From positions 620,001 through 684,000 of the forward strand of contig NZ_CP080378.1 of NCBI RefSeq assembly GCF_019443445.1: DNA of 64,000 nt. The letters are read 5' to 3'. Both the position numbers and the translations under genes were made by a program. The notes beneath the pieces are model-generated. The model ran no database searches and had not been told where the DNA came from. It was given only the letters and a program-made list of their open reading frames with translations. This document shows positions 1 to 64,000 of the stretch, piece after piece; the stretch's first letter is position 1, and every line of letters starts with the position of its first letter. The DNA is from Massilia sp. PAMC28688 (GTDB lineage: Bacteria; Pseudomonadota; Gammaproteobacteria; Burkholderiales; Burkholderiaceae_D).

Positions 1-174
1 CGCATGCGCGAAACCATGATCTTCCCGGACATGCGCCAGCCCCTGCCCCACATCACGGCCTCGGTCGGGGTGGCCGTACTGGCCGAAGGCATGGATGATC
101 TGGGCCTGATTGCCGCCGCCGATGCCGCCTTGTACCGCGCCAAGAATGGCGGGCGCGACCAGGTGGCGCTCTAG
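1..174 (+). CDS. C-terminal end of a GGDEF diguanylate cyclase (5' part outside the window)
   Basis: The first 57 codons are open in frame 1 and end at TAG. The visible stretch matches the end of a GGDEF domain: ITASVGVAVL, then the closing helix ADAALYRAKNGGRDQV. Diguanylate cyclases make cyclic di-GMP, the second messenger that controls biofilm and exopolysaccharide. The GG(D/E)EF catalytic loop and any sensor domain lie upstream of the window, so activity and input cannot be judged. The gene ends 107 bp before exonuclease I on the same strand, and nothing links the two functions. Confidence 0.85.
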   Translation, partial: RMRETMIFPDMRQPLPHITASVGVAVLAEGMDDLGLIAAADAALYRAKNGGRDQVAL

Positions 175-281
175 AACCCGCGCCGCAATTGCGCGCCAAG
201 GTTGACAGCGGCGCCGGCCTTGGTCAGCATAGGCGCCGCGCGGCGGCATTTCCGCCCGGCGTACGCACCCACTGACCATTC

Positions 282-1730
282 ATGAGCACGCATACCTTTC
301 TCTGGCACGACTACGAAACCTTTGGCGCCCAGCCGCGCCGCGACCGGCCGGCCCAGTTTGCCGCCATCCGCACCGATGCCAGCCTCAACGAGATTGGCGA
401 GCCGATCATGCTGTATTGCCAGCCGGCGCCCGATTTCCTGCCCGACCCGCAATCCTGCCTGATCACGGGGATCACGCCCCAGGCCTGCCTGGCGCAGGGC
501 GTGCCCGAGCACGAATTTGCGCGCATCGTGGAGGCCGCCTTCAGCGAGCCGGGCACCATCGGCGTGGGCTACAACACGATCCGCTTCGACGATGAAGTCA
601 CGCGCTTCCTGTTCTGGCGTAACCTGATCGATCCCTACGCGCGCGAATGGCAAAACAATTGTGGACGCTGGGATTTGCTGGACGTCATCCGCATGACTTA
701 CGCGCTGCGCCCGGAAGGCATCGAGTGGCCGCGGCACGAAGACGGGCGTCCCAGCTTCAAGCTTGAACACCTGAGCCGGGCCAACGGCCTGGTGCACGAG
801 GCGGCCCACGATGCCCTGTCCGATGTGCGCGCCACCATTGCGCTGGCACGCCTGATCCGCGACAAGCAGCCCAAGCTGTTCGATTTCTGCCTGGCCCTGC
901 ACAAGAAGGAGCGGGTCGCCACCGAGATTGGCATGCACCTGCCGGCGCCCCAGCGCCAGCCATTCCTGCACGTGACCGGCATGTTCCCGGCCGAATACGG
1001 CTGCATCGCTCTGGTCTATCCGCTGGGCACGCATCCGACCAACAAGAATGAAATCCTGGTGTGGGATTGCCGGCATGACCCCTCGGAACTGTTCGGTCTG
1101 GACGTGGAAACGATCCGCCTGCGCTTGTTCACCCGCTCGGCCGACTTGCCCGAGGGCGTGACGCGCCTGCCGATCAAGAGCATCCACCTGAACAAATCGC
1201 CAATGCTGGTGTCGAACCTGAAAACCCTGTCCGCCATCCAGGCCGAACGCTGGGCACTGGACCTGGAACAGTGCCGGGCCCACGCAGCGCTGGCGGCGGC
1301 GGGGCCGGACATGAGCCAGATCTGGGCGCAGGTTTACCAGCGCGCCGCCAGCGTGGAAGAGACCGATGTGGACGAAGACCTGTACGGCGGCTTTGTCAGC
1401 AATAACGACCGGCGCAAGCTGGCCTCGCTGCGCGCCGAGTCACCGGCGCAGCTGGCGGCGGCACGGCCATCGTTTGAAGACGAGCGCCTGGCGGAACTCG
1501 TGTTCCGCTATCGGGCACGCAACTTTCCCCACACGCTGACGCAGCAGGAAGCGCAGCAGTGGGACGCGCACCGCGCCGCGCGCCTGTTCGACGGCGCCGC
1601 CGGCGCACGCACCATCGAGCAGCTCTTTGCAGAGATCGACACCCTGTCCGAAGACGCGGACGAGCGCGCCGAAAACATCCTCGGTGAACTGTACGATTAT
1701 GCGGAAATGATCGCCCCACCGAGATTGTGA
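282..1730 (+). CDS. sbcB: Exodeoxyribonuclease I
   Basis: This 482-residue protein is close to the length of E. coli ExoI (475). It degrades single-stranded DNA 3' to 5' and acts in recombination and mismatch repair. The first exonuclease motif is at the N terminus (HDYETFG, with the metal-binding Asp and Glu). The later DEDDh motif HDALSDVRAT is near residue 175. The C-terminal half keeps the ExoI-specific SH3-like and helical regions (YGGFVSNNDRR, then a helical tail). The start ATG gives the expected MSTHTFLWHDYETFG opening. It is a single gene, with an unrelated hydrolase 54 bp downstream. Confidence 0.93.
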   Translation: MSTHTFLWHDYETFGAQPRRDRPAQFAAIRTDASLNEIGEPIMLYCQPAPDFLPDPQSCLITGITPQACLAQGVPEHEFARIVEAAFSEPGTIGVGYNTIRFDDEVTRFLFWRNLIDPYAREWQNNCGRWDLLDVIRMTYALRPEGIEWPRHEDGRPSFKLEHLSRANGLVHEAAHDALSDVRATIALARLIRDKQPKLFDFCLALHKKERVATEIGMHLPAPQRQPFLHVTGMFPAEYGCIALVYPLGTHPTNKNEILVWDCRHDPSELFGLDVETIRLRLFTRSADLPEGVTRLPIKSIHLNKSPMLVSNLKTLSAIQAERWALDLEQCRAHAALAAAGPDMSQIWAQVYQRAASVEETDVDEDLYGGFVSNNDRRKLASLRAESPAQLAAARPSFEDERLAELVFRYRARNFPHTLTQQEAQQWDAHRAARLFDGAAGARTIEQLFAEIDTLSEDADERAENILGELYDYAEMIAPPRL

Positions 1731-1784
1731 CGCCACCCTATGCCGGTGCTACAATCGTTGGCTTACCAACCAACCAAGATTGCC

Positions 1785-2867
1785 ATGCGCTCATCTGCTC
1801 CCCTGTGGTTTGCTTCCCTTCTTGCCCTGTCGCCGCTGGTATCGGCCCAGGGAGGCAGCGCTCCCGCGGCGGCGCCGGTCATTGCGTCCGCGCCGCTTGC
1901 CTGCAAGGCCGGCCAGGCCATCAGCGAGGAAGGTTTCGTCAAGCTCGGCGGCATCGAGCAGTGGGTGACCATCAAGGGCAGTGACTGCCGCAATCCGGTC
2001 ATCCTGTTCATCCATGGTGGCCCGGGCAATCCCAACACGCCCTACGCCAACCTGCCGTACAACGCGTGGGAAAAGGACTTCACGCTGGTGCAGTGGGACC
2101 AGCGCGGTGCCGGCCGCACGTTCACGCGCAACCCGGCCACGGCCGACGCCAAGCTCACGGTCGAGCAGATGGCAAAGGATGGCACCGAGCTGGCCGCCTT
2201 CCTGCAGACCCGCCTGGGTAAAAAGAAAGTGATCCTGTTCGGTGGTTCGTGGGGTTCGCTGCTGTCGGTACACATGGCCAAGATGCGCCCCGAGCTGTTC
2301 GGCGCCTACCTGGGCACGGGCCAGATGGTCAAGACACCGGACAACCAGCGTGACGGCTACAACAAGCTGCTGGGGCTGGCACGCGCGGCGGGCGATGGCC
2401 CGACCGTCACGGCGCTTGAAGCACTGGGCGACCCGCCCTGGGTCAGCCCGCGCAGCTTCGGCATCATGCGCCGCGCCTCGCGCAAATACGAGGCCATGAG
2501 CGCCGAGCCGACGCCCAAGGCCTGGTTTGCCCCGGCACCTGCCTATGCAAGCGAACAGGCGCAGGCGGAGTACGAGCGCGGCGAAGAGTATTCCTTCCTG
2601 CAGTTCGTGGGCATGAAGGGTGACGGCATGCTGTCCACGGTGGACCTGCCCAAGCTGGGCTACGACTTCCGCATGCCGGTATTTCTGGTGCAGGGCGAGC
2701 ACGATCTGATCACGACGCCGGCGATGGCCAAAGGCTATTTTGACGGCATCAAGGCGCCGCACAAGGAATTCTTCCTGCTGCCACGCGTGGGCCACGATCC
2801 CAATCCTGCCATGGTGGCGGCCCAGTACGACATCCTCAAAAACAAGATTGCACCGCTGATGAAGTAA
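1785..2867 (+). CDS. Secreted alpha/beta hydrolase, proline-iminopeptidase-like (S33)
   Basis: I chose the ATG at 1785 because it opens directly into a signal peptide (MRSSAPLWFASLLALSPLVSA). The in-frame ATG at 1740 would add 15 residues ahead of it and lies beside a TACAAT -10-like box at 1750. The mature protein has the alpha/beta hydrolase fold: HGGPG oxyanion loop, DQRGAGRT, nucleophile elbow GGSWGS, and acid and base candidates in QGEHDLIT and VGHDPNP. HGGPG with DQRG is typical of the S33 prolyl aminopeptidase family, but many members act on other amides or esters, so the substrate is open. Likely periplasmic. It is monocistronic and convergent with pyrF. Confidence 0.82.
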   Translation: MRSSAPLWFASLLALSPLVSAQGGSAPAAAPVIASAPLACKAGQAISEEGFVKLGGIEQWVTIKGSDCRNPVILFIHGGPGNPNTPYANLPYNAWEKDFTLVQWDQRGAGRTFTRNPATADAKLTVEQMAKDGTELAAFLQTRLGKKKVILFGGSWGSLLSVHMAKMRPELFGAYLGTGQMVKTPDNQRDGYNKLLGLARAAGDGPTVTALEALGDPPWVSPRSFGIMRRASRKYEAMSAEPTPKAWFAPAPAYASEQAQAEYERGEEYSFLQFVGMKGDGMLSTVDLPKLGYDFRMPVFLVQGEHDLITTPAMAKGYFDGIKAPHKEFFLLPRVGHDPNPAMVAAQYDILKNKIAPLMK

Positions 2868-2891
2868 ATGCCGCGGCGCTGGCGCCGGTCG

Positions 2892-3734
2892 TCAGTCGCG
2901 GTAGCGATTGATGGCGTCGCGGGTTTCCAGCGCCACGCGGCGCGCGGCGTCGGCAAAGTCTTCGGCACCTTGCGGGGCCGCATACAGGATGGCGCGCGAG
3001 GAATTGATCATCATGCCCGCGCCCGCTTTGCTCTTGCCGGAGCGCACGGTCGCTTCCACATCGCCGCCCTGGGCGCCCACGCCGGGCACCAGGAGCGGCA
3101 TGTCGCCCACGATGGCGCGCACCTGCGCCAGTTCTTGCGGGAACGTGGCGCCGACCACCAGCGCGCATTGTCCATGCTGGTTCCACTGGCGGGCCACCAG
3201 CGCGGCCACGTGCTGGTACAGGGGCATGCCGCCCACATCGAGAAACTGCAGGTCCGAGCCGCCCGGGTTGGAGGTGCGGCACAGCACGATCACGCCGCGC
3301 TCGCGCCACTCCATGTACGGCTCCACGGAATCAAAGCCCATGTAGGGATTGACGGTCACGGCATCGGCCAGGTAGCGGTCGTAGGCTTCGCGCGCGTACT
3401 GGCGGGCGGTGGCGCCAATGTCGCCGCGCTTGGCGTCGAGGATGACGGGAATGTGGGGATAGCTGGCCTTGATGTAGGCACACAGCTGCTCGAGCTGGCG
3501 TTCCGCCCCGAGGGCGGCGAAATAGGCGATCTGCGGCTTGAACGAACAGGCCAGGTCCGCGGTCACATCGACGATGGCCTTGCAAAACTGGTAGATGCCA
3601 TCGGGCTCGTTCTGGAACCGGGCCGGCATGCGCGTGACATCCGGGTCCAGACCCACGCACAGCAGCGATTGGTGGGAAGTCCAGGCGGCAGAGAGCTGGT
3701 CGATGAAGTTCACGGGGGCCTTTTTATCATGCAT
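2892..3734 (-). CDS. pyrF: Orotidine 5'-phosphate decarboxylase (type 2)
   Basis: This protein decarboxylates OMP to UMP, the last step of de novo pyrimidine synthesis, in the cytoplasm. It has 280 residues from the ATG at 3734 ([14 protein letters not shown]). The catalytic Lys/Asp array is in [16 protein letters not shown], and phosphate-loop residues lie in [13 protein letters not shown]. Length and motif spelling fit the type-2 subfamily found in Burkholderiales and actinobacteria rather than the E. coli type. The frame stays open upstream to 3839, but that would add 35 residues with no family match. It is divergent from the LemA operon, with a 107-bp shared upstream region. Confidence 0.94.
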
Positions 3735-3841
3735 TTGACAGGCCGACATTGTACCCCGAGCCCATGCACGGTTGAAAAGACGCTTTCTACGCATTTCGGG
3801 TATATTTTGTTCATTCGACAACTTGTTACGGACAACCAATC

Positions 3842-4450
3842 ATGACCACAACCGCTTTCTCGCGCTGGCCCCAGCTGTTCCTGGCCACGCTGTTCGCCAC
3901 CCTGCTCTCCGGCTGCGGCTACAATGAATTCCAGACCAAGGATGAAGCCACCAAGGCTGCCTGGGGCGAAGTCGTCAACCAGTACCAGCGCCGCGCCGAC
4001 CTGATTCCCAACCTGGTCAATACCGTCAAGGGCTATGCCGCCCACGAAAAGGAAACGCTGGAAGCGGTCACCCAGGCGCGCGCCGCCGCCACCAGTTTCC
4101 AGATCACGCCCGAAGTACTCAACGACCCGGCCGCCTTCCAGAAGTTCCAACAGGTGCAGGGCCAGCTGTCGAGCGCGCTGTCGCGCCTGATGGCCGTGTC
4201 CGAGGCCTATCCCAACCTCAAGGCCGACACCAGCTTTCGCGAACTGCAGTCGCAGCTCGAAGGCACGGAAAACCGCATCACGGTGGCCCGCCAGCGCTAT
4301 ATCACCACGGTCCAGGACTACAACGTGCAGGTGCGCAAGTTCCCGACCAATCTCACGGCGATGATGTTCGGTTATGAAATCAAGCCATCGTTTACCGTGG
4401 AAAACGAAGCCGCCATCTCGACCGCGCCTGCTGTCAACTTCGGCAAATAA
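3842..4450 (+). CDS. LemA family lipoprotein
   Basis: This 202-residue protein has an N-terminal hydrophobic segment ending in a lipobox (LLSGC, Cys near residue 22). The LemA four-helix core follows, with the family signature of a helix pair (NEFQTKDEATKAAW, then QYQRRADLIPNLVNTVKGYA) and the closing FPTNLTAMMFGYEIKP. LemA proteins are membrane-tethered and of unclear biochemical role. They are very often encoded beside TPM-domain proteins, as here. It is the first gene of a three-gene operon, with only 3 bp before the next start. It is in the usual size range and not truncated. Confidence 0.92.
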   Translation: MTTTAFSRWPQLFLATLFATLLSGCGYNEFQTKDEATKAAWGEVVNQYQRRADLIPNLVNTVKGYAAHEKETLEAVTQARAAATSFQITPEVLNDPAAFQKFQQVQGQLSSALSRLMAVSEAYPNLKADTSFRELQSQLEGTENRITVARQRYITTVQDYNVQVRKFPTNLTAMMFGYEIKPSFTVENEAAISTAPAVNFGK

Positions 4451-4453
4451 GCC

Positions 4454-5269
4454 ATGGCCATGCTGCGCACCCTGCTGACGCTGGCACTGGCCCTGGTGCT
4501 GATGGCCGGCGCCCGGGCCCAGGACCTGCAGAGCGTGCCGCCCCTGACCGGCCACCTGATGGACCAGGCCGGAATGCTGACGCCGGACGAGCGCGCCCGC
4601 CTGGAAGCCTTCCTCACCGAATACGACACCAGGACGGGCAGCCAGATTGCGGTGTTGACCATCAAGACCACGGCCCCGGAACAGATCGAGCAATTCAGTA
4701 TCCGCGTGGCCGATGCCTGGAAGCTCGGGCGCAAGGGCATTGACGATGGCGTGCTGCTGATTGTGGCGCCGGATAACACCAGCGCCATGCGGCGCCTGCG
4801 CATCGAAGCCGGGCGCGGCGTCCAGGGTGTGCTCACCGATGCCCAATCGAAACGCATCCTGTCCGACGTGATTGCGCCCTACTTCCAGAATGAACAGTAC
4901 TACGATGGCCTGTACTCGGGCGTGGCGGCCATTGCCCACCTGCTCAACAAGGAACAGTTCCCGGCACCACCGGTCCAGGCCCAGGTTCCCTATTCTCAGC
5001 AGCAAGGCGATGGCGGGGGCGGTTCCCTGCTCATCCCCCTGCTGGTGTTTGGCGCCATCATCGTGATGCGCATGTTCCGGCCGCGCCGTTCGCGCCTGGC
5101 AAGGGGTGGCTGGGGCAGCGGTGCTACCGGCTTCATCCTGGGAAGCGCACTGAGCGGCCTGGGACGGGGCGGTGGCGGCGGCTTTGGCGGCGGTGGTGGC
5201 TTTGGCGGCGGTGGCTTTTCCGGCGGTGGTGGCAGCTTTGACGGCGGCGGCGCCTCGGGAGACTGGTAA
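4454..5269 (+). CDS. TPM-domain (YgcG/Rhodanese-C) membrane protein with Gly-rich tail
   Basis: This 271-residue exported protein has a signal peptide (about residues 1-22) and a TPM domain (about 35-165, with LTGHLMDQAGMLT and DDGVLLIVAPD). A transmembrane segment (about 193-205, LLIPLLVFGAIIVM) is followed by a short basic stretch and a C-terminal tail of Gly/Phe/Ser repeats ending in GASGDW. This is the usual YgcG layout: a periplasmic TPM domain anchored in the inner membrane. TPM proteins are linked to photosystem assembly in plants, but the bacterial role with LemA is unresolved. It follows lemA by 3 bp, and its stop overlaps the next start (TAATG). Confidence 0.9.
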   Translation: MAMLRTLLTLALALVLMAGARAQDLQSVPPLTGHLMDQAGMLTPDERARLEAFLTEYDTRTGSQIAVLTIKTTAPEQIEQFSIRVADAWKLGRKGIDDGVLLIVAPDNTSAMRRLRIEAGRGVQGVLTDAQSKRILSDVIAPYFQNEQYYDGLYSGVAAIAHLLNKEQFPAPPVQAQVPYSQQQGDGGGGSLLIPLLVFGAIIVMRMFRPRRSRLARGGWGSGATGFILGSALSGLGRGGGGGFGGGGGFGGGGFSGGGGSFDGGGASGDW

Positions 5270-5784
5270 TGAGCATGCATTTTTTTGACCGACTCAAGCG
5301 GCAATGGCGCCACTGGATGTCCACCACCAGCAAGGGCAAACAAGCGTTTTCCGACGACACCCTGGCCCGGCTCGGGCAGGCCATCGGCGCCGGCGAGCAG
5401 CGCCACCGGGGCGAACTGCGCCTGATTGTGGAGCATGCCATGCCGTCCGACGCCATCTGGGACGACATGAGCTGCCGCCAGAGAGCCATTGCCCTCTTTG
5501 CCGAGCATGGCGTGTGGGATACGGAAGACAATTGCGGCGTGCTCCTGTACATCAACCTGGCCGAGCACAAGGTGGAAATCGTGGTCGACCGGGCCATTGG
5601 CCGCAAGATCGACCATGGCACCTGGAAGCAGGTTTGCCAGGGCATGACCGAAGGCTTTGCCAGGGGCGAATTTAGCGCCAGCACCCTGGCGGCAGTCGAG
5701 CAGATCAACACACTGCTGGCCCAGCACTTCCCGGCCAGTGGTGCCCGTGCCAACGAGCTGCCTGACCATCCGATCGTGCTGTAA
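5269..5784 (+). CDS. Second TPM-domain protein, no signal peptide
   Basis: This 171-residue TPM-domain protein is the last gene of the LemA-TPM-TPM operon. Its start overlaps the stop of the preceding gene, so translational coupling is likely. A short basic N terminus (FFDRLKRQWRHW) precedes the domain, whose core is DNCGVLLYINLAEHKVEIVVDRAIGRKI. No signal peptide, membrane segment or glycine tail is visible. It would therefore face the cytoplasm or bind the membrane through its amphipathic N terminus, unlike its partner. The function is not known. Confidence 0.88.
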   Translation: MSMHFFDRLKRQWRHWMSTTSKGKQAFSDDTLARLGQAIGAGEQRHRGELRLIVEHAMPSDAIWDDMSCRQRAIALFAEHGVWDTEDNCGVLLYINLAEHKVEIVVDRAIGRKIDHGTWKQVCQGMTEGFARGEFSASTLAAVEQINTLLAQHFPASGARANELPDHPIVL

Positions 5785-5847
5785 AAAAGCCAGCGTCGGG
5801 TCCGGCCTGTAGGTAGAATTCGCATTTCAATCAGTTGAAAGCAATGC

Positions 5848-6612
5848 ATGAGACTTGAGAACAAAGTTGCCATCGTCACCGGGGCCACCCAGGGTATTGG
5901 CCTGGCGTGCGCGCGCCGCCTGTTGCAGGAGGGCGCACGGGTGATGCTGGTCGATATCAAGCCCGAGGGTGAGGACGCGGCGCGTGAACTGGGCGAGCAG
6001 GCCCGCTTCTTTGCGGCCGACGTCAGCCTGAAAGTGGACGTCGACGCCATGATGGCGGCCACGCTCGCCCAGTTCGGGCACGTCGATATCCTGGTCAACA
6101 ATGCCGGCGTCACCCACGCCGCTGATTTCCTCGACCTGTCCGAAGACGACTTCGACCGCGTACTGCGCATCAACCTCAAGTCCATGTTCCTGTGCGGGCA
6201 GGCGGCCGCCCGCCACATGGTCAGCCAGGGCAGCGGTTGCATCATCAATATGTCGAGCGTCAACGCCGAACTGGCCATTCCCAACCAGGTGCCCTACGTG
6301 GTATCGAAGGGGGGCATCAACCAGCTGACCAAGGTCATGGCGCTCAACCTGGCGCCGCACGGCATCCGCGTCAACGGCGTCGGTCCCGGAACTATCCTGA
6401 CGGAACTGGCGAAAAAGGCGGTGCTGGCCAGTGCGGAGGCGCGCCACACCATCCTGTCGCGCACGCCCGCCGGGCGCTGCGGCGAACCGGAGGAAATTGC
6501 TTCCGTAGTGGCCTTCCTGGCCAGCGAGGACGCGTCCTACATGACGGGCCAGACCATGTATGTGGACGGCGGCCGCATGGCCCTGAACTACACGGTGCCG
6601 GTCCACGAATGA
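5848..6612 (+). CDS. SDR-family NAD(P)-dependent oxidoreductase
   Basis: A 254-residue classical short-chain dehydrogenase. The Rossmann motif TGATQGIG is at residues 11-18, NNAG near 84, and the catalytic Ser/Tyr/Lys set is in the SSVNAEL to PYVVSKGG stretch. The C terminus VDGGRMALNYTVP is typical of fabG-like and sugar or polyol dehydrogenases. An acidic residue after the second beta strand (MLVDIKPEG) suggests NAD rather than NADP. The substrate cannot be read from the sequence. Its TGA overlaps the ohrR start (ATGA), so the two genes are co-transcribed. A reductase fused to a peroxide-sensing operon could help clear carbonyl products of lipid peroxidation, but that is inference. Confidence 0.87.
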   Translation: MRLENKVAIVTGATQGIGLACARRLLQEGARVMLVDIKPEGEDAARELGEQARFFAADVSLKVDVDAMMAATLAQFGHVDILVNNAGVTHAADFLDLSEDDFDRVLRINLKSMFLCGQAAARHMVSQGSGCIINMSSVNAELAIPNQVPYVVSKGGINQLTKVMALNLAPHGIRVNGVGPGTILTELAKKAVLASAEARHTILSRTPAGRCGEPEEIASVVAFLASEDASYMTGQTMYVDGGRMALNYTVPVHE

Positions 6613-7088
6613 GCGAAGATAGCAAGCAGGCGCTGCCGGCAGACGTCAACCCGCTGGAACTGGACCTGCAGTTCTGCTTTGCCTTGTATTCCGCCTCGCA
6701 TGCGATGACGCGGCGCTACAAGCCACTGCTCGACAGGCTGAGCCTGACCTATCCGCAATACCTGGTCATGCTGGTGCTGTGGGAGCAGGACGGGATCCTG
6801 GTCAAGGACATCGGGTCACGCCTGTTTCTCGATTCCGGCACCCTGACGCCATTACTCAAGCGCCTGGAAGCCAATGGCCTGGTGACGCGCAACCGCGACC
6901 CGCAGGACGAGCGCCAGGTGCGCATCCTGCTCAGCGATGCGGGCCGGAAGCTGCGGGAACGTGCCGGTGTCATTCCCCAACAGGTGCTGTGTGCCAGCGG
7001 TGAAGAACTCGCATCGCTGTGCCTGTTGCGCGACGATCTGGCGCGGGTGCGGGACCGGCTGTTCAAGGCCAGCGAAGATGCGTCCTGA
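6609..7088 (+). CDS. ohrR: Organic-hydroperoxide-sensing MarR-family repressor
   Basis: A 159-residue winged-helix MarR protein. It begins at the ATG that overlaps the upstream stop and has the OhrR N-terminal signature DLQFCFALYSAS with the peroxide-reactive Cys at position 23. The helix-turn-helix covers LVKDIGSRLFLDSGTLTPLL and the wing is NRDPQDERQVRI. Two further Cys (128 and 138) sit near the C terminus. That arrangement resembles the two-Cys Xanthomonas OhrR (Cys22/Cys127), in which oxidation forms an intersubunit disulfide and releases DNA. The target ohr lies 117 bp downstream on the same strand, with three operator-like repeats between them. OhrR therefore appears to repress ohr, and perhaps itself, from a separate promoter. 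Confidence 0.93.
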   Translation: MSEDSKQALPADVNPLELDLQFCFALYSASHAMTRRYKPLLDRLSLTYPQYLVMLVLWEQDGILVKDIGSRLFLDSGTLTPLLKRLEANGLVTRNRDPQDERQVRILLSDAGRKLRERAGVIPQQVLCASGEELASLCLLRDDLARVRDRLFKASEDAS

Positions 7089-7117
7089 TCCTTGCCACGC
7101 CACACATTACGGCAATC

Positions 7118-7155
7118 AAATTGTGCGCAATTAAATTGTGCGATCTTAAATTGTG
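7118..7155 (+). promoter_or_regulatory. Candidate OhrR operator: three 8-bp repeats at 15-bp spacing
   Basis: The octamer AAATTGTG occurs at 7118, 7133 and 7148, exactly 15 bp apart. The first copy is part of a perfect inverted repeat, AATTG-N4-CAATT (7119-7132). Known OhrR sites are AT-rich dyads built on AATT/TTGT arms, so the match is reasonable. A -10-like TATATT or TATTTA (7157-7164) follows directly, so a bound repressor would cover the ohr promoter. Confidence 0.68.
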
Positions 7156-7204
7156 ATATATTTACTTCTCAATGCTTGTTCACCCACCTGCCGAGGAGTT
7201 TTCT

Positions 7205-7627
7205 ATGACTACACTGTATACCGCCCACGCCACTGCCACCGGAGGCCGCGACGGCCGTGGCGTATCCGACAACAAGGCGCTTGATGTAGCCTTGTCCACC
7301 CCAAAGGAACTGGGCGGCGCCGGCGGCCCGGGAACCAACCCTGAGCAATTGTTTGCCGCTGGCTATGCAGCCTGCTTTCTGTCGGCCATGAAACTGGTTG
7401 GCGGCGCGCTGAAAACCCCGATTCCGGCAGACAGCAGCGTGAACGCCTCCGTTGGCATCGGCCCCAATGACAAGGGCGGGTTCGCCTTGAGCGTCAAACT
7501 GAATGTGACAACGCCTGGCATGGCCCCGGAGGCGGCCCAGGCGGTAGTCAACAAGGCACATGAAGTCTGCCCTTATTCGAATGCAACCCGGGGCAATATT
7601 GATGTGGAAATCGCCGTGAATCAGTAA
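7205..7627 (+). CDS. ohr: Organic hydroperoxide resistance peroxidase
   Basis: A 140-residue OsmC/Ohr-fold thiol peroxidase that reduces organic and lipid hydroperoxides with lipoyl-dependent recycling. The two catalytic cysteines are Cys57 (YAACFLSAMK) and Cys122 (EVCPYSNATRGN). The conserved Arg of the family is in the N-terminal part (GGRDGRG). I chose the ATG at 7205, which opens with MTTLYTAHATA after the ribosome site GAGG at 7193-7196. An upstream in-frame ATG at 7172 would add 11 unrelated residues. It is likely de-repressed by hydroperoxides through OhrR. A terminator follows at 7737. Confidence 0.95.
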   Translation: MTTLYTAHATATGGRDGRGVSDNKALDVALSTPKELGGAGGPGTNPEQLFAAGYAACFLSAMKLVGGALKTPIPADSSVNASVGIGPNDKGGFALSVKLNVTTPGMAPEAAQAVVNKAHEVCPYSNATRGNIDVEIAVNQ

Positions 7628-7736
7628 GTTATACGGCGCATGAATGTCTGGTATCCGAAACAACAATTAGACATATATTTTGCTGCGCACCATAATAGTG
7701 CCTGTCTCCACTATTCTCCTCCAAGAAGATAGTTTA

Positions 7737-7765
7737 AGCCCGCTTTCACCAGCGGGCTTTTTTTT
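7737..7765 (+). terminator. Rho-independent terminator downstream of ohr
   Basis: The stem AGCCCGCT/AGCGGGCT (8 bp) has a 6-nt loop (TTCACC) and runs straight into eight T residues (7758-7765). It lies 110 bp after the ohr stop and is a textbook intrinsic terminator. Confidence 0.9.
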
Positions 7766-8120
7766 GGCTGATTTACCGCGCGTTCAGGTTCGGCAAAACA
7801 AGGAGTTTTTTGATCCATGTCATAGAGAAGACACACTGTTTCGCTAAACTTTGTTCCAGCTTCCATACACGCAACCGATATGCCTGATGGCAGTCAGGTG
7901 TGCCAGCCCCGGTGCGGCACACCACTCCGAATTTTCCGAATTGCGCGATTGCATCGCACCAAAAGCGAGCGCAATCGCGCCTGTGCTGCACCATTCCGGT
8001 TCCGCTTGTGCAGGTGATAAAAAAGCGGATTTCCCCTTGAAGACAGGCGCCGATCTAGTATCATGAATGCCCCGACGTCTTTCCGAACCCTTTTGCATTA
8101 TTGCCAAGCGGAGTATTCGA
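7766..8120. other. 355-bp intergenic stretch with two strong stem-loops
   Basis: I see no credible gene here. The stretch holds two adjacent hairpins: GGTGTGCC/GGCACACC (7897-7904 with 7916-7923, 11-nt loop), and GCGCGATTGC/GCAATCGCGC (7943-7952 with 7971-7980) with an inner TCGC/GCGA pairing. Neither has a T-run. A plausible promoter for the next gene sits at its right end. A structured non-coding RNA or a remnant repeat would both explain the hairpins. Confidence 0.5.
8037..8064 (+). promoter_or_regulatory. Candidate sigma-70 promoter for the zinc-ribbon gene
   Basis: TTGAAG (8037-8042) and TATCAT (8059-8064) are separated by 16 bp. A start near 8071 would give a 50-nt leader before the ATG at 8121. 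Confidence 0.45.
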
Positions 8121-8444
8121 ATGAGTCAACATCTTCTTGAACCAGAAGCCCGGGAACATCATCATCACGCCGCGCCCGGCCGCCGCCATCATCCCGACGA
8201 CGAGCAACTGATCCTCACCGAGTTCGATCCAGACAAGGTGATCGATCACCTCGAGCCTGAAGAATCGGCCATTGACCTCATCACCTTCGGCACGGTACGC
8301 GAGACCTGTCCCAAGTGCCAGCACGCCCACCTCAAGCTCGTGTTGCGCCAGCGCCGCGTGCGGCTTGCCCACCTGTTCTGCGCCGATTGCCTGAGCTGTT
8401 TCGATGCCCATTACAGCAATGGAAAGTCGGCGCTGACCATCTAG
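8121..8444 (+). CDS. Small His-rich protein with a four-Cys zinc-ribbon
   Basis: A 107-residue protein from the ATG at 8121, chosen because GGAG (8110-8113) lies 7 bp upstream; the frame is open from 8067. The N terminus is His-rich (EHHHHAAPGRRHHP). The C-terminal half carries CPKC near residue 71 and CADC near 93, a paired-CxxC arrangement that should bind zinc. No known family was recognised. The His cluster could bind metal, but this is not evidence of function. It is followed by a VanZ-like gene after 59 bp. Confidence 0.72.
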   Translation: MSQHLLEPEAREHHHHAAPGRRHHPDDEQLILTEFDPDKVIDHLEPEESAIDLITFGTVRETCPKCQHAHLKLVLRQRRVRLAHLFCADCLSCFDAHYSNGKSALTI

Positions 8445-8503
8445 TACCGCGCCGCAAGTGGCGATTGCATGGTAAGGTGGCCGTTTTAGGCTGCCTCACC
8501 TTC

Positions 8504-8917
8504 ATGTCTTCCCTGCTGAATCTTCTCGTGCTGGACGAGCGTCTGCGCCGCCAGCGCTTTTATGTTGCCCTCCTGCTGTTTACTGTCATCCTGATCGTCG
8601 GCTCCATTCCCGGTGCGCGTCAGGAAATTGGCGTGTTCGCCAGCGGCATCATTTTGCACAGCGTTGCCTATTCGACCCTGACCGTGCTGATGTTCACCGG
8701 CGTTCAGGGCAGCCGCAAGCGCCGCGCCATCGTGGCGTCCCTGGCCGTCATTGCCATGGGCGCACTCGACGAACTGGTCCAGAGCGCCCTGCCCTACCGG
8801 GTCGGCTCACTGGGCGACTGGCTGGTCGACAGCGTGGCAAGCCTGATCACGGCCGCCACCATGTGGGCACTGCTGCCCGTGCCCCAGCCGGCCGCGGGCG
8901 CATCGCGCAGCGACTGA
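8504..8917 (+). CDS. VanZ-like small membrane protein
   Basis: A 137-residue hydrophobic protein. Predicted membrane segments are near residues 18-35 (FYVALLLFTVILIVGSIPGA), 44-62, 70-86 and 103-120. The arrangement and the motif ALDELVQSALPYR followed by GDWLVDSVASL match the VanZ-like family, where an E(L)xQ pattern in a membrane helix is conserved. VanZ itself gives low-level teicoplanin resistance; most chromosomal relatives have no assigned role. ATG 8504 has no strong ribosome site. An earlier in-frame start would need unrelated residues. Confidence 0.7.
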   Translation: MSSLLNLLVLDERLRRQRFYVALLLFTVILIVGSIPGARQEIGVFASGIILHSVAYSTLTVLMFTGVQGSRKRRAIVASLAVIAMGALDELVQSALPYRVGSLGDWLVDSVASLITAATMWALLPVPQPAAGASRSD

Positions 8918-9094
8918 GTACACGCGGCCGATCACCCCGGCCCCAGTGCCGGTTCAGCGCCAATCTCCCATCTTTGACAAGCCTCAAGTGACCCTCAGTC
9001 TGCTGGAACGCGGCTGGGCATCGACTCTCTTACTCGGGTGGCACGCGCGATTCTCACGCATGGCAAAAAACACCCAAACAATAAGGAGTTGATC

Positions 9095-9751
9095 ATGAAG
9101 GGCATGAAACTTAGCGTGCTCCTGGCAGCCCTGCTGGCAATCGGCCTGGCAGGGTGCAGGTCCACCGGCATGACGGATGACAACGCGGCTTCCACCACGG
9201 TCTCCAGCGACAGCGACACACCCATGGCCAGCGGCAGCGGTACTGCGGCAGGCACTGGCACAACGGCGGGCACCTCCACAAGCGCTGGCACCGGCACCAG
9301 TGCAAGCAGCGGCGCGGGCACCTGGAGCGGCAGCACTGCCAGTGGCGCGACGGGAACGGCTGGCGGGGCGGGGAGCATGGCAGGCACCGGTACGGGCAGG
9401 GCTTCCGCGAGCACTGACCCGGCGCAGGCGTCCACCGCGCCTCCTCCCGGTATGGCACAAGCCTACGCTGCCGCGGCAACCGGTGCACCCAACAGCACCG
9501 TCACCAGTATAGAAGTGGTGCCGCGCCACAGCAGCGGCGCCGCTACGGCAGCCGGCGCCACAGCTGGCCAGGGCGCAGTCGGCGGTTCGTCCACCGCTGG
9601 CACTACGGGCGCTTCCGTCACGGGGGACAGGTCGTATCGCATCACCTTGCGCATGGACGACGGACGCACTCAGGTCATCACGCAAGACTGGGCACCGGCG
9701 TTCGGCACTGGTGAGCGGGTTCGCATGATAGATGGGGTGATCCGGCGCTGA
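9095..9751 (+). CDS. Low-complexity Gly/Ser/Thr/Ala-rich lipoprotein
   Basis: A 218-residue protein with an excellent ribosome site (AAGGAG at 9082-9087). The signal peptide ends in a lipobox, LAGC, with Cys near residue 20. Residues 30-115 are a low-complexity spacer of Gly, Thr, Ala and Ser repeats, including several TGT and SAGTG steps. Only the last 40 residues look folded: RITLRMDDGRTQVITQDW, then GERVRMIDGVIRR. They resemble the C-terminal beta domain of small SlyB/glycine-zipper-type outer membrane lipoproteins. The spacer could let the domain reach across peptidoglycan. No neighbour suggests a role. Confidence 0.72.
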   Translation: MKGMKLSVLLAALLAIGLAGCRSTGMTDDNAASTTVSSDSDTPMASGSGTAAGTGTTAGTSTSAGTGTSASSGAGTWSGSTASGATGTAGGAGSMAGTGTGRASASTDPAQASTAPPPGMAQAYAAAATGAPNSTVTSIEVVPRHSSGAATAAGATAGQGAVGGSSTAGTTGASVTGDRSYRITLRMDDGRTQVITQDWAPAFGTGERVRMIDGVIRR

Positions 9752-9825
9752 GCATCTTCGAAGAGGTGCATTGAACTGGCAGCGATCACGCAATGCATGC
9801 CTCCTCGCACGCCGGTCATTCTGCC

Positions 9826-9856
9826 TTGTGCCATAGTGCCATAGTGCCATCGTGCC
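9826..9856. repeat. Short tandem repeat, unit ATAGTGCC
   Basis: Three to four copies of an 8-bp unit are present (partial copy at 9826-9832, exact copies at 9833 and 9841, one-mismatch copy at 9849), between two convergent genes. It could vary in copy number but lies outside coding sequence. Confidence 0.7.
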
Positions 9857-9901
9857 AGCGCCCCGTCCCGCTCGGGAAGTGGCCGGGTGCGCTGCGGGTT
9901 C

Positions 9902-11440
9902 CTATTTGGCCAGTTCGACCAAGGCTGCCGTGTACATCTGCAGGTTCAGCAGCAGCTGGCGCATGGTGATGAATTCATGCTCGGAGTGTCCCGTGTAGAC
10001 CTTGCCCGGCATGGCCGGACCAAAGCTGACAGCGCTTGGAAACAGGCGCGAATTGGTGCCGCCGCCCACCGACACCGGCTGGGGATTCCTGACCCCGGTA
10101 TAGTGCGAAAACACGGAAAGCAAGGTGGGCACCTGGGGCGCCGAAGCTTGCACCCATGGCTCGCTGATGTACAGCGCCAGCTTGTCGAGCGCCACGGCCC
10201 GCCGCTGCTGCCATGCGGCCAGCGCGGCGCGCAGCTGTGCTTCTACCTCGGCATTGCTCTTGCCGCGCGGGCGGCGCAGGTTGATGGTCAGCTCAGTGCC
10301 GTCGGGATGATCCTTGATCACCGTCGGGGCCAGGGTCATGGGCCCCATGAAGGGGTCGCGGTAAGCCACGCCGCCAAACTTTTCCGCGTGGATTCCGGTG
10401 CCGATCATGTCATTCAAGAACGTCACCAGGGTAGCGGCGGTGGTGGCGGGCCATGGCTGCACATCAAGGGCGGCCGCCAGCATGCTCACGGCATTCAGGC
10501 CATCCTGCGGCTTGGACGAGTGCGCCGATATGCCACGCGCCTCGATGCGCAGGTGGCCGCTGCCCTGGGGCGTGAAGGTGTAACGCATCCCGGCCTGGGC
10601 CGCCGCCCGGCGCCGAATCGCCGCCTCCAGCGGCGCTGGAACATTGGCCAGTACGGCCCTGGCGTCTTCCGGGATCTGGCTGCCGAAAAAGCCGCCGCCG
10701 AACTCACTGATATAAGCCCCGCTGTCAGGTAGCGGCAGGCGCGGCACGGTGAAGCGTATGCTGCCGTATCCTTTCTCGGCCGTGACGACGGGATACTCGG
10801 CATCAATGGTGATGTTGATTTGCGGCGGCACATGGGTCTTGAGGAACTCCGACAGCGGCGTCCAGTCTGACTCTTCGGCCATGTAAACATACAGCTCAAG
10901 GCGCTTGCTCAGCGCGATCTTCTGATCCTTGATGGCCTTCATTGCGTACATTGCCGTAGCGATGGGTCCCTTGTCGTCTTCCGTACCGCGACCGATCAGG
11001 CGTCCCGGTTCGCTGGTCCGATCAAGCACAAAGGGCGATTTCTTCCATTTGGTCGGATCCACCGGCTGGATGTCGCCGTGGGTAATGATGCCGACCCGCT
11101 CGCTGGCGGCACCGAGGCCGATGATCACAATGTAGCCGTGGTCGGCATAGTCCAGCCCAAGCCGGGCGGCATGGTCTTTCAGGTACTTTTTAAATCCCAG
11201 GTGCTGGGGATTGCTCTCAAACGGCACGTCTTTGTCGGCCACTGTATTGAAACTGACCATGGCCGCCAGGCTGTCGACCACGTCCTTGCGGTAAGTCGTC
11301 ACGGCATGGCGCGCTGCCTTGATGGCTGCCGGTCCCGGAACCTGGGCAGCAGCAGGTGCGCCGGCGGCAGCGCCACCTTGAAGCAGGCACAGCAAGGCCG
11401 CGGCCACAAGGGGCTGGAAAAACGTTGAAGTAAGCTGCAT
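9902..11440 (-). CDS. Secreted M20-family dipeptidase (PepV-like)
   Basis: A 512-residue protein from the ATG at 11440, which opens a signal peptide (MQLTSTFFQPLVAAALLCLL). The metallopeptidase core has the zinc ligands of family M20: THGDIQPVD, then GRGTEDDKGPIATAMYAMK, and the general-base Glu pair in YMAEESDW. GRGTxDDKGP with EESDW is the spelling of PepV/dipeptidase-type members rather than DapE or ArgE. The inserted lid domain spans roughly residues 200-400. It probably hydrolyses dipeptides in the periplasm with two zinc ions. It is divergent from the pirin gene, with 111 bp between the starts. Confidence 0.86.
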   Translation of the reverse strand: MQLTSTFFQPLVAAALLCLLQGGAAAGAPAAAQVPGPAAIKAARHAVTTYRKDVVDSLAAMVSFNTVADKDVPFESNPQHLGFKKYLKDHAARLGLDYADHGYIVIIGLGAASERVGIITHGDIQPVDPTKWKKSPFVLDRTSEPGRLIGRGTEDDKGPIATAMYAMKAIKDQKIALSKRLELYVYMAEESDWTPLSEFLKTHVPPQINITIDAEYPVVTAEKGYGSIRFTVPRLPLPDSGAYISEFGGGFFGSQIPEDARAVLANVPAPLEAAIRRRAAAQAGMRYTFTPQGSGHLRIEARGISAHSSKPQDGLNAVSMLAAALDVQPWPATTAATLVTFLNDMIGTGIHAEKFGGVAYRDPFMGPMTLAPTVIKDHPDGTELTINLRRPRGKSNAEVEAQLRAALAAWQQRRAVALDKLALYISEPWVQASAPQVPTLLSVFSHYTGVRNPQPVSVGGGTNSRLFPSAVSFGPAMPGKVYTGHSEHEFITMRQLLLNLQMYTAALVELAK

Positions 11441-11551
11441 GGGAATCGACCCTGGAACATGACCGCATGAGTCTAGCACTTATTGCCTCGCAACATTCCA
11501 CCTGCGACACCGCCACCGATGCGGTATGGTGAGGTCTACAAGGAGCCCTGC

Positions 11552-12412
11552 ATGCATGCAAAAACGGTAAAGCGCGTCCATCCCGCGATGCGCGACGACA
11601 TTGGCGACCTGCTGACCCAGCGGCCGCTGCCCGGCCCGGACACCAGCCAGATCGATCCCTATCTGTTCTTGAACCATCACGGTCCCCAGGTGTATCCGCC
11701 CGATAACGACGGCTTGCCCTTCGGCCCCCATCCCCACCGGGGATTCGAGACAGTCACCTTTATCATCGATGGCGCCCTCATGCACAAGGACAGCGCAGGC
11801 CACGCCAGCACGATCGGTCCCGGCGGCGTGCAATGGATGACGGCCGGCAGCGGCCTGGTTCACGCGGAACTGTCGCCCCAATCCTTCATGCGCGACGGCG
11901 GGCCGCTGGAAATCCTGCAGCTGTGGGTCAATCTGCCGGCCCGCCTCAAGATGAGCGTGCCAAAGTACATGGGACTGCAAGCAGCAGACATACCGGAAAT
12001 TGAGGAAGATGACGGCAGGGTGACCATCCGCCTGGTTGCCGGGCAATGGCAGCAACAGCACGGTCCCATCAGCTCGCTCACCGGGCATTTCATGAGCACC
12101 ATCACCATGGCCCCGGGCGGGCAGTTGCGAATCGACGGCCTGGCCGCGCGCAATGTGCTGCTGTACGTGATCCGCGGCGCGGTCCATATTGGTCCGGACC
12201 GGGTCGGTGCCCTGCACCTGGCGGAACTTGGCAGCGAAGGCGGCCATATCAGCCTGTCCAGCGACGAGGGCGCCATGCTCCTGTTCGGCCATGCCAAACC
12301 GCTCGGCGAACCGGTGGTGGCGCACGGGCCGTTCGTGATGAATACGCGCGAAGAAATAGCGCAGGCCGTGGCGGACTACCAGGCGGGGCGCTTTGGCGCC
12401 GCCCCGGCCTGA
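11552..12412 (+). CDS. Pirin family protein
   Basis: A 286-residue bicupin. I chose the ATG at 11552 because AAGGAG (11540-11545) is 6 bp upstream, though an in-frame ATG exists at 11483. The N-terminal cupin carries the pirin metal-binding signature PHPHRGFETVTFIIDG, with two His, a further His in the VHAE motif (GSGLVHAELS), and the Glu. The C-terminal cupin runs from about residue 170. Bacterial pirins include quercetin 2,3-dioxygenases and stress-related proteins, so the exact reaction is unknown. It is not obviously part of an operon; the sigma-54 regulator begins 129 bp later. Confidence 0.9.
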   Translation: MHAKTVKRVHPAMRDDIGDLLTQRPLPGPDTSQIDPYLFLNHHGPQVYPPDNDGLPFGPHPHRGFETVTFIIDGALMHKDSAGHASTIGPGGVQWMTAGSGLVHAELSPQSFMRDGGPLEILQLWVNLPARLKMSVPKYMGLQAADIPEIEEDDGRVTIRLVAGQWQQQHGPISSLTGHFMSTITMAPGGQLRIDGLAARNVLLYVIRGAVHIGPDRVGALHLAELGSEGGHISLSSDEGAMLLFGHAKPLGEPVVAHGPFVMNTREEIAQAVADYQAGRFGAAPA

Positions 12413-12541
12413 CGGGCAGCCGACGCCGGGCCGGGCAAAAGCGCGACCTGGATCAAACCAGGCCGTAGAACCAACCTCGTCCAGATCCATCGAACTCAGG
12501 CGATGCAAGCGCGCCTGCCGGCGCGCCCGCCGGAGCCATTC

Positions 12542-13858
12542 ATGGATAACAGGAAGCTGATCTGCGTCGACCTCGATCACGCCCACCCCACCCTGCCCGA
12601 GGGCTGGGAATACCACCACTGCGCCAGCCTGCGTGAAGCCGCTACCTTGCTGCGCAGCGCGCACTTTCCGCTGGGCCTGCTGTGCCTTGGCGCGCGCAGC
12701 GACGCGGCCGTGCTGGGCCGCTTTCTGCGCCAGCACTGGCACACCCGCTGGGTGGCGCTGGCAGTGCCCGGGGTGCGCGACACGCCGCTGGCGGCGCTAA
12801 TTGCCGAGCACTGCAGTGACTATTGCACCAGTGGCACCAGTGGCCCAGACCCGGCTACGCTGGCCCTGGTGCTCGGGCACGCCTGGGGCATGGCCAGCCT
12901 CGCCGCGGCGCCCCCTGCAGCCGTGCGCAGCACCGATCCGATGGTCGGCACCAGCGATGCCATGACGCTGCTGCGCTCCCAGGTGCGGCGCATGGCACAG
13001 GTGGCAGCGCCGGTGCTCATCTGGGGCGAGAGCGGCACCGGCAAGGAATTGGCAGCGCACGCCATCCACGGCCTGTCGGCGCGCGCGCGCGGCCCTTTTG
13101 TTCCCATCAATTGCGGCGCCATCCCCGCTGCACTAATCCAGTCCGAGCTGTTCGGCCACGCGCGCGGCGCATTTACCGGGGCCGCGCGTGACAAGGCTGG
13201 CCTGATTGAATCTGCAGCCGGCGGCACCTTGTTTCTCGACGAAATTGCGGATCTGCCGCGTGAATTGCAAGCCAATCTGTTGCGCTTTTTGCAGGAAAAG
13301 ACGATCTACCGCATCGGTTCCACGCGCAGCATGGCGATCGATGTCCGCATCATTGCCGCCTCCCATGTCGACCTGCAGCAGGCCGTGCAAGCCGGCCAGT
13401 TCCGCGAAGACCTGTATTACCGCCTGAACGTCTTGCCACTCACCGTGCCACCCCTGCGCGCGCGGCGCGCGGACATCGTGGCGCTGGCCGAGCATGTCTT
13501 TGACAGTCACGCGGCAGATAAGGCGGCACGCCTGAAAGGCTTCAGCCAGGCCGCGCGCCAGGCCATGCGCGAGTATGACTGGCCCGGCAATGTGCGCGAG
13601 CTGATCAACCGGGTACGGCGCGCCATGGTACTGGCCGAGGGCAGGCTGGTGTACCCGGATGACCTGGGCCTGGGCGGCGACGCACCCCTCGCGGACACGG
13701 CCGCCCAGCTGCACGACAGGCGCAGCCTGGCCGAGCGCAGCGCCATCCTGGCCAGCCTGGCCAGAAGCGGCGGCAATGTGACACATGCCGCGCGCGAACT
13801 GGCCGTTTCGCGCATGACCCTGTATCGCCAGATGGCCAAGCACGGCATCGGGTCCTGA
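12542..13858 (+). CDS. Sigma-54-dependent activator with a pseudo-receiver N terminus
   Basis: A 438-residue bacterial enhancer-binding protein. The N-terminal 130 residues look like a receiver fold, but the position expected to hold the phosphorylatable Asp reads LLCLGAR, so two-component phosphorylation is unlikely. The AAA+ domain has Walker A GESGTGKE (162-169), the sigma-54 contact loop GAFTGA (209-214) and Walker B GTLFLDEIADLP. The C terminus is a Fis-type helix-turn-helix (NVTHAARELAVSRMTLYRQM). The next gene downstream has a consensus -24/-12 promoter and two matched upstream sites, so this protein most likely activates the Fap-like operon. The overall layout recalls VpsR-type activators. 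What controls it is not visible. Confidence 0.9.
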   Translation: MDNRKLICVDLDHAHPTLPEGWEYHHCASLREAATLLRSAHFPLGLLCLGARSDAAVLGRFLRQHWHTRWVALAVPGVRDTPLAALIAEHCSDYCTSGTSGPDPATLALVLGHAWGMASLAAAPPAAVRSTDPMVGTSDAMTLLRSQVRRMAQVAAPVLIWGESGTGKELAAHAIHGLSARARGPFVPINCGAIPAALIQSELFGHARGAFTGAARDKAGLIESAAGGTLFLDEIADLPRELQANLLRFLQEKTIYRIGSTRSMAIDVRIIAASHVDLQQAVQAGQFREDLYYRLNVLPLTVPPLRARRADIVALAEHVFDSHAADKAARLKGFSQAARQAMREYDWPGNVRELINRVRRAMVLAEGRLVYPDDLGLGGDAPLADTAAQLHDRRSLAERSAILASLARSGGNVTHAARELAVSRMTLYRQMAKHGIGS

Positions 13859-13881
13859 GTACCAGCGCGATCACTCCACCT

Positions 13882-13989
13882 GTCACAGCCATGCGACAAG
13901 CCGCAAACGTCACGATGCAGCCGCGCAGGCCCGCAGAGAACGGCCGGCAGCGGCGCTGTGCCGGCTGTTGCCGTCACAGGGGCGCGACA
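13882..13989 (+). promoter_or_regulatory. Two candidate enhancer (UAS) sites for the sigma-54 activator
   Basis: GTCACAG-N4-GCGACA occurs at 13882-13898 and again at 13973-13989, identical at all 13 fixed positions and 91 bp apart. Each is an imperfect dyad (GTCnC...GnGAC). They lie 106 and 197 bp upstream of the -24/-12 promoter, the normal distance for enhancer-binding-protein sites, and directly after the activator gene. Confidence 0.7.
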
Positions 13990-14094
13990 GTTGCCGACCA
14001 GGCGTGCAGGCAGCGTAGCGCCAGCGCCGCTCTGGCGCCACACCGGCACCGCTTTTGCCTGCCAAATCAAGCACTTGCCCCAGCCCGGCGACGC

Positions 14095-14110
14095 TGGCAC
14101 CAAGTTTGCA
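14095..14110 (+). promoter_or_regulatory. Sigma-54 (-24/-12) promoter
   Basis: TGGCACCAAGTTTGCA matches the RpoN consensus TGGCAC-N5-TTGCW in every fixed position and spacing. Transcription would start near 14121, about 50 nt before the first gene of the operon. An RpoN-type activator is encoded immediately upstream. Confidence 0.88.
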
Positions 14111-14173
14111 GTAAGCCTCACAACCGGCCAGGCGTGCCGGATCAAGGTCAACCACATCAAACAAGGGGTACAT

Positions 14174-15556
14174 ATGAAACAAACCATTCTGGCCACCGCC
14201 ATTGCCCTCGCGTTTTGCGCAGGGGCCCATGCCGATCCTGTGAATACGGCCACCAATCCTTCGGGCAGCAGCGGCGGCGCGCTCACCCAGACCGCCACCG
14301 CGACGGCCACCCAGAGCGGACCCGGGCCGCAGGCGAGCGACGATTCCGTGGCCACCCAGCTGTCCGATACCAGCAACGACAAAAGCAGCAACCAGAACAA
14401 TAGTGCCGGCGATGCGCTGGGCATGGGACCGGGCGTGTCGGCGGCCAACAATGCCTCCACCGCCACTTCGAGCATGGACAACAGCTATAACACTTCCACT
14501 GCCACGGCCAGCAGCAGCCTGACCGGCATAGTCACCGGCAACGCCATCGACACCATCGGCAATACCGCCAGCCATGCGGGCAGCAACGGTGGCGGCAGCG
14601 GCGCAGGCGGCGCGGGCGCGGCCGGCCTGGGCGGCAACGCCACCGGCGTGGGCGGTAGCGGCGCGGCCGCCGCAGGCGCCGGCGGCGGCAGCGGCGCCGC
14701 CGGCGGCACCGGCACCAATGGCAGCGCGGCCAACGGCGGTCCGCTGGCCGCAGGCTCGACAGGCGGCAATGGCGGCGCCGGCGGCAACGGGGGCGCAGGC
14801 GGCATGGCGCTTGGCGGCAATGGCGGCGACGGCGGCACGCCCATCGGTGGCAATGGCGGCAACGGTGGTCCTTCGCTGGGCGGCACCGGCGGCACCGGCG
14901 GCAGCGGTGGCACAGGCGGCCTGGCATTGGGATCGACCGCCACGGGCAGCAACCAGGCCACTGGCGGGGCCGGCGGCACGCCCGGCACTGACATGGCGGC
15001 CGGGGCAGGTGGCGCCGGGACCACGGGCGACAGCAGCACCATGGCCGGCGACACCACGGTGGGCGACACCGGCGGCGGCGGCAGCGGGGAGGCCGGCGGC
15101 AGCGCCACCGGGGGCGCGGGCGGTGCGGGCGCGGCCACTTCCAGCAGCGGCGGAGCAGGCGCGGCTGCCACTGTGGGCGATGGCGGCAGCGCCGGCGCCG
15201 GTGCGGCAGGCGGCGGTGCCACTGGCGGCACCGCCAGCAACGGCTCGCCTACCGTCGGCAACGCCAGCGGCGGCGCGGGCGGCATGGGCGGCGCGGCCGG
15301 CAGCAATACCGGCGGCGGCGGTGGCGCCGGTGGAGCCAACGTGGCGGGCGCCGGCAGTGGTGGCAGCGGTGCTGCCGGCACCGGGGGCGCGGGCGGCACC
15401 AGCACGGTCGATGCCGGCACTTTCGACATGTCCAACACCATGAGCAATGTCGGCCAGTCGGCCGCGGGCATCATGGCGACGGTGCAAAACAATGGCTTCT
15501 CGTCGCTGATCCAGCAAAGCGTCAACGTGCAGTCCAACCTGAGCCTGGGCCGCTGA
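14174..15556 (+). CDS. Secreted glycine-rich repeat protein, candidate fibre subunit (FapC-like role)
   Basis: This 460-residue protein has a signal peptide cleaved near AHA-D (residues 1-21) and a Ser/Thr/Asn/Ala-rich segment (about 22-135). A long glycine-rich region follows (about 140-415, GGxGG steps such as GGNGGAGGNGGAGG). The C-terminal block (about 418-460) is more complex: TFDMSNTMSNVGQSAAGIMA, then GFSSLIQQSVNVQSNLSLGR. It has no Cys, so the CxxC ending of Pseudomonas FapC is absent. As first gene of the operon behind the sigma-54 promoter, with a C39 peptidase and a FapF-like porin downstream, it is best read as the exported structural subunit. Sequence kinship to FapC itself is not shown. 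Alternative: an unrelated surface or ice-binding glycine-rich protein. Confidence 0.7.
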   Translation: MKQTILATAIALAFCAGAHADPVNTATNPSGSSGGALTQTATATATQSGPGPQASDDSVATQLSDTSNDKSSNQNNSAGDALGMGPGVSAANNASTATSSMDNSYNTSTATASSSLTGIVTGNAIDTIGNTASHAGSNGGGSGAGGAGAAGLGGNATGVGGSGAAAAGAGGGSGAAGGTGTNGSAANGGPLAAGSTGGNGGAGGNGGAGGMALGGNGGDGGTPIGGNGGNGGPSLGGTGGTGGSGGTGGLALGSTATGSNQATGGAGGTPGTDMAAGAGGAGTTGDSSTMAGDTTVGDTGGGGSGEAGGSATGGAGGAGAATSSSGGAGAAATVGDGGSAGAGAAGGGATGGTASNGSPTVGNASGGAGGMGGAAGSNTGGGGGAGGANVAGAGSGGSGAAGTGGAGGTSTVDAGTFDMSNTMSNVGQSAAGIMATVQNNGFSSLIQQSVNVQSNLSLGR

Positions 15557-15615
15557 TCCTGCGGCCGGCGCGGTGGCAGGCGCCGGCCGTAACATCCATT
15601 TTGCAAGGAGAAACC

Positions 15616-15966
15616 ATGGCAGTTCCATCTACCCGCATGCGCCGTCCGCGCCTTGTGGCAGGCCTGATCTGCGCCATGCTGGGCGCGCCGCTGGCCGCGC
15701 GCGCGCCTGACCACGTTCAGTCAAGCCTGGGACCACCCATTACGGCCGGACAGCTCGCAACGGCGCGCGGCACTGGCGGCGTTAGCCTCAGCACCACCCT
15801 GGGCGGCGCCGTGACGGGCAATACGGCAAGCGAACTGGTCACAGGCGCCAACACGATCGCGGGCGGCGCCCTGGCCGGCGCCAGCGGCGTGCCGGTGGTC
15901 ATTCAAAACACGGGCGCCAACGTACTGATCCAAAACGCCACCGTCATCAACCTGCAGCTGCAATGA
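15616..15966 (+). CDS. Small exported protein with LAxxRGxGG motif, Fap-like operon gene 2
   Basis: A 116-residue protein with ribosome site AAGGAG (15605-15610) and an N-terminal basic/hydrophobic signal (residues 10-32, ending ARA). The motif LATARGTGG spans residues 47-55. Small residues and Val/Ile then alternate, ending in GVPVVIQNTGANVLIQNATV and INLQLQ. The IQN repeats and beta-rich ending resemble gene 4 of the operon. It would suit a nucleator or minor subunit (FapB/FapE role), but no direct family match was recognised. Its stop overlaps the start of the peptidase gene. Confidence 0.68.
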   Translation: MAVPSTRMRRPRLVAGLICAMLGAPLAARAPDHVQSSLGPPITAGQLATARGTGGVSLSTTLGGAVTGNTASELVTGANTIAGGALAGASGVPVVIQNTGANVLIQNATVINLQLQ

Positions 15967-16643
15967 TGAGAAACCCGCTTCTCCTTGGCGCGCTCCTGGT
16001 GGCGGCCAGCCCTCCGGCGATGCCGCTTGAGCTGGCCGTGGGCGGCGCGCGCTTTCAGCTGCCCGTCGGCAGTGTGCAGGCGGCCCGTTTTGGCCACACG
16101 CTGCGCCAGCAATACGATTTCAGCTGTGGCTCGGCCGCGCTGGCCACCCTGCTCAGCTACCACTACGGCTATCCCATCTCGGAGCAGGAAGTGTTTGCGC
16201 ACATGTACCAGCAAGGCGACCGGGCCAGCATCGGCAAGGCCGGCTTTTCGCTGCTCGACATGCAGCGCTTCCTCGCGGCGCGCGGCTTCAAGGCGGACGG
16301 CTTCCAGCTGCCGCTGGCCAGATTGGAGCAGGCAAGGCTGCCCGCCCTGGCCCTCGTTGCAGAGAAGGGCTATCGGCATTTCGTGGTCATCAAGGGCATC
16401 GCCGGCAACCGCGTGCTGCTGGGTGATCCCTCGCGCGGCACGCGGGCGCTTTCGGTGGCCGACTTCACCCGCATCTGGATCGGCAGCCTGCTGTTTGTCA
16501 TTCACGGACCTGGCAGCGAGCGCGTGCGTTTTAATGACGCGGCCGACTGGCGCGCGGCCCCGGCGGCTCCCGTGGCGGCGACCGTGCCCCGCGACATGTT
16601 GCACAACACCACCCTGCCGCGCCACGGACCGGGTGACTTTTGA
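15963..16643 (+). CDS. C39-family peptidase (FapD-like)
   Basis: A 226-residue stand-alone papain-like C39 peptidase. Catalytic Cys55 is in QQYDFSCGSAALATLLSY, His139 in YRHFVVIKG and Asp155 in LLGDPSRG. There is no ABC-transporter portion; the N terminus looks like a signal or anchor (MMRNPLLLGALLVAAS). C39 enzymes cut after double-glycine leaders, and FapD of the Pseudomonas Fap system is a C39 enzyme needed for amyloid export. Here genes 2 and 4 of the same operon carry LAxxRG(T)GG motifs that could be its targets. It overlaps gene 2 by 4 bp and precedes gene 4 by 10 bp. Confidence 0.86.
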   Translation: MMRNPLLLGALLVAASPPAMPLELAVGGARFQLPVGSVQAARFGHTLRQQYDFSCGSAALATLLSYHYGYPISEQEVFAHMYQQGDRASIGKAGFSLLDMQRFLAARGFKADGFQLPLARLEQARLPALALVAEKGYRHFVVIKGIAGNRVLLGDPSRGTRALSVADFTRIWIGSLLFVIHGPGSERVRFNDAADWRAAPAAPVAATVPRDMLHNTTLPRHGPGDF

Positions 16644-16653
16644 CAGGAATTCC

Positions 16654-17151
16654 ATGAAGTTACGCAATCATTTATGCATGGTGCGCTGCCTGCCAGGCCT
16701 GATCCTCACGCTGGTGGCGCTGCAAACGCCCGTGGCAGCTGCCACGCCGCACGACTGGCAGCCCGTTGCGGCAGCCCGCCTGGCCGCCCTGCGCGGCGGC
16801 TTTACCGTGGCGCCAGGCTTGCACCTTTCCTTCGGCATCGAACAGCGCGTGGCCATCAACGGGGTCATGGTAGCGCGCAGCGCATGGACGGTGCTGCACG
16901 GCCGCCAAGGACATCCGGGACCCGGCGCCCCGGCCATGCTGCTCGTGCAAAATGGCAGCACCCAGGCCATGCCGGCTGGGTTGGCGCCTGACGTGGGAGC
17001 CGGCATGCTCATCCAGAATACGCTCAGTGATCAGCACATTGGCAGCCAGACCACCATACACGCTGCCGTCAACAGCGCAACCCTGCTTGACGCAATCAAT
17101 TTTCAAGGGCAGTTGAGCGACGCCCTGGCGCGCGCTGCAGCGGCGAACTGA
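16654..17151 (+). CDS. Small exported protein with LAALRGG motif (FapE-like role)
   Basis: A 165-residue protein with a signal peptide (residues 1-33, ending AAA). The motif LAALRGG at residues 43-49 reads like the end of a double-glycine leader. A beta-rich domain follows (GLHLSFGIEQRVAINGVMV), then the ending GMLIQNTLSDQHIGSQTTIH with AVNSATLLDAINFQGQL. The LSFGIE...ING and IQNTLxDQ pattern is one I associate with hypothetical proteins beside C39 peptidases in Proteobacteria. A minor subunit or extracellular partner is likely. Its stop overlaps the next start by one base. Confidence 0.7.
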   Translation: MKLRNHLCMVRCLPGLILTLVALQTPVAAATPHDWQPVAAARLAALRGGFTVAPGLHLSFGIEQRVAINGVMVARSAWTVLHGRQGHPGPGAPAMLLVQNGSTQAMPAGLAPDVGAGMLIQNTLSDQHIGSQTTIHAAVNSATLLDAINFQGQLSDALARAAAAN

Positions 17152-18491
17152 TGAGGGCCAGGATGATGCCCAAGCTGCCCCGGCAACTGCGCTACGCCGC
17201 GCTGGCAGCCCTGCTCCCTGTGTCGCTGGCACATGGCCAGACACCGGCAACGCCACCCGTGCAGGCCCAGCTTGCTGACCTCCAGCGCCAGCTGACCGAG
17301 CAGCGCGAACTGATCGATGCGCTGCGGCGGGACCTTGCCGGGCGCGCGGCGCCCCCCGTGCTACCCGACGCGCTGCAGGCCAGCCGGGGCACGGGCAAGC
17401 CGCCAGCCACGGACCCTGGCATCCAGGGGGCGCAGTCCTTGCCTTTGCCGTTCCCGGCAGCGCCCGCCCGCCCAGCTCTTGCCCTGGCCCAGGGGCCCCG
17501 GCAGGCTCGGCGCTCCCCGACCGCTGCCCCCCGGCCGCCCGCGGTGGCGCCCCTGTTCGAGCAGCCTGGTGTCCTCACGCCACAGGGCAAGCTTGTCCTG
17601 GAGCCGGCACTGCAGTTCGGGTATTCATCGAGCAACCGCGTGGCCCTGGTCGGTTACACCATCATTCCCGCCCTGCTGATCGGCCTGGTGGATGTGCGCG
17701 AAGTCAAGCGCAATACCACCACCGCCATTTTCGGCGCCCGCTATGGCGTCAGCAAGCGCCTCGAGGTGGAAGCCAAGCTGCCTTACGTGTATCGTTCCGA
17801 CGCCACGGTCAGCCGCGAAATATTTACCGGCACGGCAGTGGAGAATGTATTTTCCACCAGTGGCAAGCATGTGGGCGACGCGGAAGCCGGCCTGCGCCTG
17901 CAGCTAAACCGGGGCGGGCCGAACCAGCCCTTTTACGTCGGCTCCCTGCGCTGGAAGTCGCGCACCGGGCGCGACCCCTTCAGTGTCGTCACCGATTGTG
18001 CGCGGCGCTGCATCGGCCCCAATGCCAGCGGTACCGGCCTGCCCCTGGACTTGCCAACCGGCTCGGGCTTTCACGCAATCCAGGCCGGCCTGACCTGGCT
18101 GTTTCCCTCCGATCCCGCCGTGTTCTTCGGCAGTGTCAGCTATCTGCATAACTTCCGGCGCAACAATGTCAGCCGCACGGTGCTGGGCGGAGAAAAGGAA
18201 TTTCTGGGCGACGTCAAGGCCGGTGACATTGCCGGCTTCAATATCGGCGTGGGACTCGGCCTGAACGAGCAGGCGGCGCTGAGCCTGGGTTACGACCACA
18301 GCACCATTGGCCGAACCCGCCAGGACGGGGTGCCGGTCGCCGGTTCCGTGCGCACCCAGCTGGGCACGCTGCTGCTGGGCATGTCCTACCGCAGCAGCGA
18401 GCGGCGCAGCATCAACGTGTCGGTGGGCGCCGGGCTCACGCGCGATACGCCCGATGTCTCGCTCACCGTGCGCATGCCCACCAGCTTTTGA
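17151..18491 (+). CDS. Outer-membrane beta-barrel with N-terminal coiled coil (FapF-like exporter)
   Basis: A 446-residue protein with a signal peptide (residues 1-30, ending AHG). A coiled-coil helix covers about 38-65 (QLADLQRQLTEQRELIDALR). A Pro/Ala linker covers about 70-130, and a barrel domain with alternating strands runs from about 140 to the terminal Phe (SLTVRMPTSF). A coiled-coil plug followed by a barrel with C-terminal Phe is the architecture of FapF, the trimeric amyloid exporter. The barrel also resembles the Phenol_MetA_deg transporter family, so automated tools may label it only as a transporter. It is the last gene of the operon. Confidence 0.78.
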   Translation: MRARMMPKLPRQLRYAALAALLPVSLAHGQTPATPPVQAQLADLQRQLTEQRELIDALRRDLAGRAAPPVLPDALQASRGTGKPPATDPGIQGAQSLPLPFPAAPARPALALAQGPRQARRSPTAAPRPPAVAPLFEQPGVLTPQGKLVLEPALQFGYSSSNRVALVGYTIIPALLIGLVDVREVKRNTTTAIFGARYGVSKRLEVEAKLPYVYRSDATVSREIFTGTAVENVFSTSGKHVGDAEAGLRLQLNRGGPNQPFYVGSLRWKSRTGRDPFSVVTDCARRCIGPNASGTGLPLDLPTGSGFHAIQAGLTWLFPSDPAVFFGSVSYLHNFRRNNVSRTVLGGEKEFLGDVKAGDIAGFNIGVGLGLNEQAALSLGYDHSTIGRTRQDGVPVAGSVRTQLGTLLLGMSYRSSERRSINVSVGAGLTRDTPDVSLTVRMPTSF

Positions 18492-18548
18492 CGCTGCCGC
18501 CCATTCCCGGCTACCATGGAAGCTCCTGGTCTCTATGGCGGCGCCACC

Positions 18549-19568
18549 ATGCATCCTGTTCCCCTGGTCCACACCACGCGCGGCTATGCCGACACCGGCT
18601 ATACCACCGAAAACGTGCACATGGGTTCGGTGGCCGTGGTCGATGCCGGCGGCAAGCTGCTCTGGTACGCGGGCGACCCGGACTTTCTCACCTTTACCCG
18701 TTCGGCGCTCAAGCCCTTCCAGGCACTGCCCTTCCTGCTCAGCGATGGGACGGCACGCATGGGCCTGACAAGCGGGGAACTGGCCCTCATGTGTGCCAGC
18801 CATTCGGCTGAAGAAAAACACTTGCAGGTGGTGCAATCGATCCTGTCCAAGACCGGCCTGGACGAAACCCATCTTGCCTGTGGCTGCCAGGTGCCGCTGT
18901 ATTACGACAGCATGGGGGTCACGCCCCCGGTGCAGGCATGGCGTTCAGTCCACCACAACTGTTCCGGCAAGCACAGCGGTTTCCTTGCGTGGTGCCGCCT
19001 GCACGGCGTGCCCACCAGCGGCTATGTCCAGCGCGACCATCCGCTGCAGCAGGCAATCCGGCGCACGCTGGCCGCGGCCGTGGGCGTGCCGGAGTCAGCC
19101 ATGCCGGTGGGCATGGATGGCTGCTCGGCGCCCAATTACGCCCTGCCCCTGTCCACCCTGGCACAGCTGTTTGCCCGCCTCGCAAGCGGCAGCAAGGATC
19201 CCGTACTGGGCCCGGCGATGGGCGAGCTGTACCAGGCCATGACGCGCTTCCCGGACCTGGTTTCGGGCGAAGGGCGCTGCGACCTGGCCTACATGCGGGC
19301 CGGCGAAGGCGACTGGGTCAGCAAGGTGGGGGCCGATGCGGTGCAAACCATCGGCGTGCGCTCCGCAGGCCTGGGCATTGCCATCAAGATTGCCGACGGT
19401 GGCGTGCGGGCGCTGCACGTGGCAACCTGCAGTGTGCTTGATCAGCTCGGGCTGCTGGGCCTGGAGCAGCGGGCGCAGCTGGAGTCCTTCCGCCAGCCAC
19501 TGATCAAGAATGCCCGGGGCATGACGGTGGGCGATGTGCGGGCCGTGCTGCAACTTCAGCCAGCCTGA
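18549..19568 (+). CDS. Asparaginase of the AnsA/R. etli type (PF06089-like)
   Basis: I set the start at the ATG at 18549 (MHPVPLVHTTRG), where the family begins; an in-frame ATG at 18516 adds 11 residues and neither has a clear ribosome site. The 339-residue protein has the family signature HHNCSGKHSGFL and the Ser/Lys array near the N terminus (RSALKPFQALP). Further conserved cysteines lie in the LACGCQVPLY and GMDGCSAPNY stretches. This class is unrelated to AnsB and to Ntn asparaginases and deamidates asparagine in the cytoplasm. The gene sits 57 bp after the barrel gene and is convergent with the Lrp-type regulator. Confidence 0.86.
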   Translation: MHPVPLVHTTRGYADTGYTTENVHMGSVAVVDAGGKLLWYAGDPDFLTFTRSALKPFQALPFLLSDGTARMGLTSGELALMCASHSAEEKHLQVVQSILSKTGLDETHLACGCQVPLYYDSMGVTPPVQAWRSVHHNCSGKHSGFLAWCRLHGVPTSGYVQRDHPLQQAIRRTLAAAVGVPESAMPVGMDGCSAPNYALPLSTLAQLFARLASGSKDPVLGPAMGELYQAMTRFPDLVSGEGRCDLAYMRAGEGDWVSKVGADAVQTIGVRSAGLGIAIKIADGGVRALHVATCSVLDQLGLLGLEQRAQLESFRQPLIKNARGMTVGDVRAVLQLQPA

Positions 19569-19589
19569 GCACCGGGCGGTGGGCACGCC

Positions 19590-20075
19590 TTACTGGGTTG
19601 CCAGCACCAGCGTTTCCTTGATTTCTTCCATGACCACATAGCTGCGCGACTGGGCCGCACCCGGCAATTCCAGCAGCATGTCGCCCAGCAATTTACGGTA
19701 TTCAGCCATTTCGTGGATGCGCGCCTTGATCAGGTAATCAAAGTCGCCCGACACCAGGTGGCATTCCTGCACTTCGGGAATGCGCAGCACTTCGCGCCGG
19801 AACTGCTCAAAGGCCGAGGCTGATTTCTGGTTGAGCGTAATTTCCACGAACACCAGCAATTTGGCCCCCACGGCGGCGGGATCGACCCGCGCGTAATAGC
19901 CGCTGATCACCCCGTCGCGCTCCATGCGCTTGACCCGCTCGATGCAGGGGGTGACCGACAACCCCACCCGTTCCCCCAGCTCCTTCATCGAGATGCGGCC
20001 CTCCTGTTGCAGGATGTGCAGGATATGCCGATCGAGTTTATCGAGGGTACGGCTTGATTCTTTCTGGATTCTCAT
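19590..20075 (-). CDS. Lrp/AsnC-family regulator, likely controls dadA
   Basis: A 161-residue regulator from the ATG at 20075, with ribosome site GGTGGAAG upstream on its strand. The N-terminal helix-turn-helix (ISMKELGERVGLSVTPCIER) is followed by the RAM ligand-binding domain (VEITLNQKSASAFEQF, VQECHLVSGDFDYLIK). It is divergent from dadA with 101 bp between the starts. The arrangement matches BkdR/DadR-type regulators that respond to alanine or leucine. An extension to 20159 would add 28 residues unlike the family. It probably autoregulates through the AT-rich shared region. Confidence 0.9.
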   Translation of the reverse strand: MRIQKESSRTLDKLDRHILHILQQEGRISMKELGERVGLSVTPCIERVKRMERDGVISGYYARVDPAAVGAKLLVFVEITLNQKSASAFEQFRREVLRIPEVQECHLVSGDFDYLIKARIHEMAEYRKLLGDMLLELPGAAQSRSYVVMEEIKETLVLATQ

Positions 20076-20176
20076 TAACTTCCACCAAATAGGCGAGCTT
20101 TTACGTGAACAAACACTGGTGAAAACCCAATAATATAGCCGATATTCTCGAAAATCCATCTAATTAAGGGGCAAGC

Positions 20177-21466
20177 ATGCGTGTAGTGATTCTCGGTAGC
20201 GGCGTCATCGGCGTTACCAGCGCTTACTACCTGGCAAAAGCCGGCCATGAAGTGACGGTCATCGACCGCCAGCCGGCACCGGCGCTGGAGACCAGCTTTG
20301 CCAATGCGGGCCAGATTTCCCCTGGCTACGCTTCCCCGTGGGCCGCGCCCGGCATCCCGCTCAAGGCCATGAAATGGATGTTGCAGCGCCACTCGCCCCT
20401 GTCGATCACGCCGGACGGCACCGCCGCCCAGCTCAAGTGGATGTGGGCCATGCTGCGCAATTGCACGGCCGAACGCTACAGCGTGAACAAGGAACGCATG
20501 GTGCGCCTGGCCGAGTACAGCCGCGACTGCTTCAAGGAACTGCGCGACGAGGCCGGCATCAGCTATGAAAGCCGGCAGCGCGGCACCATGCAGTTGTTCC
20601 GTACGGAACAACAGTTTGCCAGCGCCGCCAAGGATATCAAGGTGCTCCAGGATTCCGGCGTTCCCTACGAACTGCTGACCCGCGACCAGCTGGGCAATGC
20701 CGAGCCGGCCCTGGCCTGGGTCAAGGACAAGCTGGTCGGTGCCCTGCGCTTGCCCAATGACGAGACCGGCGACTGCCAGCTGTTCACCACGCGCCTGGCC
20801 GCCATGGCAGAACAGCTTGGCGTGAAATTTCGCTACAACGTCGCCATCGACCGCCTGGCCGCCAGTGGCGGCAGCATAACGGGCGTGCATTGCGGCAGCG
20901 AACTGGTGCAGGGCGACGCGTATGTGGTGGCCCTGGGCGCGCATTCGACCACACTGCTCGGCTCGCTGGTCGACATCCCCGTCTATCCGATGAAAGGGTA
21001 CTCGATCACCGTCCCCATCACGGATGCGTCCCGGGCGCCGGTCTCGACCATCCTGGACGAGAGCTACAAGATTGCCGTCACCCGCTTCGACGACCGCATC
21101 CGGGTCGGTGGCATGGCGGAAATTGCCGGCTTTGACCTGCGCCTGAACCCGCGCCGCCGTGCCACGCTGGAAATGGTGGTCAACGACCTGTTCCCCGGCG
21201 CCGGCGACACGGCCCAGGCCTCGTTCTGGACCGGCCTGCGTCCCATGACGCCGGACGGCACCCCCATCGTCGGCCGCACCCCGCTGAACAATCTGTTCCT
21301 CAATACCGGCCATGGCACGCTGGGCTGGACCATGTCCTGCGGCTCGGCCCAGATGCTGGCCGACCTGATGTCGGCCCGGCGCCCCGCCATTCCGTTCGAC
21401 GACCTGTCGGTGAGCCGCTACGCCGGGCGCCGCCAGGGCGCCAGCCTGGACCTGGCCAACGCCTGA
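20177..21466 (+). CDS. dadA: D-amino acid dehydrogenase small subunit
   Basis: A 429-residue FAD-dependent enzyme of the DadA family. It oxidises D-amino acids, chiefly D-alanine, to 2-oxo acids at the membrane and passes electrons to the quinone pool. The ADP-binding motif is [17 protein letters not shown] at the N terminus, followed by the DadA signature [20 protein letters not shown]. The C-terminal FAD contact is [18 protein letters not shown]. Ribosome site AAGGGG is at 20167-20172. The divergent Lrp-type gene is the expected regulator. A terminator follows within 16 bp. Confidence 0.95.
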
Positions 21467-21482
21467 TTTCCCAGCACCAGCG

Positions 21483-21507
21483 ATCCCGGCGTGTCCGGGA
21501 TTTTTTT
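21483..21507 (+). terminator. Rho-independent terminator of dadA
   Basis: The stem ATCCCGG/CCGGGAT has a 5-nt loop (CGTGT) and is followed by seven T residues (21501-21507). Confidence 0.9.
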
Positions 21508-21588
21508 CGCCCGCGCACGTGGTCCTTGCAATTCGCGCCCATTCGTGGAGAATCAGGCCAGCCTCTTACTGAACTGCGCAAGGAAGCC

Positions 21589-22422
21589 ATGAAGCTTGTC
21601 CGTCACGCCCTTGCCTGCGCCATCCTTGCCAGTACCGCACTGGCCCCGGCCGCGGCCGGCTGCTCGCGTCCCATCAGTGTCCCGGTGGCAGCGAGCGGCC
21701 ACAGCGTCACGATCAGCCGGAACGGCGTGGGCGGCCTGTTCCCGGAAATGCTGACGCTGGTGGGAGCCCGCGCCGGCTGCACCTTTGTCTGGTCAGTGGC
21801 GCCGCGTGTGCGCCAGGAAACCATGTTCGCCAGCGGCCAGGCCGACATCCTGGTGGCCGCCACCCAGGTCGAGCGTCGCGATCGGCACGGCATCTTCATT
21901 CCCATGTTTGAAACCCGGCCCGTCATGATCTCGGTCAATTCGACGCGCGCCCGCCTGCGCTCCATTGACGACCTGCTGGCGCGGCGCGACCTGCGCGTGG
22001 TCCTGGTACGCGGTTACGACTACGGCGATGCCTACCGCGCCATGCTGGCCACCCTGCAGGCGCAGGGCCGGGTCTACCTGCAGCCCGACCCGCAGACCGT
22101 GGCCCGCATGCTGGCCGGCTCGCTGGCCGACGTCACGATCATGCCGGCCAGTGTCTTCATTGCCGGCGCCAGCGATGATATACGTACCGCAGACCTGGTT
22201 CGCCGCCTGCGCGTGGAACCGCTGGTGGAGCTGCCGTGGATCAAAAGCGGCATCTACCTGTCGCGCACATCGCTGCGCGACGACGACCGCAGCGTGCTCG
22301 AACGCGAGCTCCGGGCATCGGTCAGGTCGGGCCTGTGGTGGCAGGCCATGCGGCGCTACTACCCGCGCGACACCCTCGCCCGCAGCACCCGGCCCATCGG
22401 CATCAGCCCTCCACCACGGTAA
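21589..22422 (+). CDS. Periplasmic solute-binding protein, family 3-like
   Basis: A 277-residue protein from the ATG at 21589, with AAGGAAG just upstream; the frame is open from 21526. The signal peptide ends near AAAG (about residue 24). The body looks like an SBP_bac_3 fold: the NGVGGLFPEMLTLVGARAGC opening, ERRDRHGIFIPMFETRPVMI, and a second-lobe MLAGSLADVTIMPAS. No transporter genes lie nearby, which is common for the many orphan polar-amino-acid-type binding proteins of this group. Its last 20 bases overlap the end of the convergent NHL gene. Confidence 0.78.
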   Translation: MKLVRHALACAILASTALAPAAAGCSRPISVPVAASGHSVTISRNGVGGLFPEMLTLVGARAGCTFVWSVAPRVRQETMFASGQADILVAATQVERRDRHGIFIPMFETRPVMISVNSTRARLRSIDDLLARRDLRVVLVRGYDYGDAYRAMLATLQAQGRVYLQPDPQTVARMLAGSLADVTIMPASVFIAGASDDIRTADLVRRLRVEPLVELPWIKSGIYLSRTSLRDDDRSVLERELRASVRSGLWWQAMRRYYPRDTLARSTRPIGISPPPR

Positions 22423-24505
22423 TGGGCAGGTCGCGCCGCTGCACCGCCTCGTTGCCCGCATAGTCGGCCGCCAGGATGCGGATCACGTAGTCGCCCGGGG
22501 CCAGCTGCGCCGCGCTCCAGCTGCCGGCGCGCGCCGCGCCATCGCGCACCACGTTGGTCACCACGTACAAAAAGCGCGTACGCGCGCTGCCATACACGGT
22601 GATGCCGCTGTCCCTGGCATACGCCACCTGTACGCTCTCGCGGTCCGGCGGCAGCCGGTTGAATTCGATGTTCACCACCGGCTGCTCGTAGCCCGCCAGG
22701 GGCGTGCCATCTGCGCCCAGCAGCTGATACCCAACCCTGTACAGGCCAAGCTTGCGCCGCGCCGCGTTGCCGTCGGCCTGGTCATAGGCCTCCACCACAA
22801 TCGACAGGGGTCCGGCACTGCGCGGCACCAGCAGGCGCTTGCCCGCCCGCGCCTTGAGCGTGGCGCCGCCCGCGTCGCGCAAGGTGACGGCATCGATGGT
22901 GGGAATCACGCTGTCGCGAAAGCCAGGCAGCGGCAGCATCTGGGCATTGGCCACCCTGCCCGCGGCGTGGTACACCAGGTGCACGTGGTACATGCTGTTG
23001 ACGGTACCGAGCGAATCGCCCACCTCAAAGCGCGTGCCGCGCCGCACCCGCACCTGTTCCGGCTTGCCCTTGTCGTCCTTGACGATGGCAAACCGCGCCG
23101 GATCGAGCGCCGCATTGCTGGCAGTGCGCCCCACGCGCAGGTGGTAGTAGGTGAAATTATCGAAGCCAATCCCCTCGCCCACCGAATTGACGCCGCCCAC
23201 GGGCAGCGGGCTGCTGACCTTTTCGCGCGACACCGACAGCACCGGCACGCCCATGGCGCCCTGGACGTCGAGGCCATTGTGGAAGTGATGCAGGGCCTCG
23301 CCGTCATAGCTGCCGCGCGCCTCGCCCACCACGCCCACCACTTCGTGCGCCCGGTCTTGCGGCGCCAGCGGCCACGGAAAGGGCGCGGCCGGTACCACCG
23401 GTGCCGGCCCCGCAATGCCCCCGGCGGCAGGACCGGGCCGCCCTGGCGCCACCTTGCGCACCAGGCGCGCACCGGCATCGGCCACAATCAGCGCACCGCG
23501 CCTGTCGAGCGCAATGCCCGCCGGCCGTGCCAGCCGCGCCGACCTGGCGTCGCCAACGTCGATGTCGATGCCGATCCCGGTCAGGCCGCCCAGCTGCCCT
23601 GCCGGCGAAATCTGCAGGATGCGTCCGCGCGCCATGTCGCCCACATACAGGTAGCCGTCGGCCGTCAGCGCCAGCGCAAGGGGCCGGCGCAGCAGGGGAT
23701 CGTCCACATCGGGCACGCTGTGTGCCACCGTGGCCACCTGGCCGTCGCGTCCGATGCGGCGAATGGCGCCGTTCCTGATATCGGCCACATACAGCACGCC
23801 GTCGGCACTGCTGGCAATGGCCACCGGCGTATCGAACATGGCGGCAGCGGCCGGGCCATCGAGCTGGCCCGGCGTTCCGCTGCCGGCCACCGTGCTGACC
23901 ATGCCATCGGTACCGATGCGGCGGATACGGTCGTTATAGGTGTCGGCCACATAGATATTGCCGGCCTTGTCCAGGGCCACGCCGATCGGCCCATTGAACT
24001 GTGCCTGCCCACCCGGCCCGTCGGCAAAGCCGGCGCTGCCCGTGCCTGCCAGGGTGGTCACCACGCCGGCGGGCGTGACCATGCGGATGGCATGATTGCC
24101 GGTATCGGCCACAATCAGGTTGCCGCGCGCGTCAAAGGCGATGCCCGATGGGGTATGGAAGCGCGCCGCCGCCCCGGTACCATCGGCAAAGCCCTCGATG
24201 CCGCCGGCCACGTCGGCCACCGCGGCGTCCGGCCCGATGCGACGAATCCGGTTCTGGTCCCCGGCGTCGGCCACATACACCACGCCGGCGGCGTCGAGCG
24301 CCACGCCGTAGGGGTCATCGAAGCCGCCTGCCAGATCGGTGATCCCGGCCTGCCAGCCCATGACAGTGGGCGGCGCCCTGTCCGCCAGGCGGGTCACTTT
24401 GGCCACCAGTGATGTTTGCGGGCGCGCGCCCAGGTACCAGACGGCGGCGCCTGCGACGGCCAGCGCCAGCACCACGGCGGCGACTTTTTTGTGCTGCAGC
24501 TTCAC
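22403..24505 (-). CDS. NHL-repeat propeller fused to an M23-type peptidase-like domain
   Basis: A 700-residue protein with an N-terminal membrane anchor (residues 7-25). Six NHL repeats lie at about 54-355 (for example DPYGVALDAAGVVYVADAG and PIGVALDKAGNIYVADTY) and should form a beta-propeller. After a Pro/Gly linker comes a LytM/M23-like domain at about 390-520. It carries both zinc motifs, HNGLD near residue 408 and HVH near 507. A beta-rich C-terminal third (Ig-like) follows. The metal ligands are intact, so endopeptidase activity on peptidoglycan or a protein is possible. The fusion is unusual. It is probably periplasmic. It overlaps the convergent binding-protein gene by 20 bp. Confidence 0.84.
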   Translation of the reverse strand: MKLQHKKVAAVVLALAVAGAAVWYLGARPQTSLVAKVTRLADRAPPTVMGWQAGITDLAGGFDDPYGVALDAAGVVYVADAGDQNRIRRIGPDAAVADVAGGIEGFADGTGAAARFHTPSGIAFDARGNLIVADTGNHAIRMVTPAGVVTTLAGTGSAGFADGPGGQAQFNGPIGVALDKAGNIYVADTYNDRIRRIGTDGMVSTVAGSGTPGQLDGPAAAAMFDTPVAIASSADGVLYVADIRNGAIRRIGRDGQVATVAHSVPDVDDPLLRRPLALALTADGYLYVGDMARGRILQISPAGQLGGLTGIGIDIDVGDARSARLARPAGIALDRRGALIVADAGARLVRKVAPGRPGPAAGGIAGPAPVVPAAPFPWPLAPQDRAHEVVGVVGEARGSYDGEALHHFHNGLDVQGAMGVPVLSVSREKVSSPLPVGGVNSVGEGIGFDNFTYYHLRVGRTASNAALDPARFAIVKDDKGKPEQVRVRRGTRFEVGDSLGTVNSMYHVHLVYHAAGRVANAQMLPLPGFRDSVIPTIDAVTLRDAGGATLKARAGKRLLVPRSAGPLSIVVEAYDQADGNAARRKLGLYRVGYQLLGADGTPLAGYEQPVVNIEFNRLPPDRESVQVAYARDSGITVYGSARTRFLYVVTNVVRDGAARAGSWSAAQLAPGDYVIRILAADYAGNEAVQRRDLPITVVEG

Positions 24506-24597
24506 ACGGCACCCCTGCTTGACTTGAGAGATGGGAGCTTACCGCATCGCCTGCTACACTACCAGCCAGCAGCTGTTCAACCCAATCGAAAGCAGCA

Positions 24598-25002
24598 ATG
24601 CACACACACCCAATCAATGCCATGATCGCCGCGGCCAACGACGCGATCAACCGCGAAGACTTCGATGCGGCCATGGACTTTTATACCGACGACGCCACGC
24701 TGGTGGTGGTGCCGGGAAGGGCCGCCAACGGCAAGACCGAAATCCGCAAGGCCCTGGCGGCGCTGGCCGAGCACTTCCAGCACACGCTGTATGTCACCCA
24801 GGGCGACACGATCGTGATCGAAGCGGGCGACACGGCGCTGGTCATTGCCCAGACCAATGTGCGCGCCAACATGAAAAGCGCCTCGCCCAGCCTGGAAACG
24901 CGCAATGCCAATTATGTGTTCCGGCGTGGCGCAGACGACAAGTGGCGCTGCATGGTGGATAACTCCTACGGCGCGGCCCTGCTGGCACTGCCGCCGGTGT
25001 GA
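24598..25002 (+). CDS. SnoaL/DUF4440-like NTF2-fold protein
   Basis: A 134-residue cytoplasmic protein with the NTF2-like pattern. It opens with a helix (INAMIAAANDAINREDFDAA), then FYTDDATLVVVPG, the helix GKTEIRKALAALAEHF, and curved sheet strands ending DDKWRCMVDNSYG. Members of this group act as isomerases, hydrolases or simple ligand binders, and nothing here fixes a substrate. The promoter is probably the TACACT-like -10 box near 24553. It is divergent from the NHL gene (92 bp) and convergent with the PAAR gene. Confidence 0.82.
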   Translation: MHTHPINAMIAAANDAINREDFDAAMDFYTDDATLVVVPGRAANGKTEIRKALAALAEHFQHTLYVTQGDTIVIEAGDTALVIAQTNVRANMKSASPSLETRNANYVFRRGADDKWRCMVDNSYGAALLALPPV

Positions 25003-25023
25003 GAGGCTGCCGCGCCTGCCGCC

Positions 25024-25740
25024 TCAGGGACCGGTCTCCGGCAGAAAGGTCACCAGTTCGTCGCCCCGCTCGACCGATACGGGCTCGGTGCCCAGACAGC
25101 CGCGCACGCGGACCTGGCGCGGCGCCGCATTGGCCACCGGCACGGTGCGTATCCGCATGCGATGATGCAGCACGGTGCCCGAGGGTGAAATGAGGGAGGC
25201 CGAGGCAAGCGGCCCCTGCACATAGATTTCCACGTATTCCGGCTGGGCCGTCGCTGACAGCACATGGGTCAGGCCCAGGCTGTCGCCGGTGCCGAATTCT
25301 ATCTTGCCACTGCCCCGTACCAGCGCATACTGGCGGCCGCCCACCGGCATGCCGCTATCCTCGTCAATAAGCTGGAATTGCCCGGCGTACACCTGCCCGG
25401 CAGTGCCGCGCTCGGGATGAGGGGGCAAGGGATTGGACAGTGCCCTGCCACTGTCCTTGATTACCTGGCTGCGCAGGACCTGGCTGGTGAGCAGGCGTGG
25501 TGGGGAATCGCAGCGGCAAATACACAAATCATTTTCCAGCGCTACATTGCGCCCGTTCCAGGTTTCCGGGATCCGGGGCCCGACACAGCCGATTTTCCCG
25601 GTGGTATTACATACGGGACAAGCGACCAGGTCGCCCTCGAGCGCGATGGCCGCCCCTTCGATATGGCTGGCGCTGCTGGCGGAAATCACGCGCCCGCCTG
25701 CACTGGTGGGTGCGCCCAGCGTGACAAAGTAGCGCCTCAT
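25024..25740 (-). CDS. PAAR-domain protein with C-terminal extension (orphan T6SS spike)
   Basis: This 238-residue protein has a PAAR domain over about residues 1-95. It has repeated Gly/His and CxxC elements (LGAPTSAGGRVISASS, EGDLVACPVC, GKIGCVGP and ENDLCICRC), which suit the zinc-bound needle tip. Residues about 110-238 form a beta-rich extension (GQVYAGQFQLIDEDSGMPV, VEIYVQGPLASASLISPSG) without a recognised toxin motif. PAAR proteins sharpen the VgrG spike of type VI secretion systems. No other T6SS core gene is in the window, so it would work with a system encoded elsewhere. The effector, if any, is unknown. Confidence 0.85.
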   Translation of the reverse strand: MRRYFVTLGAPTSAGGRVISASSASHIEGAAIALEGDLVACPVCNTTGKIGCVGPRIPETWNGRNVALENDLCICRCDSPPRLLTSQVLRSQVIKDSGRALSNPLPPHPERGTAGQVYAGQFQLIDEDSGMPVGGRQYALVRGSGKIEFGTGDSLGLTHVLSATAQPEYVEIYVQGPLASASLISPSGTVLHHRMRIRTVPVANAAPRQVRVRGCLGTEPVSVERGDELVTFLPETGP

Positions 25741-26191
25741 GGTTCCCGGCCCGGAACGGGAGGTGGCCGCAGCAGCGGCAACAATGGATCAGCAAACATA
25801 CAGTCTCCCCAATTGACTCAGCAAAAGGCCGAGATGCTAGGTTACGTGCTGCACTCTTTGAGTATTTGATATCGCTCAACTGTAGTCCAATACAAACTTG
25901 CGGCACCCGGATACGCCGGCGCGCCGCCCGTGGCACCAATTGTCCAACAGATCACTGGAAGAGAGCACGTCAGGCGAAACAGAATCAATCTGAGTCGCGG
26001 TAAATACAAATATTCTCTTTTCATGCACACTGCATGGCGCAAGCGCCGCAATCAGTGCTATCGTGGGCAATCAATTAAGCCATCAACAGTTACAAGGCGA
26101 ATGCGCCCAACCCCCGCGCCGCTGTCCTCTGCCATTTATATGTTTGCCTGAACTTTTGCGTACAGCTAACAAACTCAAGAGAGATTGACGC
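25741..26191. other. 451-bp AT-richer intergenic stretch, no gene recognised
   Basis: Base composition is clearly lower in GC than the flanks. I see no coding pattern or strong terminator. TTGCCT (26144-26149) and TAACAA (26167-26172) at 17-bp spacing could be a weak promoter for the small gene at 26192. Confidence 0.45.
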
Positions 26192-26443
26192 GTGCATCAG
26201 CAAGACCGAAACGACACCAAAACCAGGCTCATCGTCGAGCAAGGCATTGCCTGCGACACCAGCCACGGCTCGGTGGCCGCATGGCGCTTCATGAGTTCGC
26301 AGGGCTTGCCCGAGCCCCTGATCCTGCGCGTGCTGTCCGAGCCATCACGCCGCCGTGCTACCGATAGTCACGCTGCCGCGTCCGGCACCAGCGCGTCGGA
26401 CGGTGGTGCTCCCGCTCCGGGCCCGCCCGGGGCGCCGCCATAA
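26192..26443 (+). CDS. Small hypothetical protein (GTG start)
   Basis: An 83-residue protein that starts at GTG 26192, with AAGAGAG (26176-26182) as ribosome site. The first 50 residues look like a folded helical unit: TKTRLIVEQGIACDTSHGSV, AAWRFMSSQGLPEPLILRVL, then SEPSRRR. A Pro/Gly/Ala-rich tail follows. I associate the AWRFM...GLP..LILRVLSEPxRRR pattern with conserved hypothetical proteins of Burkholderiales. The role is unknown and no DNA-binding or membrane motif is clear. It ends 67 bp before the isoaspartyl peptidase start. Confidence 0.55.
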   Translation: MHQQDRNDTKTRLIVEQGIACDTSHGSVAAWRFMSSQGLPEPLILRVLSEPSRRRATDSHAAASGTSASDGGAPAPGPPGAPP

Positions 26444-26510
26444 ATACTGCATAGCGTTAAGCACCACACGCATGCTGGCCGCGCCGCGGCGGATAATCAT
26501 CTACTTGCTC

Positions 26511-27404
26511 ATGACGAAGCCCCTGATGATTAATCTACATGAAACAGCCGCCATCATCGTCCACGGTGGCGTTGGCGGATTTGAACGCGACAGCGATGGC
26601 TGCGCCAGTGCAGCCGGCTGCGCCCGCGCGGAACTGGACCGTGGCAATGATGCACTGGCGGCAGCGATAGCCGCCGTAGTCGCCATGGAAGACGATGGCC
26701 GCTTCAATGCCGGCAGCGGCGCCATCCTGGGCCTGGATGGCGAAACCATCGAAATGGACGCGGCCGTCATGGACAGCCAGGGCCGTCTGGGGGCGGTGGC
26801 CTGTCTCCGCCGCGTCAAGAACCCGGTCCTGGTCGCGCGCGACGTGGCCGCCAGCCCCCACCGCATGCTGTGTGGCGAGGGCGCGCTGCGCTTTGCCCGG
26901 GTGGGCGGCCATGCCGACTATTACCAGCCGTCCGACAAGGCCGGCATTGTCCACCGCGCCCTGATCAGCGCCCTGGCCCCCGACGCCGGCCCGTTCGGCA
27001 TGCTGTGGAATTACCAGCTGCCGCCGCCGGAACCGGTGCGCTACGCCTGCGACACGGTGGGCGCGGTCGTGCGCGACAGCAATGGCCATTTTGGCGTCGC
27101 CGCCTCTACCGGTGGCAGCGCGCCGGCCCTGTCCGGCCGGGTGGGCGATACGCCGCTGGTAGGCAGTGGATTTTATGCCGGCAAGGCTGGCGCCGTCACC
27201 GTCACCGGACAGGGAGAACAGATCATTCCGCACCTGCTCGCCCACACGGTCTACCAATGGCTGGCAGAAGGCGGGGCCATGGAAAATGCCCTGCAGCGCG
27301 GCCTCGGCCTGTTTGCCTCCGACCTGGATATCGGCATCATCGCCATTACGGCCGGCATGGCCGGCAGCGCCAGCCGGCGCGGCATGCCGGTCACCTTGCT
27401 CTGA
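26511..27404 (+). CDS. Isoaspartyl peptidase / plant-type L-asparaginase (Ntn hydrolase)
   Basis: A 297-residue precursor from the ATG at 26511; the frame is open from 26355 but only this ATG gives the family start before IIVHGGVGG. Ntn-hydrolase features are FNAGSGAILG, MDAAVMD and the autocleavage site CDTVGAVV, with nucleophile Thr182. AASTGG and GRVGDTPLVGSG supply substrate contacts. The enzyme splits itself before Thr182 and hydrolyses beta-aspartyl dipeptides. Beta-Asp-Arg from cyanophycin is a known substrate class for these enzymes. A cyanophycinase and a cyanophycin-synthetase relative lie 2.7 kb downstream on the same strand, so a role in that pathway is likely but not proven. Confidence 0.85.
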   Translation: MTKPLMINLHETAAIIVHGGVGGFERDSDGCASAAGCARAELDRGNDALAAAIAAVVAMEDDGRFNAGSGAILGLDGETIEMDAAVMDSQGRLGAVACLRRVKNPVLVARDVAASPHRMLCGEGALRFARVGGHADYYQPSDKAGIVHRALISALAPDAGPFGMLWNYQLPPPEPVRYACDTVGAVVRDSNGHFGVAASTGGSAPALSGRVGDTPLVGSGFYAGKAGAVTVTGQGEQIIPHLLAHTVYQWLAEGGAMENALQRGLGLFASDLDIGIIAITAGMAGSASRRGMPVTLL

Positions 27405-27593
27405 CGCCTTTGCTCTGAAGCAATAGCTGGCGCACGGCCCGGACTCGGCCCTGTTAAATATTAAACTCGCCTGCCAGCCCGCCGACACACGGTCGTTCGT
27501 AATCGTTGTCTTACACGAACACAGCTCCGCTGCCGATAGGTCAAGAATGTTGACACGGGCATAATAAGTTTTTCGATGTGAAATGACGATCCC

Positions 27594-29069
27594 ATGCTTA
27601 CTTCATGCCCTTACCAGCAGGACGGCAGCGCTACCCTGAATGCGCCCAGCCCGGTCCTGGCCAGCGGCAGCCCGTCGCGCACCCTGTACGAGCAGCTTGC
27701 CCACGGCATGGCCGAAGACTGCGAGCGGGACATTGACGCCTATCTCGAACGTCAGATTGGCGCCAGCCTGGCCCTGCCCTGCGACCTGCCGGAAAACCCC
27801 GCCGAGCTGGCCGGGTGGGCCGCACCGCGCAGCGCCGCCATTGGCAAGCTGTATCGCGACTATCTCGCCGAACGCAAGGCCGGCGCCCCGCGCCGCTATT
27901 TCTCCAACCGTGCGCACGCCCTGTACTTCCTGCGCTGCGTGGCGCCCACCAAGCTGGTCGATGGCGCCTGGCTGTTCAGCTGCCTGCGTCGCTGGCATGA
28001 AAACGAATTTCGCCCCCTGATCAAGACCTACGTCGAAGAGCTGGGCGACGGCCTGCCGGCCAAGAACCACGTCACGCTGTACCAGCGCCTGCTCGACACC
28101 CATGCCTGCAATGACTGGCATGATCTGGACGACGCCCACTTTGAACAGGGCGCCATCCAGCTGGCCCTGGCCTACGGGGGTGAGCGCTTCCTGCCCGAGA
28201 TGGTGGGCTACAACCTGGGCTACGAACAGCTGCCCCTGCACCTGCTGATCACCTCGTACGAACTCAATGAGCTGGGCATCGACCCCTATTATTTTCAGCT
28301 GCACGTCACGGTGGACAATGCCGCCACCGGCCACGCGCATGACGCGGTGGACGCGCTGCAGCGGCTGATGGCGCGCGCGCGCGACCCCAGGGATTTCTAC
28401 CGCCGTGTCAAGAATGGCTACCGCCTCAATGAGCTGGGCGCCAGCACCAATTCCGTCATCAACGACTTTGACCTTGAAACCGAGTTGGTGCGCATCATGG
28501 CCAGCAAGGCGGCAGTGGGCCAGGACATGCATGGCGACTATTGCCGCGTGGCCGGCAAGACCATCAATGCCTGGCTGGCCGACCAGTCGCAGATTCCGGA
28601 ATTGCTGCGCGCCTTTGAGCGCACCGGCTGGATCAAGCGCGGGGCCCCGGCCGAGGAAAGCCGCTTCTGGCGCCTGATCCAGGGCGAACGTGCTGAAATG
28701 TTCGGCGTCTTTTCACCCTACGAGCAGCAGATCCTGTCGGACTGGATCAATACGCCGCAAGACGCTTCCGCCGCTGCCGTCACGACAAGAATTCCCTCGT
28801 TCCGCGCCCGCCAGCGTGCCCTGGAACCGGTGGCCGCCCCGCGCCCGGCGCCGCATGCACTGCGCACCCTGATCCGCTATCCCTACCAGGGCCTGGCCGG
28901 TGAGCACGCGGCCGAGGACGACCAGCTGCGCGCGCTGGAACAGGCCGTCGCCCTTGCCCCCACCAAGGCCGATGCCATGAACCTGCTGATTGAACAGATG
29001 TCCCCGGCGCGCCACCACAGCGCAGCAGGCCTGATGGCCACCCGCATGTTCGTGCGCCTGCTGGGTTGA
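27594..29069 (+). CDS. Heme-oxygenase-like iron-containing redox enzyme (HDO superfamily)
   Basis: This 491-residue protein is the first gene of a four-gene operon. The central 300 residues look like the iron-containing redox enzyme family (PF14518-like). They include a helical core with RRWHENEFRPLIKTYVEELG, then MVGYNLGYEQLPLHLLITSY, ELNELGIDPYYFQLHVTVDN and GHAHDAVDAL, with several Glu and His suited to a diiron site. Known relatives (UndA, BesC, SznF, AetD) perform oxidative cleavage or N-oxygenation of amino acids and fatty acids. The C-terminal 120 residues are an extra region of unknown role. It is separated from the methyltransferase by 3 bp. The substrate is unknown. Confidence 0.75.
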   Translation: MLTSCPYQQDGSATLNAPSPVLASGSPSRTLYEQLAHGMAEDCERDIDAYLERQIGASLALPCDLPENPAELAGWAAPRSAAIGKLYRDYLAERKAGAPRRYFSNRAHALYFLRCVAPTKLVDGAWLFSCLRRWHENEFRPLIKTYVEELGDGLPAKNHVTLYQRLLDTHACNDWHDLDDAHFEQGAIQLALAYGGERFLPEMVGYNLGYEQLPLHLLITSYELNELGIDPYYFQLHVTVDNAATGHAHDAVDALQRLMARARDPRDFYRRVKNGYRLNELGASTNSVINDFDLETELVRIMASKAAVGQDMHGDYCRVAGKTINAWLADQSQIPELLRAFERTGWIKRGAPAEESRFWRLIQGERAEMFGVFSPYEQQILSDWINTPQDASAAAVTTRIPSFRARQRALEPVAAPRPAPHALRTLIRYPYQGLAGEHAAEDDQLRALEQAVALAPTKADAMNLLIEQMSPARHHSAAGLMATRMFVRLLG

Positions 29070-29072
29070 GCC

Positions 29073-30086
29073 ATGAGCGCAGCCGTCATCTCCATCGAAG
29101 AACACCGCATCGAGCAGGTGCTGCCCCAGGGCGCCGCCAGCGACGAGTGCAAGGCGGCGCTGGTCAAACTGGGCGTCGCGCTCAAGCAGCATGCCTATGA
29201 ATTCACCACCGTCACGCCGCTGACGCACAAGCGTGTCAATGAGCGCGCCAGCGCCGCGCTGGCGCACGACCTGCCCGCCATCTTTGGCTGGAACCGTCCA
29301 TTCCGGTATGCCGTCCCCGGCCCCTACATCCTGGACCTGATGCGCGCCGCCGGCGTGGTCGATGGCGATGCCGGCGAAGGCATGCAGCGCGCCACGGTGC
29401 GCGCTTCCACCCTGGGCGGCCAGCTGTACTTCCACTCAAGCTGGCCCACCACTGCCAGCGATTCCGTGTTTTTTGGCCCCGATACCTACCGCTTCGTGCG
29501 CGAACTGCGGCGCGCCCTGCCCGCGCTGGCGTCGTCCGTCAGGCGCGCCGTCGATATCGGCTGCGGCGCCGGTCCGGCAGCCATCGCCATCGCCCTGGCC
29601 TGTCCCGAGGCGACCGTGTTCGCCGCCGACATCAATCCCGCCGCCCTGGTGCTGGCCGAAGTCAATGCGCGCATCGCCGGCGCCGGCAACGTCGTCACCG
29701 TCAACAGCAATATGCTCAACAACGTCGACGGCCAGTTTGACCTGATTGTGGCCAACCCGCCCTACCTGGTCGACAGTGAGCAGCGCACCTACCGCCATGG
29801 CGGTGGCGACCTGGGCGCCGCGTTTTCGCTGGCCGTGGTCAGCGCCGCCATCGAGCGGCTCGCGCCCGGCGGCACGCTGCTGCTCTACACGGGCGTGGCC
29901 ATGATTTCCAGCGCCGACCCGTTCCGGGTCAAGTTCGAGCCGCGCCTGCGCGAGGCAGGTTTCGAATGGACCTACGAGGAAATCGATCCCGACATCTTTG
30001 GCGAGGAACTCGATACCGACGCCTACGCCGGCGCCGACCGCATTGCCGCGGTCTGGCTGCGCGCCACCGCCCCGGGGGCAGCATGA
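29073..30086 (+). CDS. Class I SAM methyltransferase, HemK/PrmC-like
   Basis: A 337-residue methyltransferase and second gene of the operon. SAM motif I is VDIGCGAGPAAIAIALACP (about residues 164-182), followed by the acidic VFAADINPAAL. The catalytic NPPY is at 228-231, in DLIVANPPYLVD. NPPY marks N-methylation of amide or amino nitrogens, as in the PrmC release-factor family, but the N-terminal 150 residues do not look like the PrmC helical domain. The product may be a small molecule rather than a release factor, given the operon. Its stop overlaps the next ATG (ATGA), so tight coupling is expected. Confidence 0.8.
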   Translation: MSAAVISIEEHRIEQVLPQGAASDECKAALVKLGVALKQHAYEFTTVTPLTHKRVNERASAALAHDLPAIFGWNRPFRYAVPGPYILDLMRAAGVVDGDAGEGMQRATVRASTLGGQLYFHSSWPTTASDSVFFGPDTYRFVRELRRALPALASSVRRAVDIGCGAGPAAIAIALACPEATVFAADINPAALVLAEVNARIAGAGNVVTVNSNMLNNVDGQFDLIVANPPYLVDSEQRTYRHGGGDLGAAFSLAVVSAAIERLAPGGTLLLYTGVAMISSADPFRVKFEPRLREAGFEWTYEEIDPDIFGEELDTDAYAGADRIAAVWLRATAPGAA

Positions 30087-30937
30087 GCGACGGCGCCGCT
30101 GGCAAACCCGGAAGCCTCCTGATCATCGGGGGCAGCGAAGACCGCGAGGATGCCCGTCATATCCTGGAGCGCTTCGTCACCCTGTGCGGAGGACCGGCCG
30201 GCCGCATCGCCGTCCTCACCGCCGCCAGCAAGATCGGTGAACTGGTGTGGCAGGACTACCAGAGGGCATTTGCACAACTCGGCGCGCATCACTGCGTGCC
30301 GATTCACATTGAAAGCCGCGCCGCCGCCAACCATCCTGCCATGGTGGCGGCCATCGACAGCGCCGACGGCATCTTCATGACCGGCGGCGACCAGAAGCGG
30401 CTGCTGTCGCTGGTGGGCGGCACCGCCGTGGCGCAGGCCCTGCATGCGGCCCTGGCCCGCGGCGCCTGCGTGGCCGGCACCAGCGCCGGCGCGTCGGCCA
30501 TGTCGGACGCCATGCTCACCTACGGGCGCGCACGCCTCAAGCCGGTCAAGGGCACGGTCGGCATGGGCAAGGGCCTGGGCTTCCTGCACGGGGTGATCAT
30601 TGACCAGCATTTTTCGCAGCGCCGCCGCCTGTCCCGCCTGCTGACCGTGGTGGCCCAGAACAGGAGCCTGATCGGCATAGGCATCGATGAAGATACGGCG
30701 CTGCTGATCGGCGCCGGCGAAGGCATCGAGATCATCGGCGCCGGCACCGTTACCGTGGTTGACGGGCGCTCCATGGTCACCGACATCGACAGCATCGACC
30801 CGCGCGCAGTACCGGAAATGCTCGACGTGCGCCTGCACATTTTGCCGGCAGGTAGGAGCCACCGCATTGCAGGCGGCGCACAACCCGGCGCGCTGAGCGA
30901 CTTCCTTCACCTCGCTACCCGGATTGTCCAGCCATGA
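30083..30937 (+). CDS. cphB: Cyanophycinase-like serine peptidase (S51)
   Basis: A 284-residue cytoplasmic protein. The S51 family features are a Rossmann-like start (SLLIIGGSEDRED), the nucleophile elbow GTSAGASAM with Ser134, IFMTGGDQKRLL, and GIGIDEDTALLI. Cyanophycinase cuts the multi-Asp-Arg polymer to beta-Asp-Arg dipeptides, and the gene context (isoaspartyl peptidase upstream, cyanophycin-synthetase relative downstream) supports that reading. The symbol is by family likeness; a related peptidase that trims another isopeptide is possible because the adjacent synthetase is not a complete CphA. It overlaps both neighbours by 4 bp. Confidence 0.82.
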   Translation: MSDGAAGKPGSLLIIGGSEDREDARHILERFVTLCGGPAGRIAVLTAASKIGELVWQDYQRAFAQLGAHHCVPIHIESRAAANHPAMVAAIDSADGIFMTGGDQKRLLSLVGGTAVAQALHAALARGACVAGTSAGASAMSDAMLTYGRARLKPVKGTVGMGKGLGFLHGVIIDQHFSQRRRLSRLLTVVAQNRSLIGIGIDEDTALLIGAGEGIEIIGAGTVTVVDGRSMVTDIDSIDPRAVPEMLDVRLHILPAGRSHRIAGGAQPGALSDFLHLATRIVQP

Positions 30938-32760
30938 AAATCATCGAACAGCGCATCCTGCGCGGCCCCAATCTCTGGTCCAGGAAGCGCTGCCTGCAGA
31001 CCGTGGTCGACATGGGCGAGCTGTCCGGCACGCTCAGCTGCGACCTGCCCGGCTTTGGCCACGATCTGCTCTCCACCTTTCCCGGCCTGCACCAGTTCGC
31101 AGCGCCCCTGGCCAACGGCAGTTTCGTGGCCGAGACGGTTGCCCAGGTCACGCTCGAACTGCAGCGCATGGCGGGCGCCGCGCCCGACCACCGCTTTGCC
31201 GCCATCATGCAGGGCAAGCAGCAGCAAGTCAAAATCATCGTCGCCTACCAGCTCGAAACGCTGGCGCAAAAGGCCTTTGCCATGGCGCTGGACGTGGTGG
31301 CCCGGCTGGCCCGGGGCGAGAACGTGGCGATCGAGGACGATCTGGCCGAGCTGACCGCACTGGCCCAGGGCTGCGCCGTGGACCCGCAAACGGCCGTGGT
31401 GGTCAACGCCGCCCTGGCGCGCGGCATTCCGGCCATCCGGACCGGGGGCGACAGCGGCCAGTTCCAGCTTGGCTGGGGTAGCCGCCAGCAGCGTCTTGAT
31501 GGCAGCGGCGGCGTGATCTGCCTAGACGCCCTGTTCGGCGCCGGCGACGGCCGCATTCCCGTCATCGCCGTCACCGGCACCAACGGCAAGACCACCACGT
31601 CGCTGATGATCGCGCACTGCGCGCGCCTGGCGGGGCTGGGCACGGGCGTTACCACCACCGAAGGCATTTACATCAACGGCCAGCGCGTGATGGCCGGCGA
31701 CTGCGCCGGTTTTCACTCGGCCCGCCTGCTGCTGTCTTCGCCGGAAGTCGACCTGGCGGTCCTGGAAACGGCCCGCGGCGGCATCCTGAAGCGCGGCCTG
31801 GCGTTTGACCGGTGCGCGGTGGCGGTGGTGCTGAACGTGTCAGCCGACCATCTGGGGCTGGACGGGGTGGAGACCGTGGACGACCTGGCACGGGTCAAGG
31901 CGGTGGTGGCCAGGAGCGCATCGGAAGCGGTGGTGCTCAATGCGGACGATCCATTTTGCATGGCCATGGAACCGGCGCTGGACGCGAGCGTTCAGCGCAT
32001 CTATTTTTCCATGTGCGCCGACAGCGCCATCTTGCTGCGCCACCTGGACGGGGGCGGCCGCGCAGCCTGGTACCAGGACAGCACGCTGATGCTGGGCGAT
32101 GGCGCGCGCCGCATCGAGCTGCTCAAGGCCAGCGCCATGCCGGCCGCCCTGCATGGCCACGCGCGCTTTAACGTAGCCAACGGCCTGGCGGCAGCGGCAG
32201 CCCTGTTGGCGGCGTCCTTCACGCCGGCGCAGACCGCTGCCGGCCTGGCCAGCTTTGTGTCGGACCAGGATAACAATCCGCTGCGCGCCAACCTGCACTA
32301 CCGGCGCGGCATTGCGGTAATGGTGGACTATGCCCATAACCCTGCGGCCTACGCTGCCCTTGGCCAGTTGCGTTCCCTCGCGCGCGGGCGCTGCGTGGGC
32401 GTGGTCACCAGCCCGGGCGACCGGCGCGACGCCGACCTGCGCGCCATCGGCCGCGCCTGCGCCGGCGCATTCGACGAACTGTTTGCATACGAAGCCGATC
32501 CGCGCGGCCGGGAACCCGGCGCCACTGCGCAGTGCATCCTGGACGGCGCCCGCGACGGCGGCATGCACGGCGCCACAATGCACCCGATCACCAATGTGAG
32601 CGACGCCTTTGGCGCGGCCATGGCCAGCTGCGAAGCCGGCGACATGATCATCTTCGCGTGCGCCTCGATCGACACGGCCTTGCGCGAACTGGCCCGCTTC
32701 GACGATCAGCACGCCCTGCCCCGGCCCGCGCGCACCTACGTTCCCAGCCTGGCGCGCTAG
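30934..32760 (+). CDS. Cyanophycin synthetase relative lacking the ATP-grasp domain (Mur-ligase type)
   Basis: A 608-residue protein, while CphA1 has about 875-900. Residues 1-165 match the CphA N-terminal domain (ILRGPNLWSRKRC, VAQVTLELQRMAG). About 165-190 keep the first piece of the ATP-grasp region (ARGIPAIRTG, then GWGSRQQRLDG). The sequence then jumps to the linker and Mur-ligase domain (DGRIPVIAVTGTNGKTTT, P-loop 215-221), followed by VLETARGGILKRGLAFDR, VLNVSADHLGL, VLNADDP and DYAHNPAAY. In CphA the ATP-grasp half adds Asp to the backbone and the Mur-like half adds Arg to the side chain. Here only the second reaction type is retained. This is the opposite of CphA2. The substrate is unknown. 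It is the last gene of the operon. Confidence 0.84.
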   Translation: MKIIEQRILRGPNLWSRKRCLQTVVDMGELSGTLSCDLPGFGHDLLSTFPGLHQFAAPLANGSFVAETVAQVTLELQRMAGAAPDHRFAAIMQGKQQQVKIIVAYQLETLAQKAFAMALDVVARLARGENVAIEDDLAELTALAQGCAVDPQTAVVVNAALARGIPAIRTGGDSGQFQLGWGSRQQRLDGSGGVICLDALFGAGDGRIPVIAVTGTNGKTTTSLMIAHCARLAGLGTGVTTTEGIYINGQRVMAGDCAGFHSARLLLSSPEVDLAVLETARGGILKRGLAFDRCAVAVVLNVSADHLGLDGVETVDDLARVKAVVARSASEAVVLNADDPFCMAMEPALDASVQRIYFSMCADSAILLRHLDGGGRAAWYQDSTLMLGDGARRIELLKASAMPAALHGHARFNVANGLAAAAALLAASFTPAQTAAGLASFVSDQDNNPLRANLHYRRGIAVMVDYAHNPAAYAALGQLRSLARGRCVGVVTSPGDRRDADLRAIGRACAGAFDELFAYEADPRGREPGATAQCILDGARDGGMHGATMHPITNVSDAFGAAMASCEAGDMIIFACASIDTALRELARFDDQHALPRPARTYVPSLAR

Positions 32761-32826
32761 GCGTGGCGCCAACGCGGCTGCCCCGAAAGTGCTAACCTGT
32801 CGGTTCACCTACCGCAAAGGAGCGCC

Positions 32827-33504
32827 ATGAATATTCTGATCGTACTGACATCGCACGACCAGCTCGGCAGCACCGGCAAGAAGACCGGCTTCTGGCTCGA
32901 GGAATTCGCCGCGCCGTACTACGTGTTCCGCGACGCCGGCGCCAACGTCACCCTGGCCTCGCCCGCCGGCGGCCAGCCGCCGCTTGACCCCAAGAGTGAC
33001 GCCGACGACGCCCAGACCGCGGCCACGCGCCGCTTCAAGGACGATCCCCAGGCCCAGGCCGCGCTGGCGAGCACCGAACGCCTCGACAAGATGGCGCTCG
33101 CCAGGTTCGACGCCGTGTTCTACCCGGGTGGCCACGGCCCGCTGTGGGACCTGGCAGAAGACCCGGCTTCCATCGGCCTGATCGAAGCGGCCCACGCCTC
33201 GGGCAAGCCGCTCGCCCTCGTGTGCCATGCACCGGGCGTGCTGCGCCATGCCAAGGGAGCGGGCGGCAAATTCCTGGTCAGCGGCAAAAAGGTCACAGGC
33301 TTTACCAACACCGAAGAACAAGCCGTGGGCCTGACCGACGTGGTGCCGTTCCTGGTCGAGGATATGCTCAAGAATAACGGCGGCCTGTATTCCAAGGGCC
33401 CGGACTGGGCATCCTACGTGCTCACCGACGGCAACCTGATCACGGGCCAGAACCCGGCATCGTCCGAAGAAGCCGCCAAGGCGGTACTGCACTTGCTGGC
33501 ATAA
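32827..33504 (+). CDS. DJ-1/PfpI-family protein (type 1 glutamine amidotransferase fold)
   Basis: A 225-residue protein with ribosome site AAAGGAG (32816-32822). The fold is shown by ILIVLTSHDQL, FDAVFYPGGHGPLWDL and the nucleophile elbow ALVCHAPGVL with Cys133 and the following His. The length and the GKKTGFWLEEF motif match the Hsp31-like glyoxalase III / chaperone branch. It likely detoxifies methylglyoxal or repairs glycated molecules. It starts 66 bp after the cyanophycin-synthetase relative and is followed after 2 bp by the metallo-hydrolase gene, with which it must be co-transcribed. Confidence 0.88.
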   Translation: MNILIVLTSHDQLGSTGKKTGFWLEEFAAPYYVFRDAGANVTLASPAGGQPPLDPKSDADDAQTAATRRFKDDPQAQAALASTERLDKMALARFDAVFYPGGHGPLWDLAEDPASIGLIEAAHASGKPLALVCHAPGVLRHAKGAGGKFLVSGKKVTGFTNTEEQAVGLTDVVPFLVEDMLKNNGGLYSKGPDWASYVLTDGNLITGQNPASSEEAAKAVLHLLA

Positions 33505-33506
33505 GC

Positions 33507-34850
33507 ATGGCGATCACGATCTCGCGCATCCTGCATGCAGGCTACGTGTTTACATGCGGCGAGACCGTGATCGCGTTCGACCCGATTGTCGAAAATCCCT
33601 TCAGCCGCAACTGCCATGCCTTCCCCGACGTGGCATTCGACCACGCGCAGATTGCCCGGCTGCGCCTGGCGGCGGTATTCATCTCGCATTACCACGACGA
33701 CCACTGCTCGCTCGACAGCCTGGTGCACCTTGACCGCGCCACGCCCATCTACATGTACTGCCTGTTCGAGGAAATGTTCGACATGATCCGCGCGCTCGGC
33801 TTCACGCAGGTGCAGCAGGTGCGCACCAATGAGCCGATCCGCGTGGGCGCATTTGACGTCATTGCGCGCCAGGCGCTAGACGCCGACGTCGACTCCATGT
33901 TCCAGATCCAGGCCGAAGGCCTCAATATCCTCAACGTGGTCGACGCCTGGATCGACAGCGACTGCCTGGCGCGCTACGCCGACAGCGTGCGCTGGGACAT
34001 GGTGCTGTGGCCATTCCAGACCATGCGCGAACTGGCGGTCCTGTCGCCCGGCCGCGCGCAGCCGGTGCCTGAGGCGCTGCCGGAAGAATGGTTCGAGCAG
34101 CTCGCCATGCTGGCCCCGCGCTATCTGGTGCCAAGTTCCTGCCAGTTCGTGCAGGAGCCATGGTCCTGGTACCGGCATGCCTACTTCCCGGTCAGCTACC
34201 GCCGCTTCGCGCGCGAGATGGCGGCAGCGCTGCCCGGCACGCAGGTGGTGCGGCTCAATCCCTCGGTGTCCGTCACGCTCGACCAGGACGGCGTGCGCCC
34301 CGCGCCGCCGCTGCCATGGGTGCAGCCGGTGGGTGAGCAGGATGTGGACTACCATTATGACCCGCTCCTTCCGGTGCCTTCCACCGCCAGCATCGCCCGT
34401 CGATTCGGGAAGCTGACCGACGACGAACAGGCACTGGTCGATGCATATTGCAGCGCGGGGCTGCTGGAAAAGTACCGCGCCATGCAACTGGACGAGGAAA
34501 GCTACTTTGCCCGGCCCCGCGTGTGGCAGCTGTCCGTATTCGACCACGAAGGCACCGCCAGACCATACTGGTACCGGGTCCATGGCGACATGATCACGTC
34601 CATCGCGCCCGGCAGCGCGGCGCCCGCGTGGACCACCGAGGTTCCCGCCGCCAAACTGCACGGGGCGCTGGCGCTGGGCGAATCGCTCACCACCATGTAC
34701 ATGCGCATCAACGGCGGCACGTTTGACGACGCCATCGAGGCCGACCTGCAGCACGCCGACCTGCTCGACGACCCACTGGTGCGCACCCTCTTCAACGACA
34801 TCTTCGGCGCCTACCAGGCAGCCCAGCTGCGGCGCCTGCAAGGGGCGTAG
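33507..34850 (+). CDS. Metallo-beta-lactamase-fold hydrolase, large form
   Basis: A 447-residue protein with an N-terminal MBL fold. The zinc motif HYHDDH is at residues 61-66, after [17 protein letters not shown]. The fourth-ligand region is [14 protein letters not shown], where an Asp replaces the usual GDT motif. The last 170 residues form a separate alpha/beta extension (DEDYHYDP-like, [20 protein letters not shown]) with no recognised family. It is probably a cytoplasmic hydrolase; the substrate is unknown. It starts 2 bp after the DJ-1 gene. Confidence 0.72.
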
Positions 34851-34880
34851 GTGCTCACACTGCGGCGCGGCACCGTCGGC

Positions 34881-34886
34881 TACAAT
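34881..34886 (+). promoter_or_regulatory. TACAAT -10-like box upstream of polB
   Basis: TACAAT at 34881-34886 matches the -10 consensus in five of six positions and overlaps the only ATG (34885) that could extend polB. If it is the promoter, transcription begins near 34893 and the TTG at 34930 must be the start codon. The -35 region is poor. Confidence 0.45.
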
Positions 34887-34929
34887 GGCATTTTCGACAC
34901 AGCGCCATCAGCACGGCAGGGGCGGCACG

Positions 34930-37299
34930 TTGGCACCACTACAGCAAGGCTTTCTCCTCACACGCCACTGGCGCGACACGCCCGCGGGCACCGAAGTGGA
35001 CCTGTGGCTGGCCACGGACGATGGGCCGCGCCACCTGCGCCTGCCGCTGCAGCAGTCGGTGGCATTCATCCCCGCTGAACACCAGGCCCAGGCCGAACAG
35101 CTCCTGCACGGTGAACGGGGTGTGGAATGCAAGCCGCTGGGCCTGCGCGACTTCCGGCAGCGCCCCGTCGTCGGCCTGTACTGCCGGCAGTACCGCCAGC
35201 TCCTGAAGATCGAGAAGCGCCTGCGCGAATACGGCATCGACGTATTCGAAGCGGACGTGCGCCCGCCCGAGCGCTACCTGATGGAGCGCTTCATCACCGC
35301 CCCCGTCTGGTTTGGCGGCACGCCTGCGCCTGACGGCAGCGGCATCCTGCTCGACGCCCACATCAAGCCCTGCCCCGGCTACCGGCCGCGCCTGACCATG
35401 GCGTCGCTCGACATTGAAACGACAGCCCATGGCGAACTGTATTCCATCGCGCTTGAGGGCTGCGGCCAGCGCGTGGTCTACATGCTCGGGCCACCGAACG
35501 GCAACGCTGCCACGGTCGACTTTGACCTGCAGTACTGCGACAGCCATCCGCAGCTGCTGCACCGGCTTAACGACTGGATGGCGCGGCACGACCCCGACTG
35601 CATCATCGGCTGGAACGTGATCCAGTTCGACCTGCGCGTGCTGCAAAAGCACGCCCAGCGCCACGACATTGCCCTGCTGCTGGGACGCGGCGGCAGTGCC
35701 ATGGAGTGGCGCGAGCACGGCAGCAGGCAGCATTTTTTCGCCGCTGCCGCCGGCCGCCTGATCATCGACGGGATCGAGGCGCTGCGCTCGGCCACCTGGA
35801 GCTTTCCGTCATTTAGCCTGGAGAACGTGTCGCGGACCCTGCTGGGCGAAGGCAAGGCCATCGACAATCCGTATGACCGCATGGCCGAAATCGACCGCCG
35901 CTTCGCCGAAGACAAGCCGGCACTGGCGCGCTACAACCTCAAGGATTGCGAACTGGTCACCCGCATTTTCGCAAAGACCGAACTGCTCACCTTCCTGCTC
36001 GAGCGTGCCAGCGTGACCGGCCTTGCGGCCGACCGCAGCGGCGGCTCGGTGGCCGCGTTCGAGCATCTGTACATGCCCATGATGCACCGCCAGGGCTACG
36101 TGGCGCCGAATCTGGGCGATGTGCAGGGCGGCAACAGTCCCGGCGGATTTGTCATGGATTCGCAATCCGGCCTGTACGACTCGGTGCTGGTACTCGACTA
36201 CAAGAGCCTGTACCCCTCCATCATCCGTACCTTCCTGATCGATCCGGTCGGCCTGATCGAAGGCACGCATGCGGCAAGCGAGACGGACACCGTGCCCGGC
36301 TTCATCGGGGCGCGCTTCTCGCGCCACAGGCACTGCCTGCCCGCCATCGTCACCCGGATCTGGCATGGGCGCGATGCCGCCAAGCGCGAGAACAACAAGC
36401 CGCTCTCGCAGGCGCTCAAGATCATCATGAATGCGTTTTACGGCGTGCTCGGTTCCAGCGGCTGCCGCTTTTTTGATCCGCGCCTGGCCACGTCCATCAC
36501 CCTGCGCGGGCACGAAATCATGCACCACACGCGCCGGCTGATCGAGGCCCAGGGCTACCAGGTCATCTATGGCGATACCGATTCCACGTTTGTGTGGCTG
36601 CGGCATGCCCATTCGGATGAACAGGCCGCGGCGATTGGCCGCGCGCTGGTGGGGCACGTCAACGCCTGGTTCGACCAGTACGTGCAAGAGCAATTCAAGC
36701 TGAGCAATGCGCTGGAGCTGCAGTACGAAACCCACTACCGGCGCTTCCTGATGCCCACCATCCGCAACTCCGAAGAAGGCAGCAAGAAGCGCTACGCGGG
36801 GCTGGTGACGCGGCCCGATGGCAGCGACGACATGGTGTACAAGGGCCTGGAAACGGTACGCAGCGACTGGACGCCGCTGGCCAAGCAATTCCAGCAGGCG
36901 CTGTACCTGCGCATCTTCAAGGCCGAGCCCTATCAGGACTATGTGCGCGATTACGTCAAGCGCACCATCGCCGGCGAGTTTGACGACCTGCTGGTGTACC
37001 GCAAGCGCCTGCGCCGCTCCCTGGACGACTACGAACGCAATGTCCCGCCACAGGTGCGCGCGGCGCGCATTGCCGACGACTTCAACCGCGCCCACGGCCG
37101 TCCGCTGCAGTATCAAAATGGGGGCTGGATTCAGTACGTGATGACGGTGGCCGGTCCCGAACCGCTGGAAAACCGGCGCGCACCGATCGATTACGAGCAT
37201 TACCTGAGCCGCCAGCTGCAGCCGGTCGCAGACGCGATCTTGCCGTTCGTGCGCGACGACTTCACCCGCCTCACCAGCGGCCAGCAATCGCTGTTCTAG
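34930..37299 (+). CDS. polB: DNA polymerase II (family B), TTG start
   Basis: A 789-residue family B polymerase (E. coli Pol II has 783) used in damage tolerance and restart. I propose the TTG at 34930 as start: it follows a GGGG ribosome site and gives [20 protein letters not shown], which lines up with the known Pol II N terminus. The ATG at 34885 lies inside a -10-like box. The 3'-5' exonuclease is at [16 protein letters not shown], with [12 protein letters not shown] as Exo III. Polymerase motifs are [14 protein letters not shown] (A), [15 protein letters not shown] (B) and [11 protein letters not shown] (C). It is complete and single-gene. SOS control was not seen as a clear LexA box. 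Confidence 0.95.
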
Positions 37300-37313
37300 C
37301 GCTAGCGCTGGTA

Positions 37314-38678
37314 CTAGTAATAAACCACGTACTCGTTGTACGGCGGCGGGCTGATGCCGGCAAAACGCACGGCCTGCATCTGCTCGTCCCAGACAAACGG
37401 CTTGCCGGTGTAGGGATTGCGCAGTGCCGACGCCGCCACCTTGCCGGCCATCGCCGCCGGCTCCGGATCGTCACTGCGCAGCTGCGCCGTGAGCAGGGCT
37501 GCGCGCCGCAGCGCTTCCAGGTCGGCCACGCGGCTGGCAAAGAATACGACTTCATGCATGCGCGGCCCCGGCAGCGAGCGCCCCGCCAGGTTGTACAGCC
37601 AGCTGTCGACGACATCGTCGCCGTCCGTGCGCGCGCCCGCCAGAGCGCTTGCCGCCTGCGGCAGGCGTGCGTAGTCGGCGCCGAAGGCGTCGGCCGTGGC
37701 CACCAGCGCATCGGCATGCGGGTTGAGGGTATGCTGCACCTGGAACAGGCGGTCGTTGAGCTTTTCCAGCGGCGCCCACAAGCCGGCACGGTGCTTGTTC
37801 TTGACCACCATCACACTGCGCCGCAGCGTCTGGAACTCGCTTGCCGCATTGCGCAGAATCGCGCGTTCGGGCGCACTGAGCGCAGTGCGCCACGCCGGCG
37901 GGATGGCCTGCAGGCGCTGTTCGGGCGGCATGCTGCGCATCACCAGGCTCGACCACGTGAAATGGCGGTTGATGGCCACCGTCGCCGCCCGTTTGGCCGT
38001 GAAATTGTCGGACGAGGCCAGCACCATGCGCCAGAACGCCAGGTCGCGCTGCAGCAGGTCGGCCACGGCCTGCGCCTCGCCCTTGCCGGCCGTGATCCAG
38101 GCATGGACAAAGAACAGGCGCTGCATATCGAGCGCGGCGTTGTAGGGCGCCAGCGGCAGTTCCGGATCAAATGGCCGCGCTTCGCTCCAGGCGCCATGGT
38201 CGAGCAGCGCGAGATAGCGATCCAGTATCCACTGTTCAGAATTGACCCATGCCACGGCCTGCACCGGGTCCGCGTCCAGCGCTTCGGCGCAGTTGCCGTC
38301 GATCTGGCGGCAGGAGGCATACAGTGCCAGGAATGCCGGGGCCCGCTCCGGCGTAGCGCCGTCGAGCCCGTCCGGGAACACGCGCGCCGCGCCGTTGGCC
38401 TGGGCCTGCTGCTGCAGCCAGGTAAAGCGGGCCCTGCCGATAACGCGCGGGTCCTGGCCCTGGGGCGCGTCGATGCCCAGCAGATAGATGAAAGCGTTAT
38501 CGGCCGGCGCCACCGTGGGCAGGCTCTGGCTGACCTGCTCCAGGCGCCGCGCCCCGGCCGAGGGCGCGCGGTCGTGCCAGTTGACAGCCAAGAACACGAG
38601 AGCAATCGCCAGCAGGGTCGCCAGCGCCGCGGCGAGAAACCAGGAAAGGATGTGTGGTACGGAGAGGGGCTTGGTCAT
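37314..38678 (-). CDS. Membrane-anchored hypothetical protein
   Basis: This 454-residue protein has one transmembrane segment near residues 12-34 (FLAAALATLLAIALVFLAVN) and a large, helix-rich periplasmic domain. Visible features are NAFIYLLGIDAPQGQDPR, a pair of Cys (ASCRQIDGNC, possible disulfide near residues 125-131), and a C-terminal RNPYTGKPFVWDEQMQAVRF with GISPPPYNEYVVYY. No catalytic motif was found. I associate it with uncharacterised proteins of Oxalobacteraceae. It is convergent with polB (14 bp) and separated by 112 bp from DUF885 on the same strand. Confidence 0.75.
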   Translation of the reverse strand: MTKPLSVPHILSWFLAAALATLLAIALVFLAVNWHDRAPSAGARRLEQVSQSLPTVAPADNAFIYLLGIDAPQGQDPRVIGRARFTWLQQQAQANGAARVFPDGLDGATPERAPAFLALYASCRQIDGNCAEALDADPVQAVAWVNSEQWILDRYLALLDHGAWSEARPFDPELPLAPYNAALDMQRLFFVHAWITAGKGEAQAVADLLQRDLAFWRMVLASSDNFTAKRAATVAINRHFTWSSLVMRSMPPEQRLQAIPPAWRTALSAPERAILRNAASEFQTLRRSVMVVKNKHRAGLWAPLEKLNDRLFQVQHTLNPHADALVATADAFGADYARLPQAASALAGARTDGDDVVDSWLYNLAGRSLPGPRMHEVVFFASRVADLEALRRAALLTAQLRSDDPEPAAMAGKVAASALRNPYTGKPFVWDEQMQAVRFAGISPPPYNEYVVYY

Positions 38679-38790
38679 GATCGTGATCGGTTCGGTTGTC
38701 AGGCGGCACGCCCTGCGCCTTGATCATACCGAACCTTGCACGCTGGCGGAAAGTATCGGCACCGCGCACGCAGCGCGATGCCGTCCCTGC

Positions 38791-40551
38791 CTATTTTTGC
38801 GAAGGCACGAATTCTTCCATCACGGCCTTGCGCAGGAGCGGCGGTGGCACCAGGCCCTGGGCCAGCACAAAGTCGTTAAAGGCAAGCCGGTTGAATTTGT
38901 CGCGCAGTGCCACCTGGGCCAGCTGGCGCGTTTCCATCAGGCGCTGATAGCCATAAAAATACGAGGTTGCCTGGCCCGGCGCACGGAAGGTGTAGCGCTG
39001 CACTTCCTGGGTTGCCATGCCTTCCGACAGGCCCACATCTTCCATCAGGACCGCCTTGGCCGCCTCGGGCGTCAGTTCGCCCTGGTTGACCATGGGGTCA
39101 AGGAAGGCGCGGGCCGCGCGCAGGGCCCGGTGCTGCAGGGCAAACAGCTGGCCGTCGAGCGGCTGGTAAGGCTGCATTTCCGCTTCCGCGTACAGGGCCC
39201 AGCCTTCCACGTTGACACTGTTAAAGGCAAACACGGCGCGCGCGGTCGAGACGCCCGTTTCTATCATCTTGGCGAACTGCAGTTCGTGCCCGGGACGCGC
39301 TTCGTGCGCCGTCAGCGTCCAGGCGCCGGCCTGGTGCGTGAAGTCGTCAAAGGTGAGCGTCTTGCCGGTGGCGTCCGGCGGCATGGCCGAGGTCAGCACG
39401 AACTCGCCGTACTCGCCCGTATTGCCCACCAGGCGCGGCGGATTCATGTGCGGCGCCGGCTGCTGCGCGTTTTCAGCGGGCGACGCCAGGCGGATCACGG
39501 CCTTGCGCGTGGGCAGCGTGACCACATGGTTCTTGCGTACCGCGTCTTCCAGCTGCGCGAGGCGCTCGGCATACAGCGGCATGACCTTGTCGGCGTCGAG
39601 CTGCTGCTTTTTCAGTTCGGCCATCACGGCGCGGTAGTCGGCATTGGGCAGCTTGCGTTCACGCGCCAGCAGGCCGGCCGTGATGTTCATCTGGTTGCGG
39701 ATTTCGGCAAACGAGGTCAAGGCCTTGGACTTGAGTTCTTCGGGGCTGATATCGACGCCATACTCACGCAGGTTATTGGCATACACTTCCGGCGGCAGGC
39801 GATGATCGGTACGGGCGCGCGGCAGCACTTCCTTGCGGATCAGCTCATTGTAGGCGGCCAGCTGGGTCTCCAGCCTGGCAAACAGCGGTTCCCAGCCTGA
39901 GAGTTCACTCTTGGCCAGCAAGTCGCGCATGCCCTTGATGGTGACCGGGGCGCGCGCCAGCGACTGCTCCACCTGGCCCTTGAACGGTCCCAGCAGGTTC
40001 TTGTTCGCTTTCAGGCGCTCCTGCAGGCGCTCGTAGGCCAGCTCGGTAATGGGACGGTAGCCCTTGGCCGTGCCCGTGTATTTTTCCAGGCGGGCCAGCA
40101 AGGCGCGCTGGCGGTCCTTGGGAATGCGCGGGTCGAGCAGCTGGCGCGTGACGCCAAACATCATCCCGGTCAGGTCGATAAAGGGCATGAAATACTTGCG
40201 GTTCAGGGCGGCGGTATCGATGCTTTCCCTGGCCGAGGCAATCAGGATTTCCAGGTCCTGGCGTACCTTGGCGTCCTTTTCGCTTGCCAGCCGCTTTTCC
40301 AGCTCCGCGATCACGGCGCGCGTATCGCGCGTCATGGCGTCGTGCTGGTCACGCGACAGGTCGCTGATCTTGTCATCGTAGCCGTCAATACCAAGGCCGC
40401 TGGCCTGCTCGGGCGAATACTTGGCAGTGACGTTGAGCAGCAGTTTGGCATTGTCGTTACTGCGAGCGACCCAGGCCGGCTCGGCCGCCGACAGCGGGAC
40501 CGACAGCAGGGCCAGCAGCAGTCCGCTGAACATGACGCGATAGTTTTTCAT
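38791..40551 (-). CDS. DUF885-family secreted protein, probable metallopeptidase
   Basis: This 586-residue protein has a signal peptide ending near SAAEPAW (about residue 24). It belongs to the DUF885 group, whose conserved core HExxPGH appears here as LTAHEARPGHELQFAKM, with a downstream Glu in NVEGWALYAEAEM. This gives a zinc-site pattern like M32-type peptidases. The rest is helical. DUF885 proteins are widely annotated as putative metal-dependent peptidases, but few have been tested. It is divergent from blaI, with 182 bp between the starts. Confidence 0.83.
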   Translation of the reverse strand: MKNYRVMFSGLLLALLSVPLSAAEPAWVARSNDNAKLLLNVTAKYSPEQASGLGIDGYDDKISDLSRDQHDAMTRDTRAVIAELEKRLASEKDAKVRQDLEILIASARESIDTAALNRKYFMPFIDLTGMMFGVTRQLLDPRIPKDRQRALLARLEKYTGTAKGYRPITELAYERLQERLKANKNLLGPFKGQVEQSLARAPVTIKGMRDLLAKSELSGWEPLFARLETQLAAYNELIRKEVLPRARTDHRLPPEVYANNLREYGVDISPEELKSKALTSFAEIRNQMNITAGLLARERKLPNADYRAVMAELKKQQLDADKVMPLYAERLAQLEDAVRKNHVVTLPTRKAVIRLASPAENAQQPAPHMNPPRLVGNTGEYGEFVLTSAMPPDATGKTLTFDDFTHQAGAWTLTAHEARPGHELQFAKMIETGVSTARAVFAFNSVNVEGWALYAEAEMQPYQPLDGQLFALQHRALRAARAFLDPMVNQGELTPEAAKAVLMEDVGLSEGMATQEVQRYTFRAPGQATSYFYGYQRLMETRQLAQVALRDKFNRLAFNDFVLAQGLVPPPLLRKAVMEEFVPSQK

Positions 40552-40687
40552 GCAGTTCCTTTAATGGCGTTGATGAAGCGATCACCAAGTATAGGGGCAA
40601 TGGGCTTTCCGTTTCCACTGCCGATTGATGCATACACTCTCCACGAGCGCGCATTTGGCGGCGCCGAAAAAACTGTCATTGACGTGA

Positions 40688-40703
40688 TGCGACACTTGTC
40701 GCA
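40688..40703. promoter_or_regulatory. Palindromic operator-like site upstream of blaI
   Basis: TGCGACA-CT-TGTCGCA is a perfect 7+2+7 palindrome ending 30 bp before the blaI start. It fits the general BlaI/MecI/CopY pattern of ACA-nn-TGT half sites. A larger, looser dyad surrounds it (TGTCATTG at about 40674, CAATGGTGACA at 40704). Confidence 0.72.
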
Positions 40704-40733
40704 CAATGGTGACATTCGTAGCAAGGCGGATCC

Positions 40734-41117
40734 ATGACCATTCCCTCGATCACAGAACTGACCATCCTCAAGTCCTTATGGAAGCAGCACCCTCTTTCGG
40801 CGCGGGAAATCCATGCCCAGGTGGAGGCCGAGCTGGACTGGTCCTACTCGTCCACCCGCAAGACGCTTGAGCGCATGCTCGACAAGGGCTATGTGCGCCA
40901 GCAGCTCGTCCATGGCGTGCAGGTCTACGGCGCCGCGCTGGACAAAGTGGAAACCCTGGCCGCATTCGCCCACGACTTTGGCAAGCGGGTGATGGAAATG
41001 GATTTGCCGCTGCCGGTCAACATGTTCACTGGCAGTAAGCTCGTCGACGGCGCAGAACTGGCCCAGCTCGAGCAGCTGCTCAACGATTGGCCGGACGGCC
41101 GTGAAGGCGGCAAATGA
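40734..41117 (+). CDS. BlaI/MecI/CopY-family repressor
   Basis: This 127-residue winged-helix protein has the BlaI pattern: LTILKSLWKQHPLSAREIHA, then QVEAELDWSYSSTRKTLERM and LDKGYVRQQLVHG. The C-terminal dimerisation helices end in LEQLLND. In Gram-positive systems a protease co-sensor cleaves BlaI and frees the operator; the blaR-like gene here overlaps it by 4 bp (ATGA). A perfect palindrome lies at its promoter. I infer control of the three-gene bla cluster, including itself. Confidence 0.9.
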   Translation: MTIPSITELTILKSLWKQHPLSAREIHAQVEAELDWSYSSTRKTLERMLDKGYVRQQLVHGVQVYGAALDKVETLAAFAHDFGKRVMEMDLPLPVNMFTGSKLVDGAELAQLEQLLNDWPDGREGGK

Positions 41118-42871
41118 GCCCGCTCGACCATTTCCTCATCCGGCTGCTGTTGGCCAGTGCAGGATGCCTGGCTGCCGGCCTTGGCGTGGCACTGCTGATG
41201 CTGCTGGTGCGGCGCCTGCCGCGCTTTGGACTGCAGCGCTCCACATGGCTGCTGGGGCAATTGACCATTGCCGCGGCCTTCCTGGTCATGCTGCTGCCGC
41301 ACAGCGAGCGCCTGCGCCTGGTGCCACCGATCGAAATCGACGCGCCCGCCGCTGCCGGTGGCCAGTCTCCGCTTGCCGCGTCCAGCCCGGGGCCTGCCTC
41401 AACTGGCAAGGCGGCGGCCGCAGTCGCGGCGCAGCATCCCTGGCAGCTGCATGCCGCGCGCGCGTGGTTGGCCATTTACTTGCTGGGCCTTGCCTGGATG
41501 GTGCGCCGCCTGTTCCTGGCCCGGCAGATGCTGCATCGCCTGGCCCGTACCGGTTCTCCGGCCGGGTTGCCAGGCACGCTGGCGCCGGGGCTTGACGTGA
41601 TTGAAGTGGACGCCCCCATTTCTCCCATGCTGTTCGGCCTGTTCCGTCCGTGCCTGCTGCTGCCGCGCCACCTGCACCAGTTCGATCCTGCCCAGCAAGC
41701 CATGATCGTGGAACACGAACTCACGCATCTGCGGCGGCGCGACCTGCACTGGATGAGCGCCGGGCTCGTGCTGGAAACACTGTTCTGGTTCAACCCCGTC
41801 ATGCGCCTGCTGCGCTGCCGGCTGTCCTGGGCACAGGAGCTTGGCTGTGACCGCGACGTGCTGGCCGGCCGCGCGCCCGCACATCGGAAAACCTACGCCG
41901 CCGCCCTGCTCCTCCAGCTGCGGCTGCAGCACCGTCCCCTCCATGCAGCGCTGGCATTCGGCGGCGTCGATGCCAGCACGCTGGGCGCCAGGATTTCGCT
42001 CATGCGTGAGCCGGTCGCGGCAACTGACAGCCGCCGCACGCGCCTGGCTGCCGCCGGCGCGCTGGGACTGGTCCTTGCGGGCAGTCTTGCATTGCAGCCG
42101 GCGCTGTCACTGCCTGGTGCCGCCGCGCCGCAAGCGCTCAGCTGCACCGCTATCAGCGATGCGGCCAGCGGCGCCTGGCTGATGCACGCCGGACAATGCG
42201 ATCAGCGCGTCACGCCCGCCTCCACCTTCAATATCCCGATCAGCCTGATGGGCTACGACAGTGGAGTGCTGGTCGACGCCCATGCGCCCGTCCTGCCCTT
42301 TGCGCCCGGCTACCCGGACTGGATTGCCTCCTGGCGCCAGCCGACCGCGCCCACAGGGTGGCTGAGCAACTCCGTGCTGTGGTACGCGCAACAGATCACG
42401 ACCCGCCTCGGTGAGGCGCGCTTCGGGGACTACGTGAGCCGGTTTGGCTACGGCAATCAGGATGTCTCGGGCGACCCGGGCAAACGCAACGGCCTCACCA
42501 TGTCCTGGGTCGGTTCCAGCCTTGCCATTTCTGCCGATGAACAGGTTCGCTTCCTGCGCGCCGTCGTCAATCGCCAGCTCCCGCTGTCACCGGCCGCGTA
42601 CGACATGACGTCGCGCATCATGCCATCCCAGCGGCTTGCCAACGGCTGGACCGTGTATGGCAAGACCGGCACGGCTCCCTACGTGGGTCCCGATGGCAAG
42701 GACGACCCGGCGCTGCAGTACGGCTGGTACGTGGGATGGGCCAGCCAAGGTGCGCGCACCGTGGTCTTTGCACGCCTGGTGCTCACCAGGCGCCACGGTG
42801 ACGACCATGCCGGACCCCGTCTGAAAAAAGCCTTCCTGGCTGAGTTGCCGCGCCACCTCGACGCCCTGTAG
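41114..42871 (+). CDS. BlaR1-like M56 metalloprotease fused to a class D beta-lactamase-like sensor
   Basis: This 585-residue protein has several N-terminal membrane helices and the M56 zinc motif HELTH near residue 200 (IVEHELTHLRRRD). A further helix is near 315-330 and a penicillin-binding sensor covers about 345-585. The sensor shows STF at 370-372, YGN at 446-448 and KTG at 517-519, typical of class D. Position 373 is Asn (codon AAT) where the carboxylated Lys of STxK is expected, so acylation chemistry may be impaired. The BlaR1 mechanism (ligand binding, protease activation, BlaI loss) is known in staphylococci and inferred here. It overlaps blaI by 4 bp. Confidence 0.86.
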   Translation: MSPLDHFLIRLLLASAGCLAAGLGVALLMLLVRRLPRFGLQRSTWLLGQLTIAAAFLVMLLPHSERLRLVPPIEIDAPAAAGGQSPLAASSPGPASTGKAAAAVAAQHPWQLHAARAWLAIYLLGLAWMVRRLFLARQMLHRLARTGSPAGLPGTLAPGLDVIEVDAPISPMLFGLFRPCLLLPRHLHQFDPAQQAMIVEHELTHLRRRDLHWMSAGLVLETLFWFNPVMRLLRCRLSWAQELGCDRDVLAGRAPAHRKTYAAALLLQLRLQHRPLHAALAFGGVDASTLGARISLMREPVAATDSRRTRLAAAGALGLVLAGSLALQPALSLPGAAAPQALSCTAISDAASGAWLMHAGQCDQRVTPASTFNIPISLMGYDSGVLVDAHAPVLPFAPGYPDWIASWRQPTAPTGWLSNSVLWYAQQITTRLGEARFGDYVSRFGYGNQDVSGDPGKRNGLTMSWVGSSLAISADEQVRFLRAVVNRQLPLSPAAYDMTSRIMPSQRLANGWTVYGKTGTAPYVGPDGKDDPALQYGWYVGWASQGARTVVFARLVLTRRHGDDHAGPRLKKAFLAELPRHLDAL

Positions 42872-42891
42872 CCATTTACCGGTCCATGCCA

Positions 42892-42913
42892 CGCCCCTGC
42901 CCCGGCAGGGGCG
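42892..42913 (+). repeat. 10-bp perfect hairpin between blaR-like and ampC-like genes
   Basis: CGCCCCTGCC/GGCAGGGGCG has a 2-nt spacer (CC) and no T-run, and is placed 45 bp before the beta-lactamase start. It may limit read-through or protect the 3' message rather than terminate. Confidence 0.6.
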
Positions 42914-42957
42914 CCGCACCCGTTCGCCCGTCCTACTGACATCCAAAAGGAGTTCCC

Positions 42958-44118
42958 ATGCTTTCCCGATCATTCCTCTCCCGTAGTGCCGCTGCTGCCG
43001 CCTGCCTGCTGTCCATCAACGCCCTTGCGGCCGAAGACAGTGCGAAGATCCGCACCATGGTCGACGCCATTGTGCAGCCGTTGATGGCGCAACAGGATAT
43101 TCCCGGCATGGCCGTGGGAATTGCCGTTGGCGGCCAATCCTACGTCTTCAACTATGGCGTGGCCTCGAAGGAGCCGCTGGTACCGGTGCGCGACGCAACC
43201 ATGTTCGAACTCGGTTCCATCAGCAAGCCCATTGCCGCCATCCTGGGATCGCATGCGCAGGCGAGCGGCAAGCTGTCGCTTGACGACCATCCCGGCCAAT
43301 ACATGGCGCAGCTCAAGGGAACTGCCATCGACAAGGCCAGCCTGCTGCACCTGGCCACCTACACGGCAGGCGGCTTGCCGCAGCAATTTCCCGATGACGT
43401 AGACGAGGCGCGGCTGCTCGCGTACTTCCAGAAGTGGAAGCCGGATGCCGAGCCTGGCGTGCAGCGCCGCTATTCCAATCCCAGCCTCGGCCTGTTCGGC
43501 CATCTCGTTGCCCTGGCAATGGGGGGCGACTATGCCGAGCTGACGGCAAAGCACGTGTTCACACCACTGGGATTTACCGGCACCTATTTTGCGGTGCCCG
43601 CTGCCGCCATGCCCAATTATGCCTGGGGCTACGACAGCAGGAACCGGCCCGTGCGCATGCATGCCGACGTGCTGGCAGGCCCCATCTACGGCGTGGTCGC
43701 TACCGCCTCGGACATGCTGCGCCTGGTGCAGGCCAACATCGATCCCGGAGCGCTGCCGGCGGCCACACGCCGCGCCATCGAAGGCACCCATGTCGGCTAC
43801 TTCAAGGTGGGCCCCATGGTGCAGGGCCTGGGGTGGGAACAGTACCCCTATCCCTTGCCGCTGGCGACGCTGGTGGCCGGCAACTCCCCGGCCATGAACG
43901 CGCAGGCCAATCCGGCCCAGCACATCACGCCGCCGCGGCCGCCCCGCCCATCGGTCCTGTTCAGCAAAACGGGGGGCACCCGCGGCTTCAACAGCTACGT
44001 CGGGTTCGTGCCCGAGAAAAAGATCGGCGTCGTCCTGCTGGCCAACAAATCGTATGAAATGAAGGCGCGCATCACGGCTGCCCACGCGCTCCTGGAACAG
44101 CTCTCGAAAGCGCCCTAA
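42958..44118 (+). CDS. Class C (AmpC-type) beta-lactamase
   Basis: This 386-residue periplasmic enzyme has a signal peptide ending ALAAED (about residue 25). Class C catalytic elements are complete: SISK at residues 87-90 (nucleophile Ser87, Lys90), YSN at 172-174 and KTG at 337-339 ([11 protein letters not shown]). Ribosome site AAGGAG (42947-42952) is excellent. It should hydrolyse cephalosporins and penicillins. The nearby regulators are BlaI/BlaR-like instead of AmpR, which is unusual for class C. It overlaps by 4 bp with the convergent chemoreceptor gene. Confidence 0.93.
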
Positions 44119-45719
44119 GCGCGCAAGGCCAGGGGCAGGCCAGGAGGCGAATCCGGCTGCCCCCGGCTGGCGGCGTCAAGCTGGAACACACTGACCACGG
44201 TCGCGAGGGTGGCCGCCTGGTCCTGCATCGATCCTGCGGCCGCTGCTGCTTGTTCCACCAGCGCTGCGTTTTGCTGGGTAATGCCATCGATCTCGCCAAT
44301 GGCCTGGTTGACCTGTTCGATGCCGCGCTCCTGCTCGGCACTGGCCACGCTGATTTCCTGCATGATCGCACTGACGCGCTGCACGCTGGCCATGATGTCG
44401 TCCATGGTCGCCCCTGCATCGCGCACCAGCACGCTGCCCTGCTCCACCGCCTCGGCCGAGGCCCCGACCAGCGCCTTGATTTCGCGCGCCGCGCTGTTGG
44501 AGCGCTGGGCCAGTGCCCGCACTTCAGAGGCAACCACGGCAAAGCCACGGCCCTGCTCGCCCGCACGGGCCGCTTCCACCGCGGCATTCAAGGCAAGGAT
44601 ATTGGTCTGGAACGCGATGCTTTCGATAACGCCGATGATGTCGCCGATACGGGCCGACGCCTGGTCAATCGCGCCCATGGTGGCCACCACCTGCGACACC
44701 ACGGCGCCGCCCTTGGTCGCCACGGTCGAGGCTGAACCGGCAAGCTGCGTTGCCTGGCGCGCATTTTCTGTATTCTGGCGCACCGTGGCGGTCAGTTCTT
44801 CCATGGTCGAGGCGGTTTCTTCCAGCGAGCCGGCCTGCATTTCCGTGCGCGACGACAAGTCCATATTGCCTGACGCGATCTGGCCCGAGGCGGTGGCAAT
44901 GGCGTCGGTACCCACCCGGACCTGGGACACAATCTGGTGCAGGCTGGTGCGCATATTGGACAGGGCCAGCAGCAGGCGCCCGGTTTCCGTGCCGGGATCG
45001 GCCTGATCATGGCCGGCATCGGCGCTCAGGTCGCCCCGGGCGATGCGGGCGGCAGAGGCGATGGCAGCGTCGAGCGGGCGCACAATGGCGCGGGTATTGA
45101 CCATGGCCAGCGCCAGCGCCACCAGCATGGACAGCAGCGAGACGCCGATAATCTGCAGGCGGGCGCGCCCGGCCGTGCTGTCGGCCGCCACACCTGCCGC
45201 CGCCGAATTGCGCTCGATATGTTCGCTCAGCTCGCCCATGCTGTCTTCGAGCTTGCGAAAGCTGACCAGAAATGCCGGGTAGGCGGCCTGGGCGGCATCC
45301 TTGTCCACGGCGGCGCCCTTGATCATGGTGGCGGCACTGGCCAGATAGGCTTCGGCGTCCGGCAGCACGCGCGCCATATCCTGCTTGAGCACGGCGTCGT
45401 CGGTGTTGTCGTCCATGCTGGCCAGGCGCGCGCGCAGGAGCGCCGCATGCTCGGCGAAATCCTTGGCCGCTTCCTGCGCCTGCGCCTGGTCGCCATTGGT
45501 GGCGCCCAGCAGCGCGCCCAGCACGTCGCCGCGGATGGCATCGTGCATCATGTCCGCCTGCAGCTGGTCCTTGATGGCAGAACCGTTGCTGGCAATATCG
45601 TCCATTGCCCCGTTCAAGGCCCGGACTGCGTGGAAACCGATGAACCCGCAAATGGCCACGAACAAGAGCGTGGCGATATTGGACAGGAGCAGGCGCTTGC
45701 GAATGGAGGTCTGGTTCAT
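44115..45719 (-). CDS. Methyl-accepting chemotaxis protein
   Basis: A 534-residue chemoreceptor. TM1 is at about residues 10-30. A four-helix-bundle-type periplasmic domain spans about 31-188 and TM2 about 189-210. HAMP covers about 211-265. The cytoplasmic signalling domain contains the conserved hairpin ([19 protein letters not shown], then [19 protein letters not shown]). The C terminus [14 protein letters not shown] has no CheR-docking pentapeptide. The ligand cannot be read. It is encoded 7 bp downstream of an outer-membrane protein gene on the same strand, likely one transcript. Confidence 0.93.
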
Positions 45720-45726
45720 GGCCGGC

Positions 45727-46536
45727 CTACAGCTTGAACGAGAGCCCGACGGTCAGGCTGGTCTCCGGCGTGCGATGGTTCAGTCCGCGTGAAAGTGCGG
45801 CATCGAGCTGGCAGTTGTTGGTAATCAGGTAGGCCGATCCCACGGTCAGGCTCGCTTCGGTGCCGCCCCTGGACGCGCGCGCCAGGCGCGGCGACGAGAC
45901 TTCGACAAAGCTGCGCAGGCGGTCGGTCCAGGACTTGCCTGCCACCACCCCCAGGATGCCAAACACGGTGCCCTCGCCCCTGTCGTTGCCCTTGTCATAG
46001 CCCAGGCCCGGCATGATGCCGAACGACACATCGTTGGGCAGCTCCCATTCCGCGACCACGCGCAGTGACGGACGGGTCCCCTCGTCACGGAAAGCGCGGC
46101 TGCCCGTGGCCAGGTCTGCATGCAGCAGCACGCCCACCGACGGCAGGCTGTCACGGGCATCCATCGCATGCCACTTCAAGCCCAGCGAGGCGTCGGCATA
46201 CCCGCGCTCGGTGCTGATGGCGCTGCCCACGGCGCTGCTGCGCTGGCGCACGGCGCCATCCGATTCCACGCGCAATTCCACATTGTCGGTAATGCCAAAA
46301 CGGATCAAGGTGGGCGTGGACCAGACGGTGTCGCGGACGCCACCACGGCTGTCGCGCTCAAGCGCCACACTGCTTTCCACCTGCATGCGCCCCTTGCCTA
46401 CCACATTGCTCGACTCGACAAAATCGGGGCGATCGGTGGCGATGGGTTCGGCATCGGCGGCGATGGCTGGCAAAGCGCACGCGCAAACGGTAGCGGCCAG
46501 GGCATGGCGCACAAAATGGAATGAAGAAATGGTCAC
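45727..46536 (-). CDS. Outer-membrane transporter-like protein (Phenol_MetA_deg-type barrel)
   Basis: A 269-residue protein with a signal peptide ending IAADAEP (about residue 27). The motif [20 protein letters not shown] begins the barrel region typical of PF13557-type proteins. Alternating strands continue to a C-terminal Leu ([10 protein letters not shown]). It is probably an outer-membrane beta-barrel of unknown cargo. It is co-transcribed with the chemoreceptor after 7 bp, so the pair may supply and sense the same compound, which is inference. Confidence 0.8.
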
Positions 46537-46587
46537 GGCGACGCTCCGGAGATGGAAGGATGGGGACAGCTGACTGGTGTGAATCCA

Positions 46588-46610
46588 TTCTCATGCAAAG
46601 CGCATGAGAA
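46588..46610. repeat. 9-bp inverted repeat upstream of the barrel/chemoreceptor operon
   Basis: TTCTCATGC/GCATGAGAA has a 5-nt spacer and lies 52 bp upstream of the barrel start. There is no T-run in either direction, so an operator is likelier than a terminator. Confidence 0.55.
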
Positions 46611-46678
46611 AGCCCTGAAAACTATCCGCTTGATAACGCCCGCATCGCGCGCCTGTGTCCACAGCGCAACAGAGAAAG

Positions 46679-48085
46679 TCAGCTGGCTGGCGCGCTGCCT
46701 TCCTCGTGCCGCTTGTCAGAGCGCACGGCGGCCAACGCCTCGGTCTTGATCAAGCCTTCGGCGGCCGCGTGGGCGGCGGCCGTGACGCTGTCGGCCGCCA
46801 GGACCAACTGGGCACCGCTGGCACTGACCTGCTCGGCCAGCTGGTCCACCGCGTCGACGCGGGCCGGGTCCGGGTTGACATTGCGAATGTAAATGACGCG
46901 CACCGACTTGGGGTGGCGCCTGAGGATTTCGGCATAGATTTCCGGGTCGCGTTCGCCGCTGTCGCCAATCAGGACGAAGGGCAGCGTCGGATAGGCATTG
47001 ATGATGGCTTCGATCTTTTCCCGTTTATGATCGCGCGACATGTGGGGCTTGACCAGGGCGCGCAGGCTCAGCTCGCGCAGCATGAGCGGGCCCACGGGAA
47101 TGCGCTGCAGGCGCAGGAAGGCCACCAGCGGGTCGTACAGATGCCAGGGACTGCTGGAGACATAAAACACGGGATTGGCTTCGTTGCCGCCAAGGCCTTC
47201 GTGCAGCGCCCGGTAAAAGGCGGCCACCCCCTTGAACGGCTTGCGCGTGAAGGGATTCGAGCGCGACAGCATCATGGCCATATTGATCTTGTTGGTCACG
47301 TTGGTCCACAGGACCGTGTCATCGATATCGCTGATGACACCGAATTTGGCGGACGCGGGCGGCACCAGGGCTTCGGCAACGGCACGCACGGGGGCCGCAC
47401 CGGGATGGTCCGGCACAATTTCCAGCGCCACCGGATGCCAGCCGCTGCGCGCCAGCGGCGTGGCCAGGTCAATGTCGACCCGGAAATAGCCGCCCTGATC
47501 GGTCACAACATCGCGCTCGCTGCCTTCAAAGCGCGCCCGCACGGTGATGCCGCGCACCTGGTCCGATTCAAGGCGCTGGTAAAAGGCGGCAAAGTTGCGC
47601 CATGCGCTGTCCTGCTTGCCTTGCTCGGCGAACGGATTTTCATTCAGGACCCGGCCACGCACATGCAGCGTGGTGGCGTTGCCGTAGCCCATGTAGGGCA
47701 CGATCATCAGCGACCGTTCCCGACCCAGCGACTTGCCAATGAAGCGCCAGGCGCGCCCTGCTGCGCTGCGAATATTATCGCGGTAATCCTGCGTATCTTC
47801 CATGGGCACTGCGGGGGCGGCCGCGGGCCGGGCGGCCGGACGGCCCCGCTCCAGCCACACCACGCCGGCGGGGGCCGGGAGCGCCTGCAGGGCTGCGGCG
47901 ACCTCGGCATCGTCCTCGGGATTGACCGCTTGCCCCAACATGCTGACCGTGGCACCGGCCGCTTCCAGGCGCGCCAGAGCGTCCGCATCGGCAAGGGCCG
48001 GGTTGACGTAAATGGTTGTGCCGGCAGTGAGCGGATCGGCCAGCAAGGCTTGCAAGCCGGCGTGGGTAAGGACGAGAAAAGCCAT
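46679..48085 (-). CDS. App1-like phosphatidate phosphatase domain protein (DUF2183)
   Basis: A 468-residue protein from the ATG at 48085 (MAFLVLTHAG); the frame is open to 48193 but those extra 36 residues lack family likeness. The C-terminal half has the HAD-like DxDxT motif FGVISDIDDTVLWTNVTNK and downstream FVLIGDSGERDPEIYAEI. Both are hallmarks of the App1 / DUF2183 catalytic domain (Mg-dependent phosphatidate phosphatase in yeast). The N-terminal 90 residues resemble a Rossmann-like region (TTIYVNPALADADALARLEA). The bacterial substrate is unknown, perhaps a phospholipid. Confidence 0.82.
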   Translation of the reverse strand: MAFLVLTHAGLQALLADPLTAGTTIYVNPALADADALARLEAAGATVSMLGQAVNPEDDAEVAAALQALPAPAGVVWLERGRPAARPAAAPAVPMEDTQDYRDNIRSAAGRAWRFIGKSLGRERSLMIVPYMGYGNATTLHVRGRVLNENPFAEQGKQDSAWRNFAAFYQRLESDQVRGITVRARFEGSERDVVTDQGGYFRVDIDLATPLARSGWHPVALEIVPDHPGAAPVRAVAEALVPPASAKFGVISDIDDTVLWTNVTNKINMAMMLSRSNPFTRKPFKGVAAFYRALHEGLGGNEANPVFYVSSSPWHLYDPLVAFLRLQRIPVGPLMLRELSLRALVKPHMSRDHKREKIEAIINAYPTLPFVLIGDSGERDPEIYAEILRRHPKSVRVIYIRNVNPDPARVDAVDQLAEQVSASGAQLVLAADSVTAAAHAAAEGLIKTEALAAVRSDKRHEEGSAPAS

Positions 48086-48386
48086 GGCGCGGGTACCTGT
48101 CAGGAAAGCGTTGTATTGTTGACATTGTGCCGCAACGGTGTACGGATGCCAACGCAGCTGACGAGGTGGAGCGCCTGATGGCCGCGTGTTCATTCGCCCA
48201 AGAAAGATCGTCGGAGTTGTCCCACCCGCATCCGGTCGTGCGACCTACTTGCCGCGAGGGCAAGACGCCTTATGATGGCTGCAAGTCAGTGATTCACTGT
48301 TCACCAACCTGCTCGGCCAGCGGCCCAGAACTTTGCACTGGCGCGGCTGGTCCAACTACATGCTAGCCCTGTCTAGCCAGGAGAAG
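48086..48386. other. 301-bp divergent region between the App1-like gene and a small gene
   Basis: No gene is recognised. TTGCCG (48249-48254) and TATGAT (48271-48276) at 16-bp spacing form a reasonable promoter, which would start a leader of about 105 nt before 48387. Confidence 0.4.
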
Positions 48387-48494
48387 ATGATGCGTAAAAT
48401 GATATTTATGGCAGTTGCCGGTTACCTGTGGCGCAAATTCCAGGAGCGCGGTGTCCGGCGTACTGCCGGGCGGGCCATGCGCCGTCCGTACTGA
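48387..48494 (+). CDS. Possible 35-residue basic small protein
   Basis: ATG at 48387 is preceded by AGGAG (48379-48383). The product (MMRKMIFMAVAGYLWRK, then a tail rich in Arg ending RRPY) has a short hydrophobic helix followed by a basic tail. The arrangement resembles small proteins I associate with Oxalobacteraceae, but no family name is known to me. The candidate promoter at 48249 supports transcription. It would be convergent with the PEP-CTERM gene. Confidence 0.45.
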   Translation: MMRKMIFMAVAGYLWRKFQERGVRRTAGRAMRRPY

Positions 48495-48556
48495 TCTGCT
48501 CAAGCTGGCCACCTTCGTGGCCAGCCCGCGCCTCGCCTGGCTTGTCCCTTGCGGGA

Positions 48557-49120
48557 TCACACCCGCGCAACTGCCGGCTTGCGCCTGCGCGCCATTGCCA
48601 GCCCGGCCGCGCATGCACCGAGCAGCGCCAGCGAGCCTGGCTCGGGGACCGTGAAGTCATCCATGGCCCATTGCGTGCCACTGCTGTTGTAGATGGCCAG
48701 CGTGTCGATACCGGCCCAGCCAAGCTGAATCCAGACCGGCGTCATGGTGTCGATCACATACGATACGCTGGTGGAAACCACCAGTTGCCCATCGCGCCAG
48801 CCTTCAAACGCCAGTTCCTGATCCAGCCAGGCAGAAGTAAAGTAGGCTCCCACGAAGTGGAATCCACCGGTTTTGCCGATCATCACCGTGCCACCATCGC
48901 GGTTGTATGCGACGTTGCCGGGCGAAACCACGCCGGCCGCATAGCCGCTGTCCGGATACGTATCGGCCCGCAGGGCGCCCACATTATCCCAGGTAAATCC
49001 CGCATAGCCGTTGGCCACCACATCAGCCTCATCACCGGGCAAGTCATCAAAGGTGACCACGTCGGCTGATGCACTGAAGGAAGCGAGCATCAGCAAGACG
49101 GAGAGCATAGTTTTTTTCAT
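48557..49120 (-). CDS. PEP-CTERM sorting-domain protein
   Basis: A 187-residue exported protein from the ATG at 49120, with a signal peptide (MKKTMLSVLLMLASFSASA). The body is a beta-sandwich-like module (VVTFDDLPGDEADVVANGYA, WDNVGALRAD, GFHFVGAYFTSAWLDQELAF). The C terminus is the PEP-CTERM signal: VPEPGSLALLGACAAGLAMA, then an Arg cluster. Such proteins are processed by exosortase and released or attached to the cell surface, so an exosortase gene should exist elsewhere in the genome. It lies 27 bp downstream of the GH43 gene and is co-oriented. Confidence 0.9.
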   Translation of the reverse strand: MKKTMLSVLLMLASFSASADVVTFDDLPGDEADVVANGYAGFTWDNVGALRADTYPDSGYAAGVVSPGNVAYNRDGGTVMIGKTGGFHFVGAYFTSAWLDQELAFEGWRDGQLVVSTSVSYVIDTMTPVWIQLGWAGIDTLAIYNSSGTQWAMDDFTVPEPGSLALLGACAAGLAMARRRKPAVARV

Positions 49121-49147
49121 GTTACATCCTCTATTCAAGAAAATCGG

Positions 49148-51493
49148 TCAGCGGGCCAGCGCCGCGACTTCAGCGTCGCTCAGCGCGCTGCCATAGATAC
49201 GCAGCTCGTCCATGGAACCCTTGTAGGGCACATCCCACCAGTTCACACCGAGCGAAAAGACACCGCTGGCATTGGTAAAGATATTGGGAAAATTCGTGCC
49301 GCTAAATTTCTTCATGCCATCGACGTACACATTGATGGCGCCGTTGTTGACCGTGAAGGCCACATGCGACCAGCGTCCGACGGGGATGTTCATGCCCACG
49401 CCGGCGTCATACCAAGCCGTGCCCGACCACAGCATGGACGCGCCATTGACGAAGTCATGTCCCTTGGGCAGCAGGCTGATCCAGGCATCAGTGGAACGGG
49501 CGCCAAAGAAGGTGGTGGTAAAGGCGGTCAGCTGCGCCGGCTTGAGCCAGAGCGACACGGTGTAGGTATTGCTCGAGATCAGCCCGTTGGGAAGACGGAT
49601 GCCGCTGCTGCCATCGAACACGGCGGCATTGCCCCGCATGCCAGCCTCGTAGCCGATACTGCCGCCGGCCGTATCAATCTTGCTGCCAATGACTGCGCCT
49701 GGCGCGAAAACGCCGGCGGAATCGGCCAGGTTGCCATCGAAAGCATAGTGCGCCAGCACCCCGCCGGCCCTGCGGACCGTGACGGCAAAGGTCTTGGTGG
49801 CGGTCGCGCCGCCCTTGGTAATGCGGGCTGTCAGCGTGAGGCTGACGTCGCTGTTGAGTGGCCGCGTCACCACGCCGGTATTGCTGACAATGGCTGGATT
49901 GGACGAAGTCCACGTGATGACCGTATCGCGGGCTGCGGACGTGGGCAAGGTCAGGTTGGCGCTGACTGCGGCGAGGTTGCCGAGATTCAGTTCGGTGTAC
50001 ACCGCGCTGACGACTTGCGCATCGGTACGGGGAATCAGGCGGCTGCCGAACACGGCCACGCCTTCACGCGAGAGCGCGGAGAACGTCATGACATAATTTT
50101 TCGCCGTTTCATCCCACTGGCGCAGGAAGGCGCCCTTGTAGGGCGATGGTGCGCCGGCAATGCGCAGCTCGACCTGGTTGGCGCCATTGAGGGTCCAGTT
50201 GCCCGCCACGGCGCCGCTGATGGCGCCATTGCTGCCCAGCTTGATGTAGCGCGACTTTTTGATATTGGCCGAAATATCCTTGCCATGATTGACCAGCAAA
50301 TAGTCGCCGACGACGAATTCGGGCCGCACCGCGACCGCGCTTTCCTTGGCGTAGCGATAAGGGGCAACGACAGGCCAGCCGTCGGCATTCATCTGCATCA
50401 GGTGCGAACGGATTTCGTACTGTTCGCCACGGCCGGGAAAGCGCGCGTGGAACACGAGGAAGTGCTTGCCCGTTGCCGCATCGTAGTAGGCTGAATTATG
50501 GCCGGGCGACACGTAACCCGTACCGATGCCGGTGCCCACCTCGCCCAGCTTGCGCTCGAACAGGAAGTTACCCATCAACTTGACGCCGAAAGGCGCGATC
50601 GAGGCATCGTCAAACAAGGGCTTGGAAGGATCGGACTTGACGTTGGCCATATCATTGCCCTGGGCATCGAGATACGGGCCGTCCGGATTGAGCGAGCGCG
50701 CCACGCGCATATTGTAGCCACCGCCCGCGTCCAGGCCGCCGAACGAGGTGAACATGTAATAGTAATTGGTGGCGGGGCTGTACATGACAAAGGCGCCCTC
50801 GATCCGGCTGTGGTTGCCGCCCATCAAGCGCTTGCCATAACCCTGGCCTGGCAGGGGCATGCCGTTGGTCGGGTTCATCTTCATGATGAAAATGCCGCCC
50901 GAATAGGAGCCATATACCATCCACAGGCGCCCGGCGGTATCGGGGAAGACGTGGGGATCGACGGCGTTGGGATGCTTGAGCGCGTCGTAGATGGTGCCGT
51001 CGTGGCTGGGCTGCCCCCACATGCCGGAGCGCAGGATGATGCCCTTGTCCACATACGGGCCTTCAACGCTGTTAGCCACGGCAATACCGAGCGCCGAGCG
51101 CGGCGAATCGCCCTTGCAGGCGTTGTAATACATGTAGAACTTGCCGTCGGCCAGCTGGCGCACGTCGGCTGCCCACAGGGTATTGGACTGGGCCCAGGCA
51201 AATGTTTCCGACAGCTCCGTGAAGACATTGGCCGAGCCGTTGAGGAACAGGTGATTGGTGGCGGTCACACCCTCGCTGACCTGCTGCCAGTTCATCAGGT
51301 CGGTCGACTTGGCGGACTGCAAGTGGGAGCCGAACACATAAAACGCACTGCCGACCTTGATAATGGAAGGATCGTGAACAGACGCGTTCTTGAAGGTGAT
51401 GGGGGTAAAGCCGGCCTGGGCGGCGGCGTTCAGGGAAAGCAGGGACGAGGCCAACAGCGCCCCCATCCCCCATAAGGTGGATAATTTTTGCAT
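49148..51493 (-). CDS. GH43 arabinan-type glycosidase with Ig-like and LamG domains
   Basis: A 781-residue secreted enzyme. The signal peptide is residues 1-26. The five-bladed GH43 propeller spans about 30-325, with the catalytic base in HDPSIIKVGSAFYV, the pKa-modulating Asp in HPNAVDPHVFPD and the general acid in HSRIEGAFVMYSP. A beta region follows (about 350-490). An atrophied bacterial Ig-like domain covers about 500-570 (ITWTSSNPAIVSNTGVV). A LamG/concanavalin-like domain at about 580-775 is probably for binding. Endo-1,5-alpha-arabinanase is the closest annotated activity. It is co-oriented with the PEP-CTERM gene 27 bp downstream. Confidence 0.87.
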   Translation of the reverse strand: MQKLSTLWGMGALLASSLLSLNAAAQAGFTPITFKNASVHDPSIIKVGSAFYVFGSHLQSAKSTDLMNWQQVSEGVTATNHLFLNGSANVFTELSETFAWAQSNTLWAADVRQLADGKFYMYYNACKGDSPRSALGIAVANSVEGPYVDKGIILRSGMWGQPSHDGTIYDALKHPNAVDPHVFPDTAGRLWMVYGSYSGGIFIMKMNPTNGMPLPGQGYGKRLMGGNHSRIEGAFVMYSPATNYYYMFTSFGGLDAGGGYNMRVARSLNPDGPYLDAQGNDMANVKSDPSKPLFDDASIAPFGVKLMGNFLFERKLGEVGTGIGTGYVSPGHNSAYYDAATGKHFLVFHARFPGRGEQYEIRSHLMQMNADGWPVVAPYRYAKESAVAVRPEFVVGDYLLVNHGKDISANIKKSRYIKLGSNGAISGAVAGNWTLNGANQVELRIAGAPSPYKGAFLRQWDETAKNYVMTFSALSREGVAVFGSRLIPRTDAQVVSAVYTELNLGNLAAVSANLTLPTSAARDTVITWTSSNPAIVSNTGVVTRPLNSDVSLTLTARITKGGATATKTFAVTVRRAGGVLAHYAFDGNLADSAGVFAPGAVIGSKIDTAGGSIGYEAGMRGNAAVFDGSSGIRLPNGLISSNTYTVSLWLKPAQLTAFTTTFFGARSTDAWISLLPKGHDFVNGASMLWSGTAWYDAGVGMNIPVGRWSHVAFTVNNGAINVYVDGMKKFSGTNFPNIFTNASGVFSLGVNWWDVPYKGSMDELRIYGSALSDAEVAALAR

Positions 51494-51504
51494 TGCATGT
51501 CTCC

Positions 51505-51656
51505 GTTATCGTTATCGATGGTCGTACCCGTTCATCGCGCAGCGCGGTGATGGGCGGGTCGCAGTGTTGTTGTCTACGGTCTGGCGATAGAGTGAAGAAA
51601 TTTTTGCTTTTCCGCCAATCACTTTAAATTGGCGAGCGATGCTGATAACGGTATCG
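51505..51656. promoter_or_regulatory. Candidate operators upstream of the GH43 gene
   Basis: Two patterned sites lie in the 289-bp gap. CGCCAAT-N8-ATTGGCG is a perfect 7-bp dyad at 51613-51634. TGATAACGGTATCG (51643-51656) has the central CG and half sites of a LacI-family operator, and GATAACGATAACG-type sequence lies near 51505-51520 on the minus strand. Regulation of an arabinan enzyme by such a repressor would be typical. No LacI-type gene is in the window. Confidence 0.4.
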
Positions 51657-51782
51657 GGATTGCTTGCTCCGGCCCGTCGTGCGGGGCTGGCGGGTGGTTG
51701 GAAGCGGACCTTGCGGGTTTGTGTGGCCTCCTTTGGAGGAAATGAGGCATAGTCAAAACACCATCATCAGAAAGGCGCCATC

Positions 51783-52016
51783 ATGAACAACAGTACAACT
51801 CCGCACAATGAAGACTTGAGCGAGCAGATCGAGCACGCCATCGAATCGGTGCTGGACCTTGCCAATCCGCCACATGAGCAGGACAGTGCCACCGGCGCGC
51901 CCTTCTCGCCTGAAACGACGCCGGCCGAAGAAATCCCGGCGGTGTCAGAAGCGGAACTGGAGCAGCAAGCGCTAGCGCATCCGGGCGCAGACGGGGATCC
52001 CTCGACGCCCGAGTAA
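51783..52016 (+). CDS. Small acidic hypothetical protein
   Basis: A 77-residue, strongly acidic protein. A short predicted helix (DLSEQIEHAIESVLDLAN) is followed by a disordered Pro/Glu/Ala tail (EEIPAVSEAELEQQALAHP). AAAGG (51770-51774) is a usable ribosome site. No family was recognised. Acidity and disorder would suit a partner or chaperone-like peptide, but that is speculation. Confidence 0.55.
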   Translation: MNNSTTPHNEDLSEQIEHAIESVLDLANPPHEQDSATGAPFSPETTPAEEIPAVSEAELEQQALAHPGADGDPSTPE

Positions 52017-52125
52017 GCCGGCGCCCGTTCAGATCGCACGGGCGACGGCGGCCAAGCTTTTCTGCGGCGAGCGAGCCAGGATCAGGCTCGTCGGGAGGCC
52101 TTGCTTGTCAGCTATACTGCCCGGT

Positions 52126-52974
52126 ATGAAAACATCACTTCTTTGCGCACTGGTCGTGCTGGTGGCGGGCTGCTCCCCATCTGAGTATGGAGAACCGGGC
52201 CGCAGCACGGGCATGGTGGCCGAGCAGGGTCCGGGGGCCGGGCAAGCGCGGGGCACGGGCGCGACGAAGGCGGCCAAGCGGTTCCTTGCACTCAAGCATA
52301 GCGTCAGCCTGCTGGTTCCGGCGTCGTCATTGGCACGGCACTTCGGCACGATCCAGGCCGAGTGCCTCAAGCTTGGCTGCGAGATTATCAGTGCGTCGCA
52401 ACAAGCGGACAGCGCCGGGCGCGAAGCCAGCGCCAACCTGACAGCGAGAGTGCCACCGGCTGCCTTTCCGGGATTTTTCAGCGGTATCCAGACGCATGGG
52501 AAGCTGCTGTCCCACCACAGCGAAAGCGCGGACAAGACGGCGGAGGTGATTGACGTCGAAGCGAGGATCAAGAATCTGGAGGCGCTCAAGGCGCGCGTGC
52601 TGGAACTGCTGGCGAAGAACACGGGCAACCTGAAGGACACGCTGGACGCGGAAAAGGTGCTGACCGATACCCAGGCGGCGCTGGACAGCATTCATGGTCA
52701 GCGCCGCATGCTCGCTGAGCAGACGGACATGATCCGGGTCGACATTGAACTGCGACCGCAGACGCCGGGCAGCTCCGGGAACTGGAGTGCGCCGGTAGCG
52801 CTGGCGGCGGCCGACGCGGGAAGCGTGCTGATGCAAAGTGTCGCGGCATTGCTGACGGCGGCGGTAGCCCTGCTGCCGTGGGTGGTGGTGCTGGGGCTGG
52901 TGGGTGTGCCGTTGCGGCGGATGTGGCGGCGGCGGCGGGCGGCGCAGCGGGCGGTGGACGTGGCGGATAGCTGA
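52126..52974 (+). CDS. DUF4349 lipoprotein
   Basis: A 282-residue protein from the ATG at 52126, with lipobox VLVAGC at Cys17. A periplasmic domain follows, containing HSVSLLVPASSLARHFGTIQ and the coiled-coil helix VIDVEARIKNLEALKARVLE. A C-terminal transmembrane segment (about 238-262, AALLTAAVALLPWVVVLGLV) ends in a basic tail (RMWRRRRAAQ). This is the DUF4349 layout. Its role is unknown; the coiled coil suggests it oligomerises in the envelope. tRNA-Ser follows 81 bp later. Confidence 0.85.
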   Translation: MKTSLLCALVVLVAGCSPSEYGEPGRSTGMVAEQGPGAGQARGTGATKAAKRFLALKHSVSLLVPASSLARHFGTIQAECLKLGCEIISASQQADSAGREASANLTARVPPAAFPGFFSGIQTHGKLLSHHSESADKTAEVIDVEARIKNLEALKARVLELLAKNTGNLKDTLDAEKVLTDTQAALDSIHGQRRMLAEQTDMIRVDIELRPQTPGSSGNWSAPVALAAADAGSVLMQSVAALLTAAVALLPWVVVLGLVGVPLRRMWRRRRAAQRAVDVADS

Positions 52975-53055
52975 AGGGGACGGGGAACGAGATTTTGCTG
53001 GTGCATCCGGCAATCTCTGCTATACTATGCGGCTTCGTGAAAGCGAAGACCATCA

Positions 53056-53146
53056 GGAGAGGTGGATGAGTGGTTGAAGTCGCACGCCTGGAAAGCGTGT
53101 ATAGGTTCATAGCCTATCGGGGGTTCGAATCCCCCTCTCTCCGCCA
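53056..53146 (+). tRNA. tRNA-Ser (anticodon GGA)
   Basis: The acceptor stem is GGAGAGG with its 3' partner, the anticodon stem CACGC/GCGTG, and anticodon GGA at 53090-53092. A long variable arm and a T arm GGGGG-TTCGAAT-CCCCC follow, with encoded CCA at 53144-53146. The long variable arm is diagnostic of serine tRNA. A TATACT -10 box lies at 53021-53026. The gene is followed at once by a very long hairpin. Confidence 0.97.
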
Positions 53147-53147
53147 G

Positions 53148-53193
53148 AACAAATAAAAACGGCCACCCCTGCGGGTGGCCGTTTTTATTTGTT
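53148..53193. terminator. Bidirectional terminator downstream of tRNA-Ser
   Basis: A perfect 21-bp stem (53148-53168 with 53173-53193) with a 4-nt loop CTGC. The core GGCCACCC/GGGTGGCC is flanked by A- and T-tracts, so it works in both directions. Confidence 0.92.
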
Positions 53194-53196
53194 GGA

Positions 53197-53216
53197 CGGA
53201 GAGAGGGGGATTCGAA
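53197..53216 (-). repeat. Inverted 20-bp copy of the tRNA-Ser 3' end
   Basis: The 20 bases at 53124-53143 (T-loop through discriminator) recur in inverted orientation at 53197-53216 without mismatch. With the hairpin between them, this makes one imperfect inverted repeat about 93 bp long, centred near 53170. Confidence 0.88.
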
Positions 53217-53218
53217 AG

Positions 53219-53321
53219 CGGACGCCCTGCAGGGCGCCGCGGGGCCGCGGAACGTGGCCGAATCGCCCATCTGCCACCGCTTGCGGTGGCGCGCCGGAGG
53301 CGCAGGCGCGAAGCGCCAAAA
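53219..53321. repeat. Dispersed repeat, copy 1
   Basis: This copy is homologous to 54664-54753. Shared blocks include CCCTGCAG, AACGTGGCCGA, CATCTGCC, GCGAAG and GCCAAAA, plus TTCCCGA. Copy 1 has about 25 extra bases of GC-rich hairpin (CACCGCTTGCGGTG) relative to copy 2. Confidence 0.72.
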
Positions 53322-53687
53322 CATTTCCCGACGGATCTAACCCCAGCACAACGTGCAACGGCATGACGATGTGCGACAATTGACCTGCCACCGCTTGCTA
53401 TGGCTTCTCACTCGCCTGGCGAAATATCGGGAAGGACTTCCAGTATGCTGCTCCCGATTTGCGCTTGTTTGCTACCTCCCCGAGGAACGTCGCTGAGCGC
53501 ATGACACTCCGCGCTCCTTTCCAAGTGCAATCAGGCATCCATCAACTGTTCGGCGCAGTTGTCTTGCGCTTTCTATGGCAAGCGCACGCCGGCGCATTCG
53601 ACAGAATGCTTAACCCTGCGCAACACTGCCGCGCAGCCAGCCGCCACCATTGCCCTATCTCGCAACCGTGCGAGCTAAGGAGAGCAC

Positions 53688-54089
53688 ATGGGGTACATCC
53701 TGCATGACGCAGATTCGTGGATCGGCGAGCCGCAGGTGGGCGACAAGGAATGCGTGGCGCTGATCAAGGTACTGGTGCCCGGCCTGATGCAGATCGGGAC
53801 AATGAACTGGAAGCAAGGCGCACATGTCAAGAGCACGCCAAACCTCCTGCGCGGCACTGCGATCGCCACCTTTGTCAATGGCCGATATCCGAAAGGGCCG
53901 GTTCCTAAGCACGCATGCATTTTCCTCGCGCAAGCCGGCGCGGGGATCTGGGTCATGGACCAGTACCAGCGATCCGTTACAATCATTCGTAGGCTCATCC
54001 AGGTGCCCCGGGATAACGTTCGGAGCGCCGATGGATCCTGGCCACAGGCGAATAACAATGCCCAGGCCTTTTACGTAATCGAGCGGTGA
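53688..54089 (+). CDS. BPSL0067-family NlpC/P60-like amidase, probable antibacterial effector
   Basis: A 133-residue protein with ribosome site AAGGAG (53676-53681). The family pattern is visible: GDKECVALIKVLVPG with the candidate catalytic Cys near residue 23, GTAIATFVNGRYP, KHACIFLAQ with His near 74, and IWVMDQYQ. BPSL0067 proteins are small papain-like peptidoglycan amidases often found as type VI effectors. There is no signal peptide, as expected for a delivered toxin. The next gene starts within 3 bp of the stop and looks like its immunity partner. Confidence 0.78.
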   Translation: MGYILHDADSWIGEPQVGDKECVALIKVLVPGLMQIGTMNWKQGAHVKSTPNLLRGTAIATFVNGRYPKGPVPKHACIFLAQAGAGIWVMDQYQRSVTIIRRLIQVPRDNVRSADGSWPQANNNAQAFYVIER

Positions 54090-54091
54090 CC

Positions 54092-54517
54092 ATGCGCCCT
54101 TACCCTTACGCCTTCGTCCTGTATGCCATCGGTATCGCCGCTGCATGTTGCTTGCCCGGGCGCGTGGCTGCAACAAACCTTGCTGCGGAATGCCCTGTGC
54201 GTATTCCAGCAGCATCCTTCACCGCCGGCAAACCGCCAGCCGGCTGGACCGGTTTCGTGCCGGCGCCTTTGCGCCTGACGGGGGCCGGGATGATGTCGGG
54301 ACCGCCGGCATCCCTGCAATACCTGGTGCCCGACAAAGAGGGGCAGGAGATGCAGGCTTACGATTTTCCGAAAGGTGATGGCCAGCGTTGGCTCTGGTGC
54401 TCTTACAACGGTGGTGTGCAGCTTTCGCGACGCCTTGACGACAAGGCGACACACTGCACCATCGTCGAGAAACGGCGCGATAAAGAACTGCTCGGGGCCG
54501 CTGTTACCTGCCGCTGA
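54092..54517 (+). CDS. STY0301-family exported protein, probable immunity partner
   Basis: A 141-residue protein with a signal peptide (MRPYPYAFVLYAIGIAAACC), which gives it a periplasmic location where an amidase effector acts. Conserved features are NLAAECPVRIPA with Cys, LRLTGAGMMSGPP, WLWCSYNGGVQLSRRL and THCTIVEK. Four Cys could form two disulfides. A GTG at 54086 overlaps the upstream stop and could be the real start, adding two residues. Pairing with BPSL0067 is a known gene neighbourhood; immunity is inference. Confidence 0.75.
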   Translation: MRPYPYAFVLYAIGIAAACCLPGRVAATNLAAECPVRIPAASFTAGKPPAGWTGFVPAPLRLTGAGMMSGPPASLQYLVPDKEGQEMQAYDFPKGDGQRWLWCSYNGGVQLSRRLDDKATHCTIVEKRRDKELLGAAVTCR

Positions 54518-54663
54518 CCTCGTGTCCCGAGTGATCAAATCGTTGATTAAATGCGGCAAAATCACCCCAATTCGGCTTCAAACATGTTCGCAAGGCCTCG
54601 GGTTTACTAAGCGCCGTGTCGCGCCCTGCTGGTCCTCTATCGCGCCAGCATGAAAAACGGAAT

Positions 54664-54753
54664 GCGGTCGTCCCTGCAGTCACGGCGAGGTCGCGTAACG
54701 TGGCCGAGTCGTCCATCTGCCGCCAATTGCGAAGTGCCAAAATATTCCCGATC
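54664..54753. repeat. Dispersed repeat, copy 2
   Basis: The second copy of the element at 53219-53321, about three quarters identical by eye and 1.4 kb away. The effector/immunity pair lies between the two copies. Confidence 0.7.
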
Positions 54754-54785
54754 GATGGATCAAGCCGCTTCAGAGCGCCGCACGC

Positions 54786-55060
54786 TCAATACAGGATCCG
54801 CCCATCCCCCAGCAAATGCACATGACATTTCCCGCCGGTCTTGTTGCAGTTTGTCATCAAGGCATTGCGAATGTCAGGGTTCCAGCCATTAAACCAGTTT
54901 GGGTGCGACGAGTGCCCGGCAGGCAGAGTCATCTGGATCGTAGTAAAGGATACGGATGATCGCTACGGGAAATGACGAGATTGGCGGCCAGGGATGGCTA
55001 TATGATTCACACCCAAGAGGTAAATCGCACCGGACTGCATTATGGAAGTTCCGTAGCCCG
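54786..55060 (-). pseudogene. Frameshifted C-terminal remnant of a DUF1996-like protein
   Basis: Two minus-strand frames carry the remnant. The C-terminal 48 codons (54786-54932) read LPAGHSSHPNWFNGWNPDIR, then a Cys-rich stretch and LLGDGRILY. The piece before it (about 54925-55053) is in another frame, with YSHPWPPISSFPVAIIRILY and YDPDD. The SHP...P and HxxWFNGWN signatures recall DUF1996 C termini. A one-base shift near DPDD/MTLPAGH joins them. No upstream part remains because the next gene begins at 55114. The identification rests on short motifs only. Confidence 0.4.
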
Positions 55061-55113
55061 TGGAGGTGGCCGCGGAAAGAAAGAAATTTAACGACTGACA
55101 GCCATAAAACCAC

Positions 55114-55572
55114 ATGCAAACAATACCTGAAGAGGAAGCACGTGCTCTCGTTAGCAAGCCGCTGTTTTGCGAAAATATCGGGGAATGGAATCCGCTAAAA
55201 ATCCAGCCTGGCACCAGAATTTGCGGCAATGGCATCCTTGACGCGGACGGTCAGTCTGTACGTATGTTTGTCGAGTTATCGTACCGAAATTCCCCGCGCA
55301 CTAAAATTACCAAATACGTATTTACTCTATTTAAGAGGCTCGCTCGCGGAAAAGAAAGAGTGTATCAACTTGAGGTTACGCAAACTCCGAAGCGCGTAAA
55401 GGATTTGCACAAATTGTCACATGAGCACGTGGGCGCGTTACGCGTAGATGGGGGTGCTAATTGGGACGATTGGGGCTATGATGAAGTCTTAGCACACTTC
55501 TGTGCCGCAACCAATATCACCTTCGTGCCGAAGCCCGCTCACCCGGACGACTTCCAGCTCAAGGGGAACTGA
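55114..55572 (+). CDS. DUF6978-like protein, first gene of an AT-rich pair
   Basis: A 152-residue protein with base composition well below its surroundings (one 60-bp line counts to 42 percent GC). The visible pattern is TRICGNGILDADGQSVRMFV, then ELSYRNSPRTKITKYVFTLF and the tail CAATNITFVPKP. I associate this pattern with the DUF6978 partner of DUF1828 proteins. No enzymatic motif is evident. The stop overlaps the next start (TGATG), so the two are co-translated. Low GC suggests horizontal transfer. Confidence 0.62.
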   Translation: MQTIPEEEARALVSKPLFCENIGEWNPLKIQPGTRICGNGILDADGQSVRMFVELSYRNSPRTKITKYVFTLFKRLARGKERVYQLEVTQTPKRVKDLHKLSHEHVGALRVDGGANWDDWGYDEVLAHFCAATNITFVPKPAHPDDFQLKGN

Positions 55573-56321
55573 TGATCTGCTCAAAAATATCCGAACTGAT
55601 TGGCTTCGAGTGCCACCCGCTCAGCGATGACGGCAGCGTGGCGATGATCGACACGCCATTCGCCTTTGCGGATGGTGATGGGGTTCCTGTGTACGTGGAG
55701 AAGTTAGCTAACCAAGTGCGGTTCTTTGATGATGGTAATGTAATCCTTCATTTCAGGGGGCGTGGCGTCACACTTGATGATCATCGGCACACGCGATTTC
55801 TGCGAAACCTTGCAGAGCCAAATGGTGTTCAGCTGAACGCCATGGGTGAACTAGAGATTTGGGCAAAGGCTGATGAGGCTCCGGCAGCGTTTGCGCGCTA
55901 CATGTCCACCTTGCTAGCAGTATGCGCATGGGAAGTTGATCAAACGGGCGCCTCTACTGACACGTCACTCTTTCTTGATGAAGTGACCATGTGCTTGCGT
56001 GCTTGGAAGCCTCATGCGTCTATCGGTGAGGGCGCGGACTACGTGGGCGTATCTGGTCAGGTCTACAAGATGGACCTTCAGCTTGATGGCCGTGCCGTGC
56101 TCGCGATTGGGACTCATCCAGCAACGGTCAGCACCGCCGCTAAAAAACTTTTGGACATTAGTGCTGCAACTGAAAACGCTGAGCTTGATGTGTTGGTCGT
56201 GATAGACGACCGCCAGGATGCTGAGCTTGCGAAGCGAGAAGGTTTGGTTCTCGATTCGGTCAGTAGCGTGCTGATGATGACAAGGCTAGAGCGGAACGCC
56301 AATACGCCCCGACTGCAATGA
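55572..56321 (+). CDS. DUF1828-domain protein, second gene of the AT-rich pair
   Basis: This 249-residue protein has the DUF1828 part at about residues 25-120: MIDTPFAFADGDGVPVYVEK, ANQVRFFDDGNVILHFRGRG and the LDDHRHTRFLRNLAEPNGVQ segment. A second domain (about 140-245) contains DLQLDGRAVLAIGTHPATVS and DVLVVIDDRQDAEL and resembles the DUF1829 half. DUF1828/DUF1829 genes are common in phage, plasmid and defence neighbourhoods. Their function is not established; a toxin-antitoxin or antiphage role is possible. Confidence 0.75.
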   Translation: MICSKISELIGFECHPLSDDGSVAMIDTPFAFADGDGVPVYVEKLANQVRFFDDGNVILHFRGRGVTLDDHRHTRFLRNLAEPNGVQLNAMGELEIWAKADEAPAAFARYMSTLLAVCAWEVDQTGASTDTSLFLDEVTMCLRAWKPHASIGEGADYVGVSGQVYKMDLQLDGRAVLAIGTHPATVSTAAKKLLDISAATENAELDVLVVIDDRQDAELAKREGLVLDSVSSVLMMTRLERNANTPRLQ

Positions 56322-56834
56322 CGGCGGGCTACAGGGCGTGTTGGCTTATCACCGTTTGTGCTCGGCATCAAACGTAAGTCCTGTGCAGGGGCGTCTGCAC
56401 AGCGGACTTGCTAACCAGTGCACCGATTGGGAACAACTTCGGTAGGCGCTTTGCTTTTTCGAATCCAACGCCAAGCGGCCTCGTTTTACAGGCATCCTGC
56501 GATTTGTCTCCAGCTGGCCCTCGCACTCGAAATGCAGCAGCGTATCGCGCGACAAGGCCAGCAAAGCGACATTGCCGCCGATAGCAAGCGAATGCGGTAC
56601 GCCCAGCTGACCGGAGAAAACGATCGGATCGTCGCAGGCCATGTGAAAAGCCGCAGGCCGTACGGAAGTTACCGGCCCATCGCCAGCATTAGCTACCACT
56701 TCAGTCGTTGCTCGCACGCGCGAATCCCCTGCCCTTCCAGGACCGAGCGCTCATGCTTCGCTAGCGCCAGCATCTGTCGTTGCAGTACCGCGCCATCCTT
56801 GACGACGCGGTTCCCCTCCTAACCAACTAGCGCA
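56322..56834. other. 513-bp stretch without a recognised gene
   Basis: The minus strand has an open stretch (56349-56717) with plausible residues (GDGPVTSVRPAAFHMACDDP) but no family match and no ribosome site. A second fragment follows in another frame (LQRQMLALAKHERSVLEGQG). Both may be remains of a lost gene. I see nothing firm. Confidence 0.35.
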
Positions 56835-58832
56835 TCAGGATGCTTCCTTCAACTGCTCGAGAATGGCCGGATTTTCCAAAGTCGAAATATCCTGCGTGAT
56901 GGTCTCGCCCTTGGCCAGCACCCGCAACAGGCGGCGCATGATCTTGCCCGAACGTGTCTTGGGCAAGTTATCGCCAAAGCGGATTTCCTTCGGCTTGGCG
57001 ATGGGCCCGATTTCCTTGGCCACCCAGTTGCGCAATTCCAGCGCCAGCGTTTTCGCCTCGTCCCCGGTCGGGCGCGCCTGCTTGAGCACGACGAAAGCGC
57101 AAATCGATTCGCCGGTGGTGTCGTCCGGCTTGCCCACCACGGCCGCCTCGGCCACGATGGGATTGGCGACCAGGGCCGACTCGATCTCCATGGTGCCCAT
57201 GCGATGGCCGGACACATTGAGCACATCGTCAATGCGGCCGGTAATGGTGAAGTAGCCCGTATCCTTGTTGCGGATGGCGCCGTCGCCGGCCAGATACATG
57301 CGCCCGCCCAGTTCCTCCGGGAAGTAGCTGGTCTTGAAACGTTCCGGGTTGCCCCAGATGGTGCGAATCATGGATGGCCATGGGCGCTTGACGACGAGAA
57401 TGCCGCCCTGCCCGTTCGGTACGTCCGCGCCAGCTTCGTCCACAATGGCAGTCATGATGCCCGGCAGCGGCAGCGTACACGAGCCCGGTACCATGGGGGT
57501 GGCGCCCGGCAGCGGGGTGATCATGTGGCCGCCCGTTTCCGTCTGCCAGAAGGTGTCCACAATGGGGCAGCGCTCCTGGCCCACATTCTTGTAGTACCAC
57601 ATCCATGCTTCCGGATTGATCGGCTCGCCGACGGAGCCGAGCAGGCGCAGGCTCGACAAATCGTAATTCTTGGGATGCACTTCCGGGTTCACGTCAGCGG
57701 CCTTGATCAGCGAGCGGATCGCGGTTGGGGCGGTGTAGAAGATCGTGACCTTGTGCTTGGCGATGGTGTCCCAGAAGCGGCCCGCGTTGGGATAGGTGGG
57801 AATGCCCTCAAACACGATCTGCGTGCCGCCCACCGCCAGCGGACCGTAGGCGATGTAGGTATGGCCAGTGACCCAGCCGATGTCGGCGGTGCACCAGAAC
57901 ACATCGCTTGGCTTGATGTCGAAGGTCCATTTCATGGTCAGTGCGGCCCACAGCAGGTAGCCGCCGGTCGAGTGCTGGACGCCCTTGGGGGTACCGGTGG
58001 AGCCGGACGTGTACAGGATAAACAGGGGGTGCTCGGCGCTCACCCATTCCGGCTCGCATTGCGCAGGCTGATGGTCGACCAGCTCGTGCAGCCACAGGTC
58101 GCGCCCAGCCGTGAGCGGGATGTCGCTGCCGGTGCGCCGGTAGACAATGACATCCTTGAGCGTGGTGCATCCGCCCAGGGCCAGGGCTTCGTCCACGATG
58201 GTTTTGAGCGGCAGGCGCTTGCCGCCCCGAAGCTGTTCGTCGGCTGTGATGACGGCCACGGCACCCGCGTCAATGATGCGCTCCTGCAGCGACTTGGCCG
58301 AGAAGCCGCCAAACACGACCGAATGGGTGGCGCCGATGCGTGCGCATGCCTGCATGGCCGCAACGCCTTCGACCGACATCGGCATGTAGATGATGACGCG
58401 GTCGCCTTTCTTGATGCCGCGCTCCTTGAGGCCATTGGCGAACTTGCAGACCTTGTCGTACAGCTCCTGGTAAGTAACGCGCGTGACCTGGCCGTCATCT
58501 GCCTCGAAGAGGATGGCGGTGCGCGCGGCGTTGCCGTCCTGGAGGTTGCGGTCCAGGCAGTTGTAGGAAGCGTTGAGTTCGCCGTCGCCGAACCACTTGT
58601 AAAACGGGGCATCGGTTTCGTCGAGCGTGGTGGTAAACGGCTTGTGCCAGTCCAGCGTGTCGCGCGCCAGGCGCGCCCAGAACGCTTCGTAGTCGCCTTC
58701 TGCCTCGGCGCATAATTTTTTATAAGCGTCCATGCCGGAAATAAGGGCATTGTTGACGAACTGCGCAGGGGGTGAGAAAACCCGGTTTTCCTGCATGCCG
58801 TGGTTTTCCTGGCTGGTGTCGGTGCTGGCCAT
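56835..58832 (-). CDS. acs: Acetyl-CoA synthetase
   Basis: A 665-residue AMP-forming ligase that activates acetate to acetyl-CoA. I chose the ATG at 58832, with GGAG a few bases upstream on its strand; ATG 58844 would add MTES-type extra residues. Adenylation motifs are [31 protein letters not shown] and the hinge [16 protein letters not shown]. The acetylation-controlled lysine is in [12 protein letters not shown], close to the C terminus. It is complete, single-gene and divergent from the YqhA-like gene. Expression is usually cAMP or sigma-54 controlled, but I see no clear site. Confidence 0.96.
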
Positions 58833-59109
58833 GCTTGTCTCCATTAGTGTAATAATTTTGCTAACAAGATAGCGGTTGTCGCTTACTGCGCCCTTACAGA
58901 CGCGTAATACCACTCACCCGCCATCGTACAACACGGTCGTGGCACTCAGGACCATAGAGCTTGGCGATTTTACCAATGTTTCCCCTCCCTGCTTGTGGTT
59001 TGAGCCAGATCAATGTCGCCACCCGAAGACTTGCTCAGCCGCAGTGCAACAAAGCTCGGGTAAAATGACGCATCGAAATTTTTGCCCTTCCTTCGGAGTT
59101 ACCCATTTC

Positions 59110-59721
59110 ATGTCTGACCCGCTGCACACTATTCCGCCGCACAAGCTCTCTCCCCTGAACAACCTGATCTTCATGAGCCGCTGGCTACAGCTGCCCTTGT
59201 ATCTGGGCCTGATCCTGGCGCAGGGTGTTTACGTGTTCCATTTCTGGGTCGAACTGGTTGATCTGATCGGCGCGGCCATGGGCAATCCAGATTCCTTGCA
59301 GCACATTTTCGACGCGGTCACGGCGCCCAACGGCATCCGCCCTACCAAGTTAAATGAAGTGACCATCATGCTGGTGGTACTTGGCCTGATCGACGTGGTG
59401 ATGATCTCGAATCTGCTCATCATGGTCATCGTGGGTGGCTACGAAACATTTGTCTCGCGCATGCACCTGGAAGGACACCCCGACCAGCCCGAGTGGCTCT
59501 CGCACGTCAATGCATCGGTTCTCAAGACCAAGCTGGCCATGGCCATCATCGGCATCTCCTCGATTCACCTGCTCAAGACCTTCATCAATGCCCACAGCTA
59601 CACCGACAAGGTGCTGATCGCCCAGACCGTGATCCACATGGCGTTCCTGTTCTCGGCACTGGCCATTGCCTATACCGACCGCATCATGATTGGCACGCAG
59701 AACGCAACCAAGCCTCACTAA
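59110..59721 (+). CDS. YqhA/UPF0114-family membrane protein
   Basis: A 203-residue inner-membrane protein from the ATG at 59110, with GGAG upstream at 59093-59096. Hydrophobic segments are near residues 20-42 (LQLPLYLGLILAQGVYVFHF), 78-100 (VTIMLVVLGLIDVVMISNLL), 135-155 and 165-185. GGYETFVSRM is the family signature. A frame-open ATG upstream would add non-conserved residues. UPF0114 function is not known. The fumarase gene starts 22 bp after its stop. Confidence 0.88.
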   Translation: MSDPLHTIPPHKLSPLNNLIFMSRWLQLPLYLGLILAQGVYVFHFWVELVDLIGAAMGNPDSLQHIFDAVTAPNGIRPTKLNEVTIMLVVLGLIDVVMISNLLIMVIVGGYETFVSRMHLEGHPDQPEWLSHVNASVLKTKLAMAIIGISSIHLLKTFINAHSYTDKVLIAQTVIHMAFLFSALAIAYTDRIMIGTQNATKPH

Positions 59722-59743
59722 CATCAGCACCAGCGAGAATCCC

Positions 59744-61273
59744 ATGACCGTCATCAAGCAAGAAGACCTGATCGAATCCGTAGCCGCAGCGCTGCAATAC
59801 ATCAGCTACTACCACCCCGCTGATTACATCGCGCACCTGGCACGCGCGTACGACGCCGAGCAAAGCCCGGCCGCCAAGGATGCGATTGCCCAGATCCTGA
59901 CCAATTCGCGCATGTGCGCCGAAGGCAAGCGGCCAATCTGCCAGGACACCGGCATCGTCAACGTGTTCCTGAAAATCGGCATGGGTGTGCGGTTTGAAGG
60001 CTTCACCGGCACCGTGACCGATGCCGTCAATGAAGGCGTGCGCCGCGCCTACAATTTTGATGACAACAAGCTGCGTGCCTCGATCGTGGCCGACCCGCAC
60101 TTCGAGCGCAAGAACACCAAGGACAATACGCCGGCCGTGGTCCACATGGAACTGGTGGAAGGCAATACCGTGGACGTGAAGGTGGCGGCCAAGGGTGGCG
60201 GCTCGGAAAACAAGACCAAGTTCGTCATGCTCAATCCATCCGATTCCCTGATTGACTGGGTCATGAAGACGGTGCCGCTGATGGGCGCCGGCTGGTGCCC
60301 GCCTGGCATGCTGGGCATTGGCATTGGCGGCACGGCCGAGAAAGCCATGTTGATGGCCAAGGAAGTGCTGATGGATGACATCGACATGTACGAGCTCAAG
60401 CAGCGCGGCCCGCAGAACAAGATGGAAGAATTGCGCATCGAGCTGTGCGACCGCATCAATGCGCTGGGGATCGGCGCCCAGGGTCTGGGTGGCTTGACCA
60501 CGGTGCTCGATGTGAAGATCATGATGCATCCGACGCACGCCGCGTCCAAACCCGTGGCCATGATCCCCAATTGCGCGGCCACGCGCCACGGCCACTTTGT
60601 GCTCGATGGCTCCGGCCCTGCCTACATGGAGCCGCCTGCCCTGTCGACCTGGCCGGACGTGCACTGGACGCCGGACACGGAAAAGTCGCGCCGCGTGAAC
60701 CTCGATACGCTGACGAAAGAAGAGGTCGCCTCGTGGAAGCCGGGCCAGACCCTGCTCCTGAACGGCAAGATGCTGACCGGCCGCGACGCCGCGCACAAGC
60801 GCATCCAGGACATGCTGGCCAAGGGCGAACAGCTGCCCGTGGACTTTACCAACCGCGTCATTTATTACGTTGGCCCGGTCGATCCGGTGCGCGACGAAGC
60901 GGTTGGCCCGGCAGGCCCGACCACGGCCACGCGCATGGACAAGTTCACCGACATGATGCTCGAGAAAACCGGCTTGATCGCCATGATTGGCAAGGCAGAA
61001 CGGGGTCCGGCGGCCATTGAATCGATCCAGAAGCACAAGTCGGCCTACCTGATGGCCGTCGGCGGCGCCGCTTACCTGGTGTCCAAGGCCATCAAGAGCG
61101 CCAAGGTGCTGGGTTTCCACGACATGGGCATGGAAGCGATTTACGAGTTTGAAGTCACCGACATGCCGGTCACGGTGGCGGTTGATGCCAGCGGCACCTC
61201 GGTCCACACCACCGGGCCGAAGGAATGGGCGGCGCGCATCGAGGCGCTCAACGTTCCCGTCATCACTGCCTGA
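59744..61273 (+). CDS. fumA: Class I fumarate hydratase (fused alpha/beta type)
   Basis: A 509-residue enzyme. It is the single-chain class I fumarase with an oxygen-labile 4Fe-4S cluster that interconverts fumarate and L-malate in the TCA cycle. The first half (TtdA-like) holds CQDTGIVNVFLKIGMG and the third-ligand region MIPNCAATRHGHF. The C-terminal half (TtdB-like) includes GPAGPTTATRMDKFTDMML, then KHKSAYLMAVGGAAYLVSKA. Length and fusion match FumA/FumB types. The murI gene starts 3 bp after the stop, so the two are co-transcribed. Confidence 0.93.
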   Translation: MTVIKQEDLIESVAAALQYISYYHPADYIAHLARAYDAEQSPAAKDAIAQILTNSRMCAEGKRPICQDTGIVNVFLKIGMGVRFEGFTGTVTDAVNEGVRRAYNFDDNKLRASIVADPHFERKNTKDNTPAVVHMELVEGNTVDVKVAAKGGGSENKTKFVMLNPSDSLIDWVMKTVPLMGAGWCPPGMLGIGIGGTAEKAMLMAKEVLMDDIDMYELKQRGPQNKMEELRIELCDRINALGIGAQGLGGLTTVLDVKIMMHPTHAASKPVAMIPNCAATRHGHFVLDGSGPAYMEPPALSTWPDVHWTPDTEKSRRVNLDTLTKEEVASWKPGQTLLLNGKMLTGRDAAHKRIQDMLAKGEQLPVDFTNRVIYYVGPVDPVRDEAVGPAGPTTATRMDKFTDMMLEKTGLIAMIGKAERGPAAIESIQKHKSAYLMAVGGAAYLVSKAIKSAKVLGFHDMGMEAIYEFEVTDMPVTVAVDASGTSVHTTGPKEWAARIEALNVPVITA

Positions 61274-61276
61274 TCC

Positions 61277-62140
61277 ATGCAACCCGTCCCTGCCATGACT
61301 GCCGACGCGCCTATCGGCGTGTTTGATTCCGGCGTGGGCGGGCTGTCGGTGCTGCGCCATATCCGGGCGCAGCTGCCGCAAGAGCACCTGGTGTATTTTG
61401 CCGATTCCGGTTTCGCGCCCTATGGCGCCAAGCCGGAACGGGTGGTGGCCGAGCGCTCGCTGGCCGTTGCGCAGTTCTTGCTGGAACAGGGCGCCAAGGC
61501 ACTGGTCGTGGCCTGCAATACCGCCACCATCGCCGCCGTCAAATTGCTGCGCGCAAGGTATCCGGAGCTGCCGATCGTGGGCGTTGAACCCGGGTTGAAA
61601 CCGGCCGCGGCCGCCAGCCGCAACGGCAAGGTGGCCGTGCTGGCAACCGATGTCACGCTCGCCGGTGAAAAGTTCCTGTCCCTGCGCGACCAGATCAGCA
61701 GCGCCAGCGATGCCGAATTTTTCTTGCGCGGCTGCCCTGGCCTGGTGGAATTGATCGAAGCTGGCGAACTCGACAGTGCCAGAACGCGCGCCCTGCTCGA
61801 AGGCTACCTGCTGCCCTTGCTGGACCAGGGGGCGGACACGGTGGTGTTGGGGTGTACCCACTATCCATTCGTGCAGGCATTGATTGCCGACATTGCCGCC
61901 CAGGCCGGCAAGCCTGACACCGTGCTGGTCGATACGGGGCAGGCCGTGGCGCGCCAGCTGGCGCGGCTCCTTGCTGCCGCCGGACGCGAGCGCGAGGGCG
62001 GGGGCCTGGCGCGCCTGGATGTGTTCACCACCGGCAGCGCGACGGCGCTCGCTGCCGCGTTGCACCGTCTGCTGGGGCTGGCGCCGGCGGTGTCGGCGGT
62101 CGACATCGGGCATATTCCGCTGGTGCCTGCCGCAAACTAG
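61277..62140 (+). CDS. murI: Glutamate racemase
   Basis: A 287-residue cofactor-independent racemase that supplies D-glutamate for peptidoglycan. The catalytic Cys pair is in VVACNTATIAAVKLL and VVLGCTHYPFVQ. The phosphate-like binding loop is GVFDSGVGGLSVLRH at the N terminus, and FADSGFAPYG is also typical. The ATG at 61277 or the ATG at 61295 could be the start. It is encoded 3 bp after fumarase, an unusual but co-oriented arrangement. Confidence 0.95.
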   Translation: MQPVPAMTADAPIGVFDSGVGGLSVLRHIRAQLPQEHLVYFADSGFAPYGAKPERVVAERSLAVAQFLLEQGAKALVVACNTATIAAVKLLRARYPELPIVGVEPGLKPAAAASRNGKVAVLATDVTLAGEKFLSLRDQISSASDAEFFLRGCPGLVELIEAGELDSARTRALLEGYLLPLLDQGADTVVLGCTHYPFVQALIADIAAQAGKPDTVLVDTGQAVARQLARLLAAAGREREGGGLARLDVFTTGSATALAAALHRLLGLAPAVSAVDIGHIPLVPAAN

Positions 62141-62149
62141 CATTTAGAT

Positions 62150-62178
62150 TTGCAAGGTCGCGAAGAAGTTTGTATAAT
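62150..62178 (+). promoter_or_regulatory. Sigma-70 promoter for tRNA-His
   Basis: TTGCAA (62150-62155) and TATAAT (62173-62178) are separated by the optimal 17 bp. The predicted start is near 62185, about 40 nt before the tRNA. Confidence 0.88.
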
Positions 62179-62223
62179 CGCTAGCTGTCTCGGAAGCATC
62201 GTGACAAATGCAGTAAATCAGTG

Positions 62224-62299
62224 GTGGCTGTAGCTCAGTTGGTAGAGTCCAGGATTGTGATTCCTGTTGTCGTGGGTTCGAGCCCCATCAGCCACCCCA
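62224..62299 (+). tRNA. tRNA-His (anticodon GTG)
   Basis: The acceptor stem GTGGCTG pairs with CAGCCAC. The anticodon loop carries GTG inside the ATTGTGAT run. The T arm is GTGGGTTCGAGCCCCAT. The CCA end is encoded at 62297-62299. A G at 62223 can pair with C62296, the extra -1 base that histidyl-tRNA synthetase recognises. Confidence 0.97.
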
Positions 62300-62319
62300 A
62301 AGAATTCGCAGAACACATG

Positions 62320-62351
62320 ACGGTTACACGCTTCGGCCTGTAGCCGTTTTT
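62320..62351 (+). terminator. Terminator downstream of tRNA-His
   Basis: ACGGTTACA pairs with TGTAGCCGT (9 bp, one G-U) around a 10-nt loop, and the stem runs into a T-rich tail (TTTTTGTTT). Confidence 0.78.
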
Positions 62352-62383
62352 GTTTGTAGGGTGGTCCGCGGGCCCTGCCCGGC

Positions 62384-62953
62384 CTAGGATGCTGGAGTGG
62401 GCACAGGCGCACCAGCCGGCAGCCTGAGGCCGGCCAGGCGCCAGGTCGCAAATCCCGAGCGCACCATCACGAGGCCCAGGCGCTGCTCATTGGGCTCGCC
62501 CTTGTTGCCTATGTAGGCAATGTAAGTATTTACTCCCTCACGTTCGCCCACCCAGTCCTTCTCCGCGGCGCCGGCTTCGGCATCTGCTTCCGCTTCACCC
62601 TGATCGCGCCCCGTGTTGAATTTGCCGTGATTCATCATGCGCATGACAATGTCTGGCTGCACCAGGCCATCAACCAGCCGCCCCACCAGCGCGTCGCCGA
62701 TGACACGGCCCACCATGGCCACCATGTCCCCCTGGTCGCGCTGGCCGCCATCGCGCGCCAGGATGGATGCTTTGACGCTCTCGCGCAGGCGCGGATAGTC
62801 CACCCGCTCATTGAATGCGGCAGCATCCATCTCTTTGGCGGCAGTCTGCAATTGCCGCAGAGCCAGCAGGGGCGACCAGTACCAGAAGGCGGCGAGCAGA
62901 AGCAGCAGCACCGGCACAATCATGACCAGGCGATTGTTGGAATTGGCCTGCAT
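62384..62953 (-). CDS. DUF2939 membrane-anchored protein
   Basis: A 189-residue protein from the ATG at 62953; the frame is open further upstream. One N-terminal membrane segment (LVMIVPVLLLLLAAFWYW) is followed by the DUF2939 domain: LRQLQTAAKEMDAAAFNERV, DYPRLRESVKASI and VGRVIGDALVGRLVDGLVQP. DUF2939 proteins are usually predicted inner-membrane or periplasmic with no known role. The C terminus ends in a Pro/Ala-rich tail. Confidence 0.85.
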   Translation of the reverse strand: MQANSNNRLVMIVPVLLLLLAAFWYWSPLLALRQLQTAAKEMDAAAFNERVDYPRLRESVKASILARDGGQRDQGDMVAMVGRVIGDALVGRLVDGLVQPDIVMRMMNHGKFNTGRDQGEAEADAEAGAAEKDWVGEREGVNTYIAYIGNKGEPNEQRLGLVMVRSGFATWRLAGLRLPAGAPVPTPAS

Positions 62954-63068
62954 ATCAAAACTTTCGATCATGTAGAAAGATGCAAGTATAACCATTACTG
63001 TGGATGGCGCGGCCAGCCCGGGCCAGCTGGCGTAAAATCACCGTCATTTCCCTCACCTGGCACCACGC

Positions 63069-63461
63069 ATGAGCTATGACCTGATGGTATTCGACCCCGC
63101 CGCCGCGCCCGCCAAAAAGCGTGGCCCTTTCCTGGACTGGTATGACGCGCAGGCGGAGTGGAAAGAGGAGCACGACTATGACGACCCGGCCAACAGCACA
63201 CCGGGCCTGCGTGGATTTTTTGCTGACATTGCCGCCGAATTCCCCCCGCAGCAGGAAGAGGATGGCCCCGGCACTGACTTCACCATCGGCAGCGCCCTCA
63301 TCTACATGACGTTTGAATGGGATCGTATCGACCAGGCCCACGAGACCGTATTTCGCCTGGCGGCCAAGCACCAGCTGGGCTTTTTCGATGTCAGTTCGGA
63401 CCTGGCTGAAACCTGGCTGCCGGATAACAAGGGTGGCCTGTACATTGCCCACTCCGACTGA
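63069..63461 (+). CDS. Conserved hypothetical acidic protein
   Basis: A 130-residue cytoplasmic protein with the pattern MSYDLMVFDPAAAPAKKRG, FLDWYDAQAEWKEEHDYDDP, GLRGFFADIAAEFPPQ and LIYMTFEWDRIDQAHETVF. I associate the opening MSYDLMVFDP and the FFDVS(S)D ending with a widespread bacterial family of unknown function, sometimes found near toxin or immunity genes. The stop overlaps the next ATG (TGATG). Confidence 0.78.
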   Translation: MSYDLMVFDPAAAPAKKRGPFLDWYDAQAEWKEEHDYDDPANSTPGLRGFFADIAAEFPPQQEEDGPGTDFTIGSALIYMTFEWDRIDQAHETVFRLAAKHQLGFFDVSSDLAETWLPDNKGGLYIAHSD

Positions 63462-64000
63462 TGCCGGACAGGCTGGCAGGCATCTGTTGGCCGCATGCGG
63501 CAACGGTTGGCCACGCAACGGTTACCACGCCCTTCATCTACGGCAGCTTCAGCCGCGGGCATGGCAACGACGGCATAGCCACGTGCGACCTTGTTGGCGC
63601 CGGGAAGTATCGCAACGGCGCCGGGCGCTGGTGGTGCCGCACCCACCAGCACTACTGGGGAACGAAGGCAGACCTGGCGGCGCTGGCCGCCACCGCCGTC
63701 AAACGCTGCGTCCGGCACAGCGCCCCCATGCACTACGTGCGCGATCCGCTGATCGTGGCCCCGGGCCCGCATGCGCGTATCAGCATCGCTGCATGCGGGC
63801 AGGCGCTGCGCGTGCAAGTGGATGACGAGCCGCCCAGTGTTCAGCATGCCATTGCCATTGCCTATGATCCGGCCAGCAAGTTGTTCGACGCGCAGGATAT
63901 CGTCCAGGTCAATGTCACGCCGCCAATGGTGGCCGCCCTCGCCACGCCCCAGCCGCAGGGCTGTGTCTGCTGCAGCAGGTGCGGCCATCCCCACCTGGAT
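63461..64000 (+). CDS. Hypothetical protein, 3' end outside the window
   Basis: The frame is open for 180 codons from the ATG at 63461, which overlaps the stop of the preceding gene, to the end of the window. Visible parts are THQHYWGTKADLAALAATAV, KRCVRHSAPMHYVRDPL, and near the window end CVCCSRCGHPHLD. The last looks like a zinc-binding cluster. No family was recognised. Coupled translation with the upstream gene suggests they work together. Confidence 0.55.
   Translation, partial: MPDRLAGICWPHAATVGHATVTTPFIYGSFSRGHGNDGIATCDLVGAGKYRNGAGRWWCRTHQHYWGTKADLAALAATAVKRCVRHSAPMHYVRDPLIVAPGPHARISIAACGQALRVQVDDEPPSVQHAIAIAYDPASKLFDAQDIVQVNVTPPMVAALATPQPQGCVCCSRCGHPHLD

Follow-up and report, generated by a model that had tools for sequence, protein, structure and literature searches.

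Cyanophycin is a nitrogen-storage polymer, and its synthetase, CphA, is the known case of two ligase sites residing on one chain. The single active site of the cyanobacterial CphA2 is of the G (ATP-grasp) type, the M (Mur-ligase) domain being inactive. CphA2 is reported to polymerise β-Asp-Arg dipeptides using one active site (PMC10206079), and published work on CphA1 employed heterodimers carrying the active sites on different protomers (PMC9262961). DtpC from Acinetobacter baumannii, a member of the haem-oxygenase-like diiron enzymes (HDO), is encoded in an operon with the catalase KatE, and its residues E143, H153, and H232 are essential (PMC13232832). Among the open-access matches listed, the available text contained no description of a CphA without the ATP-grasp domain, or of cyanophycin genes together with these enzymes or genera.

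The window, i.e., the whole stretch of DNA analysed, comprises 64,000 nucleotides of Massilia sp. PAMC28688 (NZ_CP080378.1, positions 620,001-684,000 of the forward strand), whose genome copy is a single contig. Five genes on the + strand lie at the positions proposed in the earlier note, with the isoaspartyl peptidase upstream, and are supported by Pfam or TIGR matches. The first encodes an IaaA-like isoaspartyl aminopeptidase/plant-type asparaginase (26511..27404; PF01112, Asparaginase_2, 184 bits), which keeps the DTVGAV region from residue 181, the threonine presumably being the Ntn nucleophile. It ends 189 bp upstream of the gene for an HDO homologous to DtpC (27594..29069; PF14518), which is separated by 3 bp from a HemK/PrmC-like SAM methyltransferase (MT, 29073..30086). 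Alignment and motif check confirmed the NPPY motif of the MT at residues 228-231; the protein scores above the PF05175 cut-off but below those of HemK/PrmC (TIGR03534, 78.3 versus 199.1 bits; TIGR00536, 69.5 versus 115.5 bits). The cyanophycinase CphB (30083..30937; PF03575) retains the GTSAG serine motif and reaches 243 bits with TIGR02069 against a cut-off of 127, and it is followed by the CphA homologue (30934..32760). Intact 4-bp ATGA overlaps at MT/CphB and CphB/CphA suggest translational coupling. Of the betaproteobacterial genomes that encode CphA1, no more than 2.8% are reported to have a cyanophycinase (PMC10206079), so loci with a linked CphB are in themselves unusual. The HDO-MT-CphB-CphA order, for which the earlier note had asked that other genomes be searched, recurs in seven genomes of the same genus, five of which also link IaaA. 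Some other gene families recur in 11-20 loci, as judged from clustering of greedy ORF calls that was hampered by the antisense ORFs of this GC-rich DNA.

The CphA homologue of 608 residues matches PF18921 (residues 24-126), PF08245 (213-423), and PF02875 (456-575). The N domain (approximately residues 1-190; PF18921, 35.1 bits against a cut-off of 27) is present and the M domain (approximately 193-590) is complete, whereas no ATP-grasp model matched the protein at E ≤ 0.001 in the Pfam search. TIGR02068 aligns with residues 197-588 only from its position 467 to 860, and its equivalog cut-off is missed (500.9 versus 850 bits). The junction (31471..31575, + strand) runs from GWGSRQ at residue 180 to just before GTNGKTT at residue 215; this spacer has 35 residues, whereas the full-length relatives measured have 297-302 and, in almost every case, 298. 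About 260 residues are therefore absent, close to the 250 estimated in the earlier note, whose domain assignment is borne out by profile matches and site scores. Alignment with an orthologue indicates that the junction is in frame and stop-free, and the P-loop GTNGKTT of the M domain is intact (31576..31596, + strand). Site scoring found 0/8 G residues and 12/12 M residues, i.e., an intact ATP/Mg site. The AF2 model superposes on the N + M core of TeCphA1 over 440 residues at 1.6 Å and retains the N-M arrangement of CphA1. A genome search with the G domain of an orthologue for a separate G-domain gene matched only three other CphA genes and, weakly, a 364-aa frame with 27% identity.

We lean slightly towards the reading that the window protein is an M-only ligase and acts together with a CphA that retains G. 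The N domain counts against it, being strongly diverged (dN/dS of 0.74 and 1.03 against two orthologues, with high dS) and having lost the HxxEH primer site by motif check. The M domain, in turn, has an NG86 dN/dS of 0.35 against one full-length orthologue and 66-67% identity to the closest orthologues. Loss of the G domain through a sequencing or assembly artefact, which the G domain in those orthologues might suggest, is extremely improbable: the junction is in frame, the genome is in one contig, the protein has otherwise diverged as the M-domain identity indicates, and the same class of loss occurs in many other assemblies. It is also improbable, if less so, that a redundant CphA copy is on its way out and merely in frame for now. 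Full-length closest orthologues, the long branch, and the relaxed N domain would fit such decay, as would one genome (G007) in which nothing more than a 162-aa ORF containing a stretch of the CphA N domain occupies the equivalent site and the HDO is split over two frames. However, the gene overlaps are intact, the M-domain dN/dS is low, and the window protein shares a full set of 12 M residues with 24 of the 25 further reduced proteins, over at least six changes on the tree. The M-site score and M-domain dN/dS likewise disfavour a pseudogene.

All seven operons of the same genus encode a full-length CphA with the ATP-grasp domain; therefore, the deletion in the window is private to its lineage. 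A private deletion against orthologues carrying ATP-grasp, which the earlier note had named as evidence against its reading, is thus literally what the nearest orthologues present, but it is not a one-off loss and fails as a full account, since other relatives have lost the G domain as well. The most firmly shown result is this recurrent loss of G with retention of M. Massilia, Duganella, Janthinobacterium, and their kin yielded 26 distinct CphAs with a reduced G domain, whose spacers measure 31, 35, 35, 36, 36, 51, 51, 61, 88, 138 (seven proteins), 154, 178, 193, 194, 197 (two), 219 (three), and 227 residues; 25 of them keep 12/12 M-site residues and one keeps 11/12. Sites were classed as intact with at least 7/8 (G) or 11/12 (M) residues, and one of the genome scans for CphAs scored no more than four candidates per genome.

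In a 112-row M-domain tree, from which proteins shorter than 560 residues and two M-dead proteins were left out, the reduced state requires nine changes, at least seven of them forced by starred branches; a rerun minus two Pollutimonas and two canonical rows agrees. A 119-row tree with all 26 distinct reduced proteins gives 11 changes, six of them forced; it includes L185 and L186, which have a different residue before the P-loop, and omits two Pollutimonas rows and, as duplicates, the second G740 row and two G885 rows of L196. A single origin of the reduced state was rejected (p-AU 5.8e-8) on a subset of 40 rows picked by us, the p-values applying to groups named after the trees were seen. 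The G domain was lost from one paralogue in Janthinobacterium FT58W and from the other in Duganella aceris, and the AU test on the same chosen subset rejected a grouping of these two reduced copies in one clade.

As for a partner, the earlier note had suggested looking for a full CphA elsewhere in the genome, and there is one: a family-type paralogue (C1:3477723-3480425) with G 8/8 and M 12/12, besides a canonical CphA/CphA' pair (L041). Its location, millions of bases from the window cluster and with unrelated neighbours by Pfam (OmpA, aldehyde dehydrogenase, and UvrA-like), speaks against the favoured reading. A family-type G-bearing CphA accompanies 21 of the 26 reduced CphAs in the same genome. 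No other family-type CphA was found in the remaining five genomes (G003=L078, G005=L109, G668, G729, and G825), where the only CphAs besides the reduced one form an apparent canonical CphA/CphA' pair; hence a family-type partner is not universal among the reduced CphAs, which again weakens the favoured reading. Two of the five, G668 and G729, contain a tight IaaA-CphA gene pair. The partnerless genomes and this tight pair, together with the loss of G activity in cis, would suit a stand-alone ligase that makes no polymer and joins one amino acid to the β-carboxyl of a free or peptide-terminal aspartate, yielding a metabolite of the β-aspartyl dipeptide type to be tailored by the HDO and MT, a proposal that comes near to that of the earlier note. 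We regard this alternative as rather unlikely: a linked cyanophycinase with the GTSAG motif implies a polymeric substrate, and the model preserves both the N domain and the way in which CphA1 arranges N and M. The frequency of G-bearing partners also argues against it, as does a pattern of complementary loss that fits a shared product. Three family CphAs with a broken M site were detected; all of them keep G 8/8 and share the locus with a CphA that is G-dead and M-intact (Massilia solisilvae, L094; Duganella sp. 1411, L069/L152; and G740, L194). These three loci are apparently a natural split of G and M, judging from their sequences.

The HDO has the HO-like helical fold and the conserved histidine and carboxylate ligands of its superfamily, the putative metal ligands E149, H159, E211, H237, D241, and H247 being invariant in a 12-sequence alignment and D123 also being kept. 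It shares 37% identity over 448 columns (E 1.6e-99) and all putative ligand positions with the A. baumannii HDO beside a catalase gene; this comparison used the gene recognised as dtpC from the order and spacing of the genes and from residue numbering, in place of the deposited protein. The essential DtpC residues E143, H153, and H232 correspond to E149, H159, and H237. Foldseek returned nothing for the HDO at E ≤ 0.001, its top hit having an E of 7.6e-3, and a PDB sequence search gave nothing relevant; a second look with VIA-align placed the fold closest to the N-oxygenases RohS, HrmI, and SznF. Pfam detected no second domain in the approximately 190 further C-terminal residues. Two of these N-oxygenases are reported to use Lys/Arg-derived substrates (PMC13108848), and the resemblance to them counts in favour of the stand-alone ligase.

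CphA lies within about 10 kb in 65 of the best 80 HDO loci, a sample in which proteins closely related to the query are over-represented, and 54 of these 80 have no MT in the fetched stretch. Outside the order, the HDO is beside an MT with no CphA in the fetched stretch at 10 of 11 loci (the stretch read was 20 kb long at two and about 2-4 kb at the others), and the same holds for eight Stutzerimonas/Pseudomonas loci, so the HDO-MT pair may be a separable module. The occurrence of the pair without nearby CphA counts against our reading, and so does G825, a genome with a reduced CphA in which no HDO matched at E ≤ 1e-30. CphA, CphB, and IaaA may be co-located with HDO and MT through common regulation only, for example in the stress phase, without HDO and MT acting on the cyanophycin product. 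The katE pairing of the Acinetobacter homologue (PMC13232832) and the loci with HDO but no MT point the same way. The frequent proximity of CphA to HDO and the contiguous HDO-MT-CphB-CphA order here and in the seven relatives speak against this alternative, to which we nevertheless give only a little less than an even chance.

In the favoured reading of an M-only ligase with a G-bearing partner, the N domain would serve as a substrate-binding scaffold and the Mur-ligase site would attach a basic amino acid to the side-chain carboxylate of aspartate, while extension of the Asp backbone would have been lost with the ATP-grasp site. In its favour are the recurrent loss of G, the constraint on M, the reciprocal and complementary losses, the G-bearing partners in most of the genomes, and the published CphA1 heterodimers. 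The attachment of an amino acid to a side-chain carboxyl, as the earlier note proposed, is plausible for an M-only enzyme, whereas the subsequent oxidative modification in that note is a hypothesis. CphA could function as two paralogous subunits, either in a mixed oligomer or as two enzymes on the same chain; if one G site suffices, the other copy would be free to erode, and the window protein would provide the paralogue that bears G with M activity in trans. Breakdown of the chain would then fall to the linked CphB and IaaA. Hypothetically, the DtpC-like HDO and the NPPY MT might N-oxygenate and N-methylate an Arg/Lys-type side group or monomer, perhaps for stress survival. A far-reaching version, which we consider unlikely as a whole, would posit a split two-subunit synthetase in Massilia, Duganella, and their kin, in which either paralogue could lose G, as happened at least six times, and the partner lost M in two lineages. 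Its product would be a modified cyanophycin with basic side groups N-methylated and N-oxygenated by the MT and HDO, serving survival of dry and oxidative stress and not only nitrogen storage. Repeated loss of G with M conserved, combined with complementary loss in the partner in a few genomes, would allow the reason for the fusion of the two sites, and the possible passage of chains from one protomer to another, to be studied as a natural experiment; polymer engineering would gain M-only and G-only enzymes that already exist. The work also adds an HDO/MT module to cyanophycin-type loci, which DtpC links to desiccation tolerance, and suggests basic amino-acid side groups as the substrate class for this HDO group.

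Compared with the known systems, the HDO resembles DtpC in family, identity, and the essential residue set but adjoins IaaA and MT, then CphB and CphA, instead of KatE. It differs from RohS, HrmI, and SznF in sequence (12-16% identity) and in its longer C-terminal part. The betaproteobacterial pair at L041 likewise has two paralogues per genome, one with a crippled domain. At this second locus of the genome, CphA' differs in keeping G (8/8) with M broken and shortened (2/12) beside a complete CphA, and the 19.9 kb read around the pair held no CphB, IaaA, HDO, or MT homologues. The window protein is like CphA1 (PDB 7lg5, 7wae) in its N and M domains, all 12 scored M residues, and the modelled N-M arrangement, but it has neither the G domain, and so no Asp addition in cis, nor HxxEH. 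As a CphA relative with a single remaining active site it resembles CphA2 (PDB 7ta5, 8fxh), of which it shows the reverse pattern, with G at 0/8 and M at 12/12.

The CphA homologue of the window (30934-32760), encoded in a cluster with IaaA, a haem-oxygenase-like diiron enzyme (HDO), a HemK-like methyltransferase (MT) and a cyanophycinase (CphB), is a genuine in-frame protein without the ATP-grasp (G) domain but with a complete Mur-ligase (M) half and a conserved M site, bearing out the earlier note. The M domain is clearly under stronger constraint than the N domain. The dN/dS values (NG86, codon alignments), which are rough because dS is high, are 0.35 and 0.39 for M against the same-genus genomes G010 and G014 (0.17 between these two), and 0.74 and 1.03 for N (0.32 between the two). 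Directly upstream of the cluster lies a PAAR-motif protein (25024-25740, PF05488), possibly a type VI secretion tip. A 447-residue ORF at 33507-34850 without Pfam or NCBIfam match is flanked by a DJ-1/PfpI protein and an ORF resembling a B-family DNA polymerase by eye.

HDO matches were found in 10 of 16 other same-genus genomes searched. The gene order HDO-MT-CphB-CphA, which had been proposed for checking, recurs identically in seven (G002, G004, G008, G010, G012, G014 and G016), with IaaA upstream in five. The CphAs of these operons are full length (863-874 residues; M domains 66-67% identical to that of the window), and the G deletion of the window gene therefore arose in its own lineage. 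In G003 and G005, HDO adjoins a CphA with an internally shortened ATP-grasp domain devoid of the EVNAAPG motif. A private deletion, raised previously against a functional reading, thus describes the comparison with the seven orthologues, which keep ATP-grasp, but the same domain has been repeatedly lost among other relatives of the window CphA. The cluster seems to be decaying in G007 (L135 9783-10271, L134 9264-10776): at the equivalent place, where NHL/SnoaL/PAAR genes on one side and DJ-1 on the other match those around the window cluster, a 162-residue ORF with a CphA N-domain stretch is present and no other cluster genes are, and the HDO match, elsewhere in the genome, is split over two frames.

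An HDO-alignment scan yielded 580 relatives among 598 matched stretches, of which the best 80 loci, some ending at contig ends, were annotated. These 80 contain CphA in 65, CphB in 52, IaaA in 35 and MT in 26. Scored by key residues (intact at no fewer than 7 of 8 G-site and 11 of 12 M-site residues), two complete CphAs occur in 23 of the 80, one complete CphA in 21, a complete together with a G-reduced CphA in 16, a G-reduced CphA alone in two, and a G-intact, M-dead CphA with a G-reduced one in a single locus. One more (L069) has a G-intact, M-dead CphA, whose G-reduced partner was seen once the record was extended. The remaining 16 have no classified CphA (15 lack the gene and one holds a contig-end fragment). 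None of the 80 combines two G-reduced or two M-dead CphAs.

Two same-genus genomes, G004 and G012, have open frames of about 1250 codons with an HDO region of 28-31% identity (L024, L025 and L027), which possibly encode large HDO fusions. Two Pollutimonas loci (L117, L124) carry HDO-MT followed by a CphA of about 930 residues, with CphB also in L124; these CphAs form a long separate branch in the M-domain tree. A DtpC-like HDO on an Acinetobacter sp. LUNF3 plasmid (L146, CP093969) is clustered with catalase, DUF421, DUF2171 and trehalose-6-phosphate synthase in a stress-type island. Recurrent ORF families, among them one of 422 residues (20 of the best 80 loci, e.g., L073 19550-20818) and one of 509 residues (11 loci; directly upstream of HDO at L057 8304-9833), may reflect plain synteny of close relatives. 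Three A. baumannii records in the plasmid collection PLSDB (NZ_CP064203, NZ_CP077849 and NZ_CP104448) are chromosome-sized (3.7-4.1 Mb) and probably mislabelled or swapped.

A family-wide CphA search, with matches in 53 of 294 genomes at E <= 1e-105 including the window genome, added G-reduced cases in G668, G729, G825, G885 and G740. Together with the best 80 HDO loci, this gives 26 distinct G-reduced proteins: 19 in named loci, that of the window and six more (L152, L185, L186, L187, L188 and L189, identical to L194). All 12 scored M residues are retained in 25 of them and 11 in the other (G825). The HxxEH primer site is kept in none of 20 audited G-reduced rows, versus 16 of 92 complete rows, the full CphA paralogue of the window genome among the latter.

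On the 112-row M-domain tree, the G-reduced state requires nine changes, at least seven forced by starred branches. The counts are the same in a 109-row tree without far outgroups, and become ten changes with seven forced (120 rows) and 11 with six forced (119 rows, all 26 proteins). Tested on a chosen set of 40 rows, a single origin is rejected (p-AU 5.8e-8, lnL difference 438), as is each joint origin of the window CphA with L095, L108, L101 or L187, and of L095 with L108. Branches are long in several tested rows, and gene conversion between paralogues could contribute. The reduced copies of Janthinobacterium FT58W and Duganella aceris each group with the full copy of the other (SH-aLRT 88 and 87 in the 112-row tree), nested in sets at 96 and 95. 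At three loci, a G-intact, M-dead CphA, with the P-loop lysine gone and the C-terminal lobe truncated, lies beside a G-dead, M-intact one (Massilia solisilvae L094, Duganella sp. 1411 L069/L152 and G740 L194). Since the G-dead partners of the latter two group together, we count two lineages of complementary loss.

The window CphA, by its residues an apparent M-only ligase, most likely works with a G-bearing CphA; the complementary and reciprocal losses argue for two paralogues sharing the work. For 21 of the 26 G-reduced proteins, the genome also encodes a family member with G; this partner shares the locus in 19 cases and lies elsewhere in two (the partner of the window CphA and the C16 copy of G885). 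G885 itself encodes two different G-reduced CphAs (L187 and L196; 35 and 138 residues from GWGSRQ to the P-loop) and one complete family CphA. The check suggested earlier, for a complete CphA elsewhere in the window genome, turned up one of family type on the chromosome, at C1:3477723-3480425 (G 8/8, M 12/12; M 56% identical to that of the window CphA), among neighbours unrelated to the window cluster by Pfam. Genome searches found no such partner for five proteins (G003=L078, G005=L109, G668, G729 and G825), which argues that dependence on the G enzyme of the family is not obligatory.

The chemistry proposed in the earlier note is plausible though unproved, and tailoring of the product by HDO and MT, together with a role in stress, is a hypothesis. 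As for the canonical betaproteobacterial system, the five partnerless genomes carry only a CphA/CphA' pair, at canonical-level identity, and the window genome has this pair at about C1:3.463-3.468 Mb, its CphA' retaining 8 of 8 G and 2 of 12 M residues.
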